This document shows positions 1 through 56,665 of a DNA stretch of 56,665 nucleotides, piece by piece (position 1 is the stretch's first letter; each line of letters starts with the position of its first letter). The notes beneath the pieces were generated by a model. That model was not told the origin of the DNA. It did not search any database and worked only from the letters and a program-made list of their open reading frames with translations. The DNA comes from an uncultured Bacteroidales bacterium (lineage in GTDB: Bacteria; Bacteroidota; Bacteroidia; Bacteroidales; FEN-979): assembly GCA_903916595.1 (NCBI GenBank), contig CAIWXI010000049.1, positions 87,396 through 144,060 on the forward strand, in the 5' to 3' direction. The position numbers and the translations under genes were made by a program.

Positions 1-1039
1 TGCCGACGAGCGAATCCCTGGAAAAATTGTAACCCGCACCCAAATGTATATCCCTTCTTTCTTTACGCGTGTTTGGTGGAAAATTCCATTATCCCGTCAA
101 AACAAAGAGTTGGTAAAAACATCTATCTTCCGTGCCCTGCCTTTTCTTTTCAAAAAGAACAGAGTGTACCGTGACTGGAAAGATTCCAGGATATTTTCAG
201 ATTTACCTGAGAAAAGATTAAATCAACCCAATCCTTTTCAGATTAATGGATCTGGTTACAGATCTGAGCCTGTAAGCAAAGAACCAATTACAACCCTTGC
301 AATTATTATCCATGCATTCTATTTTGATGTGTTTTTGGAAATCATGGAATATCTGATCAATAACTCAGAATCAAAATACAAGATCTACATAACATCCCCA
401 GAAATTTTATCTGAAAAGATTGTCAGTTTTTTGAATAGCAATGCCTGTGAATATTCTTTTCTGACGGTTGATAACCGTGGTCGCGACATCCTGCCATTCC
501 TTGATGCACTCCCGCAGGTTTTTAACGATGGATACCAGGCGATTTTAAAAATTCACACAAAAAAAACCGATCACACTAAAACAGGTGAGCTATGGAGAAA
601 AGATCTTTATAAAAAATTATTGGAAGAAAAAGCCATGAGAAGGGCGCTGGAAATCTTTAACGGGGATAATACAGTCGGAATTATTGGTGCGCCCGGGCAT
701 ATAGTTCCTCTGAATCTCTATTATGGCGCCAATGCGAAAACACTTGCATTCATGAGTGAAGCAATGGGGGTTAAGCCTTCACAAATTTCAAACCTGAATT
801 TTCCTGCCGGTTCCATGTTTTACGTCCGAAAGCAGGCGCTGTTACCATTATTAAACCTCGGATTGAAATCAAAAGATTTCGAAGATGAGTCGGGACAAAA
901 AGACGGAACATTGGCACAGGCGGCCGAAAGAGCTTTTGCTGTAAGTGCGGTTGCATCAAACATGAAATTAGTCGATACCTCCTATAATTCACAAAAGCAA
1001 AATCCAGTTATAACAAAAGATCACCCTTTCGTGTATTAA
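1..1039 (+). CDS. RgpF-like (rhamnan synthesis F family) polysaccharide protein, 5' end outside window
   Basis: The reading frame is open to the first base of the window, so the gene is cut at its 5' end; the first ATG inside (position 44) is probably internal. The visible 330-odd residues match the rhamnan synthesis protein F family by motifs such as VDNRGRDILPF, LKIHTKK and GAPGH, with the conserved block at about residues 85-300 counted from position 44. RgpF-type proteins work in rhamnose-rich or other cell-surface polysaccharide assembly, often fused to a glycosyltransferase domain, which here would lie upstream. Its last 32 bases overlap the 3' end of the next, oppositely oriented gene. 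The tail ITKDHPFVY is nearly repeated at 2234-2263. Family assignment is fairly sure; the sugar is unknown. Confidence 0.72.
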   Translation, partial: ADERIPGKIVTRTQMYIPSFFTRVWWKIPLSRQNKELVKTSIFRALPFLFKKNRVYRDWKDSRIFSDLPEKRLNQPNPFQINGSGYRSEPVSKEPITTLAIIIHAFYFDVFLEIMEYLINNSESKYKIYITSPEILSEKIVSFLNSNACEYSFLTVDNRGRDILPFLDALPQVFNDGYQAILKIHTKKTDHTKTGELWRKDLYKKLLEEKAMRRALEIFNGDNTVGIIGAPGHIVPLNLYYGANAKTLAFMSEAMGVKPSQISNLNFPAGSMFYVRKQALLPLLNLGLKSKDFEDESGQKDGTLAQAAERAFAVSAVASNMKLVDTSYNSQKQNPVITKDHPFVY

Positions 1040-2153
1040 GACCCATTTTCTCTTCGAAAACAGTTCGCATAAATTTTTTTGCTGTGCTGATGTCAGGTTC
1101 AGCCCAGAATTTTACATTTTTATACGGTTTGTAGTCGTCGTTTGCAGGAATCAGCGAATATGGAACAGCCATGGCAAGCGGATTATTCATATATTCTGAA
1201 TTCCCTCCATAATTGGTTGCAATGACTGGTTTATTCAGTGTAAGCGCCTCTACAATACCAAGCCCCAGCCCCTCACCCCGGTGCAGGGAGATATAGCAAT
1301 CCATTGCATTGAGCAGAGTCATGAACCCATTTCTTGAAAGTGGATCCTTGATGATAACAACCCGGCCGTTCAGTCCCAGGTCTTTTATCTTGTTCAGAAA
1401 ATTGTGTTCCTTTTCTTCAAACTTGTTGCTGTTGCTTGTTTTTACAATTAAAAGAACATGCTGTTCATCTGGAAATTCTTCGGCAATCGCACATAAAATC
1501 GCTTCAGGATTTTTCCTGTTATAGCTGCTCAAATAGTCAAAATTGAAAAAGAAACAAAACCTGCCTTCCAGATTGTATTTTCTTTTTACCGTTAACTGAT
1601 CATGCTCAATGATCCAGTTTATTACCGATGGGTATTTGATCCTGGTAACTTTGAATCTTTTGTTATCAACGGAATTCAACACATTCCAGATAAAATCACT
1701 AAAAACATAGACCTCATCAAAATCGTTGAGTATTGGAATCCTATCCTCAAATCCACTTTCAAACTCCCACCAGAAAGTGATGATATTGTGTTTGTTCTTG
1801 AAAAAAAGTACGGGTATTTTTTTTTTGATATGCTGCCATCGAAGAGGGTCAATAAAAAAAATATTTGTATGATATATAAATTTTCTGAAATAATATTTTC
1901 TGTACGGATTTTCCTCGGATCGTGAAATGTGCTTATGATTGTTTTCATAAAAATCATACAGAACAAAACGATCATCATTCCTGATTAATTCATCTACAAA
2001 ATGACGTGCACTTCCCCCTTGTGCAACCCTTTTTGAAAAGTATCCAAATACATTATAGCCTTGCTGATGCGATCGTGGCCTGGCAAGATAATTAAGCAGA
2101 AAATAATGAAATAAAATCCTGAATTTATTGGCTATATAATGAAGAAACGTCAT
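1008..2153 (-). CDS. Glycosyltransferase family 4 (GT-B fold)
   Basis: A 381-residue cytoplasmic glycosyltransferase. The C-terminal half holds the GT4 nucleotide-sugar site: a Rossmann-like region (VLLIVKTSNS, GRVVIIKDPL), then CYISLHRGEGLGLGIVEA, the classic E-x7-E block with the P-loop-like glycine stretch, followed by NKPVIATNYGGNSEYM. It probably adds one sugar to a lipid-linked surface glycan. It runs against its neighbours, which are both plus strand. Its last codons (RKGDLLL) are read antisense through the end of the RgpF-like gene, and the usual helical tail of GT4 enzymes is short, so the 3' end looks fused or clipped by a rearrangement. Start chosen at the first Met, which is followed directly by a hydrophobic N-terminus. 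Donor and acceptor unknown. Confidence 0.82.
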   Translation of the reverse strand: MTFLHYIANKFRILFHYFLLNYLARPRSHQQGYNVFGYFSKRVAQGGSARHFVDELIRNDDRFVLYDFYENNHKHISRSEENPYRKYYFRKFIYHTNIFFIDPLRWQHIKKKIPVLFFKNKHNIITFWWEFESGFEDRIPILNDFDEVYVFSDFIWNVLNSVDNKRFKVTRIKYPSVINWIIEHDQLTVKRKYNLEGRFCFFFNFDYLSSYNRKNPEAILCAIAEEFPDEQHVLLIVKTSNSNKFEEKEHNFLNKIKDLGLNGRVVIIKDPLSRNGFMTLLNAMDCYISLHRGEGLGLGIVEALTLNKPVIATNYGGNSEYMNNPLAMAVPYSLIPANDDYKPYKNVKFWAEPDISTAKKFMRTVFEEKMGLNTRKGDLLL

Positions 2154-2254
2154 GACAGGCTTACAATGCAGCCTGTAAAGGTAGAGGAAAAATGCTCGCG
2201 TTAACCAGTCTTCGTCCGGGCAGCCTGAAGTTTATAACCAAAGATCACCCTTTC
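1016..2254. repeat. 15-bp direct repeat pair flanking the inverted glycosyltransferase
   Basis: AAAGATCACCCTTTC occurs at 1016-1030 and again at 2240-2254. The two copies bracket the minus-strand glycosyltransferase almost exactly. They lie at equivalent positions of the RgpF-like C-terminus and its relic, so they are homologous coding sequence rather than a typical insertion-sequence target duplication. Confidence 0.7.
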
Positions 2255-2263
2255 ACTCATTAA
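2162..2263 (+). pseudogene. C-terminal relic of a second RgpF-like gene
   Basis: A short open stretch in one plus frame ends with ITKDHPFTH and a stop at 2261-2263. The last 30 bases match the last 30 bases of the upstream RgpF-like gene (1010-1039) at 25 positions, including 15 identical bases in a row, and the frame is preserved. No start codon or longer coding context precedes it, because the inverted glycosyltransferase begins at 2153. The simplest reading is a gene remnant left when the glycosyltransferase was inserted or inverted between two related genes. Its small size keeps confidence moderate. Confidence 0.42.
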
Positions 2264-2279
2264 ACCGCAAAAACAGTAT

Positions 2280-4670
2280 ATGAAAAACAAGATTCCGCAG
2301 AAACCAATCATTACCAGTAAACAAAACCAGGAAAGATTAAAACCTTCTTATTATATGCTGATGTTGGCATACCTCATTGTGCCTGTTTTTGTGCCAAGTT
2401 TTAACACCTTCGATACAAACGGGCCCAAATTCCTGGCCTTAGCGCTGATAAATATTGCTTCCTTCATTATTCTTTTTAATGATCCCGATTACAGAAAAAG
2501 ACCAGAGGTTCAAATACGCTTTTTCAGAACATATATTGGTATTGCATATGCGCTGTTCATGGTCATTTCATTACTCTCATTTTTTAATGCGATAAACCTG
2601 GTTGAGTCTCTGCTGAATTTGATCAAAGCACTAACGATATTTGGATCAACCTACATCCTTTACGTTATTTTCAGCAGTAACCGTGGTTATCTGCTGCACC
2701 TGGCCTCAGCACTTTCAATGTTGCTTATCATCGACAGCTTGTCTGTTTTTTATAACATGCTGATGTACATCTCCCGGGAAGTCACATCAATCATGGATAT
2801 CAAGACGGTTTATTCTCATAAAAACATACTTGCTTCTGCACTTTTCATAAAACTTCCGGCATCAATTTTTCTCATCTTCTTTTCCCGGGGATGGCAAAAG
2901 GGTCTGGGCTATATCGCCGGACTTATGACGGTTTTATCGATTTTATTGTTAAGTACCCGTGCATTTTACCTGGGCCTGGCCCTGCTTATGATCTTGCTGT
3001 TTGTTTTTGCATTGATCAGGCAGGTCGTAGCGGGAAAGAAAGGGGCCATGCGAAATATTGCAATTTTTGCTGCAACTTTTGTGGTGGCCTTATTGCTTTA
3101 TTCAGCTGCACAGCGGGTTCTTTTCCCGAAAAACACAGATACAATCTGGAATACCGGGATCGTGTCAAGGCTTGGCTCCATCAAAGCAGATGAATCGTCT
3201 ACACATGCACGGCTTACTTTATGGAATTGGTCAGTTCAAATTATACGAGAAAATCCATTGCTGGGAGTTGGTACCGGAAACTGGAAACTCATTATCATGA
3301 AATACTATAATCAACGGTCAACGGATTTTATTGTCCCATATAAAAATCACAATGATTTTCTTGAAATAACTGCTGAAACAGGGTTGATTGGTGGCTTGAC
3401 ATTCATATCAATTTTCCTTCTTATCCTGTTTGGTTTTAGCAGGGCATTAATAAAATCTAAAATTGACGATGACCGGATGAAGTTGATGTTCCTTCCTGCT
3501 TTTGGAATTGTGGCCTACAGTGTGGATGCCTTTTTCAACTTCCCGGCAGACAGGCCCGACATTCAATCACTATTTGCAATTTATGTGGCTTTGGGTGCGG
3601 CGTGCTCAGGAATGGAAATCACAAGTAAGCAAGATAATCCTGTACGACCTTTGACCGGACTGGTCAATAATCGATGGATCAGGTCCCTGGCTATAATAGG
3701 TTTGAGTCTGTTATTAATCGCCTCCGCCTGGATACTGTTTCTGAATGTCAAATCACTTCGATATCAATATGAGGTAAATGAAGATTTTGAATCTAATAAA
3801 TTGACCCATGCCTCTTCTTTAATTATGGAAGGGTTCCCGTTTATCCCAACAGTAAGCAGTCTGGGAGAACCGATTGCTGTTATCAAGGCCCAATATCTGA
3901 TGAATGAAAAACGGTTTCAGGATGCTGTCAGCCTGTTAATGAAAGATGCTTCAAGTCCTTATGATAGCCGAAGGGAATATAATATCTGCAGGGCTTATAA
4001 CATGGCTGGAATGGACGACAGTGCTTTTGTATGGGCTCAAAGGGCTTATCCAATAAAGCCTTTTCATAACCAATTAGTAAGGATACTGAGTATTTGGTTG
4101 TTTAATAAAGGGCAGCATCAGCAATCGCAAAAGATCATGTCGGAATATCTCAGCCAGGTAAAAAATGATGCGGAAATGTGGAATCTGGCTGTAAACCAAT
4201 TATGGGCAAACAAGCAATACGAAAAAGCTATAATAATGCTTGATACGGCGATAAAATATTTACCTGAGGAAAAGTCCATTATGCAACAGCACGATGAGGC
4301 TAACATAAAGCTTAAAATAGTTCCCTATGATGAATTATATGACCAGATTGTTCAATTAATAAATCTGAAAAATTACAAAGATGCAATCAGGTTACTAAAC
4401 GATCTCCTTGAGAAGAAACCTCAATGTGCAGAGGCTTATTTGAATCGCGCCCGCTGTTTAAGCGAAACAGGCGCATATGCTGAAAGCAATAAGGATATTG
4501 ATAAAGCCATAGAATTTGGCATTCAAAACATTGACGTGATCAATAACAAGGGTGTAAATTTCCTGAACATGGGAAATATTGAAGCTGCATGTCAGAATTT
4601 TAAAGTTGCCATGGAAAAGGGAAGTAAAATGGGCGAGACAAACTACAAAAAATATTGTGGAAGTAAATAG
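2280..4670 (+). CDS. O-antigen ligase/polymerase (Wzy_C/WaaL-like) with C-terminal TPR domain
   Basis: A 796-residue inner-membrane protein. Residues about 20-430 form some ten to twelve membrane helices; the large periplasmic loop near residues 300-370 carries the family pattern RLTLWNWSVQIIRENPLLGVGTGNW followed by NHNDFLEITAETG, the signature of the O-antigen ligase/polymerase superfamily (kept here as two shorter pieces). One more membrane helix at about 465-485 leads to a periplasmic region of roughly 300 residues with tetratricopeptide-like repeats (for example AEAYLNRARCLSETGAY). Such proteins join or polymerise lipid-linked glycans on the periplasmic face. It starts 17 bases after the RgpF relic, fitting a surface-polysaccharide cluster. 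Ligase and polymerase cannot be told apart from sequence. Confidence 0.82.
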   Translation: MKNKIPQKPIITSKQNQERLKPSYYMLMLAYLIVPVFVPSFNTFDTNGPKFLALALINIASFIILFNDPDYRKRPEVQIRFFRTYIGIAYALFMVISLLSFFNAINLVESLLNLIKALTIFGSTYILYVIFSSNRGYLLHLASALSMLLIIDSLSVFYNMLMYISREVTSIMDIKTVYSHKNILASALFIKLPASIFLIFFSRGWQKGLGYIAGLMTVLSILLLSTRAFYLGLALLMILLFVFALIRQVVAGKKGAMRNIAIFAATFVVALLLYSAAQRVLFPKNTDTIWNTGIVSRLGSIKADESSTHARLTLWNWSVQIIRENPLLGVGTGNWKLIIMKYYNQRSTDFIVPYKNHNDFLEITAETGLIGGLTFISIFLLILFGFSRALIKSKIDDDRMKLMFLPAFGIVAYSVDAFFNFPADRPDIQSLFAIYVALGAACSGMEITSKQDNPVRPLTGLVNNRWIRSLAIIGLSLLLIASAWILFLNVKSLRYQYEVNEDFESNKLTHASSLIMEGFPFIPTVSSLGEPIAVIKAQYLMNEKRFQDAVSLLMKDASSPYDSRREYNICRAYNMAGMDDSAFVWAQRAYPIKPFHNQLVRILSIWLFNKGQHQQSQKIMSEYLSQVKNDAEMWNLAVNQLWANKQYEKAIIMLDTAIKYLPEEKSIMQQHDEANIKLKIVPYDELYDQIVQLINLKNYKDAIRLLNDLLEKKPQCAEAYLNRARCLSETGAYAESNKDIDKAIEFGIQNIDVINNKGVNFLNMGNIEAACQNFKVAMEKGSKMGETNYKKYCGSK

Positions 4671-4698
4671 TCGGGCAGTAAGTGAGTGATTTTTAAAT

Positions 4699-6453
4699 TC
4701 ACTTAAAAGATGAAGCCCAGGACCCTGCTTTCAGATCCAGAAAATACAATTTGTCATTCTCCAGTTTATAGAGTTGAATCCAATTTCTCAGTGAAACAAC
4801 ATACTCCGGCTTGTCTAAATCGTACATTCCGCTCCAGTTAGGCGGACGTAATCCGCTATACCCGTTAATGGTGCGCAACCCGAATTTTTGCGCGATGATC
4901 ATTGCATCAATCTGAGCTTCATAAGGAAATTTTTTCAACCCATCGGCCGGTATCAAAGCGAAAACGCTTGCTTGCTTTGGCGGAGGAGTAATTGCGTCAA
5001 GCATGGCATACTGCTGCTTTTTGCTGTAGTTGGCAAGACTCGCTGTATTGAATTCCTCAACAACGAGTATCAGGCAAAAAACCGACACGGCAGCAAAGTA
5101 AAAACCCCGTTTCACAGTTGAATTTACCTGAGTTGTGGCATAGCTTATAAATTGATGCAACCCGATCGCAATCACCATCGCAATGGGGAAAGCCAGTATA
5201 TGCTGGAAACGAAACACCGCACGAATTCCACCTGCTCCCGGGAACAGTTTCAGGATCGGCAACCAGAGTGAAAGCCCATAAATTTTCAGCATCAGCAACC
5301 AGGCGATCATCACTGCAATGCTTAGTGAGGCTGCGAGCAATGTCAACTTCTCGCTTTCATTGATTTCCCTTCCGCCAAAAAGGATGTTAGAGCTGCCATT
5401 TGGTGACAATTTCAATTGATACTGTTTGGCTTTACGAATGAACCAGACCAATAAAAACAGTAAGGTCAGAAGCAAACAGACCGGCACCCCATTAATTAAT
5501 TCACCCGCCATCGGTCTGTACGCTATTCCCGGATAAGCTGCATAAAGCACTTTGCCCCATATCCAGTTGTTTGGTCCAACATTCACATAATCAATAAAAG
5601 AGGGCAACATGGCATCAACTCCATGATAATGCCAACTCCCGTATTGCCATAATGCCGGGATATAGGTTAGCAGAAAGGGGATAAAGCAAACCAGACACAA
5701 TGCAAAATAAGGCCATATTTTCAGCCAGATTCTTCGTTTCGATGAAATAAACTGCCAGGCTGTTTTCCGGCCTGAATGCAATGTGCCCCAGACAATCACG
5801 ACGCCTGACCATAATAGAATAAAAAAGACTGAAAACCAACCCGTATAATAACCGGTATAAAAAATTGCAGGAACCAATATTGCTACAAAAATTCCGGCAA
5901 TGATCCCCTTTGAGGTCGCTTTTTTGAAATGTTTAAGCACCAGACAGATTCCGATGGCCAGATATGGAATATAGCAGATGGTGAATAACTGCGTATGGCT
6001 CAGGGAGGCAATAGCCATGGCATTTGGAAAAACAAAAAGAATGGCCCCGGTTATTGAAGGCAATACACTCAGATGCAAACAAAAGCGAAAGAAAATGATC
6101 GTTCCGATCCATCCGATCGCAACCAAAGCGAATATTACGATTTGGCACGAAGAAAAAGGGTCCAACCCCATGTTACGCAAGATAACATAAGGAACCGCAT
6201 TCAGAAATCCGGCATCCCCATACCCCAGAACACCCTGAACTGGAAAAAAGAACCCTGGCGACAGCCACCGGGCGGTTCCCTGCAACACCTGCCACCAGTG
6301 TTCCAGAATCACTCCGTTAAACCTTGCATCGCCAACATCGCCCAATAGTAGATCAAAATGCGAAAAAACGATTTGCCTGAAAAACAGAGTGCCGATCAAC
6401 AGCCCTGAAACAACATAAAAAAAGATCTCAAAGAAGATTTTCGCGTATTTCAT
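4699..6453 (-). CDS. Large polytopic membrane protein, probable GT-C type glycosyltransferase
   Basis: I place the start at the ATG at 6451-6453, giving 584 residues that begin MKYAKIFFE and enter a membrane helix at once; the longer frame upstream is only the antisense-free extension through the preceding kinase gene. About ten to twelve hydrophobic helices fill residues 5-480, with a soluble C-terminal part of about 90 residues. After the first helix comes GDVGDARFNGVILEHWW, an acidic motif in the first loop like that of polyprenyl-phosphate-sugar-dependent GT-C transferases. It overlaps the end of the kinase gene by 26 bases and may be translationally coupled to it. It closes the polysaccharide cluster. 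Enzymatic function is inferred from topology only; no family name is certain. Confidence 0.6.
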   Translation of the reverse strand: MKYAKIFFEIFFYVVSGLLIGTLFFRQIVFSHFDLLLGDVGDARFNGVILEHWWQVLQGTARWLSPGFFFPVQGVLGYGDAGFLNAVPYVILRNMGLDPFSSCQIVIFALVAIGWIGTIIFFRFCLHLSVLPSITGAILFVFPNAMAIASLSHTQLFTICYIPYLAIGICLVLKHFKKATSKGIIAGIFVAILVPAIFYTGYYTGWFSVFFILLWSGVVIVWGTLHSGRKTAWQFISSKRRIWLKIWPYFALCLVCFIPFLLTYIPALWQYGSWHYHGVDAMLPSFIDYVNVGPNNWIWGKVLYAAYPGIAYRPMAGELINGVPVCLLLTLLFLLVWFIRKAKQYQLKLSPNGSSNILFGGREINESEKLTLLAASLSIAVMIAWLLMLKIYGLSLWLPILKLFPGAGGIRAVFRFQHILAFPIAMVIAIGLHQFISYATTQVNSTVKRGFYFAAVSVFCLILVVEEFNTASLANYSKKQQYAMLDAITPPPKQASVFALIPADGLKKFPYEAQIDAMIIAQKFGLRTINGYSGLRPPNWSGMYDLDKPEYVVSLRNWIQLYKLENDKLYFLDLKAGSWASSFK

Positions 6454-8119
6454 ACGTAGCTGGTAAAGTGAAACGAAAAACACTTCCTTTCCCTTCTTCG
6501 CTTTCGACCTGTAATTTCCCCCCATGTTTTTCAATAAACTCTTTACAGATGATAAGACCCAGGCCTGTACTGGGTTCTCCATCGGTACCTTTTCTGCTGG
6601 TCTGTAAATCGGGCCTGAATAAACCATCCATAATTTCATCATTCATCCCTATACCCGTATCACTGACCGAGATCTCAACGGAATTGGCTGTCGGCTGTTT
6701 TGCAACAATTGTAACCATTCCTCCTTTTATGGTGAATTTCACGGCATTCGAGGCCAGATTCCGAAAGATTGATCCCAGCATGTATTCATCGGCAAAGACT
6801 TTCAGATCAACAGGAATATCGATGCTGATAATGATCCCCTTTTTATTAGCCGAATCCATTACAGGGCGAAGAGTTTCAGAAACCAGATGATTCAAATTAC
6901 ATGCTGCAGGCACAAATGTGGTTATCCCCCTTTGCAAACGCGACCATTCAAGCAGGTTTTCGAGCAAGCGAAACAGATTGGTCGCAGAGTTTCTCATGCT
7001 CACTGCTATCTTCTGGATCTCCTTCAATGTCAACGCATCCAGGTCATCGACCAACATGTTTGTAAAACCAAGAAATCCGTTAAAAGGACCACGGAGTTCG
7101 TGGGCGATAATAGAAAAGAACTTGTCTTTTTCTGCATTGAGAAAATGAAGTTCTTCTTTTTGAAGCCTGATCTCTTCTTCTACTTTTTTTCGCTCGGTGA
7201 TGTCCTGGTGGAAAGCCAGGTAAAATTTCTGGTTGTCAATGGTGATAAGACTTACAGTGTCGCTTAAAATGAAACTATGCCCGTCCTTATGGTAGTGCTC
7301 TACCTCAAAACGAACCACCTCTCCTGCATTGATACGGCGCATGACCTCAGCCCGGCCATCAAATGCATCCTCCCTGAGTACATCCAAATCACTGATGCTG
7401 GTATTCCTCAGCTCGTCGACCGTGTAGCCGTGCATTTCGGCAAAAGATTTATTGACTTCGGAAATCCTGCCATCCATCGTCAACAAAATAAGGCCTTCAT
7501 TCGCCTGATCGAACAGAGTACGAAACCGTAATTCACTTTCCCTTAAAGCCACCTCCGACTTCCTCCGCTCTGTGTTATCTCTTAATGATCCGTCAATATA
7601 GCCTGGTTTGCCATTGGGATCGAACATTAAACTGGCATTTAGGGAAGCAAACCTGATATCACCATTTTTTGTCTTAAGCTTTACCTCATAATCCCGGACC
7701 TGACCATTTTTCATCAGGGCGCTAAGCAGAGCATCCCGGTCTACAGGGTTGAAATACAGGTTGAAAACATTAGTGCCGATAAGTTCATTCCTGTCAAAAT
7801 CAGTAAAGTGCTTAATTGATGGGCTTATATCGTGAATGATCCCAGCCAGGTTACAACGATAAAAAACGTCCTGAACATTTTCGAACAGGGTGCGGTATCT
7901 TTCTTCGCTCACTCGGGAAGCTTCCTCGGTGGCAGATTTTGAAAGCTGTAACTCTTCCCCCTGCATTTCAAGTTCAAGCTGGTTCACTTCAAGCTCGTGA
8001 ATGAGCTTAAAAGTGTCTGCTGCAGAAAGCTTAGCAGCCGGGCCTGATTCTTTATTTTTCAGTAAATCCTCTGCTTTCTGACGTAGTATCTCGGCTTCGG
8101 ATCTGGTATGTTTGTTCAT
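6428..8119 (-). CDS. PAS-domain sensor histidine kinase, cytoplasmic
   Basis: A 563-residue kinase without membrane helices. Order: a coiled coil (about 10-75), two PAS domains (about 80-195 and 200-315, each closing with a DITERK- or DNTERRK-type C-cap), the dimerisation helix with FFSIIAHELRGPFNGFLGF carrying the phospho-accepting His, and the ATPase domain with N box NLASNAVKFT, G1 DTGIGM and G2 STGLGLIICKEF. It therefore senses an internal signal, perhaps redox or a small ligand, and passes phosphate to a response regulator not present next to it. A TATCTTTG box (8159-8166, minus) fits a promoter about 40 bases before the start. Its partner is unknown. Confidence 0.9.
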   Translation of the reverse strand: MNKHTRSEAEILRQKAEDLLKNKESGPAAKLSAADTFKLIHELEVNQLELEMQGEELQLSKSATEEASRVSEERYRTLFENVQDVFYRCNLAGIIHDISPSIKHFTDFDRNELIGTNVFNLYFNPVDRDALLSALMKNGQVRDYEVKLKTKNGDIRFASLNASLMFDPNGKPGYIDGSLRDNTERRKSEVALRESELRFRTLFDQANEGLILLTMDGRISEVNKSFAEMHGYTVDELRNTSISDLDVLREDAFDGRAEVMRRINAGEVVRFEVEHYHKDGHSFILSDTVSLITIDNQKFYLAFHQDITERKKVEEEIRLQKEELHFLNAEKDKFFSIIAHELRGPFNGFLGFTNMLVDDLDALTLKEIQKIAVSMRNSATNLFRLLENLLEWSRLQRGITTFVPAACNLNHLVSETLRPVMDSANKKGIIISIDIPVDLKVFADEYMLGSIFRNLASNAVKFTIKGGMVTIVAKQPTANSVEISVSDTGIGMNDEIMDGLFRPDLQTSRKGTDGEPSTGLGLIICKEFIEKHGGKLQVESEEGKGSVFRFTLPATYEIRENLL

Positions 8120-8158
8120 TGTGGATTACTTTGCGTCTTTGGCCCTATTTCTTTTGAG

Positions 8159-8166
8159 CAAAGATA
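8159..8166 (-). promoter_or_regulatory. Bacteroidota -7 promoter box for the PAS kinase
   Basis: On the minus strand the sequence reads TATCTTTG, a full match to the Bacteroidota -7 consensus TAnnTTTG, about 40 bases before the kinase start. No convincing -33 TTTG is seen at the usual spacing. Confidence 0.45.
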
Positions 8167-8257
8167 AGGCATTAAGACTTTTCACCCTGCACCTGTTTAT
8201 AAGTTCTTTCGATAAACGGGAAGTGATTGGATAGATTGCTTTTATTTTGCAGATGCA

Positions 8258-10282
8258 ATGGAGCAATATTTTATTCCTGCCGCTGTTTTATGTTCATTTC
8301 TTATCCTGGTTATCCCCGGGAAAGTTCGATTTTATTATACTCTTGCCCTTATCCTGTTGATAACTCTTGTTACAGCTATCCCCGCTGCCCTGGAGTTTTT
8401 TTCTCCCCTCAATGTCACTTATCTGCGGTCTGAACCGGGACTCACTGCAAGCCTTACTTCGACAAACTGGGTTTTTAAAGGGTATCTGGGTGAACTCCGT
8501 TTTACGATCGATCGCTTAAGCTCATTTTTTATTCTGGTCACGAACTTCACGGTTCTAACAGGGATGCTTTATTCGCGCGGCTATCTCAAAGCCTATGAAA
8601 ACACCAAGAACCCCGCCCAGTTTGCCCTGCATTATTTCAGCTACGTCTGGCTTCATCTTTCCATGCTTGCGGTGCTTACTCTTCGCGACGGGCTTGCTTT
8701 CATGATTGCCTGGGAACTGATGGCGGTTTCTTCTTTCATGCTCATTTTATTCGAGGCTGAAAAGCGTTCGACCCTGAAAACTGCCGTTAATTACCTTGTG
8801 CAGATGCATATCGGGTTTGTGTTGCTGCTGTTTGCTCTCCTTATCACCGAAGCGGGAACCGGGCAGATGAGCTTCGATGCTCTCCCGGCCTATTTTGCCT
8901 CTCATTCCAATACCGGACTTTTCCTTCTTTTCTTTGCAGGATTTGCCGTGAAGGCAGGATTCATCCCGTTTCACACCTGGCTCCCCGAAGCTCACCCCGC
9001 CGCTCCTTCACATGTTTCGGGTGTGATGTCGGGTGTGATGATCAAAATGGGGATATACGGAATTTTCCGGGTACTTATTTCAGTCCAGTCCGATTGGTAT
9101 ACCATTGGTCTGGTTTTGCTGGCCATCTCGGCATTGACCGGGCTCCTTGGAATACTGTTTTCCATAGTCCAGAAAGATATTAAAAAGATCCTCGCCTATT
9201 CCACTATTGAGAATATCGGTATTATCGGGCTTGGAATGGGGCTTGGAGCCATTGGCCTTGCACTCCATAACACGGCTCTTACCTTTCTCGGTTTCACCGG
9301 CAGCCTGCTGCATGTACTCAACCATTCCCTCTTTAAATCCCTGCTTTTCTATGGTGCGGGATCAGTATACCGCTCAACCCATACCAGGAATATTGAAGAA
9401 CTCGGCGGATTGATCCACCGGATGCCCCGCACTGCAGGCTTGTTCCTGTTTGGCTCTGTAGCTATCTGTGCCCTGCCTCCACTCAACGGCTTCGTCTCGG
9501 AATTCCTGCTGTATATCGGATTTTTTAAAGGCCTCAGCGCGGGCAGCGAGTACCTTTCTATCCTTTTTCTGCTCACCATCATAACTATGACACTGATCGG
9601 CGGACTGGCGATCTTCAGTTTTTCCAGGGCTTTCGGGATCAGCTTCCTGGGTACTCCGCGCAAAGAGATCCATCTGCAACCTGAAACCATTACCCGCGAC
9701 ATGATCTTCCCGCAGATCCTGATCGCATTTTTCATACTTGGAATTGGCCTGATGCCCATGGCAGCCATTGCTCCCATCGCCAACCTTGTCGAAAACCAGT
9801 TCCATCCAGGGTCCGCTGCATCGTTACTTTCCCTCACGACAGCAATGAATAAGATCAGCCTCTTCGGCCTCATCCTGATTTCCCTTGTATCCTGCATCCT
9901 GTATCTCAGAACCAGGGTCCTCAGGCAGCGCACACCGGCTTACGGTCCTACCTGGGGATGCGGCTATACTGAAGGCACCCCCAGGCAGCAGTACACCGGG
10001 GCCTCCTTTGCCGGCAATATTTCTGAACTGGCCCAGCCTGTCCTGCAAAACATCGAAGAATTACGTCCCATTGCTGCCGATGACATATTCCCCCACAAAC
10101 GCTCACTGCATCTCAGAACCATCGACATCTTTTCAGTAGCCCTTGGCAAGCTTACCGACCTCTCATGGCTTGTCCTGAAAACGCTGGCCCGGCTTCAGAC
10201 AGGTAACATCCGTCATTACATACTGTATGCATTTATTTTTATTCTGGTGATTTTTGTGCTTTTATATTTAAAACTCATATGA
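8258..10282 (+). CDS. hyfB: HyfB-like antiporter subunit (NuoL/M family) of an Ehr/hydrogenase-4-type complex
   Basis: A 674-residue inner-membrane protein of the Mrp-antiporter-like family, with about 14-16 helices. The residues that carry protons in NuoL/NuoM are present: Glu in AWELMAVSS (about E153), Lys in GFAVKAGFIPFHTWLPEAHP (about K232, with H239 and H246 near), and a second Lys in VMIKMGIYG (about K263). The channel therefore looks functional. It is the first gene of a six-gene operon and overlaps the next gene by four bases (ATGA). A C-terminal stretch facing the cytoplasm (CGYTEGTPRQQYTGASF) is typical of hydrogenase-4 subunit B. The symbol is a family label; the complex as a whole lacks a [NiFe] site. 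Confidence 0.9.
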   Translation: MEQYFIPAAVLCSFLILVIPGKVRFYYTLALILLITLVTAIPAALEFFSPLNVTYLRSEPGLTASLTSTNWVFKGYLGELRFTIDRLSSFFILVTNFTVLTGMLYSRGYLKAYENTKNPAQFALHYFSYVWLHLSMLAVLTLRDGLAFMIAWELMAVSSFMLILFEAEKRSTLKTAVNYLVQMHIGFVLLLFALLITEAGTGQMSFDALPAYFASHSNTGLFLLFFAGFAVKAGFIPFHTWLPEAHPAAPSHVSGVMSGVMIKMGIYGIFRVLISVQSDWYTIGLVLLAISALTGLLGILFSIVQKDIKKILAYSTIENIGIIGLGMGLGAIGLALHNTALTFLGFTGSLLHVLNHSLFKSLLFYGAGSVYRSTHTRNIEELGGLIHRMPRTAGLFLFGSVAICALPPLNGFVSEFLLYIGFFKGLSAGSEYLSILFLLTIITMTLIGGLAIFSFSRAFGISFLGTPRKEIHLQPETITRDMIFPQILIAFFILGIGLMPMAAIAPIANLVENQFHPGSAASLLSLTTAMNKISLFGLILISLVSCILYLRTRVLRQRTPAYGPTWGCGYTEGTPRQQYTGASFAGNISELAQPVLQNIEELRPIAADDIFPHKRSLHLRTIDIFSVALGKLTDLSWLVLKTLARLQTGNIRHYILYAFIFILVIFVLLYLKLI

Positions 10283-11268
10283 CAGGAGCCCTGCTGGCCA
10301 TAGTTTCTGCAGTCTTTTTCCCGGGAATCATCCTGAGGGTGAAAAGTATTGCCAGTGGCCGCAAAGGCCCGGGAATTTTGCAGCCCTGGAAAAATATCAT
10401 CCTCCTGTTCAGGAAAAGCAGCGTGTTCAGCACAACAACCAGCTTTATCTTCAGGCTGGCCCCGGCCGTTTACCTTGCAACGATTTGCTGCGCCCTTATG
10501 CTGCTGCCTTTCCCGGGTATGCCCTCTGTTCTTGGCTTTGAAGGCGATTTCATATTGTTTGCATACCTGCTTGCCCTGGGGAAACTGCTGTTTATCCTCG
10601 GCGCACTCGATACGGGAAGCAGCTTCGAAGGCATGGGCGCCAACCGCGAAGCCCTGTATTCCATGCTTACCGAACCCGCCTTTTTTATTCTCCTGGGAAC
10701 ACTCTCACTTCTTTCGGGTCAGTTTTCGATGCAGTCCATTTTTCACAACCTCCAGTTTGCAGGCGAATTCTCGCTGATAACCGGTGGAATCGCAATTTAC
10801 CTCCTGGTACAAATCGCTATGATAGAAAACAGCCGCATGCCTGTAGATGACCCCAGGACCCATCTCGAACTGACCATGGTACACGAAGTCATGATCCTCG
10901 ATTACAGCGGACTAGACCTGGCCCTGATCCAAACTGCCACGAACCTGAAATTTGTGCTTTACGGCGGATTGATCGCCAACTTCCTTATGCCTGCCGTAGC
11001 CGACTGGTCGACTCTCGCAAGCACGTGGCACGTGGCATGTGATACGTGGCACGTGGCACGTGATACGTGGCACCTTTTAGATGCCACTCTTAATGTTTCT
11101 ATCTTCCTGGTCGTCGAGGCTGTATTCGCGGCAGCCATCGGCCTTATGGAATCCTTCCGCGCCAGAAAAAAACTGGCCAAAAATCCGCAGTTCATCGTCA
11201 CCCTGAGCTCCATCGCCCTGATCGGTTTTATTCTCGTGCTTTTGTTAACCCGAAACCTCATCCGCTGA
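10279..11268 (+). CDS. hyfC: HyfC/NuoH-like membrane subunit with an in-frame repeat insertion
   Basis: A 329-residue NuoH/HycD-type subunit with about eight helices that joins the antiporter subunits to the peripheral arm. The conserved acidic cytoplasmic loop is present: GMGANREALYSMLTEPAFF and ENSRMPVDDPRTHLEL followed by MVHEVMILDYSGLDLA, the glutamates thought to form the proton-coupling funnel near the quinone-type cavity in complex I. Unusually, residues about 249-265 (TWHVACDTWHVARDTWH) are encoded by a short CACGTGG tandem array (11022-11073) lying in the loop before the last two helices; family members do not normally have this. It overlaps hyfB by four bases and is followed by hyfE after one base. 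Confidence 0.88.
   Translation: MTGALLAIVSAVFFPGIILRVKSIASGRKGPGILQPWKNIILLFRKSSVFSTTTSFIFRLAPAVYLATICCALMLLPFPGMPSVLGFEGDFILFAYLLALGKLLFILGALDTGSSFEGMGANREALYSMLTEPAFFILLGTLSLLSGQFSMQSIFHNLQFAGEFSLITGGIAIYLLVQIAMIENSRMPVDDPRTHLELTMVHEVMILDYSGLDLALIQTATNLKFVLYGGLIANFLMPAVADWSTLASTWHVACDTWHVARDTWHLLDATLNVSIFLVVEAVFAAAIGLMESFRARKKLAKNPQFIVTLSSIALIGFILVLLLTRNLIR
11022..11073 (+). repeat. CACGTGG/CACGTGATACGTGG short tandem array inside hyfC
   Basis: About 52 bases built from CACGTGG and CACGTGATA/CATGTGATA units. It is read in frame as a W-H-V-A/D-T pattern. The unit CACGTG is itself palindromic. It interrupts an otherwise normal NuoH-like gene between two membrane helices. Confidence 0.85.
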
Positions 11269-11269
11269 T

Positions 11270-11887
11270 ATGACATCAATGCTCATCATAGTCTTTGCGA
11301 TCACCCTGATCTATCTCAGCGTTACAGAGAGATTCAGGGTCTATGCAGGACTGGTTGGCTTGCAGGGGTTGCTGCTTTTCGGACTCTCGTTCCTGCAACT
11401 CGACAGGATCACGCTTGCCACGGTATTGTTTGTGGCTATCGAAACCCTGCTGTTCAAAGTGATCGTGGTCCCTTATCTGCTTTTTACCGTCATCCGCCGT
11501 ACCGGTGTGGCACGGGTTCATGATAAAGCCCTGCCTTCGTTCTATTCCCTGCTGCTGGTTACCCTCGGACTTCTGCTCAGCATTGTGGTCTCATTTTCGA
11601 TGAATACCACGCCTTATAACCTTCTGTTTTTTATCGTTTCATTCTTTTCGGTCTATACCGGACTGTTTCTGATCATCTCGCACCGAAAAATCTTTTCGCA
11701 CCTGGTGGGATTCCTGGTGATCGAGAACGCGGTACTTCTTCTTTCACTGGCCATCGGAAGCGAGATTCCCATGCTGATCAATATAGGAATACTGCTCGAT
11801 ATCGTTGTAAGTGTGCTCATACTGGGGATTTTCGTGATGAAGCTCCGGCAGCAAACGGATGATTTAACAATACTGAAAGATGACTGA
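11270..11887 (+). CDS. hyfE: HyfE-like membrane subunit
   Basis: A 205-residue membrane protein with six predicted helices, matching hydrogenase-4 component E in length, hydrophobicity and place in the operon. HyfE contains a NuoK-like half that sits between the antiporter subunits and NuoH-like subunit. The conserved acidic residue in the helix starting FLVIENAVLLLSLAIG corresponds to the NuoK membrane glutamate. It begins one base after hyfC stops and ends eight bases before hyfF, so translation is probably coupled. No insertion or damage is visible. Confidence 0.85.
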   Translation: MTSMLIIVFAITLIYLSVTERFRVYAGLVGLQGLLLFGLSFLQLDRITLATVLFVAIETLLFKVIVVPYLLFTVIRRTGVARVHDKALPSFYSLLLVTLGLLLSIVVSFSMNTTPYNLLFFIVSFFSVYTGLFLIISHRKIFSHLVGFLVIENAVLLLSLAIGSEIPMLINIGILLDIVVSVLILGIFVMKLRQQTDDLTILKDD

Positions 11888-11895
11888 TCGCTCGC

Positions 11896-13335
11896 ATGTT
11901 TAACACAACCAACATATTTCTCCTCTTCTTCGCAATCTCAATGGTATTGGGACTGGCTGTTGGTTTGATACATAGAAAACTCCTTGCAAAAACGCTGACG
12001 TCGTTTTACGTCATTGTCCATATCGCTTTCACTGTTTTCTGCTGGATGCACAGGGGGGAGACAGTACTTGATTACTTCACTTTCGACACACTGGGACTGC
12101 TGATGCAATCGGTACTCTCGATCCTTACGGTGACCACGGTTTACCATGGCTTCATTTATGTAAAACATAATCCGCCGAGAGTCTATGCAATTTACCACGC
12201 CGCACTCATCGCCCTGATCGCATCCATGACGGGAGCCTATTTTGCAAACGGCATGACCACCGTCTGGATCTTCGTGGAAGCCACGACCCTTTCCGTGGCA
12301 GCTCTTATATACCATGACCGCACAGCCATCGCACTGGAAGCCACCTGGAAATATGTCTTTGTGTGTTCCATAGGCATCGCGCTTGCATATATCGGTATTC
12401 TGTTTCTCGGCTTTACCGTGAGAGATGCCCGTCTGTTGCATCTTTCATTTTCATCAATAACCGAAATCGCTCGCCTCGCAAATCCGCTTTACCTGAAAAT
12501 CGCTTTTGTATTCGTCCTGGTTGGGTACAGTACAAAAATGGGATTATTCCCGATGCATACGGTGACTGTTGATGCCCATACCGTTGCGCCTCCCCCCATC
12601 AGTGCGTTTATTTCAACAACCCTGATGAATGTTGGCTTCCTGGCCATTTTCAGGATCTACGCACTGTTCTCTGCAACTCCCATCCTGGCGTTCATGAACC
12701 ATGTGCTGCTGTTGTCGGGATTCCTTTCATTGCTCATCTCGGCCGGTTACATGCTGAAAGCAAAGCACAACAAACGAATGCTGGCCTATTCCAGTCTCGA
12801 AAACATGGGAATTGTTGCGATAGCGCTGGGTATGGGAGGCATTGGATATTATGCTGCCATACTGCATATCATCCTTCATTCCTTTGCCAAAGCCGGCTTG
12901 TTCTACCAGATGGGGCAGTCGTACAAAGTGATGGGAACCTATAACCTCGACGAATCGGGCAACTACATGAACCTCTACCCTGCGGGCGCCACGGCTCTGC
13001 TGCTGGGACTGGTCTGCATCACCGCTATCCCGCCCTCGGGAATGTTCATCTCTGAACTACTGATGTTCAAAGCCATGATCGCGAACGGCAATTACCTGTA
13101 CATGGTGGTAGCCGCAATTCTGCTTTGCTTTGTGCTTTATGCCCTGCTCACAAGGGTTTTGCATATCGTCTTTTCACAACCGCGCAACTCCTCGGGAAAA
13201 GTGCATGAAAAAATAAATCCCTGGCAAACTGTTTCGCAGTTCGCACTCTTCGGCCTTGTGATCCTGATTTGCTTCACCCAGCCCGCTTTTTTCAGGGATC
13301 TGATTAATGACATAATTCAACACTTGCCGAGATGA
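11896..13335 (+). CDS. hyfF: HyfF-like antiporter subunit (NuoN family)
   Basis: A 479-residue, roughly 14-helix antiporter-like subunit. The glutamate of TM5 (VWIFVEATTLSVA, about E128) and the lysine of TM7 (YSTKMGLFPMHT, about K214, followed by H221) are retained, so a second ion channel appears intact. It ends in an ATGA overlap with the possible first start codon of the large-subunit gene at 13332. Start ATG at 11896 lies eight bases after hyfE. Role: ion translocation in the membrane arm, driven by conformational or electrostatic coupling to the peripheral arm. Confidence 0.88.
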   Translation: MFNTTNIFLLFFAISMVLGLAVGLIHRKLLAKTLTSFYVIVHIAFTVFCWMHRGETVLDYFTFDTLGLLMQSVLSILTVTTVYHGFIYVKHNPPRVYAIYHAALIALIASMTGAYFANGMTTVWIFVEATTLSVAALIYHDRTAIALEATWKYVFVCSIGIALAYIGILFLGFTVRDARLLHLSFSSITEIARLANPLYLKIAFVFVLVGYSTKMGLFPMHTVTVDAHTVAPPPISAFISTTLMNVGFLAIFRIYALFSATPILAFMNHVLLLSGFLSLLISAGYMLKAKHNKRMLAYSSLENMGIVAIALGMGGIGYYAAILHIILHSFAKAGLFYQMGQSYKVMGTYNLDESGNYMNLYPAGATALLLGLVCITAIPPSGMFISELLMFKAMIANGNYLYMVVAAILLCFVLYALLTRVLHIVFSQPRNSSGKVHEKINPWQTVSQFALFGLVILICFTQPAFFRDLINDIIQHLPR

Positions 13336-14984
13336 CATTATTTCACCATTTCACCATTTCACCATTTATGGTAACATCAAACCCCTTCGTCGTCCCGCTC
13401 GCTGATGTTCCGGTACTGGCCTATCCAGAGTTTGTGAATAAAATTAAGGAGCTGACTGCGGATGAGAGATGCCACTGCGTTACCTACCACGCGGTCCCTC
13501 TGGGTGCGGTATTAAAATTTTTCTGCTGCATTGCTTCTGACCATAATCATGGGCTTATACTGCTTTCGCACGAACAACAGGCTACACCTCCTCCTTCCCT
13601 GGAGTCACTTACACTACATCACCCCTCATTTCACATGTACGAACGTGAGATCAGCGAGCAGTGGGGAGTTCAGTTCGAAGGGCATCCATGGATGAAACCC
13701 GTTCGTTCCCATTTCATGGATGCGGGATGCGGGATGCAGGATGCGGGATGCGGGATGCAGGATGCAGGATGCGGGATGCAGGATGCGGGATGCGGGATGC
13801 AGGATGCGGGATGCGGGATGCAGGATGCAGGATACAGGATGCAGGATCTTGCATCTTGCGTCCCGTATCCCTTTTATTCCATCGAAGGCGAAGGAATACA
13901 CGAGGTCGGCGTCGGTCCCATCCATGCCGGGGTTATTGAGCCGGGGTACTTCCGGTTTTGCTGTAAGGGTGAAAAGGTTTTGCACCTGGAGATCCAGCTG
14001 GGTTTTCAGCACAAGGGAATTGAAAAACTTTTCATCGTAAAACGATCAGGTATTCAGCGGGCGGTACTTGCCGAAAGCATAGCCGGGGATACCGCGGTTG
14101 GCCATTCTATTGCACATGTACAGTTGATGGAGGCCCTGGCAGGGATCAGACCTTCCGAAACACTTCAGGCTGAACGTATCATTGCGCTCGAGATGGAGAG
14201 GATAGCCGTGCATATTGGAGATACAGCAGCCTTGTGCACCGACATCGCGTACCAGTTCGGACAGGTAGTAAATGAAGCTCTTCGTACTATCGTCATAAAC
14301 ACAACCCAGTCCTGGTGCGGGAACCGCTTCGGGAAAGGACTGATCAGAACCGGAGGGAGTCATTATCCTTTAACCAGAGAATTGGCCGACCTGTATTTGG
14401 CCAACCTTAAAGAGGTTGAAGAAAGGTACAACCAGATCACCCGTGAAATATTTACAAACCCCAGTGTCCTAAGCCGTTTTGAAGGTATTGGAAAAGTGAG
14501 TGCTCACCAGGCAGGTCTGATAGGTGCCGTGGGAATGGCAGCGAGAAGCAGCGGCGTGAAACGCGATATCCGCTCATCGCATCCCTTCCAGGCGTTCAGT
14601 AAAATCAATTATGAGCCTGTCACTCTTCACCAGGGTGACGTCTGGGCCAGGGCCATGCTGAGAAAACTGGAAGTGGAAAAATCCTTGCAGCTCATCAGGG
14701 ATCTGATCCGTGGAACCGATTTCCAGAATAACCACACTGCGCCTCAGTATGATTATACTCTTCCTGTCTCGAGCTTCGCCTTGTCGCTGGCCGAAGGATG
14801 GAGGGGCGAGATCATGCATTCCGCAGTCACAGATGAAGAAGGAAATATTCTGCATTATAAAGTAAAAGATCCGTCGTTTCATAACTGGATGGCTCTGGCG
14901 CTGGCCGTGAGGAACCAGGAAATATCGGATTTTCCGTTGTGTAACAAGAGCTATAACCTGTCGTATTGCGGGAATGATCTTTAG
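13332..14984 (+). CDS. NuoCD/HyfG-like large subunit lacking [NiFe]-binding cysteines (Ehr type)
   Basis: Up to 550 residues: a NuoC-like domain (about 15-125, [21 protein letters not shown]) fused to a NuoD/hydrogenase large-subunit domain (about 185-550). The N-terminal metal motif, normally E-R-I-C-G-x-C-x3-H, reads [11 protein letters not shown], so A251 and T254 replace both cysteines while H258 stays. At the C-terminus DPCxxC is replaced by [11 protein letters not shown], and the protein ends three residues later without the cleavable extension of true hydrogenases. This marks an energy-converting hydrogenase-related (Ehr) subunit. Residues about 129-171 come from an 18-copy heptamer array inserted in the NuoC-NuoD linker. 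Start is either 13332 (ATGA overlap) or 13368, just after three CACCATTT copies; the second gives a more normal N-terminus. Confidence 0.85.
13344..13367 (+). repeat. CACCATTT octamer array, 3 copies, at the hyfF/large-subunit junction
   Basis: Three perfect tandem copies of CACCATTT directly before the ATG at 13368. If translation begins at 13332 the array is coding (FHHFTISPF). The same octamer is arrayed at 26353-26424 and 38004-38027. Confidence 0.9.
13718..13843 (+). repeat. GGATGC[AG] heptamer tandem repeat, 18 copies, inside the large-subunit gene
   Basis: Eighteen consecutive 7-base units (126 bases), sixteen or more being GGATGCG or GGATGCA and one GGATACA, followed by a decayed GGATCTT. 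Total length is a multiple of three, so the frame is kept and the protein gains 42 residues of D-A-G-C-G-M-Q pattern. Because seven is not a multiple of three, gain or loss of one copy would shift the frame. A related short copy lies in the MacA-like gene at 18136-18175. Confidence 0.93.
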
Positions 14985-14991
14985 AAGAGAT

Positions 14992-15072
14992 GAATATCGA
15001 ATATTGAACATTGAATGTTGAACGGAATAAAAAATTCGATATTCGAAATTCGTTGTTCAATATTCGATATTC
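14992..15072. repeat. AT-rich inverted repeat between large- and small-subunit genes
   Basis: The 18-base arm GAATATCGAATATTGAAC (14992-15009) has its perfect reverse complement at 15055-15072, with a 45-base spacer full of partial copies (TTGAATGTTGAAC, TTCGATATTCGAAATTC); a further partial copy follows to about 15101. It fills nearly the whole 127-base gap between the two genes and could fold in the mRNA. It looks like an invading repeat of the ATTCGAATATTG type and not like a classical terminator, because no U tract follows. Confidence 0.8.
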
Positions 15073-15111
15073 ATTTTTTTTGTTCAATATTCGACATTCA
15101 AAATATTAATT

Positions 15112-15870
15112 ATGGCACTAAATTTCATAAGCATCTTCCGCCGCCACGGCCGCCAGTATGTGAAGGACCTGCGCAAGGCGGTTATTCCGGAAGGATTCCG
15201 CGGCCGGCCTGTCATAAGCATGGAAATTACCCCTGCCGAAGAGAAGGTGGCCGAAATGCTGTGCCCTACCGGAGCGATCACTTCCGGCCCGTTCCGACTC
15301 GACCTTGGCAAATGCGAGTTCTGTATGGAATGCTGCTTTGCAACTGCAGGCAAGATTCGGTTCACAAATGATCACCGGCTTGCGGCAAACCTCAGGGAAG
15401 GCCTGCTGATTCGAAAGGGAGAGGACAAAACAATACGGATCAACCCGGAGCTGGTCGGGAAAGAGATCCGTTCCTTTTTCGGTCATGCGCTCAGGCTGAG
15501 GCAGGTTTCGGCCGGAGGCGACAATTCGGCCGAGTTGGAATTAAATGCCTGCGGGAACGTGAATTTTGATATGGGGCGATATGGAATTGAATTCGTTGCC
15601 TCGCCCCGGCATGCCGACGGGCTCGTGATAACCGGCCCTATAAGCGGTAACATGGCCGAAGCCCTTCAGATCTGTTACGATGCAGTCCCCACGCCCAAAA
15701 TCGTTATTCTTGCCGGCACCGCGGCAATCAGCGGGGGGATCTTTGAGAACAGCCCCGATCTCATCCGCAGTTTTATTGGAACGGTAAAGCCCGACCTCTA
15801 CGTGCCAGGCAATCCGCCACATCCTCTTACCTTCATTAACGGGGTGCTCGATCTTACAGGCAGAAAGTAA
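15112..15870 (+). CDS. Fused ferredoxin-NuoB/HyfI-like small subunit with most Fe-S ligands lost
   Basis: A 252-residue fusion of a HyfH-like ferredoxin domain (about 28-90) and a NuoB/HyfI-like small subunit (about 135-245, with RYGIEFVASPRHAD and VITGPISGNMAEAL well kept). In the ferredoxin, spacing is preserved but Cys positions 41, 44, 47 and 78 are P, E, A and T, so cluster I is lost; C51, C68, C71 and C74 remain and can bind one [4Fe-4S]. In the NuoB-like part the four proximal-cluster positions are D137, A140, A204 (GTAAISGG for GxCAxSGG) and N234 (PGNPP for PGCPP). The subunit should therefore carry a single cluster. Last gene of the operon; it ends nine bases before a convergent gene. 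Confidence 0.85.
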   Translation: MALNFISIFRRHGRQYVKDLRKAVIPEGFRGRPVISMEITPAEEKVAEMLCPTGAITSGPFRLDLGKCEFCMECCFATAGKIRFTNDHRLAANLREGLLIRKGEDKTIRINPELVGKEIRSFFGHALRLRQVSAGGDNSAELELNACGNVNFDMGRYGIEFVASPRHADGLVITGPISGNMAEALQICYDAVPTPKIVILAGTAAISGGIFENSPDLIRSFIGTVKPDLYVPGNPPHPLTFINGVLDLTGRK

Positions 15871-15878
15871 TTTGCCTT

Positions 15879-17099
15879 CTATTCATACCTCAGGGCATCG
15901 ATGGGATTCAGGCTGGCAGCCTTGCGGGCAGGATACCATCCAAAGAAAATACCTATGGCTGTTGAGAAAAGAAACGACAGTATGATCGATTGCAGGGTAA
16001 TCGTGACCGGCCAGCTCATCAGGCTGGCAATCACCCCTGAGGCAAGAATTCCCAGACCCGCACCGAGCAGACCTCCGATCAGGCTAATCATCAGGGCTTC
16101 GATAAGGAACTGAAGCAACACATCCCGCCCCCGGGCTCCGACGCCCATACGGATCCCTATTTCACGGGTCCTTTCGGTTACCGAAACCAGCATGATATTC
16201 ATAATTCCGATTCCTCCCACAAGCAGTGAGATACTTGCAATACTTGCCAGCAGGGCTGTAAGTATGCTGGATGTTGCCGTGGCAGCGCTGGAGATATCGG
16301 CCTGGGAACGGATAGTGAAGTCCGCATCCTCCGATGGGCCCAGTCTGTGTCTTTCTTTTAAAACCTGGGTCACTTCATCCGTTGCAATGGGTATCGCTTT
16401 TTCTGACGTGGCCGACAGCATGATACTCTGTATATAAGTCACGGTCATCATCCTCACCTGCACCGTATTGAAAGGCGCAATCACAATATCGTCCTGGTCC
16501 TGCCCCCAGGCGTTCTGCCCTTTTGGCGCTATCAGTCCGATCACCTGGAATGGTATTTTGTTTATGCGGATGATCTTTCCCGCAGGATCCTGGCCTTCAC
16601 CAAAAAGGTATTTATTTACGGTTTGACCGATCACGCATACTTTGCTGGCAGTGCGGTCGTCGTTGAGGGTAAATGCAGCCCCTTTTTCAATAGCCAGGTT
16701 ACGGATATCGAAATAATCGGGGTAAACACCCCATACCGTAGTCCTCCAGTTCTGGCCGCTGGCAATCAACTGGCCGCTGGTTCTGACGGTTGGCGTGGAA
16801 TACAGTACTGCCGGACACCGGCTTGCCACGGCCTTGTAGTCATCCATCGTCAGTTTTACACTCGATCCTGCTTCCATCCTCACCCCGGCGGTCATGCTTG
16901 CCGAAGGATAAACCGTGAGAAGGTTGGTCCCCAGGTTGGCAATCTGTTTCTGGATGCTTTCCTTTGAGCCCTGCCCGATGGCAAGCATGGCAATCACCGA
17001 AGCAACGCCTATAATGATCCCGAGCATGGTAAGGAACGTCCTCATCTTATTTTTCCCGAGCGACCTCAATGCGGCCCTTAAAAGGTTCTTTAGTTTCAT
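15879..17099 (-). CDS. MacB-like ABC transporter permease (FtsX family)
   Basis: A 406-residue inner-membrane permease of the MacB/FtsX type: one N-terminal helix (about 19-41, TMLGIIIGVASVIAMLAIG), a periplasmic MacB_PCD domain (about 45-240), then three helices at about 280-400, with the typical loop ERTREIGIRMGVGARGRDVL. Unlike E. coli MacB the ATPase is a separate gene, which overlaps this one by four bases. Together with the adaptor and TolC it should form a mechanotransmitting efflux pump that expels substrates from the periplasm. The C-terminal ARKAASLNPIDALRYE is the family's usual ending. Substrate unknown. Confidence 0.9.
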   Translation of the reverse strand: MKLKNLLRAALRSLGKNKMRTFLTMLGIIIGVASVIAMLAIGQGSKESIQKQIANLGTNLLTVYPSASMTAGVRMEAGSSVKLTMDDYKAVASRCPAVLYSTPTVRTSGQLIASGQNWRTTVWGVYPDYFDIRNLAIEKGAAFTLNDDRTASKVCVIGQTVNKYLFGEGQDPAGKIIRINKIPFQVIGLIAPKGQNAWGQDQDDIVIAPFNTVQVRMMTVTYIQSIMLSATSEKAIPIATDEVTQVLKERHRLGPSEDADFTIRSQADISSAATATSSILTALLASIASISLLVGGIGIMNIMLVSVTERTREIGIRMGVGARGRDVLLQFLIEALMISLIGGLLGAGLGILASGVIASLMSWPVTITLQSIILSFLFSTAIGIFFGWYPARKAASLNPIDALRYE

Positions 17100-17851
17100 A
17101 TCGTCTCCTCCTCGGTTAAAACGGGAATTGTTAACAGTTCTGCCGCAGCATTCCTGGGTTTTTCCACGATGAAGTCTTTTTGAATACGGCCGTCCCTGAA
17201 AGTAATGTTCCTGTTGGTATAGGCAGCAATATCGGGTTCATGGGTCACGATGATCACGGTGATACCCTGGGTATTCAGCTTCTGGAATATACTCATTACT
17301 TCTACCGATGTGCGTGTGTCGAGGTTCCCGGTAGGTTCATCGGCAAGGATCACAACGGGGTTATTTACCAAGGCCCTGGCGATGGCAACCCGCTGCTGTT
17401 CTCCCCCCGAAAGCTGGCTCGGCAAATGATGAGACCTCTCGGCCAGGCCTACCGATTCAAGCGCCCGGATTGAACGTTCTTTCATCTCCTTTGAGCTGAT
17501 ATTGCTGTTGTACATCAGCGGAAGTTCTACGTTTTCAAGGGCGGATGTGCGTGAAAGAAGATTGAACGACTGGAACACAAAACCGATCTTTTTATTTCGA
17601 AGATGTGCCAGCTGGTCTTTATTCAGCTTTCCCACATCAACGCCATCGAGCATATACTCCCCTTTTGTAGGCACATCAAGGCAGCCGGCTATATTCATAA
17701 AAGTGGATTTTCCCGATCCGCTTTTCCCCATAATCGCAACGAAATCACTTTTATGGATCTCCATATTGACCCCCCTTAAGGCATGTACCTCGAGGTCGCC
17801 CATCTTGTAAATTTTAACGAGATGCTTAACCGAAATAATGGTCTCTTTCAT
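17096..17851 (-). CDS. MacB/LolD-like ABC transporter ATP-binding protein
   Basis: A 251-residue ATPase with all motifs: Walker [10 protein letters not shown] (about 42-50), Q loop FVFQSFNLL, signature [15 protein letters not shown], Walker [13 protein letters not shown] and switch His in [12 protein letters not shown]. It has the Mac/Lol-subfamily look (energising FtsX-type permeases). It starts one base before the adaptor's stop region and overlaps the permease gene by four bases, so the stoichiometry is probably set by coupled translation. Powers the efflux pump encoded by its neighbours. Confidence 0.92.
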
Positions 17852-17852
17852 A

Positions 17853-19205
17853 TCAGCGTCCTCCTCTTCCGCCGCTACCGCCCTGTTGCGGACGTCCCAT
17901 GGTGGGTGCGAACGGGTTCTGTTGCTGGGTTGTTGGCTGTCCGGGAGTTGTATTCACTATTCCTGTAACCACTTCATCTCCATCTTTTAAATTGCCATCC
18001 ACTTCGGTTGAGCTGTTGTCGGATATCCCGGTTCTAACTCTGTGGGGTATGAGCAATTCGCCCTGTTTTACCCATACAAGTCCCATCCTGGGCCGGTTAC
18101 CGCCCTGTCCGCCCCAGCCCTGATGGCCCTGGCCCTGCATCCCGGATCCTGCATCCCGCATTCCGGATCCCATCTGCCCACCGCCACCAGAGCCCTGTCC
18201 CGACTGTTTGCGGGCAGCGAATTTCAGAAGTTTTTCAATGACCTTTTGAATGGAATCGGGGTATTCCTTCATGTGCTTGTCAAGATATTCCTGGGGAGGC
18301 CAAAACCTCAGAGAAGAAGAAGGAACCTTAAACACATCAAGGGCCTCCTGTATCTTTACCGTGAGATTAGCGGTCATCCCCGGCATAAGTTTCTTATCGG
18401 GATTGGGCACGTCGATGACAACAATGTAATTGACCACGTTCTGCAAAGTCACCGGTTGCAGCCTAACCTGCCTCACGGTACCATTAAACGTCTGATCCAT
18501 ATAAGCGTCGACCCTGAAAGAGACTTCCTGTCCCACTTTGATCTTGCCGATATCGGCTTCGTCAATGCTGGCCTGGAGCTGCATCTTGGTAAGGTCATTC
18601 GCAATGGAAAACAAAGTGGGGGTGCTGAAACTGGAAGCCACGGTCTGCCCTATATCTACATTCCTCGAAATGACTACTCCCGAAACAGGAGCGATAATCG
18701 TGGCATAACGTAAGTTGATATAGGCCCTGTCGAGAGACGACTTTACCGACCTTTCGTTAGCCTGGGCTGTTTCATAATCTGAAAGGCTCTGATCATAATC
18801 GGCCTGGGCGATCACCTTTTCTTCGAACAGGGTCTTGTTGCGTTCATAGTTACGCTTGGTGAGCCTGGTCTGAACCTGCGCCCTGAAAAGGCTTGATCTG
18901 GCATCTTCAACGGAAGCAGCAAGAAAGGTGGTATCAAGCACGGCTATTATCTGCCCTTTTCGAACTACCGAATTGAAGTCTACAAAAATTTTGGTGATGA
19001 TCCCCGATACCTGGGTGCCAACGGCAACGGTCGTGTCGGCGCTTAAAATTCCGGTGGCCGTGACATTCACCTGCAGGTCTCCCTTTTCAACTTTTCCGCT
19101 GCGGAATTCCACTGCCTTTTCTGTTTTCTTCCCGAACAGGAAATACCCCCCGGCCAGGAGAGCAAGAACCACAGCAATAAGGATAATCCAATAAGTCTTT
19201 TTCAT
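17853..19205 (-). CDS. MacA-like periplasmic adaptor (HlyD/RND-MFP family)
   Basis: A 450-residue membrane fusion protein: N-terminal anchor helix (about 4-23), lipoyl halves around a coiled-coil hairpin (about 60-190), beta-barrel domain (about 200-300) and membrane-proximal domain. The motif IIAPVSGVVISRNVDIGQTV is characteristic. Residues about 335-375 form a Gly/Gln/Met-rich insertion (SGMRDAGSGMQ) that comes partly from decayed GGATGC-type heptamers (18136-18175), and the C-terminus is a low-complexity Gln/Gly/Arg tail. It bridges the ABC permease and the TolC-like channel. Gene order on the minus strand is TolC, adaptor, ATPase, permease. Confidence 0.9.
   Translation of the reverse strand: MKKTYWIILIAVVLALLAGGYFLFGKKTEKAVEFRSGKVEKGDLQVNVTATGILSADTTVAVGTQVSGIITKIFVDFNSVVRKGQIIAVLDTTFLAASVEDARSSLFRAQVQTRLTKRNYERNKTLFEEKVIAQADYDQSLSDYETAQANERSVKSSLDRAYINLRYATIIAPVSGVVISRNVDIGQTVASSFSTPTLFSIANDLTKMQLQASIDEADIGKIKVGQEVSFRVDAYMDQTFNGTVRQVRLQPVTLQNVVNYIVVIDVPNPDKKLMPGMTANLTVKIQEALDVFKVPSSSLRFWPPQEYLDKHMKEYPDSIQKVIEKLLKFAARKQSGQGSGGGGQMGSGMRDAGSGMQGQGHQGWGGQGGNRPRMGLVWVKQGELLIPHRVRTGISDNSSTEVDGNLKDGDEVVTGIVNTTPGQPTTQQQNPFAPTMGRPQQGGSGGRGGR
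18136..18175 (-). repeat. Decayed GGATGC heptamer array inside the MacA-like gene
   Basis: Read on the minus strand the region is a chain of 7-base units GGGATCC, GGAATGC, GGGATGC, AGGATCC, GGGATGC. It encodes GSGMRDAGSGMQ in a flexible region. It belongs to the same sequence family as the 18-copy array at 13718-13843 but is shorter and more diverged. Confidence 0.65.
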
Positions 19206-19226
19206 TGTATCTGATGCATTAATTGG

Positions 19227-20564
19227 TTAGAAAGTTATCGCTTTACCCTGGTAAAAATCAAGGATCTTCGTCTGAAAAATGAAGTTATATTTTGCCTGGA
19301 TCGAATTCGACAGCGATGAAACCCAGGTATTCTGCTGAATCAGGTAATCCGTGGCGCTCATTACACCCACGTTGAATTTCTTTTCAGCATTTTTAAAAGT
19401 TCTCTCCGTTGAACTAAGCTGAATCTTGCTGGCTGCGAAATTCCTCGCTGCAGCTTTAAGGCCTGTATAGGTCTGTTCAATATTCATTCTCAGGGTTTGC
19501 CTGGCATTGAGTTCATTGAGTTCGGCCGTTTTAGAGTTTATTTTTGCCCGTTCAATACCGCTTTGTAAAGAGCGGTTGCTGAAAATCGGTATACTCAGGC
19601 CAAGGTTAACCGACTGCCCCACGTTATCCCAGACCTGGGTGTAAAAGGGATAGTCTTCCTGGAGTATCCCCTGCTTGCGGCTGGAAGCATAGTTGGAGCT
19701 GAGCCCTGCCGACAGTGTAAGCCTTGGCCAACGCGCTCCCGTCGCAATTTTAATAGCCATCTGCGAACTGGTTGTCCGGAACGATGCCGAGTGAATCTGT
19801 GGCATGGCTTCCAGCGATTTCTGGTACACCTCATCCTTGCTCAGCAGTAATAAAAGAGAAGGCTCAGCAAATTTCGGAACCTCCACGTCAAAACTGTCGA
19901 TGACCGGGATCTGCATCAGCTGCATCAGGGTCACCCGGGCAATATCGAGCTGATTCTGGGCATTCACCAACTTAAGATAATCGGTAGCAAGCTGAGACTG
20001 GATCTGCAAAAGGTCACCTTCGGCCATTTTTCCTACATTCAGCATCTTCTGTGTTCTTTCTACCTGAGCCGAATCAGCCAACATTTGATTATCCGCAGTT
20101 TTAAGTATCTCATACTGCTGAAGCATCTGAAGATAACCTGTGGTAACACTCAGTATAACCGCATTCTTTGCATTCTCAATGTCGTAGTTACCGGCCTGAA
20201 TATTCAGCTTATACTGTTTGATGGTATTATTGTTCTGCAAGCCGTTAAAAAGATTGTAACTGGCATTGACACTGTAACTGCCCGAATTAAATGTCCCGAT
20301 CACGAACTGGTTGGTCGTGGCATCCACGTTTTTCCCTATGTTCAAAGCCTCGCTCACCCCGGCGCTAATACTGGGAATACGGTTGGCCCTCGATTGCTCC
20401 AGGCTGATCTTGTTCAGTTCGTTCGACAGCCTGCTCTGATTTACCGATATGTTTCTTTTCAAGGCTGTATCAAGACATTGCTGGAATGTCCAGGGTGTTC
20501 TCTGAGCCCATCCTGAAAAGGAGGAGCACATCACAACACTTAATAATAAAATAATACGCTTCAT
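19227..20564 (-). CDS. TolC-family outer-membrane efflux protein
   Basis: A 445-residue outer membrane channel subunit with a signal peptide (about 1-20, ending in SGWA-Q) and the two-fold repeated helical hairpins of the TolC/OEP family; typical stretches are FQQCLDTALKRNISV near the N-terminus and NAEKKFNVGVMSATDYLIQQ near the C-terminus. It supplies the exit duct for the MacAB-like pump encoded next. It lies 18 bases after the LytTR regulator gene, so it is probably transcribed with the two-component system. Confidence 0.9.
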   Translation of the reverse strand: MKRIILLLSVVMCSSFSGWAQRTPWTFQQCLDTALKRNISVNQSRLSNELNKISLEQSRANRIPSISAGVSEALNIGKNVDATTNQFVIGTFNSGSYSVNASYNLFNGLQNNNTIKQYKLNIQAGNYDIENAKNAVILSVTTGYLQMLQQYEILKTADNQMLADSAQVERTQKMLNVGKMAEGDLLQIQSQLATDYLKLVNAQNQLDIARVTLMQLMQIPVIDSFDVEVPKFAEPSLLLLLSKDEVYQKSLEAMPQIHSASFRTTSSQMAIKIATGARWPRLTLSAGLSSNYASSRKQGILQEDYPFYTQVWDNVGQSVNLGLSIPIFSNRSLQSGIERAKINSKTAELNELNARQTLRMNIEQTYTGLKAAARNFAASKIQLSSTERTFKNAEKKFNVGVMSATDYLIQQNTWVSSLSNSIQAKYNFIFQTKILDFYQGKAITF

Positions 20565-20582
20565 AACATGGTTTTTTATCTT

Positions 20583-21305
20583 CTATTCCATGATCTTGTT
20601 CTTCTGAACAAGGGAAATAAAACTGTCTTTATAATGGTCACTGAGCGGAATTTCCCTGCCTTTCACAGAGATAAAGCTCTTGTGAATAAAATCGATCTTG
20701 TCAAAGGCAACGATAAAGGAGCGGTGAACCCTTATAAAATCATGGGGTGGAAGTCTCTCCTCAATGGCCTTCATACTCATCTGGGTAAGCAAAGGCTTGT
20801 CGCCACAGTAAATTTTAACATAATCCTTCAGGCCTTCAATATATAGTATCTCCTGAATGTCGACTTTGACCAGTTTGTAATCGGCCCTCACAAAAAGATA
20901 ATGCGATCCAAACGTGTTATTTTTCATACCTGCTTTCGCTTTTTCCTGAAGCTCAAGATATTCATGGGCCTTGTTAACCGCTTTGAGAAACCGCTCAAAT
21001 GAGTATGGTTTCAGCAGATAATCGATCACATCCAGTTCAAATCCTTCAAGTGCATACTTCGAGAAAGCTGTAGTGAATATCACTGCGGGTTTCTGCGGAA
21101 GGCTTTTCAGGAACTGTATCCCGTTGATATCGGGCATCTGTATATCCAGAAATAACAGGTCTACCGGATCTTCCTGCATAAGTCGTAACGCATCAAAAGC
21201 ATTGGTGAATCTCCCGGCCAGTTCCAAAAAGGGTATTTTGCTGATATTGTCTTCCAGCAAATCCAGCGCGAGGGCTTCATCATCGATTGCAATACAGCGT
21301 ATCAT
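20583..21305 (-). CDS. LytTR-family response regulator
   Basis: A 240-residue regulator: receiver domain (about 1-120) with acidic pocket D8/D9, phospho-acceptor D54 in LLFLDIQMPDI, and conserved K in LLKPYS; then a LytTR DNA-binding domain (about 138-235, with YLFVRADYKLVKVD, ILYIEGLKDYVKIY and FIRVHRSFIVAFDKI). Its start overlaps the kinase stop by one base, so the pair is coupled. It likely controls the efflux genes just downstream; the binding sites cannot be recognised by eye. Confidence 0.93.
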   Translation of the reverse strand: MIRCIAIDDEALALDLLEDNISKIPFLELAGRFTNAFDALRLMQEDPVDLLFLDIQMPDINGIQFLKSLPQKPAVIFTTAFSKYALEGFELDVIDYLLKPYSFERFLKAVNKAHEYLELQEKAKAGMKNNTFGSHYLFVRADYKLVKVDIQEILYIEGLKDYVKIYCGDKPLLTQMSMKAIEERLPPHDFIRVHRSFIVAFDKIDFIHKSFISVKGREIPLSDHYKDSFISLVQKNKIME

Positions 21306-22333
21306 TATCCTTTGATTTTTAACATGATATAATAGAGCGACCCGGTATCGCGAATCTCAAGCTGATGCCTGCCGGGATATAGCAGTTCAAGCCTGCGGCT
21401 CACATTTTTCAGGCCAATTCCAGCTTCCCCGAGTTTCATGCTGTCTTTGGTTGAAGGCCTGGAGTTCTCAACCGTGAACGTCAGTTCGCCTTTAGTGGTT
21501 TTCAGCGCGATGGCAATTCTCGATTTATCGTTATAACTGACTCCGTGTTTGAATGCGTTTTCCACAAACGGGATTAGCAGCAGAGGCTCAATTTGAATAA
21601 ATGAATTATCGTCCTCAATAGTAAAACTGATATCAACTTTATCTGCTATCCTGATCTTCTGAAGTTCGATGAAATTGTTGAGGTACTCAACTTCCTCTTC
21701 CAGTCCTACTTTCTCCTGCATCGAATCGGTAAGCATATAACGCATGATCTGTGAAAGTTTTATGATAGCCGGTTCCGTATTATCCGATTTTTTTCTCGCG
21801 AGAGAACAGATATTATTAAGGGTATTGAATAGAAAATGAGGATTTATCTGCGATTTCAGGAAGGCAAGTTCAGACCTTAGCTTCTCCCCTTCAAGTTCTC
21901 TTCTTTCTTTTTCGTTTTTTGCCCATTCCTTGGCAAGCCTGATACTGATACCAATCGCGATACCCGTAAGAAGGGGAAATAAAGGCACCCACATGCCCCG
22001 GCTGAAAATGGGCACGGGGCGGTGGTGCCAGTTCTGGACTACCGAAACAACGAAATAATAATACAGGTCAACAATGACGCAGGAAATAACAAGAGTTAAG
22101 AGTATGACAAGTGTGTAAGCCAGGAATTTCTTTGTAAACAGGTATTTTGGTATCAGGAACAGGTAATTTAAATAGTAGACTATGACCGTCAATGCAGCTG
22201 TAACACCTATCCTGAGAAGGTAAGATGATATCCCTCCCCTTGGTTCCATCAAAAGAAAGGGAATAAAAAACACAAAAACCCAGATTACGCAGTTGATCAG
22301 AAGAGTAACCCAGAAAGGCCGCCCGGTATTCAT
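21305..22333 (-). CDS. LytS/YehU-like sensor histidine kinase
   Basis: A 342-residue kinase with four membrane helices (about 8-30, 38-58, 70-95, 112-128) and a cytoplasmic His_kinase domain whose acceptor His is in LKSQINPHFLFNTLNNI; the ATP-lid region contains LLLIPFVENAFKHGV and GIGLKNVSRRLELLYPG. There is no periplasmic sensory domain, so it probably senses a membrane event. It is the first gene of the minus-strand efflux operon. No strict TAnnTTTG box lies upstream; TAATTTCG about 40 bases upstream is the closest. Confidence 0.92.
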   Translation of the reverse strand: MNTGRPFWVTLLINCVIWVFVFFIPFLLMEPRGGISSYLLRIGVTAALTVIVYYLNYLFLIPKYLFTKKFLAYTLVILLTLVISCVIVDLYYYFVVSVVQNWHHRPVPIFSRGMWVPLFPLLTGIAIGISIRLAKEWAKNEKERRELEGEKLRSELAFLKSQINPHFLFNTLNNICSLARKKSDNTEPAIIKLSQIMRYMLTDSMQEKVGLEEEVEYLNNFIELQKIRIADKVDISFTIEDDNSFIQIEPLLLIPFVENAFKHGVSYNDKSRIAIALKTTKGELTFTVENSRPSTKDSMKLGEAGIGLKNVSRRLELLYPGRHQLEIRDTGSLYYIMLKIKG

Positions 22334-22477
22334 GTGATGATACTTGTTTTAACCAGACGAAATTAGGTAATTCTCCGGGCGTCGAAGTAAATATTAGACA
22401 GGGAACCTTTATTTATCGATAGTAGCAGTTTATTTGCCGATAAGAAAACCATTCCGTGCGAAGGGATATTATTTTTG

Positions 22478-22485
22478 TACTTTTG
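22478..22485 (+). promoter_or_regulatory. TAnnTTTG -7 box immediately before rpoN
   Basis: TACTTTTG matches the Bacteroidota -7 consensus and ends only four bases before the ATG at 22490. If used, the transcript would start at or within a few bases of the start codon. The -33 position (about 22452-22456, TTCCG) is a poor match. Confidence 0.4.
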
Positions 22486-22489
22486 TCCT

Positions 22490-23992
22490 ATGCTTCATCA
22501 ACGGCAACAGCAGCGATTACTCCAGAAACTTTCGCCCCAGCAGGTGCTGGTGATGCGTTTGCTGCAACAGCCCGTGCTTTCCCTTGAACAAAGGATAAAA
22601 CAGGAGATGGAAGACAATCCTGCCCTGGAAGAAGCGAGCGATTCTGAGGAGATCTCTGATGAGATTTCTGATGAGACGACTCCGGAATCAGTCGATTCAG
22701 ACGAAGACAGTTTCAGCGAGGAGGACGAAGATCGTTCAGAGCTGAAGTCTGATAATGAATTTTCGTATGAAGACTACCTTGATCCGGATGATATTCCCGA
22801 TTACAAACTCTACTCAAACAACCGGAGCGCAGATGATGAAGCCTGGGAAACCCCTGTTGTCTCGGGAATAAGCTCCCAGGAATATCTTCTGGCCCAGATG
22901 GGAGTTCAGAAAATCCCCGACAAAGAGTTTGTCATTGCTTCTACAATCATAGGGAACCTGGATGAAACAGGCTATCTCTCCCGCGAAATCCATGCTCTTA
23001 TTAACGACTTGGCCTTCAACCAGAACCTCGATGTAACAGAGGAAGAGGTACTCGAAGCCCTTAAGCTTGTACAGGGGTTTGACCCCCCTGGCATCGCGGC
23101 AAGATCGTTACAGGAATGTCTCCTTTTGCAACTCATCCATAAACCCGACAGGACCTATGCCACAGATCTGGCAGAGGTGATTGTACGGTATTATTTTGAT
23201 GAGTTCTCGAAAAAACATTACGATAAAATACTTCAGAAAGCTCATATCACAGAGGAAGAACTTAAGGAAGCGATTGAAGAGATCACCAAACTGAACCCAA
23301 AACCAGGGTTTACCATCAGTGAAGAAGCCCGAAGCAGCCAGTATGTGGTGCCTGACTTCCTGGTCACCCTGAATGACGGAGAGCTGGAACTGACCCTGAA
23401 TTCGAGGAACACCCCCGAGCTGTCGGTCAACCGTGAATATTTCGACATGCTCAGGGAGTTTAATCACCGGAAAAAAAAGATCAGTAACAGCGAAAAGGCA
23501 GCTCTTACGTTCGTTAAGCAAAAGATCGATGCCGCCAGGGGTTTCATCGATGCCATCAAACAAAGGCAGGAAACCCTTTATTTTACCATGAAAGCTATCC
23601 TGGATTATCAGCAGGAGTATTTTCAGACCGGTGATGAGACGAGGCTTAAACCAATGATACTGAAAGATATTTCGAATAAGGTCGGTCTCGATATCAGCAC
23701 GGTTTCAAGGGTGGCCAATTCAAAATATGTACAGACTCCTTTCGGTACTTTCCTGCTGAAGAGTTTCTTTTCGGAGTCGCTGCAGAATTCAATGGGAGAG
23801 GAAGTGTCGACCAGGGAGATCAAGAAGATCCTGTTCGATATTATTGAGAGTGAGAACAAATCGGTGCCTCTTACTGATGAAGAGCTGGAGGAGATGCTTC
23901 AGAAAAAAGGATATTCTGTAGCCCGGCGTACTATCGCCAAATACCGTAAACAGCTTAGGATACCTGTGGCGAGGCTGAGAAAGGAACTCTGA
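22490..23992 (+). CDS. rpoN: RNA polymerase sigma-54 factor
   Basis: About 500 residues beginning MLHQRQQQRLLQKLSPQQ; I prefer the ATG at 22490 because the glutamine-rich region I starts there. Region I (QQVLVMRLLQQPVLSLEQRI) binds activator-sensitive polymerase; an acidic region II follows (about 45-115); the core-binding region is in the middle (GFDPPGIAARSLQECLLLQL); the helix-turn-helix includes LDISTVSRVANSKYV; and the RpoN box ARRTIAKYRKQLRIP near the C-terminus reads the -24 element. It directs transcription at -24/-12 promoters with enhancer-binding activators, none of which is visible in this window. Confidence 0.96.
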   Translation: MLHQRQQQRLLQKLSPQQVLVMRLLQQPVLSLEQRIKQEMEDNPALEEASDSEEISDEISDETTPESVDSDEDSFSEEDEDRSELKSDNEFSYEDYLDPDDIPDYKLYSNNRSADDEAWETPVVSGISSQEYLLAQMGVQKIPDKEFVIASTIIGNLDETGYLSREIHALINDLAFNQNLDVTEEEVLEALKLVQGFDPPGIAARSLQECLLLQLIHKPDRTYATDLAEVIVRYYFDEFSKKHYDKILQKAHITEEELKEAIEEITKLNPKPGFTISEEARSSQYVVPDFLVTLNDGELELTLNSRNTPELSVNREYFDMLREFNHRKKKISNSEKAALTFVKQKIDAARGFIDAIKQRQETLYFTMKAILDYQQEYFQTGDETRLKPMILKDISNKVGLDISTVSRVANSKYVQTPFGTFLLKSFFSESLQNSMGEEVSTREIKKILFDIIESENKSVPLTDEELEEMLQKKGYSVARRTIAKYRKQLRIPVARLRKEL

Positions 23993-24004
23993 TCAAACCA
24001 AAAC

Positions 24005-24619
24005 ATGAATAACGGCAGCTCTCTGGCGAAAATCATTTCAGGACTTTTTCACCCGGTCCTGATGCCATTTTTTACCCTGATGCTGATGCTTCAGACTCAC
24101 TCCTTTTTTGTAGGGCTTCTTCCTTTAAAGGAAATTCTCATCCTCATGGGTTCGGTACTGCTGACGACCGTGATCTGTCCTTTTCTCATCATTTTCTTTC
24201 TGTTCAGGTTAAAGCTTGTTTCATCCTTATACATGGAAAAAAGGGAGGAGAGGATAATGCCCCTGCTGTCGATCGGGGTGTTTTATTACCTCACGTATTA
24301 CCTCTTAAAGGGGATCAGCCTTTCGGTATTGTTCAGCTATTTCATGCTAGGCGCCACCCTGCTTATCATGATCTGTCTGTTTGTGAATTTCTTTTTCAAG
24401 ATCAGTCTGCACATGGCCGGGATAGGAGGCGTTACAGGTTTCTGGCTGGGCCTGAGCATACGGCAGGGGACGTCTCATGTGATCCTGCTTGCCAGCCTTT
24501 TCCTTCTCTGCGGTTTACTTGGTTTCGCCAGGCTGAAAAACAGTAACCATTCCCCAAAAGAAGTTTATGCCGGTCTCTTTCTGGGAGCCGGAATATTGTT
24601 CACCTTAATGATGCTTTGA
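24005..24619 (+). CDS. Six-helix membrane protein, PAP2-related in appearance
   Basis: A 204-residue integral membrane protein with about six helices. The motif KISLHMAGIGGVTGFWLG resembles the S-x-H-M/T-A-G region of type 2 phosphatidic acid phosphatase-like proteins, and such Bacteroidota proteins are often grouped with that superfamily, but the full KX6RP catalytic signature is not seen (there is MEKREERIMPLL). I therefore do not claim phosphatase activity. It begins 13 bases after rpoN and is likely co-transcribed with it; it meets a convergent gene with no gap. Confidence 0.6.
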   Translation: MNNGSSLAKIISGLFHPVLMPFFTLMLMLQTHSFFVGLLPLKEILILMGSVLLTTVICPFLIIFFLFRLKLVSSLYMEKREERIMPLLSIGVFYYLTYYLLKGISLSVLFSYFMLGATLLIMICLFVNFFFKISLHMAGIGGVTGFWLGLSIRQGTSHVILLASLFLLCGLLGFARLKNSNHSPKEVYAGLFLGAGILFTLMML

Positions 24620-25318
24620 TCAGAAGGGTTTGAGCAGAAAGCCCACGGTAATCGGATAGACATCGGGGCCACTCCCTTTCTGGAAAATCGATGAAAGCTG
24701 ATAGTAACCAATGAGGTGGAACCATTTATAACCAATCCTCAAGGTAGGCCCAAAAGCAAAACGATCAAGGTTTTTTACGTTGCGTAACTTGATACGGAGC
24801 TGGTCAGTGGTTTCATCAATATAATCATCTCCCACAAATTTGGTATGGGCAGGAAGCATATACCCCGCCTTAAACCCTATCCCCAGGCTGAATTTAGCCT
24901 TGTTGGAATAGGTAAATTCGATAGGGATCTCAATATAGGGCATAGTGAGTTTTGAGCGTTTATAGCCCACAGCATCGGGTATCTTAACTAGTCTTGTCGA
25001 GTCGGTATAACTCTTGACCTGAAAATTACCATACATGTTATGAATGGACATCCCCAGCCCGACATTAAACCCGAAGTTACTCTTTCCAAAAGGCAGGCTG
25101 TACATCACATAGCCATGAAACCCCTGGTTGATGGTCCGGGTCTTGACACCCGAAGGCATATTCATGTAAATGTCGGTAAACATGCCTATTCCGACATGAA
25201 TCTTCTTTTTGGTCTTCTCATTGATGATCTGTGAACTGGCAGTCATTGGAACCACCACTACAATGGCAGTCAGCAGCAAGAATGCCAAAACAATATTCAG
25301 ATTAAGCTTCATAGTCAC
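24620..25318 (-). CDS. Outer-membrane beta-barrel protein (PorT-like size class)
   Basis: A 232-residue protein with a signal peptide (about 1-29, cleavage near ASSQ-I) and then alternating amphipathic strands with glycines and aromatic ends (FGFNVGLGMSIHNMYG, AKFSLGIGFKAGYMLP, FAFGPTLRIGYKWFHLIGYY), as in small eight- to ten-stranded barrels of the OMP_b-brl families. It ends with the aromatic residue F, as usual for barrels recognised by BamA. A near -7 box (TAATTTTA on the minus strand, 25331-25338) precedes it. Function unknown. Confidence 0.7.
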   Translation of the reverse strand: MTMKLNLNIVLAFLLLTAIVVVVPMTASSQIINEKTKKKIHVGIGMFTDIYMNMPSGVKTRTINQGFHGYVMYSLPFGKSNFGFNVGLGMSIHNMYGNFQVKSYTDSTRLVKIPDAVGYKRSKLTMPYIEIPIEFTYSNKAKFSLGIGFKAGYMLPAHTKFVGDDYIDETTDQLRIKLRNVKNLDRFAFGPTLRIGYKWFHLIGYYQLSSIFQKGSGPDVYPITVGFLLKPF

Positions 25319-25362
25319 ATATTTATCCGGTAAAATTAACGCTTTTTTCCCTCATCCATTGT

Positions 25363-26271
25363 TCAACCCCATAATTTTTGGGGATAAACGCCATTATGTA
25401 TCAATGCCCTGATGCTGTCCATCACCAGAACCCTGTCTTCCTGGTACGTCATTCCGAACCACTGTTCATCACATGAAAGTACTTTAACACCGGCTTGTCC
25501 GGAGGTTATCAGCGTATTGACCATCGAAGGAATATAAAACTCGGCTTTAGGGTTTTCATAATTGTTTCTTATGAAAGCCTCGAATCCTGTCTGCAGGTAG
25601 GTGAAGAACGAAGGAGTGAATCCCCAGCAGTTCATGGAAACAACAGAGTCGGGCGAAATGATTACCGAAGGGTTATTCCCTTCCTTGTATATAATCCCCT
25701 CTGATGTTTTTTTAATGCTTGTCCTCTCGACCACATCAACCAGCTCCCGCTCAGTATTAATCTGACAGATTCCACGGGAAACAGAACCGAATTCACTCAG
25801 GGTTTTATCCACCCGGTAACCTACCATACAATAATCGTTCTCCCGCTCAGGGGTCCAGTTTTTATAATAATCAGCAAGAGCCTGGTAAGCCTTTCTTCCA
25901 TAGAAATCATCGGCATTGATCACGGCAAAAGGCCTGTCGATACGGTCTGCAGCCATCAGCACAGCATGCCCCGTGCCCCAGGGTTTTTGCCGTTCATCAG
26001 GTAAAAGAATACCTTCGGGAACCATCCAGATCTCCTGAAACACATAATCTACTTCAATATGATCGCTCAGCCGGTTGATAAACATCTCCTTGAACCCGGC
26101 TTCGAGGCTCTCCTTTATAACGAAGACCACCTTGCTGAAACCGGATTGCACGGCATCGTATATCGAATAATCGAGAAGGGTTTCCCCGTTTGGGCCAATA
26201 CGGTCGAGCTGCTTCAGCCCGCCGTAACGACTGCCTACACCGGCAGCGAGAATTAATAGTACTGGGTTCAT
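25363..26271 (-). CDS. Sugar nucleotidyltransferase (NTP_transferase family)
   Basis: A 302-residue cytoplasmic enzyme. The N-terminal NTP-binding signature LILAAGVGSRYGGLKQLDRIG (shown as LILAAGVGSRYGG) and the metal-binding FAVINADDFYG identify a nucleotidyltransferase that makes NDP-sugars from sugar-1-phosphate and NTP. GTGHAVLMAADRI fits the substrate-binding segment. The C-terminus lacks the left-handed beta helix of GlmU, so it is the single-domain type. The next gene on this strand upstream is a long way off in function; substrate unknown. It may feed the polysaccharide genes, but that is inference. Confidence 0.82.
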   Translation of the reverse strand: MNPVLLILAAGVGSRYGGLKQLDRIGPNGETLLDYSIYDAVQSGFSKVVFVIKESLEAGFKEMFINRLSDHIEVDYVFQEIWMVPEGILLPDERQKPWGTGHAVLMAADRIDRPFAVINADDFYGRKAYQALADYYKNWTPERENDYCMVGYRVDKTLSEFGSVSRGICQINTERELVDVVERTSIKKTSEGIIYKEGNNPSVIISPDSVVSMNCWGFTPSFFTYLQTGFEAFIRNNYENPKAEFYIPSMVNTLITSGQAGVKVLSCDEQWFGMTYQEDRVLVMDSIRALIHNGVYPQKLWG

Positions 26272-26352
26272 AACAGATGTCAGATAACAGATAATTTCAC
26301 CATTTATTCACGAATTGTCTATTTTATTTGTGTTCATTACGGCTTCGCCGAA

Positions 26353-26424
26353 CACCATTTCACCATTTCACCATTTCACCATTTCACCATTTCACCATTT
26401 CACCATTTCACCATTTCACCATTT
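26353..26424. repeat. CACCATTT octamer array, 9 copies
   Basis: Nine perfect tandem copies of CACCATTT (72 bases) lie between the nucleotidyltransferase and the sugar transporter. The array runs into the transporter gene: its stop codon (26416-26418, minus) and last residues Lys-Trp are encoded by the final copies. A solitary copy is at 26298-26305. Confidence 0.95.
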
Positions 26425-27762
26425 CCTTATTTTGTGTCCCCTCACCGCGTAATACAGTATGAAAGCATAGCAAGGAACGGTAATCCAGTATGCCGAAACC
26501 GGGCTGAACGCATCGGCAAGCCGGCCGTAAGCGAGGGGAAGAAGGGCCCCTCCGGCAATTCCCATGATGAGCAGGGAGGATCCGATTTTAGTGAATTTAC
26601 CCAAGCCATCAATGGCAAGCGGCCAAATAGCCGGCCACATAATAGCATTTGCCAGCCCCAGCAAAGCTATGAAAAAAACACTCAGGTCGAAAGGTAGTGC
26701 AAGCGAAAAACTCCCGATGCTGATCAGGAGCGATGACTGGTATGGAGCCTGAGTGGCAAGGAGGGCGCAAAGCACGAAAATAATTCCAAATAAAGCAGAA
26801 ATGGCCAGTACAACCTCTTGTTTAAGGTATTTCGGGATAGTGATGATTCCGATGATATAACCAAGAACCATCGCCGCAAGCGTATAGGATGCGAAATAAC
26901 GTGAAAGCTCAAAACTTATCCCCTGTGACTTTCCGAAGTTAATTATAGTATCTACTGCAATGACTTCAACGCCTACGTAAAGGAATATTGCGATAACCCC
27001 AAGTACAAGCTGGGGAAACTGGAAAACACTGGTCTTGCTGTGATGTGAGGCAGCATCTGTAACTTCCTCCGAGTCGGTGTTGATATCGGGCAGGCGGGAA
27101 TACCTCAGGAGTATGGCCAAAAATACCAGTACTACGGCCATCACGATATAGGGGATAATGATCCTTCCGGCAAGTGCATTCAGGGTGAGGTTTCTCTGTA
27201 TTTCATCCAGGGACCCAAGGTACTGTTTGTCAAATTTATCCATGCCCGCCAAAACGATAGCGCCCAGGATCAGCGGACTGATCACCCCGGCCATCTTATT
27301 GGATATACCCATGATGCTGATCCTCTTTGCAGCGCTTTGTATCGGCCCCAGAATAGTTACATACGGGTTCGATGCTGTTTGCAGGATGGCAAGTCCGGTC
27401 CCCTGAATAAAAAGACCTGTAAGGAATAGCCCGTACGTCCTGGTATATGCTGCAGGAATGAACAGCAGAGCCCCCAGGGCCATCACAATAAGTCCGAGCG
27501 ACATGCCATTCCTGAACCCGACTTTACGTAGTACGAAGGCGGAAGGAACGGCCATCACGAAATACGAAATATAGAAGGCAAACGCGACGAAGTACGACTC
27601 AAAATTGTTCTTTTCGCAGGCGACCTTCAGAAAAGGGATCAGCACAGAATTCAGCCAGGTAACAAACCCGAAAATAAAGAAAAAAACACCGATGATAAAG
27701 ATCGAGAAAATGTACTGGCTCTTATTTCTGCTCAGGGAAACGGCCGGGGAATTCTGGGACAT
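26416..27762 (-). CDS. FHS-family sugar:H+ symporter (fucose/glucose/galactose permease type), MFS
   Basis: A 448-residue, 12-helix major-facilitator protein. N-terminal IIGVFFFIFGFVTWLNSVLIPFLK and the following FYISYFVMAVPS are hallmark features of the FucP/GluP (FHS) subfamily, where the first helix carries the acidic or asparagine residue used in sugar-proton coupling (shown here in parts). Also typical are GTGLAILQTASNPYV and FLYVGVEVIAVD. It imports a hexose or deoxyhexose. The 3' end is embedded in the octamer array. A very good -33/-7 promoter lies upstream. Confidence 0.88.
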   Translation of the reverse strand: MSQNSPAVSLSRNKSQYIFSIFIIGVFFFIFGFVTWLNSVLIPFLKVACEKNNFESYFVAFAFYISYFVMAVPSAFVLRKVGFRNGMSLGLIVMALGALLFIPAAYTRTYGLFLTGLFIQGTGLAILQTASNPYVTILGPIQSAAKRISIMGISNKMAGVISPLILGAIVLAGMDKFDKQYLGSLDEIQRNLTLNALAGRIIIPYIVMAVVLVFLAILLRYSRLPDINTDSEEVTDAASHHSKTSVFQFPQLVLGVIAIFLYVGVEVIAVDTIINFGKSQGISFELSRYFASYTLAAMVLGYIIGIITIPKYLKQEVVLAISALFGIIFVLCALLATQAPYQSSLLISIGSFSLALPFDLSVFFIALLGLANAIMWPAIWPLAIDGLGKFTKIGSSLLIMGIAGGALLPLAYGRLADAFSPVSAYWITVPCYAFILYYAVRGHKIRKW

Positions 27763-27779
27763 GGGTCATTATTTAACGG

Positions 27780-27811
27780 CAAAAGTAAAGGAATTCTGAG
27801 TTTCCCCAAAA
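27780..27811 (-). promoter_or_regulatory. Promoter of the FHS transporter (-33 TTTTG, -7 TACTTTTG)
   Basis: On the minus strand TTTTG (27807-27811) and TACTTTTG (27780-27787) are separated by 19 bases, an excellent match to the Bacteroidota consensus TTTG-N19-TAnnTTTG. The expected transcript start is about ten bases before the ATG at 27762. Confidence 0.7.
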
Positions 27812-27816
27812 TATCT

Positions 27817-27824
27817 TATATTTG
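27817..27824 (+). promoter_or_regulatory. -7 box of the first hybrid kinase gene
   Basis: TATATTTG fully matches TAnnTTTG and ends 23 bases before the ATG at 27848. It rules out the GTG at 27824 as a start, since that codon overlaps the promoter box. It is arranged back-to-back with the transporter promoter. Confidence 0.55.
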
Positions 27825-27847
27825 TGCTAATAACTCACCGGATCAAA

Positions 27848-29842
27848 ATGGAAACCAGCAGCATGAAATTTAATATCCTTATTGTCGACGACAGGAAGGA
27901 GAACCTGATCAGCCTTGAAGCCATTATCGATAGTCCGGAACTGAATATCATCAGTGCCCTTTCAGGAAATGAAGCCCTGGCCGTGATGCTTGAGTATGAT
28001 ATCTCGCTGGTACTTCTCGACGTGAACATGCCGGGGATGGATGGTTTTGAAACAGCCGAACTGATGCGGGGGAGCGAACGTACCAAGAGCATTCCGATCA
28101 TTTTCATCACAGCTACATTCCGTCAGCCAAAACAGATCTTCAGGGGCTATGAAACGGGGGCTGTTGATTATCTTTACAAACCCCTCGACAGGAAGATCTT
28201 ACAGAACAAGATCAGGGCTTACATTGATTTTTTCAAACAGAAATATGCTTTGCAGCTTGCCGGCATGGAGCTAAAAAACACCATTGCTGAACTCGACAAA
28301 GCCAGGAGGGCCGCCGAGGTAGCCACCCTGGCCAAAAGCTCTTTCCTGGCTACTATGAGCCATGAGATCAGAACACCTCTGGCCGGGATCATCGGCATGA
28401 CTGATCTGATGCTGATGGATGAGGATCTGACGCCGCATCACCAGGAGCAGCTGTCGGACATCAAACAGAGTGGCGAATCCCTGCTTGAGATCATCAACGA
28501 GATCCTCGACATTTCAAAGATAGAAGCCGACAAGATCGAGATCGAACTCATTGCTTTCAGCCTAAGAGAACTGCTCGAATCGGTGGTCCACCTGCTTTCG
28601 GTAAAAACCTACCAGAAGAACCTTGCTTTCTTCTGCGAACATCCGGCCGACATGCCCGATATTTTTATAGGCGATCCTACCCGTATCAGGCAGGTGCTGA
28701 TCAACCTCATTGGCAATGCACTGAAATTTACAGAAAAGGGAAATATCTGCATCAAGGTCGAAATCGCGGAATCTCATCAGAACGATTTTCATCTTAAGTT
28801 CTCGGTCACAGATACCGGAATCGGTATACCCCCCGACAAGCTTGGAACACTGTTTGATTCCTATTCCCAGGCCGACAGATCAACAACCCGCACATACGGA
28901 GGTACCGGGCTTGGCCTTACCATTTCGAAAAAACTGGTTGAGCTGATGGGGGGTCAGTTAACGGTGAGCAGCAGGGTCGGAAAGGGCAGCATCTTCAGGT
29001 TTACCCTTCCCATGGTTTGCCCCGATCCGGCACAAAATTCCTGTACCCTCGATCTGCCGGATAAATTGAAAGGATCAAAGGTGATCATTGCAGATACCGA
29101 ACCAAAACACGCCCAGCAGCTTGAACAGTTCCTGCTGGACTGGGGTCTTCAGCCTGTAGTTATGGTCTCTGCGGATGACTACCTCGAAAAGCTGAAGAAT
29201 TCAGGCAATGATCGGGCAAAAATTGTGTTTATCGACGAGGCCCTGCGTGAAAAACAGGCTGAAATGCCTCCCAAACCCGAATGGGTGGTCATGCTGAGCA
29301 ACAAATCTGTTCATACGACCCGCCAACTACAGTCAGAAGGAATCACCAGCTATCTGTTTAAACCTGTACTTCAGCATGAGCTGCTTCATCTCCTGCAAAA
29401 GATCTTCGGAATTGATTCAACACGAAAAACTTCCGACCTTCGTTTTCCGGAAATCAGCCGTTCGGGGCCTGTACTTAACATCCTCGTGGCCGAGGATCAA
29501 GCGATCAACCAAAGGATCATTGTGCAGCTGCTTGGCCTTAAGGGATGGGAGGTAACCACAGCAAATAACGGTCTGCAGGCAATGCATAAGGCCCATGAAA
29601 AAGCCTTCGACCTTATTCTTATGGATGTGATGATGCCCGAGATGGATGGCTTTGAAGCAACCCGCCTGATACGTCAGGATGCCGATGGGAAGAACCAGAA
29701 TACTCCGATTATTGCCCTCACTGCCAACGCGATGAAAGGGGATAAGGAACAATGTATTGCCGCCGGTATGAATGACTATGTTTCCAAACCTATCAATGCT
29801 GAGGAAATTTTCCAGACCATCGAGAGACAGTATTCAAAGTGA
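27848..29842 (+). CDS. Hybrid histidine kinase, REC-HisKA-HATPase-(degenerate REC)-REC
   Basis: 664 residues from the ATG at 27848 (27863 is also possible), cytoplasmic. Order: receiver 1 (about 6-125, acceptor D58 in [13 protein letters not shown]); coiled coil; HisKA with H172 in [13 protein letters not shown]; ATPase with [20 protein letters not shown] and [13 protein letters not shown]; a degenerate receiver (about 410-525) that keeps the fold and the KP dipeptide but has no acceptor Asp in the usual place (FIDEALREK); and a final receiver (about 540-660, D593 in [13 protein letters not shown]). No HPt domain is present. It stands 11 bases before a second hybrid kinase and probably forms a signalling pair with it. 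Confidence 0.92.
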
Positions 29843-29853
29843 AACCGTAATGT

Positions 29854-32800
29854 ATGACTAACACCATCTGGAGCAGGATCAAACGCTCATTCCTTGAATT
29901 TGATTACAGCACCTTGAAAAATATAGGCATAGGGAAAACCATGCTTCTGTATTTTTTAGCTATTTCGCTGATCCCTCTGGCAACACTGAGTTACATCAAC
30001 TTCCGTAACTATTACGTCGGCCTGAGCATCATGGCCAAAAAAGCTCTGTTCACGACTTCCCAGCTAAGGATCAACTACCTTAACACCTACTTCACCGATC
30101 TCAACACTTATGCCGGTGAAATGGCCAGGGACAGGAATCATGTTTACTTTTTCGAACATCTTTCAGACCGGGATGCCGGCCCGGCAAAAAACAATAAAGT
30201 ACCGGCTGGCAAAGGGTATTCTGAATTTGAAAACAGCCTGCGTACCGAGATCCAGAGAAGCTGGATCCCCGACGGTATTCATAACATTTACTTCGTCAAT
30301 CTGAAAGGAAATATCGTTTTTGAACTGAACCAGGGCGCCGATTTTGGTAAAAACCTGTTTACTTCTGAACTCGCGGGAACAAAATTCTCGAGGATGACAA
30401 AGCAGATTATCACCGAAGGCAAACAGATGTTCTCAGACCTTGAGTTCTACCCCCCTGGAAACCAGGATGCCTATGGGTTTTTGGGTTGCCCTGTAAGCGA
30501 CCTCAACGGGAGCAAGCTCGGTATTCTTGTGCTTCAGATCTCGACCGAAAAAATAGATAAGATCATACAGTATGGTGTTGGTTTTGGCGCTTCAGGTCAC
30601 GTGTATATCGTGGGGATTGACCTGGTGATGCGGTCAAACAGCAATATCAGCGAGAAAAGCCCTATCCTTAAAACAAGAGAGATCAATGAAAGGACCAGGA
30701 TCTGGCAGGAATATAAAGCCAATAACCTGATCCTGAAACCCGACGGAGATCCGATACGGGAGGAGGTTTCGATATACCCTACAAGCCAGGGTAAGATCGT
30801 GATCGGCATTTACCGTAATCTCGATGTGATAGAACAGCTGGGAGTGAACTGGGCCCTGGTGGAAGAGATCGATCAGGGTGAGGCCCATGCCGTGGCTCAG
30901 GAGCTTTCTTCTTTTGCCAAAATCTCCCTGATTATAACCACGCTTGTCGTTTTTATCCTTTCGATCCTGGTCACCAGAAGGTTTGTCAAACCGCTGAAGA
31001 TCCTTTCAGAATGGGCCAAGCAGGTAGGCAGCGGACAACTTATCATACGCGACGTAAGGGTTTCGAAAGATGAGGTTGGTGAAATGAAAAATGAATTCAT
31101 CAGGCTTGTTGTCTCGCTTAAATCGATGGCCGATGTGAGCCAGGCCGTGGCGCTTGGCGATTACAGCAAGTCGGTACAGGTACGAAGTGCAGACGATATC
31201 CTGGGCAAGTCGATGAACCAGATGGTCGAAAGCTTCAAGAACGTAGTGAAGCAAGCCAGGGCCATCGCCAGCGGAGATTATTCATCTAATATCGTTCCGA
31301 GGAGCGACAGCGACACCCTGGGCATTGCCTTGTACGAGATGACTAACAGGTTGCGCGAGGCTCATATCGAGATCTCATACCAGGACTGGCTAAAGACCGG
31401 CCTCAATGAGTTAGGGATAAAGATATCCGGCGAAATAAAGATCAGGGAATTATGTGACGAGGTAGTTACTTTTCTCTCGCATTACCTCGATGCCCAGATT
31501 GGTTTGCTATATACCCACGAGGATGATCACCGCCTGCATCTCAAGGCCAGTTTCGCGTATACAGGCGACCCCTCAGCCGCCCGGCCGCTTGCCATGGGTG
31601 AAGGACTTGTGGGGCAGGTAGCCAAGGAAAGGCGGAAGATGAATTTCTTCTCCGCGTCCGAAGCGCTGCCCGAAGTAAAGACAGGCGCCGGGAACATGCA
31701 GCCCCAGTATTTCATCCTGGCGCCTATCGTGTTTGAGAATGTTCTCTCGGGTGTTATCGAACTGGGTTCTTTCCATCCTTTCGATGAGCAAAAGCAGAAA
31801 TTCCTTGAAACATCGCTCGAGAACATTGCAGTTGCACTGAACACTTCGCGGTCGAGGGAACGCGTTGAACAGCTCCTGATGAAGACCCAGGAGCAGACCA
31901 ACGAAATGGCCCATCAGAAAGAAGAACTCCGGCAGATCAACCAGGAGCTTGAAGAACAGACCAAGGCTCTGCGTATGTCGGAAGAAAGCCTGCAGCATCA
32001 GCAGGAAGAACTCAGGGTTATCAACGAGGAACTTGAGGAACGCACCAAGGTGCTGGAAATGCAACGAGACGACATCCGCCGTAAGAACGAAGCCCTGGAG
32101 CTTGCACAGGAAGAGATCCGGCAGAAAGCCGAAGCCCTTGAGATCGCAAGCCGCTATAAATCGGAGTTTCTCGCGAATATGTCGCACGAGCTCCGCACTC
32201 CTCTTAACAGCATTCTGGTTCTTTCGGAAATCCTGGCGACAAATAAAAACGGGGTGATGACGCCCGACGAAGTGGAATTTGCCAATATCGTCCATGCCTC
32301 CGGTACCGACCTGCTGGAACTGATCAACGACATTCTTGACCTGTCGAAAGTCGAAGCGGGGAAAATGGAGCTCGAGATAGAAGCGGTAAGCCCCGACGAC
32401 ATACAGGATTATGTTTTACGCACGTTTACTCCTCTCGCCCAGTCCAAAAACATTGAGCTGAAAGCCCAGCTTGAAAAAGGTCTGCCGGAGACTATTGAAA
32501 CGGATTACCAAAGGCTGCTGCAGATCATCAAGAATCTGATGTCGAACGCCATTAAATTTACCGAAAAAGGGAGTGTCACTCTGACTATCTCAAAGGCCGA
32601 TGCCGGGGTAAGGTTTAATAACCTTTCTCTAAAAACCTGGGATGTGATTGCGATCACGGTGACCGATACCGGTATTGGGATTCCCGATAATAATAAGCAT
32701 GCCATCTTTGAGGCATTCCAGCAAGCCGACGGTACGGTGAGCCGGAAGTTCGGAGGTACAGGCCTTGGCCTTACCATTTCGAGAAGCCTCGCCCGCCTGC

Positions 32801-33384
32801 TTGGAGGTGAGATACAGATGAAAAGCAAAGTTGGCGAAGGAAGTGCATTTACAATCTATGTTCCTGCTACTTACAAGGCTGTTTTTACTGATGAAACTGA
32901 AGGCATTGAACAGTTAGCGCCAAAGAGGATCGTAGCCTTGAAAAAGGAAGAGCCTCCGGTCGAAGAAGAACCTCAATACCAGAATTCAGGCTATTTTCCC
33001 GATACGGTTTTCAAAGGGAAGAAAATCCTTGTCGTAGACGATGACATGAGGAATGTATATGTACTTTCAAAGATACTGGAGGAAAAACATACTGAAATCA
33101 TCATCGGCCGAACAGGTAAGGAAGGCATTGACAAACTGCACCAGAATCCCGGCATAAGCCTTGTCATTATGGATATCATGATGCCCGAAATGGACGGCTA
33201 TACGGCGATGAGGGAGATACGGAAAGAAGAACAGTATGCCAACCTGCCCATCATTGCTTTAACTGCAAAGGCGATGAAAGGCGACCGGGAGAAATGTATT
33301 GAAGCCGGCGCCAATGATTATATGTCGAAGCCCGTGCAGACATTGAAGCTGCTCAGCCTTCTGAGGGTGTGGCTTCAGAGATAG
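29854..33384 (+). CDS. Membrane hybrid histidine kinase, Cache-type sensor, HAMP, GAF, HisKA, HATPase, REC
   Basis: 1176 residues. TM1 at about 29-50 and TM2 at about 352-373 enclose a periplasmic Cache-like sensor of about 300 residues; then HAMP (about 374-428) and a second HAMP-like repeat (about 440-505), a GAF domain (about 525-665), a long coiled coil with repeated EELRxINxELEE patterns, HisKA with H778 in ANMSHELRTPLNS, an ATPase with [18 protein letters not shown] and [13 protein letters not shown], and a receiver with D1107 in VIMDIMMPEMDGY. This is the architecture of large chemoreceptor-like kinases. It overlaps the 3' end of the convergent phoU by 32 bases. The signal is unknown; proximity to pst makes phosphate a possible but unproved cue. 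Confidence 0.92.
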   Translation: MTNTIWSRIKRSFLEFDYSTLKNIGIGKTMLLYFLAISLIPLATLSYINFRNYYVGLSIMAKKALFTTSQLRINYLNTYFTDLNTYAGEMARDRNHVYFFEHLSDRDAGPAKNNKVPAGKGYSEFENSLRTEIQRSWIPDGIHNIYFVNLKGNIVFELNQGADFGKNLFTSELAGTKFSRMTKQIITEGKQMFSDLEFYPPGNQDAYGFLGCPVSDLNGSKLGILVLQISTEKIDKIIQYGVGFGASGHVYIVGIDLVMRSNSNISEKSPILKTREINERTRIWQEYKANNLILKPDGDPIREEVSIYPTSQGKIVIGIYRNLDVIEQLGVNWALVEEIDQGEAHAVAQELSSFAKISLIITTLVVFILSILVTRRFVKPLKILSEWAKQVGSGQLIIRDVRVSKDEVGEMKNEFIRLVVSLKSMADVSQAVALGDYSKSVQVRSADDILGKSMNQMVESFKNVVKQARAIASGDYSSNIVPRSDSDTLGIALYEMTNRLREAHIEISYQDWLKTGLNELGIKISGEIKIRELCDEVVTFLSHYLDAQIGLLYTHEDDHRLHLKASFAYTGDPSAARPLAMGEGLVGQVAKERRKMNFFSASEALPEVKTGAGNMQPQYFILAPIVFENVLSGVIELGSFHPFDEQKQKFLETSLENIAVALNTSRSRERVEQLLMKTQEQTNEMAHQKEELRQINQELEEQTKALRMSEESLQHQQEELRVINEELEERTKVLEMQRDDIRRKNEALELAQEEIRQKAEALEIASRYKSEFLANMSHELRTPLNSILVLSEILATNKNGVMTPDEVEFANIVHASGTDLLELINDILDLSKVEAGKMELEIEAVSPDDIQDYVLRTFTPLAQSKNIELKAQLEKGLPETIETDYQRLLQIIKNLMSNAIKFTEKGSVTLTISKADAGVRFNNLSLKTWDVIAITVTDTGIGIPDNNKHAIFEAFQQADGTVSRKFGGTGLGLTISRSLARLLGGEIQMKSKVGEGSAFTIYVPATYKAVFTDETEGIEQLAPKRIVALKKEEPPVEEEPQYQNSGYFPDTVFKGKKILVVDDDMRNVYVLSKILEEKHTEIIIGRTGKEGIDKLHQNPGISLVIMDIMMPEMDGYTAMREIRKEEQYANLPIIALTAKAMKGDREKCIEAGANDYMSKPVQTLKLLSLLRVWLQR

Positions 33385-34117
33385 GAGGAAGCATCTGATC
33401 CAAACCGGGTTCATCCCCCTGGCCAATGTGAGATTCGGCTGCGGCTTCCTGATTGTCGAAATTCTTCTTCTTGTGCTTTATTATTTTGCCATCGACGATA
33501 AATACGATCGATTCGGCAATATTTGTTGAATACCCGGCCAGCCGTTCAATTGCAGTAAGAACAATGATCAGGTTGGTAGCAACCACGATCACCTCCGACT
33601 TATGCATCATCTCTTCGATGATTCTTGCGGTGACTGCATGAGTTTTTTCGTTAATCGACAAGGCAAGTTCAAAAATATCTTTTACGAATGCCGTGTTGCG
33701 GGTATTCAAAATAGTGATCACATCATTCACGATCAGATCGGTCATCTTCACGATCTCTTCCATATGAAGTTCGGCCAGAATGTCAGGATAATCGCTGATC
33801 CCTTCTATCTTCTGCGCAATAGTCACGGCATGATCGCCCATGCGTTCCAGGTCGTTGTTCATCTTGAGCGACGACATGATCAGCCTCAGGTCGGTGGCAA
33901 CGGGCTGGGCAAGAGCGAAAATACTCTGGCATAGCTTGTCGATCTTGTTGTCGAGCTTGTCGACCTTACGGTCTTTCTCTATGATCAGCCGGGCCAGCTC
34001 GGTATCACCCCTCAGAAGGGCATCAAATGCATTATGAACCTGCTCAGCCACCAGGTTGCCCATTTTATTTACACGCTTGTTCAGCTTCTGCAATTCGAGT
34101 TCGAAATGTCGTTCCAT
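33353..34117 (-). CDS. phoU: Phosphate uptake regulator PhoU
   Basis: A 254-residue protein of two PhoU repeats: three-helix bundles with ELARLIIEKDRKVDKLDNKID and MNNDLERMGDHAVTIAQKI in the first (kept short), and DIFELALSINEKTHAV with IERLAGYSTNIAESIVFI in the second. PhoU dampens Pst uptake when phosphate is plentiful and links PstB to the phosphate-sensing kinase. It is the last gene of the porin-pst operon. The tail after residue 220 is polar and variable. Its 3' end is shared antisense with the hybrid kinase gene. Confidence 0.94.
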   Translation of the reverse strand: MERHFELELQKLNKRVNKMGNLVAEQVHNAFDALLRGDTELARLIIEKDRKVDKLDNKIDKLCQSIFALAQPVATDLRLIMSSLKMNNDLERMGDHAVTIAQKIEGISDYPDILAELHMEEIVKMTDLIVNDVITILNTRNTAFVKDIFELALSINEKTHAVTARIIEEMMHKSEVIVVATNLIIVLTAIERLAGYSTNIAESIVFIVDGKIIKHKKKNFDNQEAAAESHIGQGDEPGLDQMLPPISEATPSEG

Positions 34118-34166
34118 TGTTCTTCTTTTTTTTTAATTTATTGTCTGCTGATGTGCAGGGAATTCA

Positions 34167-34925
34167 TCAACCGAACCGGCCGGTAATGTATTCTTCCGTT
34201 TGTTTGATGTCGGGTGATGTAAAGATTTTACGCGTTTTCCCATACTCTATCAGCTCGCCAAGGTAAAAGAAAGCCGTGTGATCACTTACGCGGGCCGCCT
34301 GCTGCATATTATGGGTGACGATGACGATAGTATAGTTTTTCTTCAGCTCGAAAATAAGCTCTTCTATTTTCCCGGTGGATATCGGATCGAGTGCGCTGGC
34401 GGGCTCGTCCATGAGAATGATCTCGGGTTGCACGGCCAGAGTGCGAGCAATACAAAGCCTCTGCTGCTGCCCGCCCGAAAGTCCAAGAGCCGAATCCGGC
34501 AAACGGTCTTTCACTTCATCCCAGATAGCAGCGTTCTTCAAGGAGGTCTCAACAATTTCGGTCAGCTTCTTTTTATCATTGATGCCATTGATCCTGGGGC
34601 CGTATGCAATGTTCTCAAAAATAGATTTGGCAAAGGGATTCGATTTCTGGAACACCATGCCGATCTTTTTTCTGAGATTGACCACGTCGATTTTCTTCTC
34701 GTAAATGTTAAGTCCGTCTATCAGAATCTCTCCTTTGATATGAACACTCGGAATCAGATCGTTCATACGGTTCAGGCTGCGCAGGAAGGTCGATTTACCG
34801 CAGCCGGAAGGGCCTATAAACGCGGTGACTTCCTTTTCGGGGATCTGGATATTAATTGAGTTGAGGGCCATTTTCTGGCCATAATGCAGGGTAAGATCTT
34901 TTGTTACAATTTTTACTTCTTTCAT
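34167..34925 (-). CDS. pstB: Phosphate ABC transporter ATP-binding protein PstB
   Basis: A 252-residue ATPase with Walker [10 protein letters not shown] (about 37-45), Q loop VFQKSNPF characteristic of PstB, signature [16 protein letters not shown], Walker [14 protein letters not shown] and switch His in [16 protein letters not shown]. The [11 protein letters not shown] segment and the C-terminal ITGRFG are also PstB hallmarks. It energises phosphate import through PstC/PstA. It lies nine bases after pstA and 49 bases before phoU. Confidence 0.97.
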
Positions 34926-34933
34926 ACATCAAT

Positions 34934-35833
34934 TCATTTGATTCTCCGTCTCAGTCTCGATCTGATCAAAACAGCCGTGAGATTCAGAGTAAAGGTAAGC
35001 ATTAGCAGGACAAGGGTTGTTGCGAACTGAATAGGCAGGGTCTGGTCCACGTTCGACGATTGGGTAGACAATACATAAATATGGTAGCCCAGATTCATAA
35101 ACTGGTCCGATACCGATGTTGGCAGAGTTGCAAGGTAATAGGCGGCTCCTGTAAACAGAATAGGCGCCACTTCGCCTGCACCCCGGCTTACAGCAAGAAT
35201 TGTTCCTGTCATGATACCTGAAATAGATCCTGGTATGACAACCTTTTTGATGGTTTGCCATTTTGTGGCTCCGAGGGCAAGACTTGCTTCCCGAAGTTCC
35301 CTGGGCACCGTGCGTATCGCCTCTTCCACCGAGACAATAACAACAGGCAGGGTTAAAAGGGCCATGGTAAGGCTTCCCCAGAGCAAATTGGGCTGGGCCC
35401 ATTTCAACTGCCCGCCCATGAACAAGTGATCCATTCCGCCGCCAACGTATTTGATAAAAAATCCCAGGCCAAACAAACCAAAGATAATCGATGGTACAGT
35501 GGCCAGGGTCCTTACCGCAAACCGTATGGTCTGGGCGATCCATGATTTCTCATGGGCGTATTCGGTAAGGTAAATAGCAGTAATAGCTCCGAATGGCACC
35601 GCGGCAAGAGACATCACGATCACAAGCAGGGCCGTGCCATAAATAGCCGGGAAAATCCCTCCCTTCATCATCCCATCGGTAGGAAACGATGTGAGAAATT
35701 TCCAGCTAAGTGTATCCTTGCCTCCGATAATGGTTACAACAAGAATGATTACAATAATTGCAAGAATCAATACAACCGAAAGGGCTGATGCGGTAATAAT
35801 CGATCCACCGATAAGTTTATTTTTCAGCCTCAT
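34934..35833 (-). CDS. pstA: Phosphate ABC transporter permease PstA
   Basis: A 299-residue inner-membrane permease with six helices and the cytoplasmic EAA-type loop EEAIRTVPRELREASLALGATKWQTI (ELREASLALGATKW is the coupling core that contacts PstB). FGLFGLGFFIKYVGGG and AISRGAGEVAPILFTG-type segments are family-typical. Forms the phosphate channel with PstC, whose gene overlaps the start by four bases. Confidence 0.95.
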   Translation of the reverse strand: MRLKNKLIGGSIITASALSVVLILAIIVIILVVTIIGGKDTLSWKFLTSFPTDGMMKGGIFPAIYGTALLVIVMSLAAVPFGAITAIYLTEYAHEKSWIAQTIRFAVRTLATVPSIIFGLFGLGFFIKYVGGGMDHLFMGGQLKWAQPNLLWGSLTMALLTLPVVIVSVEEAIRTVPRELREASLALGATKWQTIKKVVIPGSISGIMTGTILAVSRGAGEVAPILFTGAAYYLATLPTSVSDQFMNLGYHIYVLSTQSSNVDQTLPIQFATTLVLLMLTFTLNLTAVLIRSRLRRRIK

Positions 35834-37077
35834 GCTCCCCTCCCCTGTATCTTTCTAACCAGCCTGACCTTGACATAAAATTCGGCTAAGGCATTTAATG
35901 TGAAGTTGAAAATAAAGAGTATAGAACCGATCAGGAAAAGCACCCCGTAATGCATATCGCCAAAAACTACTTCGGCCATCTCAGCGCCGATGGTGGCAGC
36001 CAGGGTGCGTACCGATTCAAAGGGGTTCAAAGAACTCAAGGCTGCATTTCCTGTAGCCATCAGTGCGATCATGGTTTCGCCGAATACGCGGCCAACGCCC
36101 AGAAGTACCGCGGCAAAAATACCGGGTGTTGCCGCCGGCAGGGTTACAAATACCGCGGTCTGCCATTTGGTGGCTCCCAGTGCAAGGCTGGCTTCACTGT
36201 ATGTTGCAGGCACGGCTGTAAGTGCATCCTCCGTTATGGTAAAAATAACGGGTATGGCCGCCAGGGCCATCGCGATTCCACCCACGAATGAGTTAAGCCG
36301 GGTTTCGTACCCGAAAACGTTTTGCAAAAAGGTAGCCATCACCATCAAAGCAAAAAATCCAATCACCACCGAGGGAAATCCTGCAAGTAATTCTATCGCC
36401 GGTTTGATCCATTCCCTAAGCCAGGCCGGGGCGAATGCCGAAGAAAACAAAGCCGCAAGAATTGCTACAGGTGCGGCAAACAACATGGCGATCAAAGTCA
36501 CTTTTAAGGTTCCCACAAATAATGGAATCAGTCCATATCTCGGATTTTCAGAAACCGGGTACCATTCATTGCTGAACAGACTGCTAAGGGAGCCCTCCCC
36601 ACCTGAACTTTCGGAGGATACAAGGTTTCCATCGGGGTTCACCTCTTTCTCTGACAACGCAGAATCTTTTACTACGCCATAGCTTTCGGGCTTGTTCGCA
36701 GTGGTTTCAGAGTCAGCCCCGGTATACGTCTCGGGCTTTTGAGGAGCTGCAGACGGTTCAGCCCCGTTATATGTCTCGGGCTTTTGTTCAGCTGCAGCCT
36801 CGTTGCCGCCATATGACTCGGGTTTGTTTACGGCTGCTTCGGTTGTTTGTGCTTTGGTTTTTGAGACTGACTTAAACGCCGGAAGGCTTTCGCGGAACAC
36901 GAAAAAAAATATCAGAATAATAATAGCAATGGAAAGAAATGCAACGGAGGTAATCAGCTTCTCGGCAAAGTACTCCGAGAACCGGAATTTCTTTCTCAGA
37001 GATTCAGCAGTGAAAGTATAAGCTGTTTTTTTATAATCAGAATTCATCGATCTTGGTTTAAAAGTGAAAGGCAACAT
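35830..37077 (-). CDS. pstC: Phosphate ABC transporter permease PstC with repeated periplasmic insertion
   Basis: Up to 415 residues (start at 37077, or at 37047 giving MNSDYKK). The C-terminal 240 residues are an ordinary PstC permease core with EEA-type loop ATYSEASLALGATKWQTAV and GVGRVFGETMIALMATGNA. After the first helix (about 41-62) there is a long periplasmic segment (about 65-175) with four imperfect copies of a 15-residue unit centred on KPESYG/KPETYNG at residues 85, 99, 114 and 129. Typical PstC proteins lack such a repeat. The segment is rich in E, A, P and T and is probably unstructured. Transport residues are unaffected. Confidence 0.93.
   Translation of the reverse strand: MLPFTFKPRSMNSDYKKTAYTFTAESLRKKFRFSEYFAEKLITSVAFLSIAIIILIFFFVFRESLPAFKSVSKTKAQTTEAAVNKPESYGGNEAAAEQKPETYNGAEPSAAPQKPETYTGADSETTANKPESYGVVKDSALSEKEVNPDGNLVSSESSGGEGSLSSLFSNEWYPVSENPRYGLIPLFVGTLKVTLIAMLFAAPVAILAALFSSAFAPAWLREWIKPAIELLAGFPSVVIGFFALMVMATFLQNVFGYETRLNSFVGGIAMALAAIPVIFTITEDALTAVPATYSEASLALGATKWQTAVFVTLPAATPGIFAAVLLGVGRVFGETMIALMATGNAALSSLNPFESVRTLAATIGAEMAEVVFGDMHYGVLFLIGSILFIFNFTLNALAEFYVKVRLVRKIQGRGA
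36676..36825 (-). repeat. Four imperfect 45-bp tandem units in pstC
   Basis: DNA encoding the KPE[ST]Y[GNT]G units repeats with a period of about 42-45 bases. The shared core on the plus strand is CTCGGGCTTTTG or close variants. It lies in the extended periplasmic loop after TM1. Confidence 0.75.
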
Positions 37078-37125
37078 TTTTTCAAATGCTGCCAGTCACT
37101 TAACACACATCTACTAACAAAGGTA

Positions 37126-37965
37126 TTATTTAACGGGAAAATAACCAACTTCAGTAACAACTTTCTGTCCATCGGCGCTTAATATCCAGTCAATATATTT
37201 TTTAGCGTCGCCTGTAGGTCTGTTTCTCATGTACATATAGAGATAACGGGTGATAGGATACTGCCCTTTGGCAATGGTTTCAGGTGTTGCAAGGTAGGCC
37301 TGACTTTTATCGTCCTTCTTCACTTTGCAATGTTTAACGCCGGTTGCATAAGCTGCACCGCCGTAACCGATTCCGTATATATCTTTGCTAACAGCGTTGA
37401 CAACAGCCGCTGTTCCGGGAAGGGTCTGGCAACTGGGTGCATAATCTCCTTTTACCACTTTCTCCTGGAAGAAAACATAGGTACCCGAGCTGTTTTCACG
37501 TCCATACAGTTTGATCTCAGCATCGGGTCCACCCACTGCTTTCCAGTTCCGGGTCTTACCACTGAAAATATCGCCAAGCTGCTTTATTGTGAGCTCACTA
37601 ACCGGGTTTTTTTCACTGAGGAAGATAGTAATACCATCTTTTGCACAGGGTATCTCAATTCCGAGAGAAGAATAACGCTCCTTCAGTTTGTCCATTTCCG
37701 ATGATTTCAGCGCACGGCTGGAATTGCAGATATCGGTTGATCCATTAATCAGGGCTGATATTCCCGTACCTGAGCCACCACCCGTGACCTGTACAATAAC
37801 ATCGGGATTTGATTTCATGTATATCTCGGCCCACTTCTGTGCCAAGATAACCATGGTATCAGAACCTTTGACCGTGATTTTTTTCGGTGCCGGCATGAAT
37901 GCGAAGCCTATTACTGCCAACAGGACAATACTCGCAATCAGAGCTAATTTTCTTGAATTTTTCAT
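37126..37965 (-). CDS. pstS: Phosphate-binding protein PstS
   Basis: A 279-residue periplasmic solute-binding protein. Signal sequence at about 1-25; then ITVKGSDTMVILAQKWAEIY and VTGGGSGTGISALINGSTDI, the phosphate-cradling loops of the PBP_like_2/PstS family, and later YGRENSSGTYVFF and GIGYGGAAYA. It delivers phosphate to PstCA. It sits 48 bases upstream of pstC and 60 bases downstream of the porin, the gap holding a CACCATTT array. I saw no clear promoter in that gap, so transcription from the porin promoter is likely. Confidence 0.95.
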   Translation of the reverse strand: MKNSRKLALIASIVLLAVIGFAFMPAPKKITVKGSDTMVILAQKWAEIYMKSNPDVIVQVTGGGSGTGISALINGSTDICNSSRALKSSEMDKLKERYSSLGIEIPCAKDGITIFLSEKNPVSELTIKQLGDIFSGKTRNWKAVGGPDAEIKLYGRENSSGTYVFFQEKVVKGDYAPSCQTLPGTAAVVNAVSKDIYGIGYGGAAYATGVKHCKVKKDDKSQAYLATPETIAKGQYPITRYLYMYMRNRPTGDAKKYIDWILSADGQKVVTEVGYFPVK

Positions 37966-38003
37966 ATGTTTTTTATTAATTTTTGTTTTATTTTTTCTTC
38001 TTT

Positions 38004-38027
38004 CACCATTTCACCATTTCACCATTT
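38004..38027. repeat. CACCATTT octamer array, 3 copies, porin-pstS gap
   Basis: Three perfect copies of CACCATTT. The last copy overlaps the porin stop codon (38026-38028, minus strand TAA), exactly as the nine-copy array does with the sugar transporter's stop. Confidence 0.92.
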
Positions 38028-39549
38028 AGAATTTCACCTGCATCCTCACGGTCAGCACATTCTGTTTGATCACGTTGCTATAATCGAAAGCGCTGGTTAC
38101 ACCATTCACCGTGTATGCTGAGACCACATTACCATTTCCATTGGCGCCAACAGTACCCACCTTTTTATTCATCGGCATTTCATACGCGATCATGAACTTG
38201 ATGTTGTCGGTGAAATAATAACTATAAGCGAAAGTCCAGGTTCCATAAGGAATATCGGAAGTTCCGCTATTGAGTTTGCTGGTATATACATTGTCTGTCT
38301 GGGTAACTGTTGCAACGTTACCTGCAAAGGTCTTCACAGGATTCGGGTCCTTGGTGGTTTTAGAAGCATCGTATTTTGCGGTGCCGATCTGATCGGCGGC
38401 AAGCTTGGTATTGGGGTTGTACCAGTCATATCTTACTGCGACCTGGTTGCGTTTGCCAATGTTCTTGGTCAGGTAAACATACCAGCCGCTGAAACTTTTG
38501 GTGATGGCCGGAGTGCTGTTACTTGTTTTGGTTAAGGTGGTAGTCATCCACAGGGTATCCTTCTTAATTACATTTGTAGAGGTAACTGCTGATGCAGAAG
38601 TCGTGATGCCGGGAATGGAATTCACACCGGTGATATATTCACCCTTGATTGAGAGTCCGCCAAGAACGTCGGCATAAAACTGAGCTTCAACACCAAACCA
38701 CTGCTTGGGTACTGACTTGCCCAGATTCTCCAGGGTGCTTTTATAAGTATAATCAGAATTCAATGCAGTTAAGCTGTTAGCCTTGATCCGGCCATAATAT
38801 CCGTGTGCACCAATAGTAAGTCCGCCCCATTTGCCTAGCTTAAAATCATAGGTAAGGCGTGCCATCAGGTCTTTGTAATTGTCGTAATCGATATTCTGCA
38901 GCACAACCAGGTTCCCGTTTGCATCAGGGGTAGCGATGCCATCATTACCGTTAAAAACGGCCAGCTGGAACTTCAATGGAAATTTGGGGGGGGTAACTTC
39001 AAGTTTTGCACCGATTGCACGTTCATCGGGATAGATTGCCCTGATCACGCGGGAACGCTCGGGAACTTCGCGGCTACTCGAGGAAAACTCCACTTCGTAG
39101 TTGGGGCGATTGAATTTACCAACCCACAATGAGAAAGTTTTCAGCCATGGATCGTTGGCTCTTGCATAAGCATCCTTTATTGTAATGTTACCGGGCTGAA
39201 AATCGGGTTGCAGCACGAAAACGATCCCGTTAATCGGCTCATACGTAAATTTTATTCTTGCCCTGCGTACCATGAAATAATTACCAGGATACACGTTTGA
39301 GGCTTCGTAGTTCACCCATTGGGCCTGGATATACCCCGACAACTTGATCTTGGTAAGCTTGGCCAGATCGCTCTCGGCGGTTGCAAGTCTTTCTTCTACT
39401 CCGGCAACTTTGTCGTTCAGAGTGGAAACTTTCTGTTTCACGGTATCCAGATCATTCTGCACCTTCATCTGCGCCTGTAATGTCATAGCAAGAAACAGCA
39501 ACGGCAGCACAAGTCCGCCAATCATCATAAATTGTGTAAATTTCTTCAT
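38026..39549 (-). CDS. Phosphate-selective porin (OprO/OprP family)
   Basis: A 507-residue outer-membrane porin: signal peptide (about 1-26, LQAQ), a short coiled coil (about 30-68, KQKVSTLNDKVAGVEERL) that may reach peptidoglycan or trimerise, then a 16-strand type barrel with FMVRRARIKFTYEPINGI, PDFQPGNITIKDAYAR and YDFKLGKWGGLTIGAHGYYG. It ends in aromatic F. Located first in the pst operon, it should let phosphate cross the outer membrane. TAATTTTG (39572-39579, minus) is a good -7 box 22 bases upstream. Confidence 0.88.
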   Translation of the reverse strand: MKKFTQFMMIGGLVLPLLFLAMTLQAQMKVQNDLDTVKQKVSTLNDKVAGVEERLATAESDLAKLTKIKLSGYIQAQWVNYEASNVYPGNYFMVRRARIKFTYEPINGIVFVLQPDFQPGNITIKDAYARANDPWLKTFSLWVGKFNRPNYEVEFSSSSREVPERSRVIRAIYPDERAIGAKLEVTPPKFPLKFQLAVFNGNDGIATPDANGNLVVLQNIDYDNYKDLMARLTYDFKLGKWGGLTIGAHGYYGRIKANSLTALNSDYTYKSTLENLGKSVPKQWFGVEAQFYADVLGGLSIKGEYITGVNSIPGITTSASAVTSTNVIKKDTLWMTTTLTKTSNSTPAITKSFSGWYVYLTKNIGKRNQVAVRYDWYNPNTKLAADQIGTAKYDASKTTKDPNPVKTFAGNVATVTQTDNVYTSKLNSGTSDIPYGTWTFAYSYYFTDNIKFMIAYEMPMNKKVGTVGANGNGNVVSAYTVNGVTSAFDYSNVIKQNVLTVRMQVKF

Positions 39550-39571
39550 AAACAGTAGTTTTGGTTCGCAG

Positions 39572-39579
39572 CAAAATTA
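39572..39579 (-). promoter_or_regulatory. -7 box for the porin-pst operon
   Basis: TAATTTTG on the minus strand, a full TAnnTTTG match, 22 bases before the porin start. A TTTG lies nearby but too close for a standard -33; control by a Pho-type activator could explain the weak upstream element. Confidence 0.5.
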
Positions 39580-39694
39580 GAACTTGCGCAAACCGGCTAT
39601 GTTACGCCAGTATTACTTTAATGTTAAATAATTGTTAAGCGATTTTGCCAGCGCCAGAAATAACGCGGGATTCAGTAACGTGATTGTTAGGGTG

Positions 39695-42049
39695 TCATGC
39701 CTCTATGGGAAAGCTGATCGTGAAGGAAGTTCCATTTGTCTGTTCTATATGCAGCCGGGCCTCAATCTGTTTGACGAGGATTTCAACGATTTGGAGTCCC
39801 ATGGTTTTATTTCCTTCCATTGAGAAACCCTGCGGAAGTCCGATCCCTGTATCTGAAATAGTAAGAGCATAAAAATTCGGGGCTTTTTCTTTTTTGAATG
39901 AAACGGTAATGGAACCCTTGGTATTGTCGGAGAATGCATGCCGGTAGGCATTACTGAGGAGTTCATTCAGCATCAGCCCCAGCGGAATAGCAGTTTCAAT
40001 ATTAATAATAAGCGGTTCCATCTCGAAATCGAGGTGAACATTCATCCTTCCATAAGTAGATGAAACTACCGAAGCAATTGACCTGACGTAATCGGGAAAG
40101 GAAATTTTCTCGAAATCTTCAGAACGGTATAGCATCTCGTGTACCAGCGCCATGGTCCTTATCCTGAGCTGCAGATCGGTAAGCGATTGCCTGATATCTT
40201 CGTTCTGGCTTTGTGCTTTCTGCATATTGATCAGGCTCACAAGGATCGCGAAGTTATTTTTAACTCTGTGATGAATCTCCCTCAGGAGATTTTCTTTTTG
40301 TTTGGTACCTTCCACGATTCCCATTTCTCTTTTTTTAAGTTCCTGAATATTTCTTGTCACTGACACAAATTCCCTGAAGTCCCCGGTTTTAGGATCAAAT
40401 ACAGGATTAAGGGAACTCTCTACCCATAATGGTTCATTCCTCTTCTTTCTGGCCAGGAAAGTAATAGTATCGCTCCTGCGGGCCGTTACAATCTGCATGA
40501 GCTGTTCTTTAAGAAAATCTGAATACCCGGAAATCACCAGTTCGAATAAATTTATAGATGACAGCTCTTTAGGGGAATACCCAAAAATATCAGTGGCAGC
40601 TTGTGAAGCGTATGTAAAATTATAGTCCTTGTCGATTCTGGTAATCAGATCCAGCGAATGTTCTGCAATGAACTTGTATTGATCTTCTTTTTCAACTATC
40701 CTTTTCTGGATCAGTTTCCGTTCAGCCGCTTCATGCTGGAATTTGATATTCAGGGTTCCAATTTTTTTCTTTGACCTCAGATGGCGTATGTTTATCCTCA
40801 CAATAATAATAACAGCAAGAAGAACCGCGAAAACAATAGCGATCAGAAGGAATTTAAAAATCTGCTGGTTTCTTATAAATCGTTTCTGAAGGTAATTCTG
40901 ACGCTCAAGAACTGAAATACTTTGCTTTAAGGCAGAGATGTTTTGCCCTTCTTTGATTGCAACAATATCGGTATTAAGTCTTTCGGACAGAATGCTGTCG
41001 TTGGCGGAAGCCATCAGCAAAAAATTATCCAGGGCTTTTTCCTTATTTCCTTTCTTCAGATAATAATCATATAATATGCTGTATCCGCTTTTCAATAAAT
41101 AGAATTTTTTGTGTTTTTCCGCTTTTTCCAGGGCGATACTCATATAAAATAATCCGGAATCCGCCTGATTCATCCTTAAAAAATCACCTGCCAGATTGAT
41201 AAGTGAACTGTTTTCGGCATCCATCAATTTCGCTTTTCTTCTCCATGAGAGAGCTTTCCTGTTAAAATACACGGCCCTGGGAAGATTATGCTGCATATCG
41301 TAAACATGAGCCATCCGGGTATACATTGTACCGGCGATTCCAGGATTAACAGAATCGGCTATTAACGCCAATGTATCATACATCCTGATCACATCCTGGT
41401 ATCTTTTCTCGTCAAGATAAATGCCGCCAATCGAAATATAAACTCCCAGTAGTTTTTTCCGGTCCCTGGCTTTGGTAAAGTATTTCAAGGCTTCCATATA
41501 ATAATCAAGTGCTTTTGAGGTGTCCATTTGCTCATGGAACACATCGGCCATATTATTAAGAAAGATGCCCGTGTAAACATAATCCTTTTTATGCCTTGCC
41601 AGTTCAAGACCATGCCTGCATGAGGAAATGGCACTCTCGTAATTTTTCAGGTAGAACTCGACAGCGAAAAGGGAATGGTCAGCCCGCATAAGCCCTATGG
41701 TGTCTCTTAGTAAACTGAAAAGCTGGGAGGCCGTAAGAATAAAACTTATCGCCGCGGCATGTTTCCGTTTCCCGATAAAATAAATTCCGATATTAAGGTA
41801 AGATTCGGCTTTCCCTTCGGTATAAGAGATTTCAATAGAGCGTTTCATTACCTGATATGCAATAGCAAATTTCTCTTCTGGTGCTAATGTATCGGCATTA
41901 ATTATAGTGATCATCTTATCTATACTGCGGATGTCGTTCGACTTTTCCCCGGCATTGGTATTTCGGTCGTTCCGGGCGAAAAGACCAGATGGCAGAAAAA
42001 CTGCGATCAGCAGAAACAGAGAAAATGGTCTTAGTCGTTTAGATTCCAT
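39695..42049 (-). CDS. TPR-sensor histidine kinase with PAS and HisKA_2 domains
   Basis: 784 residues. A signal/anchor (about 1-25) precedes a periplasmic helical region (about 60-390) of tetratricopeptide repeats (YVYTGIFLNNMADVFHEQMD, LDYYMEALKYFTKARDR and others), a membrane helix (about 397-420), a coiled coil, a PAS domain (about 452-575), and a HisKA_2-type dimerisation segment LLREIHHRVKNNFAILVSLINMQ (the tandem HH is diagnostic), then an ATPase with LNELLSNAYRHAF and DTGIGLPQGF. Such TPR kinases are common in Bacteroidota. No response regulator is adjacent. Its promoter box TACTTTTG is at 42073-42080. Confidence 0.9.
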   Translation of the reverse strand: MESKRLRPFSLFLLIAVFLPSGLFARNDRNTNAGEKSNDIRSIDKMITIINADTLAPEEKFAIAYQVMKRSIEISYTEGKAESYLNIGIYFIGKRKHAAAISFILTASQLFSLLRDTIGLMRADHSLFAVEFYLKNYESAISSCRHGLELARHKKDYVYTGIFLNNMADVFHEQMDTSKALDYYMEALKYFTKARDRKKLLGVYISIGGIYLDEKRYQDVIRMYDTLALIADSVNPGIAGTMYTRMAHVYDMQHNLPRAVYFNRKALSWRRKAKLMDAENSSLINLAGDFLRMNQADSGLFYMSIALEKAEKHKKFYLLKSGYSILYDYYLKKGNKEKALDNFLLMASANDSILSERLNTDIVAIKEGQNISALKQSISVLERQNYLQKRFIRNQQIFKFLLIAIVFAVLLAVIIIVRINIRHLRSKKKIGTLNIKFQHEAAERKLIQKRIVEKEDQYKFIAEHSLDLITRIDKDYNFTYASQAATDIFGYSPKELSSINLFELVISGYSDFLKEQLMQIVTARRSDTITFLARKKRNEPLWVESSLNPVFDPKTGDFREFVSVTRNIQELKKREMGIVEGTKQKENLLREIHHRVKNNFAILVSLINMQKAQSQNEDIRQSLTDLQLRIRTMALVHEMLYRSEDFEKISFPDYVRSIASVVSSTYGRMNVHLDFEMEPLIINIETAIPLGLMLNELLSNAYRHAFSDNTKGSITVSFKKEKAPNFYALTISDTGIGLPQGFSMEGNKTMGLQIVEILVKQIEARLHIEQTNGTSFTISFPIEA

Positions 42050-42072
42050 CCCAGATTATCAAAATGATTATT

Positions 42073-42080
42073 CAAAAGTA
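42073..42080 (-). promoter_or_regulatory. -7 box upstream of the TPR kinase
   Basis: TACTTTTG on the minus strand, 24 bases before the kinase start and inside the 49-base gap after copA. It suggests the kinase can be transcribed independently of copA. Confidence 0.45.
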
Positions 42081-42098
42081 AGAAAAACCCTCATTAGG

Positions 42099-44327
42099 TT
42101 ACTTTATTTTCCTGGTTTTAAGGAGAAGGCTGTTGCTGACTACCGAGACTGATGAGAATGCCATGGCTGCACCGGCAATCATAGGGTTCAGCAGGAAGCC
42201 GGTAAAAGGGTATAGTATTCCTGCAGCAACAGGAATGCTGAGGACATTGTAGAAAAAAGCCCAGAACAGGTTAACGCGGATCGTCTGAACTGTTTGCCTG
42301 CTGATCTTTAAAGCCAACGCCAGCTTTGCAAGGTCGCCTTTGAGAAGGATGATCCGGGCCGATTCTATAGCAATATCGGTTCCGGTGCCCATGGCAATAC
42401 CCACATCGGCAAGTGCCAGAGCCGGGGAATCATTGATCCCGTCGCCAACCATACCGACTTTCTTTCCGGATTTCTGTATTTCCCTGATATATTCAGATTT
42501 CTGTAAGGGCGAGGCCTCGGCTTTGAAAAAATCAATCCCTGTTTTCGAGGCAATCTGTGAACTGATTGCAACACTGTCGCCCGATAGCATATGTACCTCA
42601 AGGCCCATATTTTTCAGCTCTTTAACTGCAGCTGCCGACCCGGGTTTGATAGTGTCGCTTATTGCGGCGACAGCCACAACCCTTAGATTACGTGCAATGT
42701 AAACCACCGAGAAGGCCTGATTCCTGAGCAGCTGATGATATCCGAGAAGCTCATCAGAGATGAGGCAGCTATTACCGGTGACATACGTTGGACTGCCGAT
42801 ATGATACCTGTTCTGATTGTATAATCCCGAGACGCCTTTTCCTGTCACACTTTCGAAACCCACTACCGTATTAGCCGTATTCTGAGGTACATTAAAAAAA
42901 TCCATCAGGGCCCTGGCGTATGGATGTTCCGACCGCCATTCAATAGAAGCCACTGCTGCGGATATCTCTGCAACAGCATCCTGTGCAAGATGCTCGTTTT
43001 GGTCCCATTGTATCTCGCTCACGCCGGGCTTGCCCGAGGTGATAGTCCCGGTTTTATCAAAAACGAGAACATCAAGTTTGCAGAATTCTTCCAGGCCGGG
43101 TGCATCTTTGATGAGGATGCCATGCTGTGCAGCCTTACCAAGGCCGACTATAATTGCGGTAGGTGTGGCAAGGCCCAGGGCACAAGGGCAGGCGATGATC
43201 AGAACACTTACCGCGGTAGTTAAGGCATGCGAAAAACCCATTCCTGGAAAGAATACCAGCCAGGAGAGAAAGGTAAGAACCGCTATACCTATAACAACCG
43301 GAACAAAGACCGAAGCTATACGATCGACCGTTTTCTGGACCGGGGCTCTGCTCCCCTGTGCCTGCTCAACCAGCCTGATGATCTGTGCAAGCATAGTCTG
43401 TTCTCCGATTTTTTCGGCCAGGATCAGCAGACTGCCTGTCTGGTTCAGGGTGGCGCCTATCACCTGGTCTCCTGCCTTTTTGGTCAATGGAACGCTTTCG
43501 CCCGTGATCATGCTTTCGTTGACCAGGCTATCCCCTTCGGTGACGTGACCGTCGACCGGAATCTTCTCCCCAGGTCTGATCACGACAATATCTCCTATCC
43601 TTACTTTTGAAATAAGCACTTCCTTTTCCTCTCCGTTTCGGATCACTCTTGCAGTCTTTACTCCGAGGTTCATCAGCTTCCTTATGGCAGAAGATGTTTT
43701 GCCTCTCGCCCTTTCTTCCAGAAAACGCCCGAGAAGGATAAAAGAGATGATCACCACGGCAGCCTCGTAGTACATCGAAGATCCCATCCCTTTCATGGGG
43801 TTCACCGATGGAAAAAACGTATTGTACAGGCTGAAGAGAAAGGCTGTTCCGCTTCCCATTGCTACCAGGGTATCCATATTTGTGGTAGCATGTCTGGCGC
43901 GTTTCCAGGCAATGACAAAGAACTCCCTTCCGAACCAGAACATCACCGGACAGGATAAGGCCAGCATAATCCAGTTTCTGTATGCAAGCCCGGGTAGAAA
44001 CATAGAGATTACAAATACCGGAATTGCAAAAGAGAAAGAAGCCAGCAGATTAATCCTTGCCTTACGCAAACGCCCGGCCTCACGCGATTCCTCATCCGCC
44101 ATCATACCTTTATCGGTAATAAGCCGGTAGCCGATAGCCGAAACGGCATCCTCCAGCTGCTTTATTGAAGCTTTCTCAGGATCAAACTCGACCAGCACCG
44201 TCTGGTTCGAGAAATTCACGTTGGCCGAGACAACACCTTCAACTGCCGCAAGCATGCTGTTTACACTGGCCGCACAGGCAGTGCATGACATCCCTTCAAC
44301 TTTATAGATCTCTTTACTGGTTTTCAT
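42099..44327 (-). CDS. copA: Copper-translocating P1B-type ATPase CopA
   Basis: 742 residues: one N-terminal heavy-metal-associated domain with [11 protein letters not shown], eight helices, actuator loop with TGES, the CPC metal site in TM6 ([13 protein letters not shown]), phosphorylation loop [10 protein letters not shown], hinge [19 protein letters not shown] plus the HMA domain points to Cu(I) export from the cytoplasm. Its start overlaps the stop of the CHAD gene by four bases (ATGA), so the two are coupled. No CopZ, CueR or other copper regulator is seen nearby. Confidence 0.95.
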
Positions 44328-45178
44328 TCTGGCGGAGTGGCTGGGAAAATCACCGAAAGTGTTTCTTCTATTTTGGGAAATAAAGCCTGTAAAAGTGCCT
44401 GATTGCTTTTCATGATTTTATTCCTGAGTACCTGCAGATGCAGTTGATATTCGGGGCTGATCTTTTTCCTTTTCTGAATGAACTGGACGATGTAGTCCAT
44501 CAGAACCTGGTTATCGTGCCAGTTTCCGATCAGCATCTCGGTCTGGCTCAGCCTGCTTAAAATAGCATCCTGTTTCTCATCTTTGAATACCATGGAAATC
44601 AGGATGAGAATGGTCACCATGCTTTTAAGATGCTTTCTGATTTCGTGAATGTTTTCAGGGTTGGAAGGATAATTTCTGAGCAGGCTTATTTTCTTTGCTT
44701 TCTTTAGAATAAATTTTTCGGACCTGGCTTTCAGCGACCTGACTTTGATCTCCAGGCATAGTTTCATGATCGCCTTTTCTGATTTTTTCAGTTTCTTTTC
44801 GTCGAACTTCTGCACTACAGCAATAAACTCTTTGCTTAGTTTATTTTCCCTTGACCGGAGGTATTTGATAAAGAAAGTCATGCCGGGTGTAAGCGGGCCG
44901 AACTTTGCAATCACGATCTGGTTTACCTGCAACTCCCTTATCTTTCCCAAAAACCTAAACAATGTTTTGAAGACTTCGAAATTTTCATTGTCAAATTTTT
45001 CCGGATCAAGCATCTCGAACATCTCGAGGATGGAATAGATCTTTTTCATGTCGAGCCGGGTCTTGTGAATGTCCTTTTCATCGCCTGTGATACTCGAGCA
45101 GTAAAGGTTGGCAAGGAATGAAGTGGTTCTTTTTTTGAAAAAACGCCAGTAAAATTCCCGGACTTTTGAAGACGTCAT
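44324..45178 (-). CDS. CHAD-domain protein
   Basis: A 284-residue, all-helical, strongly basic protein. The two CHAD half-repeats show the conserved histidine helices [20 protein letters not shown] and [19 protein letters not shown], each with the H-x2-R-x2-[LM]-K pattern. CHAD domains bind inorganic polyphosphate through these basic helices. Here there is no fused CYTH domain. The gene directly precedes copA with a four-base overlap and follows a small unknown gene by 30 bases. Confidence 0.85.
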
Positions 45179-45208
45179 AAAATTGCTAAATTATTTAGCT
45201 TAAGGTAA

Positions 45209-45763
45209 TTATAATGCCAGGGAGGACTCCCTGACAGGTATTTTCTCTGTGCTTTCTGCTTTAGCTGGTTGAGCATTCTCAGCCGGGGAAGGATTTTCCA
45301 TGTTATGAATCTGGCCGGGAGCGGGCACATGATAAGCCAGTTTATAATGCTTGTAAACCTTGTTCAGATCTTTCAGGAGCGCTATGCCCTGTTTGGCCAT
45401 CCGTTCTTTACGATCCCATGAAACATGCATCTCAAGCATATCCTTCATCATAATATTACGGTTGTTTTTCCAGGAACGCAGAGAATTAATAAGGGCCGGG
45501 TGGAACTGGGATCTCAATACAGAATACTGTTCCCGGGTCTGTAACAATTTGATCTTTTTTAAATGCTGTTCCAGCCCGGAAGCAGAACCCGGATTTTTAC
45601 CTTCGGTGATCATTATCAGCTTTTTCAGCCGGATCTCCATAATCCCCGACAGAATCCAGATGGCTTCGGTATAAAAACCATTTTTCATTGCATTGCCTGC
45701 TGCAATGGTCAGTTCTTTTACCGTGAACACTGGTTTTTTACTCTTTCCTGTCTTGATCCTCAT
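45209..45763 (-). CDS. Uncharacterised helical protein of the copA-CHAD operon
   Basis: 184 residues, no signal peptide or membrane helix, predicted largely alpha-helical and Lys/Arg-rich in the first 130 residues (FTVKELTIAAGNAMKNGFYT, EQHLKKIKLLQTREQYSVL), with a Pro/Ala/Glu-rich C-terminal tail of about 40 residues. I do not recognise the family. It is first in a minus-strand operon with CHAD and copA and faces a divergent lipoprotein gene across a symmetric inverted repeat. The basic helical body could bind an anion or nucleic acid, but that is only a guess from composition. Confidence 0.65.
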   Translation of the reverse strand: MRIKTGKSKKPVFTVKELTIAAGNAMKNGFYTEAIWILSGIMEIRLKKLIMITEGKNPGSASGLEQHLKKIKLLQTREQYSVLRSQFHPALINSLRSWKNNRNIMMKDMLEMHVSWDRKERMAKQGIALLKDLNKVYKHYKLAYHVPAPGQIHNMENPSPAENAQPAKAESTEKIPVRESSLAL

Positions 45764-45785
45764 GGCAGCAGAAGTCGAAATTTGT

Positions 45786-45818
45786 GGTAAAGGTAGAAAA
45801 AAAATGCCTACCTTTACC
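45786..45818. promoter_or_regulatory. Symmetric inverted repeat with near -7 boxes facing both ways
   Basis: GGTAAAGGTAG (45786-45796) and CTACCTTTACC (45808-45818) are perfect 11-base inverted arms separated by AAAAAAAATGC. Each arm contains TACCTTTA, one base from TAnnTTTG, on its outward-reading strand, 28-32 bases from the two divergent start codons. It may be a mirrored promoter pair or a dyad operator. Confidence 0.5.
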
Positions 45819-45846
45819 GTCCTTATTCAATGAATAACCTTGTACC

Positions 45847-47097
45847 GTGCCACGATTCTTTAGTTTTATAAGTATTCTCCTGCTGCTCTTAACACTCAGT
45901 TGCTCTAAGCAGAGTGATCCTGTAACCCTCGATTTTAATTCACTGGTAGCCGGGGGAGTAGGCCTGGGTTTTGTAAGTCCGTCTACAGTTCCTCCAACTG
46001 CTACCATTGTTGCTACTATGAGCTCAGCTGTTAATCCGGCCAGTGCAACAACCAACAACATAAAACTCCTGAGGTCTTATGATACTACTTATGTAGACCT
46101 TACCATCACAGTCTCAGGAAGTACTATAACCATCGTTCCTAAGACTGATCTGGGCAACGGCATCTATTATGAACTTACATTCACATTACTTCTGGGTACA
46201 GACGGCACTTCTATGACCTATCTCTGGAGGTCATTCACCACGATTGGCAGCTTCGGCCCCCCGGGGCTTATTGCTTATTGGAATTTTAACGGCAACACTT
46301 ACGATATGCAGGGGCATTATACCGTGAGTTCCGTTACAGATCTAAATTATGCGATCTCCTTCAGAAAATCCCTGGGGCAGTGTGCCGCATTTAATGGCAC
46401 GTCGACCATGGTTCAGGTTTCTAACGGCGATCAGCTGGTTAACACGAAAGATTTCTCTGTCTCTTTCTGGGTAAGAGCAAATTCCCTGTACCAGGTTGAT
46501 TCAACAGGCAAACCAAAAGGGCAGCTGGTGCTCGGGGTGGGTGATTATAAAGGCTTTGAGTTCGAGATTGCCTCCGACTACAGCTCCTGCAAACTGGTTG
46601 CTTCCTATGCCCTTCCCGACGGCTCCACGATTTCTGAAGATCTCTCCTTTGCAGGTGACGGCAAAACAGGAACAAACGGAGGTTTTCCTGGCTGGACATA
46701 CTGTGCCGACCTTAGAACCACCGGTGGTGTTTTAGCACTGCTGAAAGACAGCTGGGCTTTTATCACCTGCACCTATAGCAGCATAACCAGGATTGGCACT
46801 CTTTATATTGATGGCGTTAAAATGAAACAGCAGGATTTCAACAAATGGCCGGCCGGGGATCCCGCTACAACCATCACGGGCCTGAAATACGGCGGCAGTG
46901 CACCCCTGCAGGAAAACATGTTTGCCATGGGCTTCTTCCATTCTGCCATGTCAACGGCCTATTCAAACACTTCCTGGGGGAATTACTTATCTCCTTATTC
47001 AAACCATTTCAGGGGGTGGCTCGATGAGGTAAGGATATTTAACAGTGCAATTAAAAGTTCAGATGTACTTGAGATGTACATTCTCACTATGCCTTAA
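45847..47097 (+). CDS. LamG-domain lipoprotein with N-terminal Ig-like domain
   Basis: 416 residues starting at GTG (an in-frame stop at 45832 and no other upstream codon leave little choice). Lipoprotein signal with lipobox LTLSC (about C19). Residues about 35-125 form a Big_5-like beta-sandwich (SSAVNPASATTNNIKL, with LTFTLLLGTDGTS); residues about 140-410 are a concanavalin-like LamG/laminin-G-3 domain (LIAYWNFNGN, CAAFNGTSTMVQVSN, DFSVSFWVRAN, GWLDEVRIFNSAI). Such proteins bind glycans or surfaces outside the cell. It meets the START-domain gene convergently, sharing four bases. Confidence 0.83.
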   Translation: MPRFFSFISILLLLLTLSCSKQSDPVTLDFNSLVAGGVGLGFVSPSTVPPTATIVATMSSAVNPASATTNNIKLLRSYDTTYVDLTITVSGSTITIVPKTDLGNGIYYELTFTLLLGTDGTSMTYLWRSFTTIGSFGPPGLIAYWNFNGNTYDMQGHYTVSSVTDLNYAISFRKSLGQCAAFNGTSTMVQVSNGDQLVNTKDFSVSFWVRANSLYQVDSTGKPKGQLVLGVGDYKGFEFEIASDYSSCKLVASYALPDGSTISEDLSFAGDGKTGTNGGFPGWTYCADLRTTGGVLALLKDSWAFITCTYSSITRIGTLYIDGVKMKQQDFNKWPAGDPATTITGLKYGGSAPLQENMFAMGFFHSAMSTAYSNTSWGNYLSPYSNHFRGWLDEVRIFNSAIKSSDVLEMYILTMP

Positions 47098-47735
47098 TTT
47101 TTCTCTTCCACAAGTTTTTTGATCCCTCTCATCACTTTCAGTGGAGTGTCTACAATAACCATGTTGTATAACCACGAAGGTACATTTCCGCCCGGATCTA
47201 CAAAACCTTCCAAGACCGCCTGGATCGTATTGTTGCCAGTTGGTTTCAGTGTCCACTTCTGCCAGTAATTACGTATCCTCACGATTCCTTTCCGTTCGGG
47301 GACCGCATCGGGCAGGGGTTTGGCCGAAACGATTTTTTCTCCTGTTACAGGGTCAATGGTGATCTTCGCCTCAACACAAAGATCACGGTCATTCATAGGC
47401 CATGGTACATCATACACCAGATAATACCTGACGAGTTTATCAGGTTCAAAAGTGAGCACTTTTATCTCCTTCACATTTTTATCCCACCAGTCAACATTCT
47501 GCACATTTCCGATATACCTGCTGAGCTTTTCCATGGTTGTATGGAATACCGTTTCTCCTTTGAAGCATTTAAAGTTAGAATGATCAGGCGTTCTGGTATA
47601 GATCTTTATCCCATCTTTTTCCTTGATGAAATTCCATGTCTGTGCACTCAGCGCTGAACACATCAGTACTAAACAAGACACCAGGAGAAACCTCAGGTAA
47701 ATCAATGGATATTTTTTGTTCGGTGGCTGCTTCAC
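47094..47735 (-). CDS. START-domain (StAR-like lipid-binding fold) protein, secreted
   Basis: 213 residues with a signal peptide (about 1-31, ending SALSAQ). The rest is a START domain: WNFIKEKDGIKIYTRTPDHSNFKCFKG at the start of the fold, NVDWWDKNVKEIKVL, VYDVPWPMNDRDLCVEAKIT and IRIRNYWQKW-type strands, closing with a C-terminal helix (LKVMRGIKKLVEE). START folds hold hydrophobic ligands such as lipids. It is the last gene of a short minus-strand operon after the STAS gene, with a five-base gap. Ligand unknown. Confidence 0.83.
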   Translation of the reverse strand: MKQPPNKKYPLIYLRFLLVSCLVLMCSALSAQTWNFIKEKDGIKIYTRTPDHSNFKCFKGETVFHTTMEKLSRYIGNVQNVDWWDKNVKEIKVLTFEPDKLVRYYLVYDVPWPMNDRDLCVEAKITIDPVTGEKIVSAKPLPDAVPERKGIVRIRNYWQKWTLKPTGNNTIQAVLEGFVDPGGNVPSWLYNMVIVDTPLKVMRGIKKLVEEKN

Positions 47736-47740
47736 GGATT

Positions 47741-48070
47741 CTATTTTACCTGCAGAATCTCATCGAGGCCCGCGATTTTAAAGGTCTTCATGATAAAGGG
47801 GTCGGTATTCAGAATCGAAAAAGCTCCGTCTTTTACCCTCTTCTTTCCGGTCACACAAAGTCTGATAAACGAAGACGAGATGTACGTAACTTCTTTCAGG
47901 TCAAACGCAAGGCCGAAATCGAGAAGAGCCCCCGGGTTATCATTCTTTGTAAGCGAAGTAAATTTGGACTCCAGTTCAGTCGAGAGCTGGTTGCATAATA
48001 CCGTATCCAAACGTCCTTTAAAAATACAGGTCAGTAGTCTTTCTTCGGGGTTAAAATCAAAATCCAACAT
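47741..48070 (-). CDS. STAS-domain protein (anti-sigma-factor antagonist-like)
   Basis: 109 residues, a single STAS domain: FDFNPEERLLTCIFKGRLD, then GALLDFGLAFDLKEVTYISSSFIRLCVTGKKR, with the conserved Ser-Ser before the central helix as in SpoIIAA-like proteins (the second piece is shortened in meaning here to YISSSFIRL). Such proteins are switched by serine phosphorylation in partner-switch systems, but no anti-sigma kinase or PP2C phosphatase is nearby. It lies 16 bases after the aldehyde dehydrogenase and five before the START gene. Confidence 0.85.
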   Translation of the reverse strand: MLDFDFNPEERLLTCIFKGRLDTVLCNQLSTELESKFTSLTKNDNPGALLDFGLAFDLKEVTYISSSFIRLCVTGKKRVKDGAFSILNTDPFIMKTFKIAGLDEILQVK

Positions 48071-48086
48071 AATGGTGTTTTTTCAA

Positions 48087-49520
48087 TTAATGATTTTTAT
48101 GATATTCAAACCTCAGATCGGCTTCACTACAATTTTCGTCAAGGTATTTAGGCTTGTCGATGCTGAAAAACCGGTCATTCATTTTTCTCCTGCAAACTCT
48201 CTGTATATTAATAAGGTGTTTTACGCTGATGTTCTCGGTGGTGATGTTTTTACCGCCCGTGCCACAGCCAAGGGTCAGCGAAGGCGAAAGCATATTAAAG
48301 GTACCTCCAACCGCACCCTGGGAAGTGGGTGTGTTCACCACGATACGCCCGGCATTGATAAGCTGGCTGAATTCCATGATCCGGTGTTCATCGTTGGCAT
48401 AAATTCCTGCGCTATGCCCAATCCCCCCCAGGTAATTCAGATCGATGCATAATTTTATGGCCGAATGATAATCTTTTGCCGTGTAAAACGCCAGGATAGG
48501 GGCCAGGATCTCGACCGAAAGAGGGTAGTCTTTACCAACCCCTTTTAATTCGGCCAGTAATATTTTTGTTCCCTTTGGAACAGTAATTCCGGCTTTTTGG
48601 GCAATCGTTTCAACTGACTGGCCCACGATAAAGGGGCTCATGCTCATCGACTCTTTCACAACAGCGATATTCTGTACCTTAAGGATTTCCTCCGGGCTGA
48701 GAAAATAACAGTTCTGTCGTTTAAACTCATCTCTTATCTGAGGAGCAATTTTTTCTTCAACCACAACCGACTGCTCGCTGGCACAAACGGTTCCGTTATC
48801 GAATGTTTTTGACATGATGATAGAGGAAATGGCAAAGGGGAGATCTGCGCTTTCGTCGATGAACACTGGCACATTGCCAGGCCCCACACCTATAGCCGGG
48901 TTGCCCGAGCTGTAAGCTGCTTTAACCAAACCTGTTCCTCCGGTAGCAAGGATAAGCGCAACCCTCGGATGAGCCATCACCATCTGAGTGAACTCCCTCG
49001 ATCCTGCCGGGATCATCTGAATGCAATCCTCAGGTGCCCCTGCCTCCAGCGCCGCTTCGTAGCATATACGGGCTGCTTCACCAGTAGAGCGGGCCGCGTT
49101 ACGGTGAGCGCTGATAATGATAGGGTTTCGGGTCTTCATGCAGATGAGTATCTTGTAAATGGCAGTAGATGTGGGATTGGTCACAGGTGTTACCGCGAAG
49201 ATAGGGCCCAGAGGCTGGGCAATCTCTGAAATGCCGGTAACAGTGTCATGATTGATAACCCCAACCGTTCGCTGATCCCGTATATCCTCGTACACCAGCT
49301 GAGTGCCTATTACGTTCTTCCACACTTTGTCCTCCCAGATGCCGATCCCGGTCTCATCAACAGCCATCTTCGCCAGCTTTACCCTGGCATTCAGGGCGGC
49401 CCTGTAAACAGCCTCCACAACTTTGTTCGTCTGCTCCTGGTTGAACTCCTGGAATTCCGCCGCGGCATAAATAGCCCGTTCAAGAATATCATTTGCCTTT
49501 TCAGTTAGGTTTTCTGCCAT
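48087..49520 (-). CDS. CoA-acylating aldehyde dehydrogenase (acetaldehyde dehydrogenase, AdhE-N/EutE type)
   Basis: 477 residues. The catalytic Cys is C246 in KTFDNGTVCASEQSV; cofactor-binding regions are VTPVTNPTSTAIYK, ATGGTGLVKAAYSSG and GVGPGNVPVFID, all as in the N-terminal half of AdhE and in EutE/PduP. It converts acetaldehyde (or a related aldehyde) plus CoA and NAD+ to acyl-CoA and NADH, or the reverse in fermentation. No alcohol dehydrogenase domain is fused, and no microcompartment genes are present. C-terminal NITTENISVKHLINIQRV is family-typical. TAAATTTG (49570-49577, minus) is a candidate -7 box. Confidence 0.88.
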   Translation of the reverse strand: MAENLTEKANDILERAIYAAAEFQEFNQEQTNKVVEAVYRAALNARVKLAKMAVDETGIGIWEDKVWKNVIGTQLVYEDIRDQRTVGVINHDTVTGISEIAQPLGPIFAVTPVTNPTSTAIYKILICMKTRNPIIISAHRNAARSTGEAARICYEAALEAGAPEDCIQMIPAGSREFTQMVMAHPRVALILATGGTGLVKAAYSSGNPAIGVGPGNVPVFIDESADLPFAISSIIMSKTFDNGTVCASEQSVVVEEKIAPQIRDEFKRQNCYFLSPEEILKVQNIAVVKESMSMSPFIVGQSVETIAQKAGITVPKGTKILLAELKGVGKDYPLSVEILAPILAFYTAKDYHSAIKLCIDLNYLGGIGHSAGIYANDEHRIMEFSQLINAGRIVVNTPTSQGAVGGTFNMLSPSLTLGCGTGGKNITTENISVKHLINIQRVCRRKMNDRFFSIDKPKYLDENCSEADLRFEYHKNH

Positions 49521-49569
49521 ATTTCCTGTTAATATATGCTACCGGTTTGTATCTGTTGAGAAACGCCTG

Positions 49570-49577
49570 CAAATTTA
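49570..49577 (-). promoter_or_regulatory. -7 box for the aldehyde dehydrogenase operon
   Basis: TAAATTTG on the minus strand, a full TAnnTTTG match about 50 bases before the start codon. No clear -33 element at the proper spacing. Confidence 0.45.
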
Positions 49578-49727
49578 TTGATTTTTCTTAATTTACTATT
49601 ATATCTGCAAGATGAAGACTTACCGTCACAGATGCGATTATGAAATATCAATGAGGAAATTGACATGGGTTCGTTATTTCATTAACAAATCTCAGCGCAA
49701 TTGTGGCGGGAGCGTTTCGTTTCTTCA

Positions 49728-49735
49728 TAATTTTG
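49728..49735 (+). promoter_or_regulatory. -7 box for the hexahaem lipoprotein gene
   Basis: TAATTTTG, a full TAnnTTTG match, 66 bases before the ATG at 49802, with TTG at 49701-49703 as a loosely spaced (24-base) -33 candidate. The rest of the 281-base gap 49521-49801 holds no gene that I can support. Confidence 0.45.
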
Positions 49736-49801
49736 TTTTTCAAATAATTGCACATCGTTGTCTGCTGCATAATCTTATTAATTAACAAAAACTGAAAGAA
49801 T

Positions 49802-51091
49802 ATGAAAAATTTACAAAAAGTATTTTATTTTGCCGGCCTGTTAATTCTGGCCTCATTTGCGCTATTGCCTTCCTGCGTCAAAGAAGGCACACAGGGTCCT
49901 GCCGGCGTTAACGGTATCAACGGCGTAAACGGGACCGATGGTTTAAATGGTCAGGATGCTAATTCTTCCTGCCTCGTTTGCCACACGATCGCTAATTTTG
50001 ATAATAAGATCGCCCAGTATCATTTCTCAAAACATTACACGGGTACATCCAGTAGCCGTTTTACCAAATTCTGTGCAAGATGTCACACCAGTGAAGGATT
50101 CAAGCAGATCATGGGCAGTGGACAATATGTTGTTGCCAACGACATGCCGGAAGCCAACAGAATTAACTGCACAACCTGTCACAAACATACCGGATTTGAT
50201 TTTTCCGGAGATACGGTTTCTCAGATTTTAGCTTCTATTTCACCTGTTTTCCTGAATTACAACAAGAACCAGATTGCCACTGATTTTGGTTCAATAAACA
50301 ACCTCTGTGTAAATTGCCATCAGATTCGCGGTGCCACCTCTCTTACTTATTTCGACGTTGCCCAGAATAAGAGTGTTGCATTTACTCAGCTTCCTTACTT
50401 TCCTTTTTATAACACCGACGACAATGCATCGGTTAAATACCAGGTTGGACGTAGCTTCTCGGTTCATGATGGAAATCAGTCAAACCTTTTTGCTGGTATC
50501 AATGGTTATGAATATGCAGGCAAAACCTATACAAGAATATGGAAGCACTCGGCTAACGCCTGTACAGATTGCCATATGAATACTTTCAATCCTGCCGACT
50601 CAACAGGTGGTCATTCACTGAAAGTAAACAAAGCTGAATGTACTGCATGCCATGGCAGCGATAAGTTAACTTCTATTCAGTCATTGATTTCGGGTAAAGT
50701 CGTTGCTTTGGCTGAACTGCTTGTTGCCAGAAAAGTATTCAAGAAAACCACAAACACCCAGGGTGTTGTTTCATATAGCGCAGTACCAACCCACGATTTC
50801 TTCGGAGTTCTTTTCCCGACTGCACAGGATACCATCAAGTATGCTATTGCTCTTGCCGCCGCAAACACTGTTGACCCGAAAACCGGTTTGGTTATTTATA
50901 CAAACAATGTAACCATTGGCGTTGATCCTGATTATTCTAAGAGAATCGGCCGCGAATGGAAATACGGCGAATTAGGCGCAGCTTACAATTATGGCTACAT
51001 CAATAGCGAATTATCTAAAGGTGTTCATAATCCTCCTTACGCCTTACAAATCTTACAGAATTCTATTGATTGGCTGAATGCTAATCCCTGA
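49802..51091 (+). CDS. Hexahaem c-type cytochrome lipoprotein with collagen-like stalk
   Basis: 429 residues. Lipoprotein signal with Cys25 in LLPSC. Residues 29-52 are eight uninterrupted Gly-X-Y triplets (GTQGPAGVNGINGVNG and on), a collagen-like stalk. Six CxxCH haem c sites follow: CLVCH (57-61), CARCH (91-95), CTTCH (123-127), CVNCH (169-173), CTDCH (254-258) and CTACH (280-284); further His residues can be distal ligands. The C-terminal 130 residues have no haem motif. It should be an exported electron carrier, perhaps surface-exposed, matured by a cytochrome c system outside the window. A strong terminator follows. Confidence 0.88.
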   Translation: MKNLQKVFYFAGLLILASFALLPSCVKEGTQGPAGVNGINGVNGTDGLNGQDANSSCLVCHTIANFDNKIAQYHFSKHYTGTSSSRFTKFCARCHTSEGFKQIMGSGQYVVANDMPEANRINCTTCHKHTGFDFSGDTVSQILASISPVFLNYNKNQIATDFGSINNLCVNCHQIRGATSLTYFDVAQNKSVAFTQLPYFPFYNTDDNASVKYQVGRSFSVHDGNQSNLFAGINGYEYAGKTYTRIWKHSANACTDCHMNTFNPADSTGGHSLKVNKAECTACHGSDKLTSIQSLISGKVVALAELLVARKVFKKTTNTQGVVSYSAVPTHDFFGVLFPTAQDTIKYAIALAAANTVDPKTGLVIYTNNVTIGVDPDYSKRIGREWKYGELGAAYNYGYINSELSKGVHNPPYALQILQNSIDWLNANP

Positions 51092-51102
51092 TAAATTTAA
51101 TT

Positions 51103-51148
51103 AAAAAAAAGGCCGAAAACATCAACATGTTTTCGGCCTTTTTTTTTA
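51103..51148. terminator. Bidirectional intrinsic terminator
   Basis: A near-perfect hairpin with arms AAAGGCCGAAAACAT and ATGTTTTCGGCCTTT, a CAAC loop, flanked by A and T tracts on both sides. It can end both the cytochrome transcript (plus) and the convergent BNR gene (minus). Confidence 0.93.
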
Positions 51149-51181
51149 TCGTTTCCATGCCAAACAAAGCCTGGGTGCAAA

Positions 51182-53749
51182 TCAATACCTTATGATTTTT
51201 GTCACCCCCGAATAACGCATCCCTTCAACTTTAACAAGATACATTCCTTTTGGCAGATCATTGTAAGCGTTACTGCCTGAATTCCCCGTGTTCCATTTGA
51301 TTTTTTGTTCGCCCGCTGATAGCTTTCCGCTGAATACCAGCTGCCTGAGTTCTCCGTTCAAACCATAGACACATACCCTGATCTGATCCTCTGCCGGAAG
51401 ATAAAAACTGAAGGTTGTACTGTTTACCATCGGGTTGGGGTATGCATCCAGATGAACAGAACTTGGTTTTGCAGGTGAGGAGATCCCGGTGAATAGTTGA
51501 TCCAGGCTGGCTTTGTAACACGATAAGCCATAAGTTCCAACAACAATAGTACGTGTTGGCGCATGAATTTTCATGGCATAGACCGGTACAGCAGGGAGTC
51601 CGTTCCAGATCCATGACCAGGTTTGTCCTCCATCGGCAGTTCCATATACACCTGCGTCGGTTCCTACAATGATCTTACCCGGGATATCCGGATCCAGGGC
51701 AATGTCGTTAACCGGGAACTCGGGCAGGTTCCCCGAGATGTCGGTCCAGGTTGATCCAAGGTCTGTCGATTTGAATACATGCGGAAGAGGTTCATCCCAG
51801 CGGAAACCGGAGAGCGTCACATAAATCGTGTGCTCCCCGAAGTGATCTGTGGCAACCCTGGTGATGGAACGGTTGGGGAGTCCGGCTGAAATATTCTGCC
51901 AGGTCTGACCGTTGTTGGTCGAGATTTGAACCTTGCCGTCGCCTGTGCCTGCAATAACAATTGCTGGATTTATAGCGGAAATGGCGATGGTTGTAATCGT
52001 GTAAAAGTACTGGTCGATGCCTGCGGTGAGGTCACCGCTTACAGCTTGCCAGGAGTTTCCCTTGTTGGTTGATTTCCAAACCCTGTACGTACCGAAATAC
52101 AGAATAGAGGGATCCTCAGGGTGCATGGCCAGGGGAGCGGACCAGTTTACCCGGTCGCCCGACATCGGAGAAGCAATATAGTTCATATTTGAGCCGCCAT
52201 CATCCGAACGATAAAGATTCCCCCATTGGTATTCCGCATAAATAATATTTGAATTCGTATAGTCGACCAGGGTATACATTCCATCACCCCCGAGGATAGG
52301 CTCCCAGTCACTTGTTCCTCCGCTAAGGGTCCTTATAGTATTGTTATCCTGGGTGCCGCCATATAATCGTTCAGGATTCTGGTAATCTATATCGATGGCA
52401 TAAAACTGTGTCAACGCCAGGTTGTTGATCTTTGTCCAGCTGTTCCCGCTGTTTTGACTACGATACAGTCCGCCGTCATTTCCTTCAATGATACTGTTAG
52501 TCGTTTCATCAAACATCATGGCATGATGATCCACATGGAGATCCCAGGTTGAAATGTCGGTCCATGAACTACCGCCATTATCTGTCCTGAACAAGTCAAC
52601 TCCCATTACAAACACCCGGTTTGCGTTAAGCGGATCAACCCTGACCTGACCGAAATACCATCCGAAGTTACTGTTCATCCCATATAAAGCTCCATCGTTG
52701 GTGCGTGTCCACGATTGCCCCCCGTTCAAAGATTTATAAACAGCCACCTCGGTATTATCAAGGTCATAAAATGTATAGAGGATATCGGGATTTGATTTGG
52801 CAATGGCAATACCTATCCTGCCCACATTGTTTCCTTTTGGCAGTCCGCTGGTCATTTCAGTCCAGTTAGTTCCGCCATCAATGCTTTTCCATACCCCGGA
52901 GGTGAGGCCGAAAGAACGACGGTAAACCAGCCCGCGCGACCTTTCCCACATGGCAGCATAAAGTATTTGCGGATCTGTTGGATGTTGTACCAGGTCTATC
53001 GCCGATGTTGAATCGGTGAGATACAAAACCCGTTGCCAGGTTTGTCCGCCATCGTCGCTGCGATACACCCCGCGTTCATCATTAGTAGTAAAAAGATTGC
53101 CGCAAGCGGCGACAAAAACACGCTGAGAATTGGAATAATCAACAAGAACACGACCAATGTAGGCTGAATTTATCAGCCCGATATGCTGCCATGAAGCGCC
53201 CGCGTCGGTCGATTTGTAGATGCCATCTCCCAGAAAACTAAAGCTGGATGAATTGGCCTCTCCTGTTCCGCAGTATAAAACCTGGTCGTTATTGGGATCG
53301 ATGGCGATATCACCGACGGAAATAACCGGAACATCATCGAACAGGTTGGTCCATGTGACACCCTGGTCGGTTGTCTTCAGAATTCCGCCGGTTGCTGCAC
53401 CTATGTAGATAGTTGAAGGATTGCCGGCCGGGGATTCAATGTCGGTAATCCGGCCCCCGATGTTTTCAGGACCAGAGAATATCCACGGGTTATTCAGTCC
53501 CGACGCAGTTTTCATCAGGTTCCGGGCCTGTTGTGCAGCCGAATGAAATGCCGCAGTATTGATGCGGTCATGCGGATACAGTCGTTGCATGGCCATCCAG
53601 TCGTTTGGCTCAAGGTTTGGCGGCACCCATTTTACCGTTGATTTATTATTTTTAACAGGCAATAAAAAGAAAGCCAGCATAACAGCGACAATCATTATGG
53701 ATATCGCAGCGACGATTCGTGTTATTCTTTTCGGCAAGGAAAGTTTCAT
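51182..53749 (-). CDS. BNR/sortilin-type beta-propeller protein secreted by T9SS
   Basis: 855 residues: N-terminal export signal (hydrophobic about 13-31), then roughly ten to twelve BNR/VPS10-like blades, each with the Asp-box pattern S-x-D-x-G-x-T/S-W (KTTDQGVTW, KSTDAGASW, RSDDGGQTW, KSLNGGQSW, STNNGQTW, KSTDLGSTW, TADGGQTW). The last 90 residues are a T9SS type-A sorting domain (LDAYPNPMVNSTTFSF, LPKGMYLVKVEG, ending KIIRY). The propeller may be structural or bind glycans or peptides; no glycosidase catalytic residues can be assigned. It follows the phosphodiesterase gene by 27 bases and may be co-transcribed. Confidence 0.88.
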   Translation of the reverse strand: MKLSLPKRITRIVAAISIMIVAVMLAFFLLPVKNNKSTVKWVPPNLEPNDWMAMQRLYPHDRINTAAFHSAAQQARNLMKTASGLNNPWIFSGPENIGGRITDIESPAGNPSTIYIGAATGGILKTTDQGVTWTNLFDDVPVISVGDIAIDPNNDQVLYCGTGEANSSSFSFLGDGIYKSTDAGASWQHIGLINSAYIGRVLVDYSNSQRVFVAACGNLFTTNDERGVYRSDDGGQTWQRVLYLTDSTSAIDLVQHPTDPQILYAAMWERSRGLVYRRSFGLTSGVWKSIDGGTNWTEMTSGLPKGNNVGRIGIAIAKSNPDILYTFYDLDNTEVAVYKSLNGGQSWTRTNDGALYGMNSNFGWYFGQVRVDPLNANRVFVMGVDLFRTDNGGSSWTDISTWDLHVDHHAMMFDETTNSIIEGNDGGLYRSQNSGNSWTKINNLALTQFYAIDIDYQNPERLYGGTQDNNTIRTLSGGTSDWEPILGGDGMYTLVDYTNSNIIYAEYQWGNLYRSDDGGSNMNYIASPMSGDRVNWSAPLAMHPEDPSILYFGTYRVWKSTNKGNSWQAVSGDLTAGIDQYFYTITTIAISAINPAIVIAGTGDGKVQISTNNGQTWQNISAGLPNRSITRVATDHFGEHTIYVTLSGFRWDEPLPHVFKSTDLGSTWTDISGNLPEFPVNDIALDPDIPGKIIVGTDAGVYGTADGGQTWSWIWNGLPAVPVYAMKIHAPTRTIVVGTYGLSCYKASLDQLFTGISSPAKPSSVHLDAYPNPMVNSTTFSFYLPAEDQIRVCVYGLNGELRQLVFSGKLSAGEQKIKWNTGNSGSNAYNDLPKGMYLVKVEGMRYSGVTKIIRY

Positions 53750-53776
53750 ATCTGATGTGTTTTAGTTACTGCATGA

Positions 53777-54844
53777 TCAATACCTTGCCGGCAATTGGTA
53801 GTTCCTGGCTGCCAGCATGGAAATCAACATTCCAGGATCATCGGTGATGATCCCGTCTACACCCCAGTCAATCAGTTTCGACACCAGGTTAACATCAAAT
53901 GTAGTCTTGCTGTGTTCCGGCCAGGTCCAGACTACAACCTTTAATCCGAGACGATGAGCCTCATCAAGGGTCGCCTTTGTAAGCACAACATCTTCGGGTT
54001 CCCAGCAGGTTCCTCCCATATCTTTGACCATCTGGGGAATAGAATTCTTATGATCCTTTACTAAGATTCCTCCGGTCCATAATCCTGCCTTGGCCGGATC
54101 GGGATCAAAAAAGCTATAAGGAGTTCCCGGTTCATTATCCCATTCAGTAAGATAAGCTGTTTTGACCCGGGCATCGAGTTTTTGAAGTTCATAGAGGCAC
54201 CTCCAGTCGAACGATTGAATCTCACACAAAGTAACAATATCCTCGTCTTTGAGGATCTTATATAGTGCAGCGGCAAACTCAGCAGGGGTGTACGTCCAGT
54301 CGTTATGTTCAGGATCCGTTTTAAATTCGATCTGGAAGCCTACTTTCCGGTTTGTTTTAGCGATCACATATCTGATCACTTCACGCAGCGTAGGCATTTG
54401 AACACCATCCATCCCGACCTGGGCCGGGAAAAATTTACTATACGAGCTGGCTGTATCCAGCCGCCCCACATCATATTTTTGAATTTCTTCCAGGGTTAAT
54501 GATTTTACCAGCAATTTCCCGGTTATGAATTTGCCATCCGCCCCTCTCACAATATTAGGATTCAGCTTGATGTCGTGCGATACGATCACCTCACCTTCCT
54601 TCGACATCACGATATCCATATCAACCCAGTGAGTCCCGATAGTGAGCCCGGTGGCATAGCCCGGGATGGAATTTTCAGGCGCATAGCTTCTTGCGCCCCG
54701 ATGTGCATATACCTGCAATTGTTTTCGCGTATCAGGCTGAACAGGGTCCTGAGTGTTTTTGCTACAGCCCCAGTGTGAAAGAAAAAACAGGGAACACATT
54801 ACCCACAGAACGATCCGGAATGATTTTGTCCTTTTCATAGTCAT
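53777..54844 (-). CDS. Glycerophosphodiester phosphodiesterase lipoprotein
   Basis: About 355 residues from the ATG at 54842-54844 (next Met two codons on); the longer frame would start inside the promoter box. Lipobox near SHWGC. GDPD motifs: YAHRGARSYAPENSIPGY (catalytic HRG and E-N), HWVDMDIVMSKEGEVIVSHD (metal-binding E/D and catalytic H), FQIEFK and the C-terminal VVVWTWPEHS with DGIITDDPG. It hydrolyses glycerophosphodiesters to glycerol-3-phosphate and an alcohol, in the periplasm or on the surface. It releases phosphate compounds that could feed the pst system. Confidence 0.9.
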   Translation of the reverse strand: MTMKRTKSFRIVLWVMCSLFFLSHWGCSKNTQDPVQPDTRKQLQVYAHRGARSYAPENSIPGYATGLTIGTHWVDMDIVMSKEGEVIVSHDIKLNPNIVRGADGKFITGKLLVKSLTLEEIQKYDVGRLDTASSYSKFFPAQVGMDGVQMPTLREVIRYVIAKTNRKVGFQIEFKTDPEHNDWTYTPAEFAAALYKILKDEDIVTLCEIQSFDWRCLYELQKLDARVKTAYLTEWDNEPGTPYSFFDPDPAKAGLWTGGILVKDHKNSIPQMVKDMGGTCWEPEDVVLTKATLDEAHRLGLKVVVWTWPEHSKTTFDVNLVSKLIDWGVDGIITDDPGMLISMLAARNYQLPARY

Positions 54845-54861
54845 CAGTTTATAGAGTAAGC

Positions 54862-54869
54862 CAAATTTA
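54862..54869 (-). promoter_or_regulatory. -7 box for the phosphodiesterase gene
   Basis: TAAATTTG on the minus strand, full TAnnTTTG match, 17 bases before the chosen start codon. Confidence 0.5.
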
Positions 54870-54974
54870 CAAATAAAGCGTGACATTACTCCTGATACTA
54901 AAAAAACAACTCACGAAAAAAGTGTAATTGGTTATTTGATGTTTTGAGGCGAAACGGTAAAATCTCAGTAAATA

Positions 54975-54982
54975 TATATTTG
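54975..54982 (+). promoter_or_regulatory. -7 box for the metallophosphatase gene
   Basis: TATATTTG, full TAnnTTTG match, about 105 bases before the ATG at 55087. A small hairpin with arms AAAGAGCA/TGCTCTTT and a GTA loop (54983-55001) lies right after it, at the start of the predicted leader. Confidence 0.4.
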
Positions 54983-55070
54983 AAAGAGCAGTATGCTCTT
55001 TTAAGAAAATAAAATAACCCTCCGGGGTAAATTAGGAGTATCTTTAGTCATTATTAATCATTATTTACGG

Positions 55071-55080
55071 AAAAAGGAGG
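55071..55080 (+). promoter_or_regulatory. Strong Shine-Dalgarno sequence
   Basis: AAAAAGGAGG ends six bases before the ATG at 55087. So complete an anti-16S match is unusual among the genes of this window and fixes the start of the metallophosphatase. Confidence 0.7.
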
Positions 55081-55086
55081 AACTCC

Positions 55087-56337
55087 ATGGTTAAAAGCTT
55101 TAAAATGACTGATCAAAAAAGATTTCATTCCATCGTTGTATTGATTCTGACTACAGCTATTGCCGGACTCCTGATCTCCGGCTGCAAAAAGAACAATGAT
55201 GAAACAGTCACCACCCAATTTTTAAAAGGGCCCTACCTTATTTTTCCTGATAATAATACGCAAATGAAGGTTCTCTGGTATACCAATATCTATCCCGGTA
55301 ACTCAAGAATAGCATGGGGAAAAACTGAAAGTTGCAGCGACAGCAACATTGCTGTGACTGAAGAGAGCTATTCATCAGACGATATGCATGGTTTTAATTA
55401 TACCCTTACCGGACTTACTCCCGGCATAAAAACCTATTATAAGGTAATTGCAGATCAGAACACTGCCGCCGGTTCATTTTACCCTGCGCCTCCCGGCAAT
55501 GCAACAAGGCTCACTTTTTACGGGATGGGTGATTCTCAGCCCAAAACCGGGGTGCCGGCCATGTTTGATGCGGTATCCGCTGCTATGCTTAGCGATATGA
55601 ACAAGGACGAGCCGAATCGTCACACTCTGGTGCTCCACGGGGGCGATTTTGTTTACCGCGGCCGGGTAGAGGGAGACTGGGGAGCAGGATATTTCAATAA
55701 CAGCTACACTAATATTGCCTCGTTATTTGCGGCCATGCCGATCATGGGTGCAGTCGGCAACCATGAGTTTTATAATGCGAATGGGAAAATAGACATGACT
55801 CATCCAAATTCTTTTATTGACCAATATTTGCCTTATCCCTATTATTCCGACTATTATTATTCATTTGATTACGGCCCGCTGCATGTAGCTGTTGTCGACA
55901 ATTATTCTTCCTACGAAGTGGGTTCTGATCAATATAACTGGCTGTCGGATGATCTCACCAATTCAACAAAACCGTGGAAAATAGTCATGTACCACGAATC
56001 GGCTTTCGGAAATGCATATGACAATATAAAGGTGCAGACCAACCTGCATCCTTTAATGGTGAGTAAAAACATCAAAATGGTGATCCAGGGGCATATCCAT
56101 TCTTATTGCCGGTGCCTTAAAGACGGGATACAGTATGTAACTTTAGGTGGTGGCGGCGCTCCCCTGGATGCTGGCCGCGGGCCTGAAGGCACTTATAACC
56201 CGGCTTTGATCCAGAAGGATGCGTTTGTTTTCCATTTCGGGCGCTTTGATCTGGTTGACAATAAGATTGATGCCACTATCATTGATAAGGATGGCAACAT
56301 TATTGACAGTTTCAGCTGTTCCACTACCATTAAGTAA
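55087..56337 (+). CDS. Metallophosphatase lipoprotein (purple acid phosphatase-like)
   Basis: 416 residues. Lipoprotein signal with lipobox LLISGC (about C33). Residues about 45-130 are a fibronectin-III-like domain (FPDNNTQMKVLWYTN, YTLTGLTPGIKTYYKVIA) as in the N-terminal domain of purple acid phosphatases. The catalytic domain has the five metallophosphatase blocks: GMGDSQ, HGGDFVYRG, GNHEFYN, MYHES and GHIHSY. It should be a two-metal phosphomono- or diesterase outside the cytoplasm. It has its own promoter candidate, a leader of about 100 bases with a hairpin, and a strong Shine-Dalgarno; a terminator follows at 56470. Confidence 0.88.
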   Translation: MVKSFKMTDQKRFHSIVVLILTTAIAGLLISGCKKNNDETVTTQFLKGPYLIFPDNNTQMKVLWYTNIYPGNSRIAWGKTESCSDSNIAVTEESYSSDDMHGFNYTLTGLTPGIKTYYKVIADQNTAAGSFYPAPPGNATRLTFYGMGDSQPKTGVPAMFDAVSAAMLSDMNKDEPNRHTLVLHGGDFVYRGRVEGDWGAGYFNNSYTNIASLFAAMPIMGAVGNHEFYNANGKIDMTHPNSFIDQYLPYPYYSDYYYSFDYGPLHVAVVDNYSSYEVGSDQYNWLSDDLTNSTKPWKIVMYHESAFGNAYDNIKVQTNLHPLMVSKNIKMVIQGHIHSYCRCLKDGIQYVTLGGGGAPLDAGRGPEGTYNPALIQKDAFVFHFGRFDLVDNKIDATIIDKDGNIIDSFSCSTTIK

Positions 56338-56469
56338 AGACAATATGACGTAAAAGTGAGTTTTGGAAAATTCATGAGACCACTTCGTTTAATGAGCGAC
56401 AACTACATTGATGATAGTGTCGATAGGATCGCTGCTGTTCATCGCTTGAATTATTTTGTGGGATGATAT

Positions 56470-56510
56470 TAAAAAGCAGACAGAGAGGTTTCCCTTTCTG
56501 TCTGCTTTTA
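56470..56510. terminator. Bidirectional intrinsic terminator
   Basis: Arms AAAGCAGACAGAGAGG and CCTTTCTGTCTGCTTT pair over 16 bases with one G-U type mismatch and a TTTC loop, with A tract before and T tract after. It separates the metallophosphatase from the convergent T9SS gene. Confidence 0.85.
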
Positions 56511-56516
56511 TCAAGT

Positions 56517-56665
56517 TTAATTACTGATGATGATCTTGCGGATGACTCTGCAGTCGCTGCTTGTAAATACGACGGTATATACACCCGGTGGAGTGGATCT
56601 GAGCTCGATGAGTTCGGTGGCCGTGCCGCTGACCCTGATGTCGGTCTTCTGGTAAATCATGGCAC
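56517..56665 (-). CDS. C-terminal end of a T9SS-secreted protein (gene continues beyond window)
   Basis: On the minus strand a frame that is open from the window edge ends at the TAA at 56517-56519. It reads YQKTDIRVSGTATELIEL, then RSTPPGVYTVVFTS and a final CRVIRKIIISN. The PPGVYTVVF-RKIII pattern is the end of a T9SS type-A sorting domain (compare LPKGMYLVKVEG in the BNR protein). The cargo domain lies outside the window, so its function is unknown. Confidence 0.75.
   Translation of the reverse strand, partial: AMIYQKTDIRVSGTATELIELRSTPPGVYTVVFTSSDCRVIRKIIISN

What the first reader, a model, noticed from the sequence alone, without database searches (positions are those of the whole stretch)
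15112..15870. All four proximal-cluster ligands and one ferredoxin cluster lost in register, one cluster kept
In the fused ferredoxin/NuoB-like subunit the spacing of both ferredoxin motifs is exact, but the four ligands of cluster I (positions 41, 44, 47, 78) are P, E, A and T while those of cluster II (51, 68, 71, 74) are all Cys. The NuoB-like part has D137, A140, A204 and N234 where the N2-type ligands belong. The pattern is selective loss, not random decay, since the surrounding sequence is well kept. An electron could reach one cluster but has no wire to the old active site, so the retained cluster may be a sensor or structural element that gates the pump.
Basis: partly seen in the sequence, partly recalled or inferred. 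Interest (0 to 1): 0.82.

Follow-up and report, generated by a model that had tools for sequence, protein, structure and literature searches.

The report
Ion pump without its electron wire
A bacterial relative of respiratory complex I has lost the iron-sulfur clusters that should carry electrons to its core, yet keeps one cluster and the parts that move ions, and the same pattern arose more than once, which suggests a machine that no longer runs on electrons.

Summary
Window 15112-15870 encodes the small subunit (EhrS-type, ferredoxin fused to NuoB) of a six-gene Ehr-type operon (8258-15870); Ehr is known, its function is not. Residues: P41 E44 A47 T78 (cluster I), C51 C68 C71 C74 (cluster II), D137 A140 A204 N234 (N2 site). 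It is not a recent wreck: the 80 homologues examined all keep cluster II and lack at least three ligands each of cluster I and N2. Of 143 fused rows collected, 143 keep cluster II and 106 lack N2. The state 'I lost, II kept, N2 lost' needs three origins on the tree; one origin is rejected (AU p 8e-7, long-branch caveat). Full-cysteine relatives exist, and they lack the NiFe ligands too. In EhrS only three positions switch cleanly with N2 loss, all N2 ligands; conserved large-subunit and membrane-arm charged residues stay. Refinements: the usual clade member reads D-C-D-N; A204 is specific to the window's subclade; position 204 is acidic in most or all rows of the four N2-less groups. Best reading: an ion translocator that no longer uses electron transfer to the old active site, with one [4Fe-4S] kept for structure or regulation. 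The sensor/gate role is untested.

The parts
8258..10282 (+). HyfB/NuoL-type antiporter subunit (EhrA-like), 674 aa
   Evidence: Pfam PF00361 2.8e-52; NCBIfam hydrogenase 4 subunit B 1.1e-151, below its cut-off; K232, K309, K360 conserved in at least 97% of 66 loci, E153 in 62 of 64
10279..11268 (+). NuoH/HyfC-type membrane subunit (EhrB-like), 329 aa
   Evidence: Pfam PF00146 1.2e-25; E124, D190, D191, H195, E197, H202, E203 in 64-65 of 65 loci
11270..11887 (+). HyfE-type small membrane subunit (EhrC-like), 205 aa
   Evidence: NCBIfam hydrogenase 4 membrane subunit 9.6e-13, below cut-off
11896..13335 (+). HyfF-type antiporter subunit (EhrD-like), 479 aa
   Evidence: Pfam PF00361 4.5e-38; E128 in 66 of 67, K214 in 67, K332 in 68 of the aligned loci
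13332..14984 (+). EhrL: fused 30-kDa/49-kDa-like large subunit, 550 aa, no NiFe ligands
   Evidence: Pfam PF00346 3.5e-34, PF00329 1.2e-6; NiFe ligand positions aligned to E. coli HycE are A251, T254, S544, G547
14082..14093 (+). EhrL position of the first NiFe CxxC (A251..T254)
   Evidence: alignment to HycE CGIC
14961..14972 (+). EhrL position of the second NiFe CxxC (S544..G547)
   Evidence: alignment to HycE DPCYSC
15112..15870 (+). EhrS: ferredoxin domain fused to NuoB-like domain, 252 aa
   Evidence: model mean pLDDT 87.8; NuoB half matches E. coli FHL HycG 7z0t_G, Z 14.6, 137 residues, rmsd 2.0
15232..15252 (+). lost cluster I ligands P41, E44, A47
15343..15345 (+). lost fourth cluster I ligand T78
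15262..15264 (+). kept cluster II ligand C51
   Evidence: Cys in 143 of 143 fused rows
15313..15333 (+). kept cluster II ligands C68, C71, C74
   Evidence: Cys in 143 of 143 fused rows
15520..15531 (+). lost N2/proximal ligands D137 and A140
15721..15723 (+). lost N2/proximal ligand A204 (Asp in most of the clade)
   Evidence: D in 94 of 102 clade rows, E in 2, A in 6 including the window
15811..15813 (+). lost N2/proximal ligand N234
   Evidence: N in 101 of 101 clade rows with a letter there

Best explanation
This is the small subunit of an Ehr-type complex (energy-converting-hydrogenase-related, complex I superfamily) that has been cut off from electron flow. Shown from sequence: all six subunit genes are intact; the membrane arm keeps conserved charged residues of the ion path; the large subunit has no NiFe ligands; the small subunit has lost the distal ferredoxin cluster (N6a-like) and the terminal N2-like cluster but keeps the ligands of the middle one (N6b-like). 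Inferred: electrons cannot reach the large-subunit cavity, so the complex moves ions (H+ or Na+, as an antiporter-like or conformationally driven translocator) without the electron-driven catalysis of its relatives. The kept [4Fe-4S] holds the ferredoxin domain and its contact with EhrL in shape, and may in addition tune activity with redox state or oxygen. Least certain: an acidic residue at position 204, found in all four N2-less groups, stands in for the charge of the lost cluster.
For: Operon and domains. Cluster II Cys in 143/143 fused rows, N2 gone in 106/143; a second alignment changes the cluster II or N2 letters of one truncated row only (L168). Three origins of the same state, single origin rejected. 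Only D137, A204 and N234 switch cleanly in EhrS between 102 N2-less and 32 N2-bearing rows, while the listed large-subunit residues are the same in both. Conserved acids and lysines of the membrane subunits. In the 80 loci plus the window no family of ORFs of 90 aa or more outside the operon subunits occurs in more than 9 stretches, so no recurrent dehydrogenase or electron-input partner is linked. No Ehr large subunit aligned has more than one of the four NiFe cysteines; the only rows with four are HycE and its own ORF. Where EhrS stands apart from the operon (L031, L065), the genome still encodes EhrL and HyfF elsewhere.
Against: No functional data; ion, direction and driving force are unknown. 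Published work on other Ehr complexes argues for electron input: a formate dehydrogenase-Ehr complex is hypothesised (passages of PMC6349859), and Ehr subunits were more abundant on formate in Geobacter (passages of PMC7894505). An unchanged large-subunit cavity in wired and unwired forms could also mean that both bind a small molecule or cofactor not recognised here. Many rows come from assembled metagenomes. Sequence cannot tell a structural from a regulatory cluster. The window's own subclade has Ala at 204, so the acid is not essential there. The Arg that precedes the DY motif in NuoD is Ser/Asn/Thr in this branch whether or not N2 is present, which weakens a charge-compensation story. One genome with EhrS (L072) gave no EhrL or HyfF; its completeness is not told.
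Confidence: 0.5

Rival explanations
1. The kept cluster is a redox or oxygen sensor that gates ion transport.
For: Cluster II ligands are kept in 143 of 143 fused rows although both neighbours are lost repeatedly; such retention without an electron partner suits a signalling role. A redox-dependent regulatory metal site was proposed in the FHL ferredoxin subunit HycF (passages of PMC9474812).
Against: Wired relatives need the same cluster as a relay, so retention may be inheritance plus structural need. No recurrent linked gene of any kind.
Confidence: 0.27
2. Electrons still flow: a donor reaches cluster II directly and a different acceptor (a metal at the D/C/D/N site, or a molecule in the large-subunit cavity) replaces N2.
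For: Typical members keep Cys140 (68 of 102) with D137, D204 and N234, a set that could bind a metal. Five rows with at most one cluster I Cys keep cluster II and N2 (L089, L090, L156, L160, L162), which suggests that cluster II can be an entry point. Formate links of other Ehr.
Against: The window has D, A, A, N, and position 140 varies (C, A, N, T, H, V, G), so there is no common ligand set. The Tyr of the NuoD DY motif is Gly here.
Confidence: 0.15
3. A recent degenerate or pseudogene copy, or an assembly error.
For: Cofactor sites are missing in both soluble subunits.
Against: All six ORFs are intact; five relatives at 77-82% identity share the pattern; 80 of 80 homologues examined share it; dN far below dS in the one computable pair.
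Confidence: 0.02

Closest known systems
Ehr complexes (ehrABCDLS)
   Same: Subunit set and large subunit without NiFe ligands. Papers seen in passages call Ehr function unknown, undetermined or unproven (PMC10284858, PMC6728331, PMC6349859); PMC6688271 names ehrABCDLS and PMC7894505 EhrA-1/C/L/S.
   Different: In the passages read the stated loss is that of the NiFe ligands in the large subunit; loss of cluster I and N2 from the small subunit was not mentioned. Coppi 2005 and Marreiros 2013, the original papers, are not held and may describe it.
E. coli formate hydrogenlyase / hydrogenase-4 (HycF + HycG, HyfB-type membrane subunits)
   Same: Homologous subunits; HycG is the best structural match to the NuoB half.
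   Different: HycF and HycG are separate proteins and carry clusters F1, F2 and G1 in a relay to NiFe (passages of PMC9474812); here the relay is broken and the NiFe ligands are absent.
Respiratory complex I (NuoI, NuoB, NuoD)
   Same: Same fold of the NuoB half; homologous subunits.
   Different: No NADH-module gene in the operon, no N2 ligands, no N6a-like cluster, Gly at the Tyr of the NuoD DY motif.
Mrp-type cation/proton antiporters
   Same: Homologous antiporter subunits (recalled and by family model) and, if the reading is right, electron-independent ion transport.
   Different: A NuoD/NuoB/ferredoxin-like arm is kept here.
Ehr-type operon on a Mycobacterium branderi plasmid (L122); hyc-type genes Rv0081-Rv0087 of M. 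tuberculosis as described in PMC6728331
   Same: The L122 small subunit shows the same state: cluster I lost, cluster II kept, N2 = N, D, D, A.
   Different: Separate branch, sister to full-cysteine Burkholderia/Caballeronia proteins (96*). The M. tuberculosis protein itself was not examined.

Membership tests
Ehr complex | Antiporter-like, NuoH-like, HyfE-like, large and small subunit genes together | tested here: met
   window; 77 of 80 loci carry the large-subunit gene upstream of the small one; L031, L065, L072 do not
Ehr complex | Large subunit without the four NiFe cysteines | tested here: met
   A, T, S, G at the four HycE cysteine positions
Ehr complex | Falls with reference Ehr large subunits (e.g. 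Geobacter) in a tree | not tested
   no named Ehr reference sequence was fetched; the name rests on gene content and missing ligands
Ehr complex | Shown biochemical activity | not testable with these tools
   function unknown in the papers seen
Group 4 [NiFe] hydrogenase | NiFe-binding CxxC pairs in the large subunit | tested here: not met
Group 4 [NiFe] hydrogenase | Proximal [4Fe-4S] ligands in the small subunit | tested here: not met
   D137, A140, A204, N234
Group 4 [NiFe] hydrogenase | Linked maturation genes | tested here: inconclusive
   no ORF family outside the operon in more than 9 of 81 stretches; hyp genes were not sought by name
Respiratory complex I | N2 ligands in NuoB | tested here: not met
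Respiratory complex I | Quinone-site Tyr of NuoD (role recalled) | tested here: not met
   the Y of the NuoD DY motif aligns with a Gly of EhrL
Mrp antiporter | Stand-alone membrane complex without NuoB/NuoD-type arm (recalled) | tested here: not met
   EhrL and EhrS are in the operon, in 77 of 80 loci, and EhrL is kept elsewhere in two of the three genomes whose EhrS stands apart

The most novel reading that the evidence does not exclude
A branch of the complex I superfamily has been cut off from electron flow several times independently: the terminal cluster is exchanged for acidic/amide side chains, the distal cluster is dropped, and the remaining single [4Fe-4S] acts as a regulator of an ion translocator powered by something other than redox chemistry, with the former N2 site now a protonation switch.
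Probability: 0.25. Interest if true: 0.9.

Novelty: new variant of a known kind. Interest (0 to 1): 0.68.

Why it matters
How electron transfer through N2 drives distant ion pumping is a central open question for complex I. Here evolution has removed N2 and a feeder cluster, by the tree at least three times, while leaving the NuoH-like acidic residues, the antiporter lysines and the conserved large-subunit residues almost untouched, and related wired forms exist as matched controls. That makes it testable which parts of the coupling machinery are needed only for redox catalysis. It also narrows the unknown function of Ehr: electron delivery to the old active site cannot be what every Ehr-type complex does.

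Tried and rejected
Pseudogene or recent decay: rejected by intact ORFs and the shared pattern in 80/80. A separate subunit that restores the chain: no room in the operon; own-genome searches show complex I and uptake-hydrogenase relatives only; NuoI-type proteins of the complex I loci were not pursued, since the N2 ligands would still be missing. A conserved partner gene: none found, but ORFs under 90 aa, unlinked genes and genes beyond the held stretches would be missed. A free-standing EhrS: in 3 of 80 loci (L031, L065, L072) no other subunit lies in the stretch held; for L065 and L072 contig ends limit this. Genome searches found EhrL and HyfF on other contigs for L031 and L065, and neither for L072; three cultured or named controls (L040, L025, L057) have both. 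A metal site made of D137/C140/D204/N234: disfavoured because 140 and 204 vary. Charge compensation by EhrL: few large-subunit positions switch with N2 loss (H48, Q308, K335, P346, A521; R339 is R in all 98 N2-less rows and in 17 of 31 others), and the Arg position before the DY motif is lost in both forms; left as a weak idea. Structure search listed matches to the NuoB half only (VIA-align spans mostly 117-252); the ferredoxin half was not modelled alone. My first reading of DPSFHNW as the second NiFe motif was wrong; alignment puts it at [12 protein letters not shown]. Script 66 ended in an error after printing the part used. dN/dS failed for four of five pairs.

Rows dropped before counts: one search kept 80 of 135 relatives. 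One search used ORFs with E below 1e-28 and removed duplicates, 148 rows (window included) from 187 hits; five of them are unfused NuoB-type proteins, leaving 143 fused. The 32 N2-bearing rows are those of 37 left after L095, L096, L137, L138 and truncated L164 were set aside. The tree was thinned to 121 rows, that (five unfused and three truncated rows left out, window clade thinned to 15). The clade tested was named after the first tree had been seen; L122 and L139 are long branches; independence of the L169/L170 loss was not tested on its own; 34 of 198 genomes matched; four of them (G304, G340, G400, G478) gave no locus and were not read; 28 of 99 matched; 19 loci besides the window were read, eight matching genomes were not. 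L168 is cut at its N-terminus, so its cluster I loss is no evidence; L095 and L153 keep two of four cluster I cysteines.

Full report
What is there. The finding lies in the last gene of a six-gene operon on the plus strand: HyfB/NuoL-type 8258-10282, NuoH-type 10279-11268, HyfE-type 11270-11887, HyfF-type 11896-13335, a fused 30-kDa/49-kDa-type large subunit 13332-14984, and the fused ferredoxin/NuoB small subunit 15112-15870. In a 2[4Fe-4S] ferredoxin fold the fourth Cys of each motif serves the other cluster (recalled), so positions 41, 44, 47, 78 are cluster I and 51, 68, 71, 74 cluster II. Also from recall, cluster I corresponds to N6a of complex I and cluster II to N6b, the one next to N2; the FHL paper describes the homologous relay F1, F2 (HycF) and G1 (HycG) to NiFe (passages of PMC9474812).

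Not a wreck. Of 135 relatives found by a scan of the species genome collection, the best 80 were kept. All 80 have Cys at 51, 68, 71, 74 and none at 41, 44, 47, 137, 204 or 234; 7 have Cys at 78 and 55 at 140. In the window's own order 28 of 99 genomes matched, some as fragments. The 19 loci returned besides the window all have Asp at 137, no Cys at 41, 44 or 47 (one has Cys at 78) and the cluster II motif; 204 is Asp in the 17 where the motif test could read it. The model of the subunit is confident (mean pLDDT 87.8) and its NuoB half matches HycG of E. coli FHL (Z 14.6, rmsd 2.0 over 137 residues).

Refinement of the observation. The clade's usual N2 site is D137, C140, D204, N234: D in 100 and E in 2 of 102, C in 68 of 102, D in 94 of 102, N in 101 of 101 with a letter. 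The window and L001-L005 have Ala at 204, and Ala (Thr in L004) at 140; the five of them in the thinned tree form a 100* group.

Wired relatives and repeated loss. Profile searches of whole genomes and of plasmids gave 148 rows after duplicates were removed, 143 of them fused. All 143 keep the four cluster II cysteines (in a second alignment one truncated row, L168, is unclear). 106 have at most one N2 Cys; 104 of these have at most two of the four cluster I cysteines, the exceptions being L169 and L170, which keep both ferredoxin clusters (N2 = N, V, E, D). Full-cysteine members include L087, from the window's phylum, which groups with the window clade (76 rows, 98*), and Variovorax L121 (55% identity to the window). 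Five rows with cluster II and N2 complete have at most one cluster I Cys (L089, L090, L156, L160, L162). On the tree the state 'cluster I lost, II kept, N2 lost' needs three origins, and starred branches force three: the window clade, M. branderi L122 (whose sisters L137/L138 have all clusters), and Allomeiothermus silvanus L139. Forcing one origin costs 87 log-likelihood units (p-AU 7.7e-7); adding L169/L170 gives p 0.001. L122 and L139 are long branches and the group was named after the first tree, so the count is less sure than the rejection. The tree does not give direction; that full sets are ancestral is inferred from HycF/HycG and complex I.

What stays when the wire goes. Comparing 102 N2-less rows with 32 N2-bearing rows, the only EhrS positions that switch cleanly at the threshold used are 137, 204 and 234, all N2 ligands. 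In the large subunit R290, H294, R332, R382, D412, R414, D436, R440, E488, R491, K539, S540, S544, Y545, G547 and D549 are the same, or all but the same, in both groups; H48, Q308, K335, P346, A521 and in part R339 differ. No Ehr large subunit aligned has more than one of the four NiFe cysteines; HycE has four. The NuoH-like subunit keeps D190, D191, H195, E197, H202 and E203, and the antiporter subunits their lysines. The Arg before, and the Tyr in, the DY motif of NuoD are Ser/Asn/Thr and Gly in this branch, wired or not. So NiFe chemistry and, by that Tyr, the usual quinone chemistry seem to have gone before the wire was cut, and the large subunit changed little when it was cut. I take this as evidence that the present job of the large subunit does not depend on electrons from N2.

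Neighbourhood. In 80 loci plus the window, after the clusters that hold the operon subunits the next most common ORF family occurs in 9 stretches, and most of the next ones include the window's own neighbours. Many loci carry a second HyfB-type gene. 77 of 80 loci have the large-subunit gene upstream of the small one; L031, L065 and L072 do not. The genomes of L031 and L065 encode EhrL and HyfF on other contigs, while that of L072 gave neither, so the pair is mostly kept together in the genome even where the operon is broken up. The own genome holds two complex I loci and one uptake-type hydrogenase small subunit besides EhrS.

How it most likely works. Shown: broken relay, intact membrane-arm genes, ligands for a single retained cluster. 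Inferred: ion transport without electron delivery to the old site; the cluster is structural or regulatory. At position 204 the residue is acidic in 96 of 102 clade rows (D 94, E 2), and D in L122, E in L139, L169 and L170, a convergence that may mean a charge or protonation role, though the window's own subclade does without it. Against this reading stand proposals of electron input to other Ehr complexes from formate dehydrogenase (passages of PMC6349859 and PMC7894505); those complexes may be wired ones.

Known or new. Ehr complexes are known; the passages read call their function unknown, undetermined or unproven (PMC10284858, PMC6728331, PMC6349859), name the genes ehrABCDLS (PMC6688271), describe Ehr proteins in Geobacter (PMC7894505) and note missing metal-binding cysteines in CPR Ehr (PMC7304191). 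None of these passages mentions the loss of N2 or of a ferredoxin cluster. Searches listed no paper whose title or shown start of abstract reports it; most listed papers were not opened. The two original papers (Coppi 2005, Marreiros 2013) are not held, so prior mention there cannot be excluded. I rate it a new variant of a known kind.

Noticed in passing
window 13718-13847: A 21-bp tandem repeat (6.2 copies) lies in frame in the linker between the 30-kDa-like and 49-kDa-like parts of the large subunit, adding about 40 residues of DAGCGMQ repeats; L001 and L002 have one or two copies, L004 none.
   Followed up: partly
window 11021-11073, 15031-15102, 26353-26425: Further short tandem arrays: in the NuoH-like gene, in the gap before the small-subunit gene (127 bases here, 3-66 bases in L001-L005), and an 8-bp array of nine copies.
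   Followed up: partly
L169, L170: Small subunits with both ferredoxin clusters intact but N2 lost (N, V, E, D): the reverse of the cluster-I-only losses.
   Followed up: partly
L031 10001-10753; L065 2467-3210; L072 8778-9503: EhrS genes apart from the other operon genes; EhrL and HyfF are on other contigs in the genomes of L031 and L065 and were not found in that of L072.
   Followed up: partly
L121 3463-20741 and L141: A Variovorax plasmid carries two Ehr-type operons close together, one with a fused full-cysteine small subunit, the other with an unfused NuoB-type one.
   Followed up: no
L077 3521-17991: Two complete operons in tandem in a Delongbacteria genome; the first small subunit reads D-C-D-N at the N2 site, the second D-A-D-N.
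   Followed up: partly
Ehr loci such as L020, L024, L025, L044, L057: Two HyfB-type antiporter genes in tandem upstream of the NuoH-like gene; the window has one.
   Followed up: no
L140 8001-8378: A Streptomyces plasmid NuoB-type protein has only the first N2 cysteine replaced (Arg), the other three kept.
   Followed up: no
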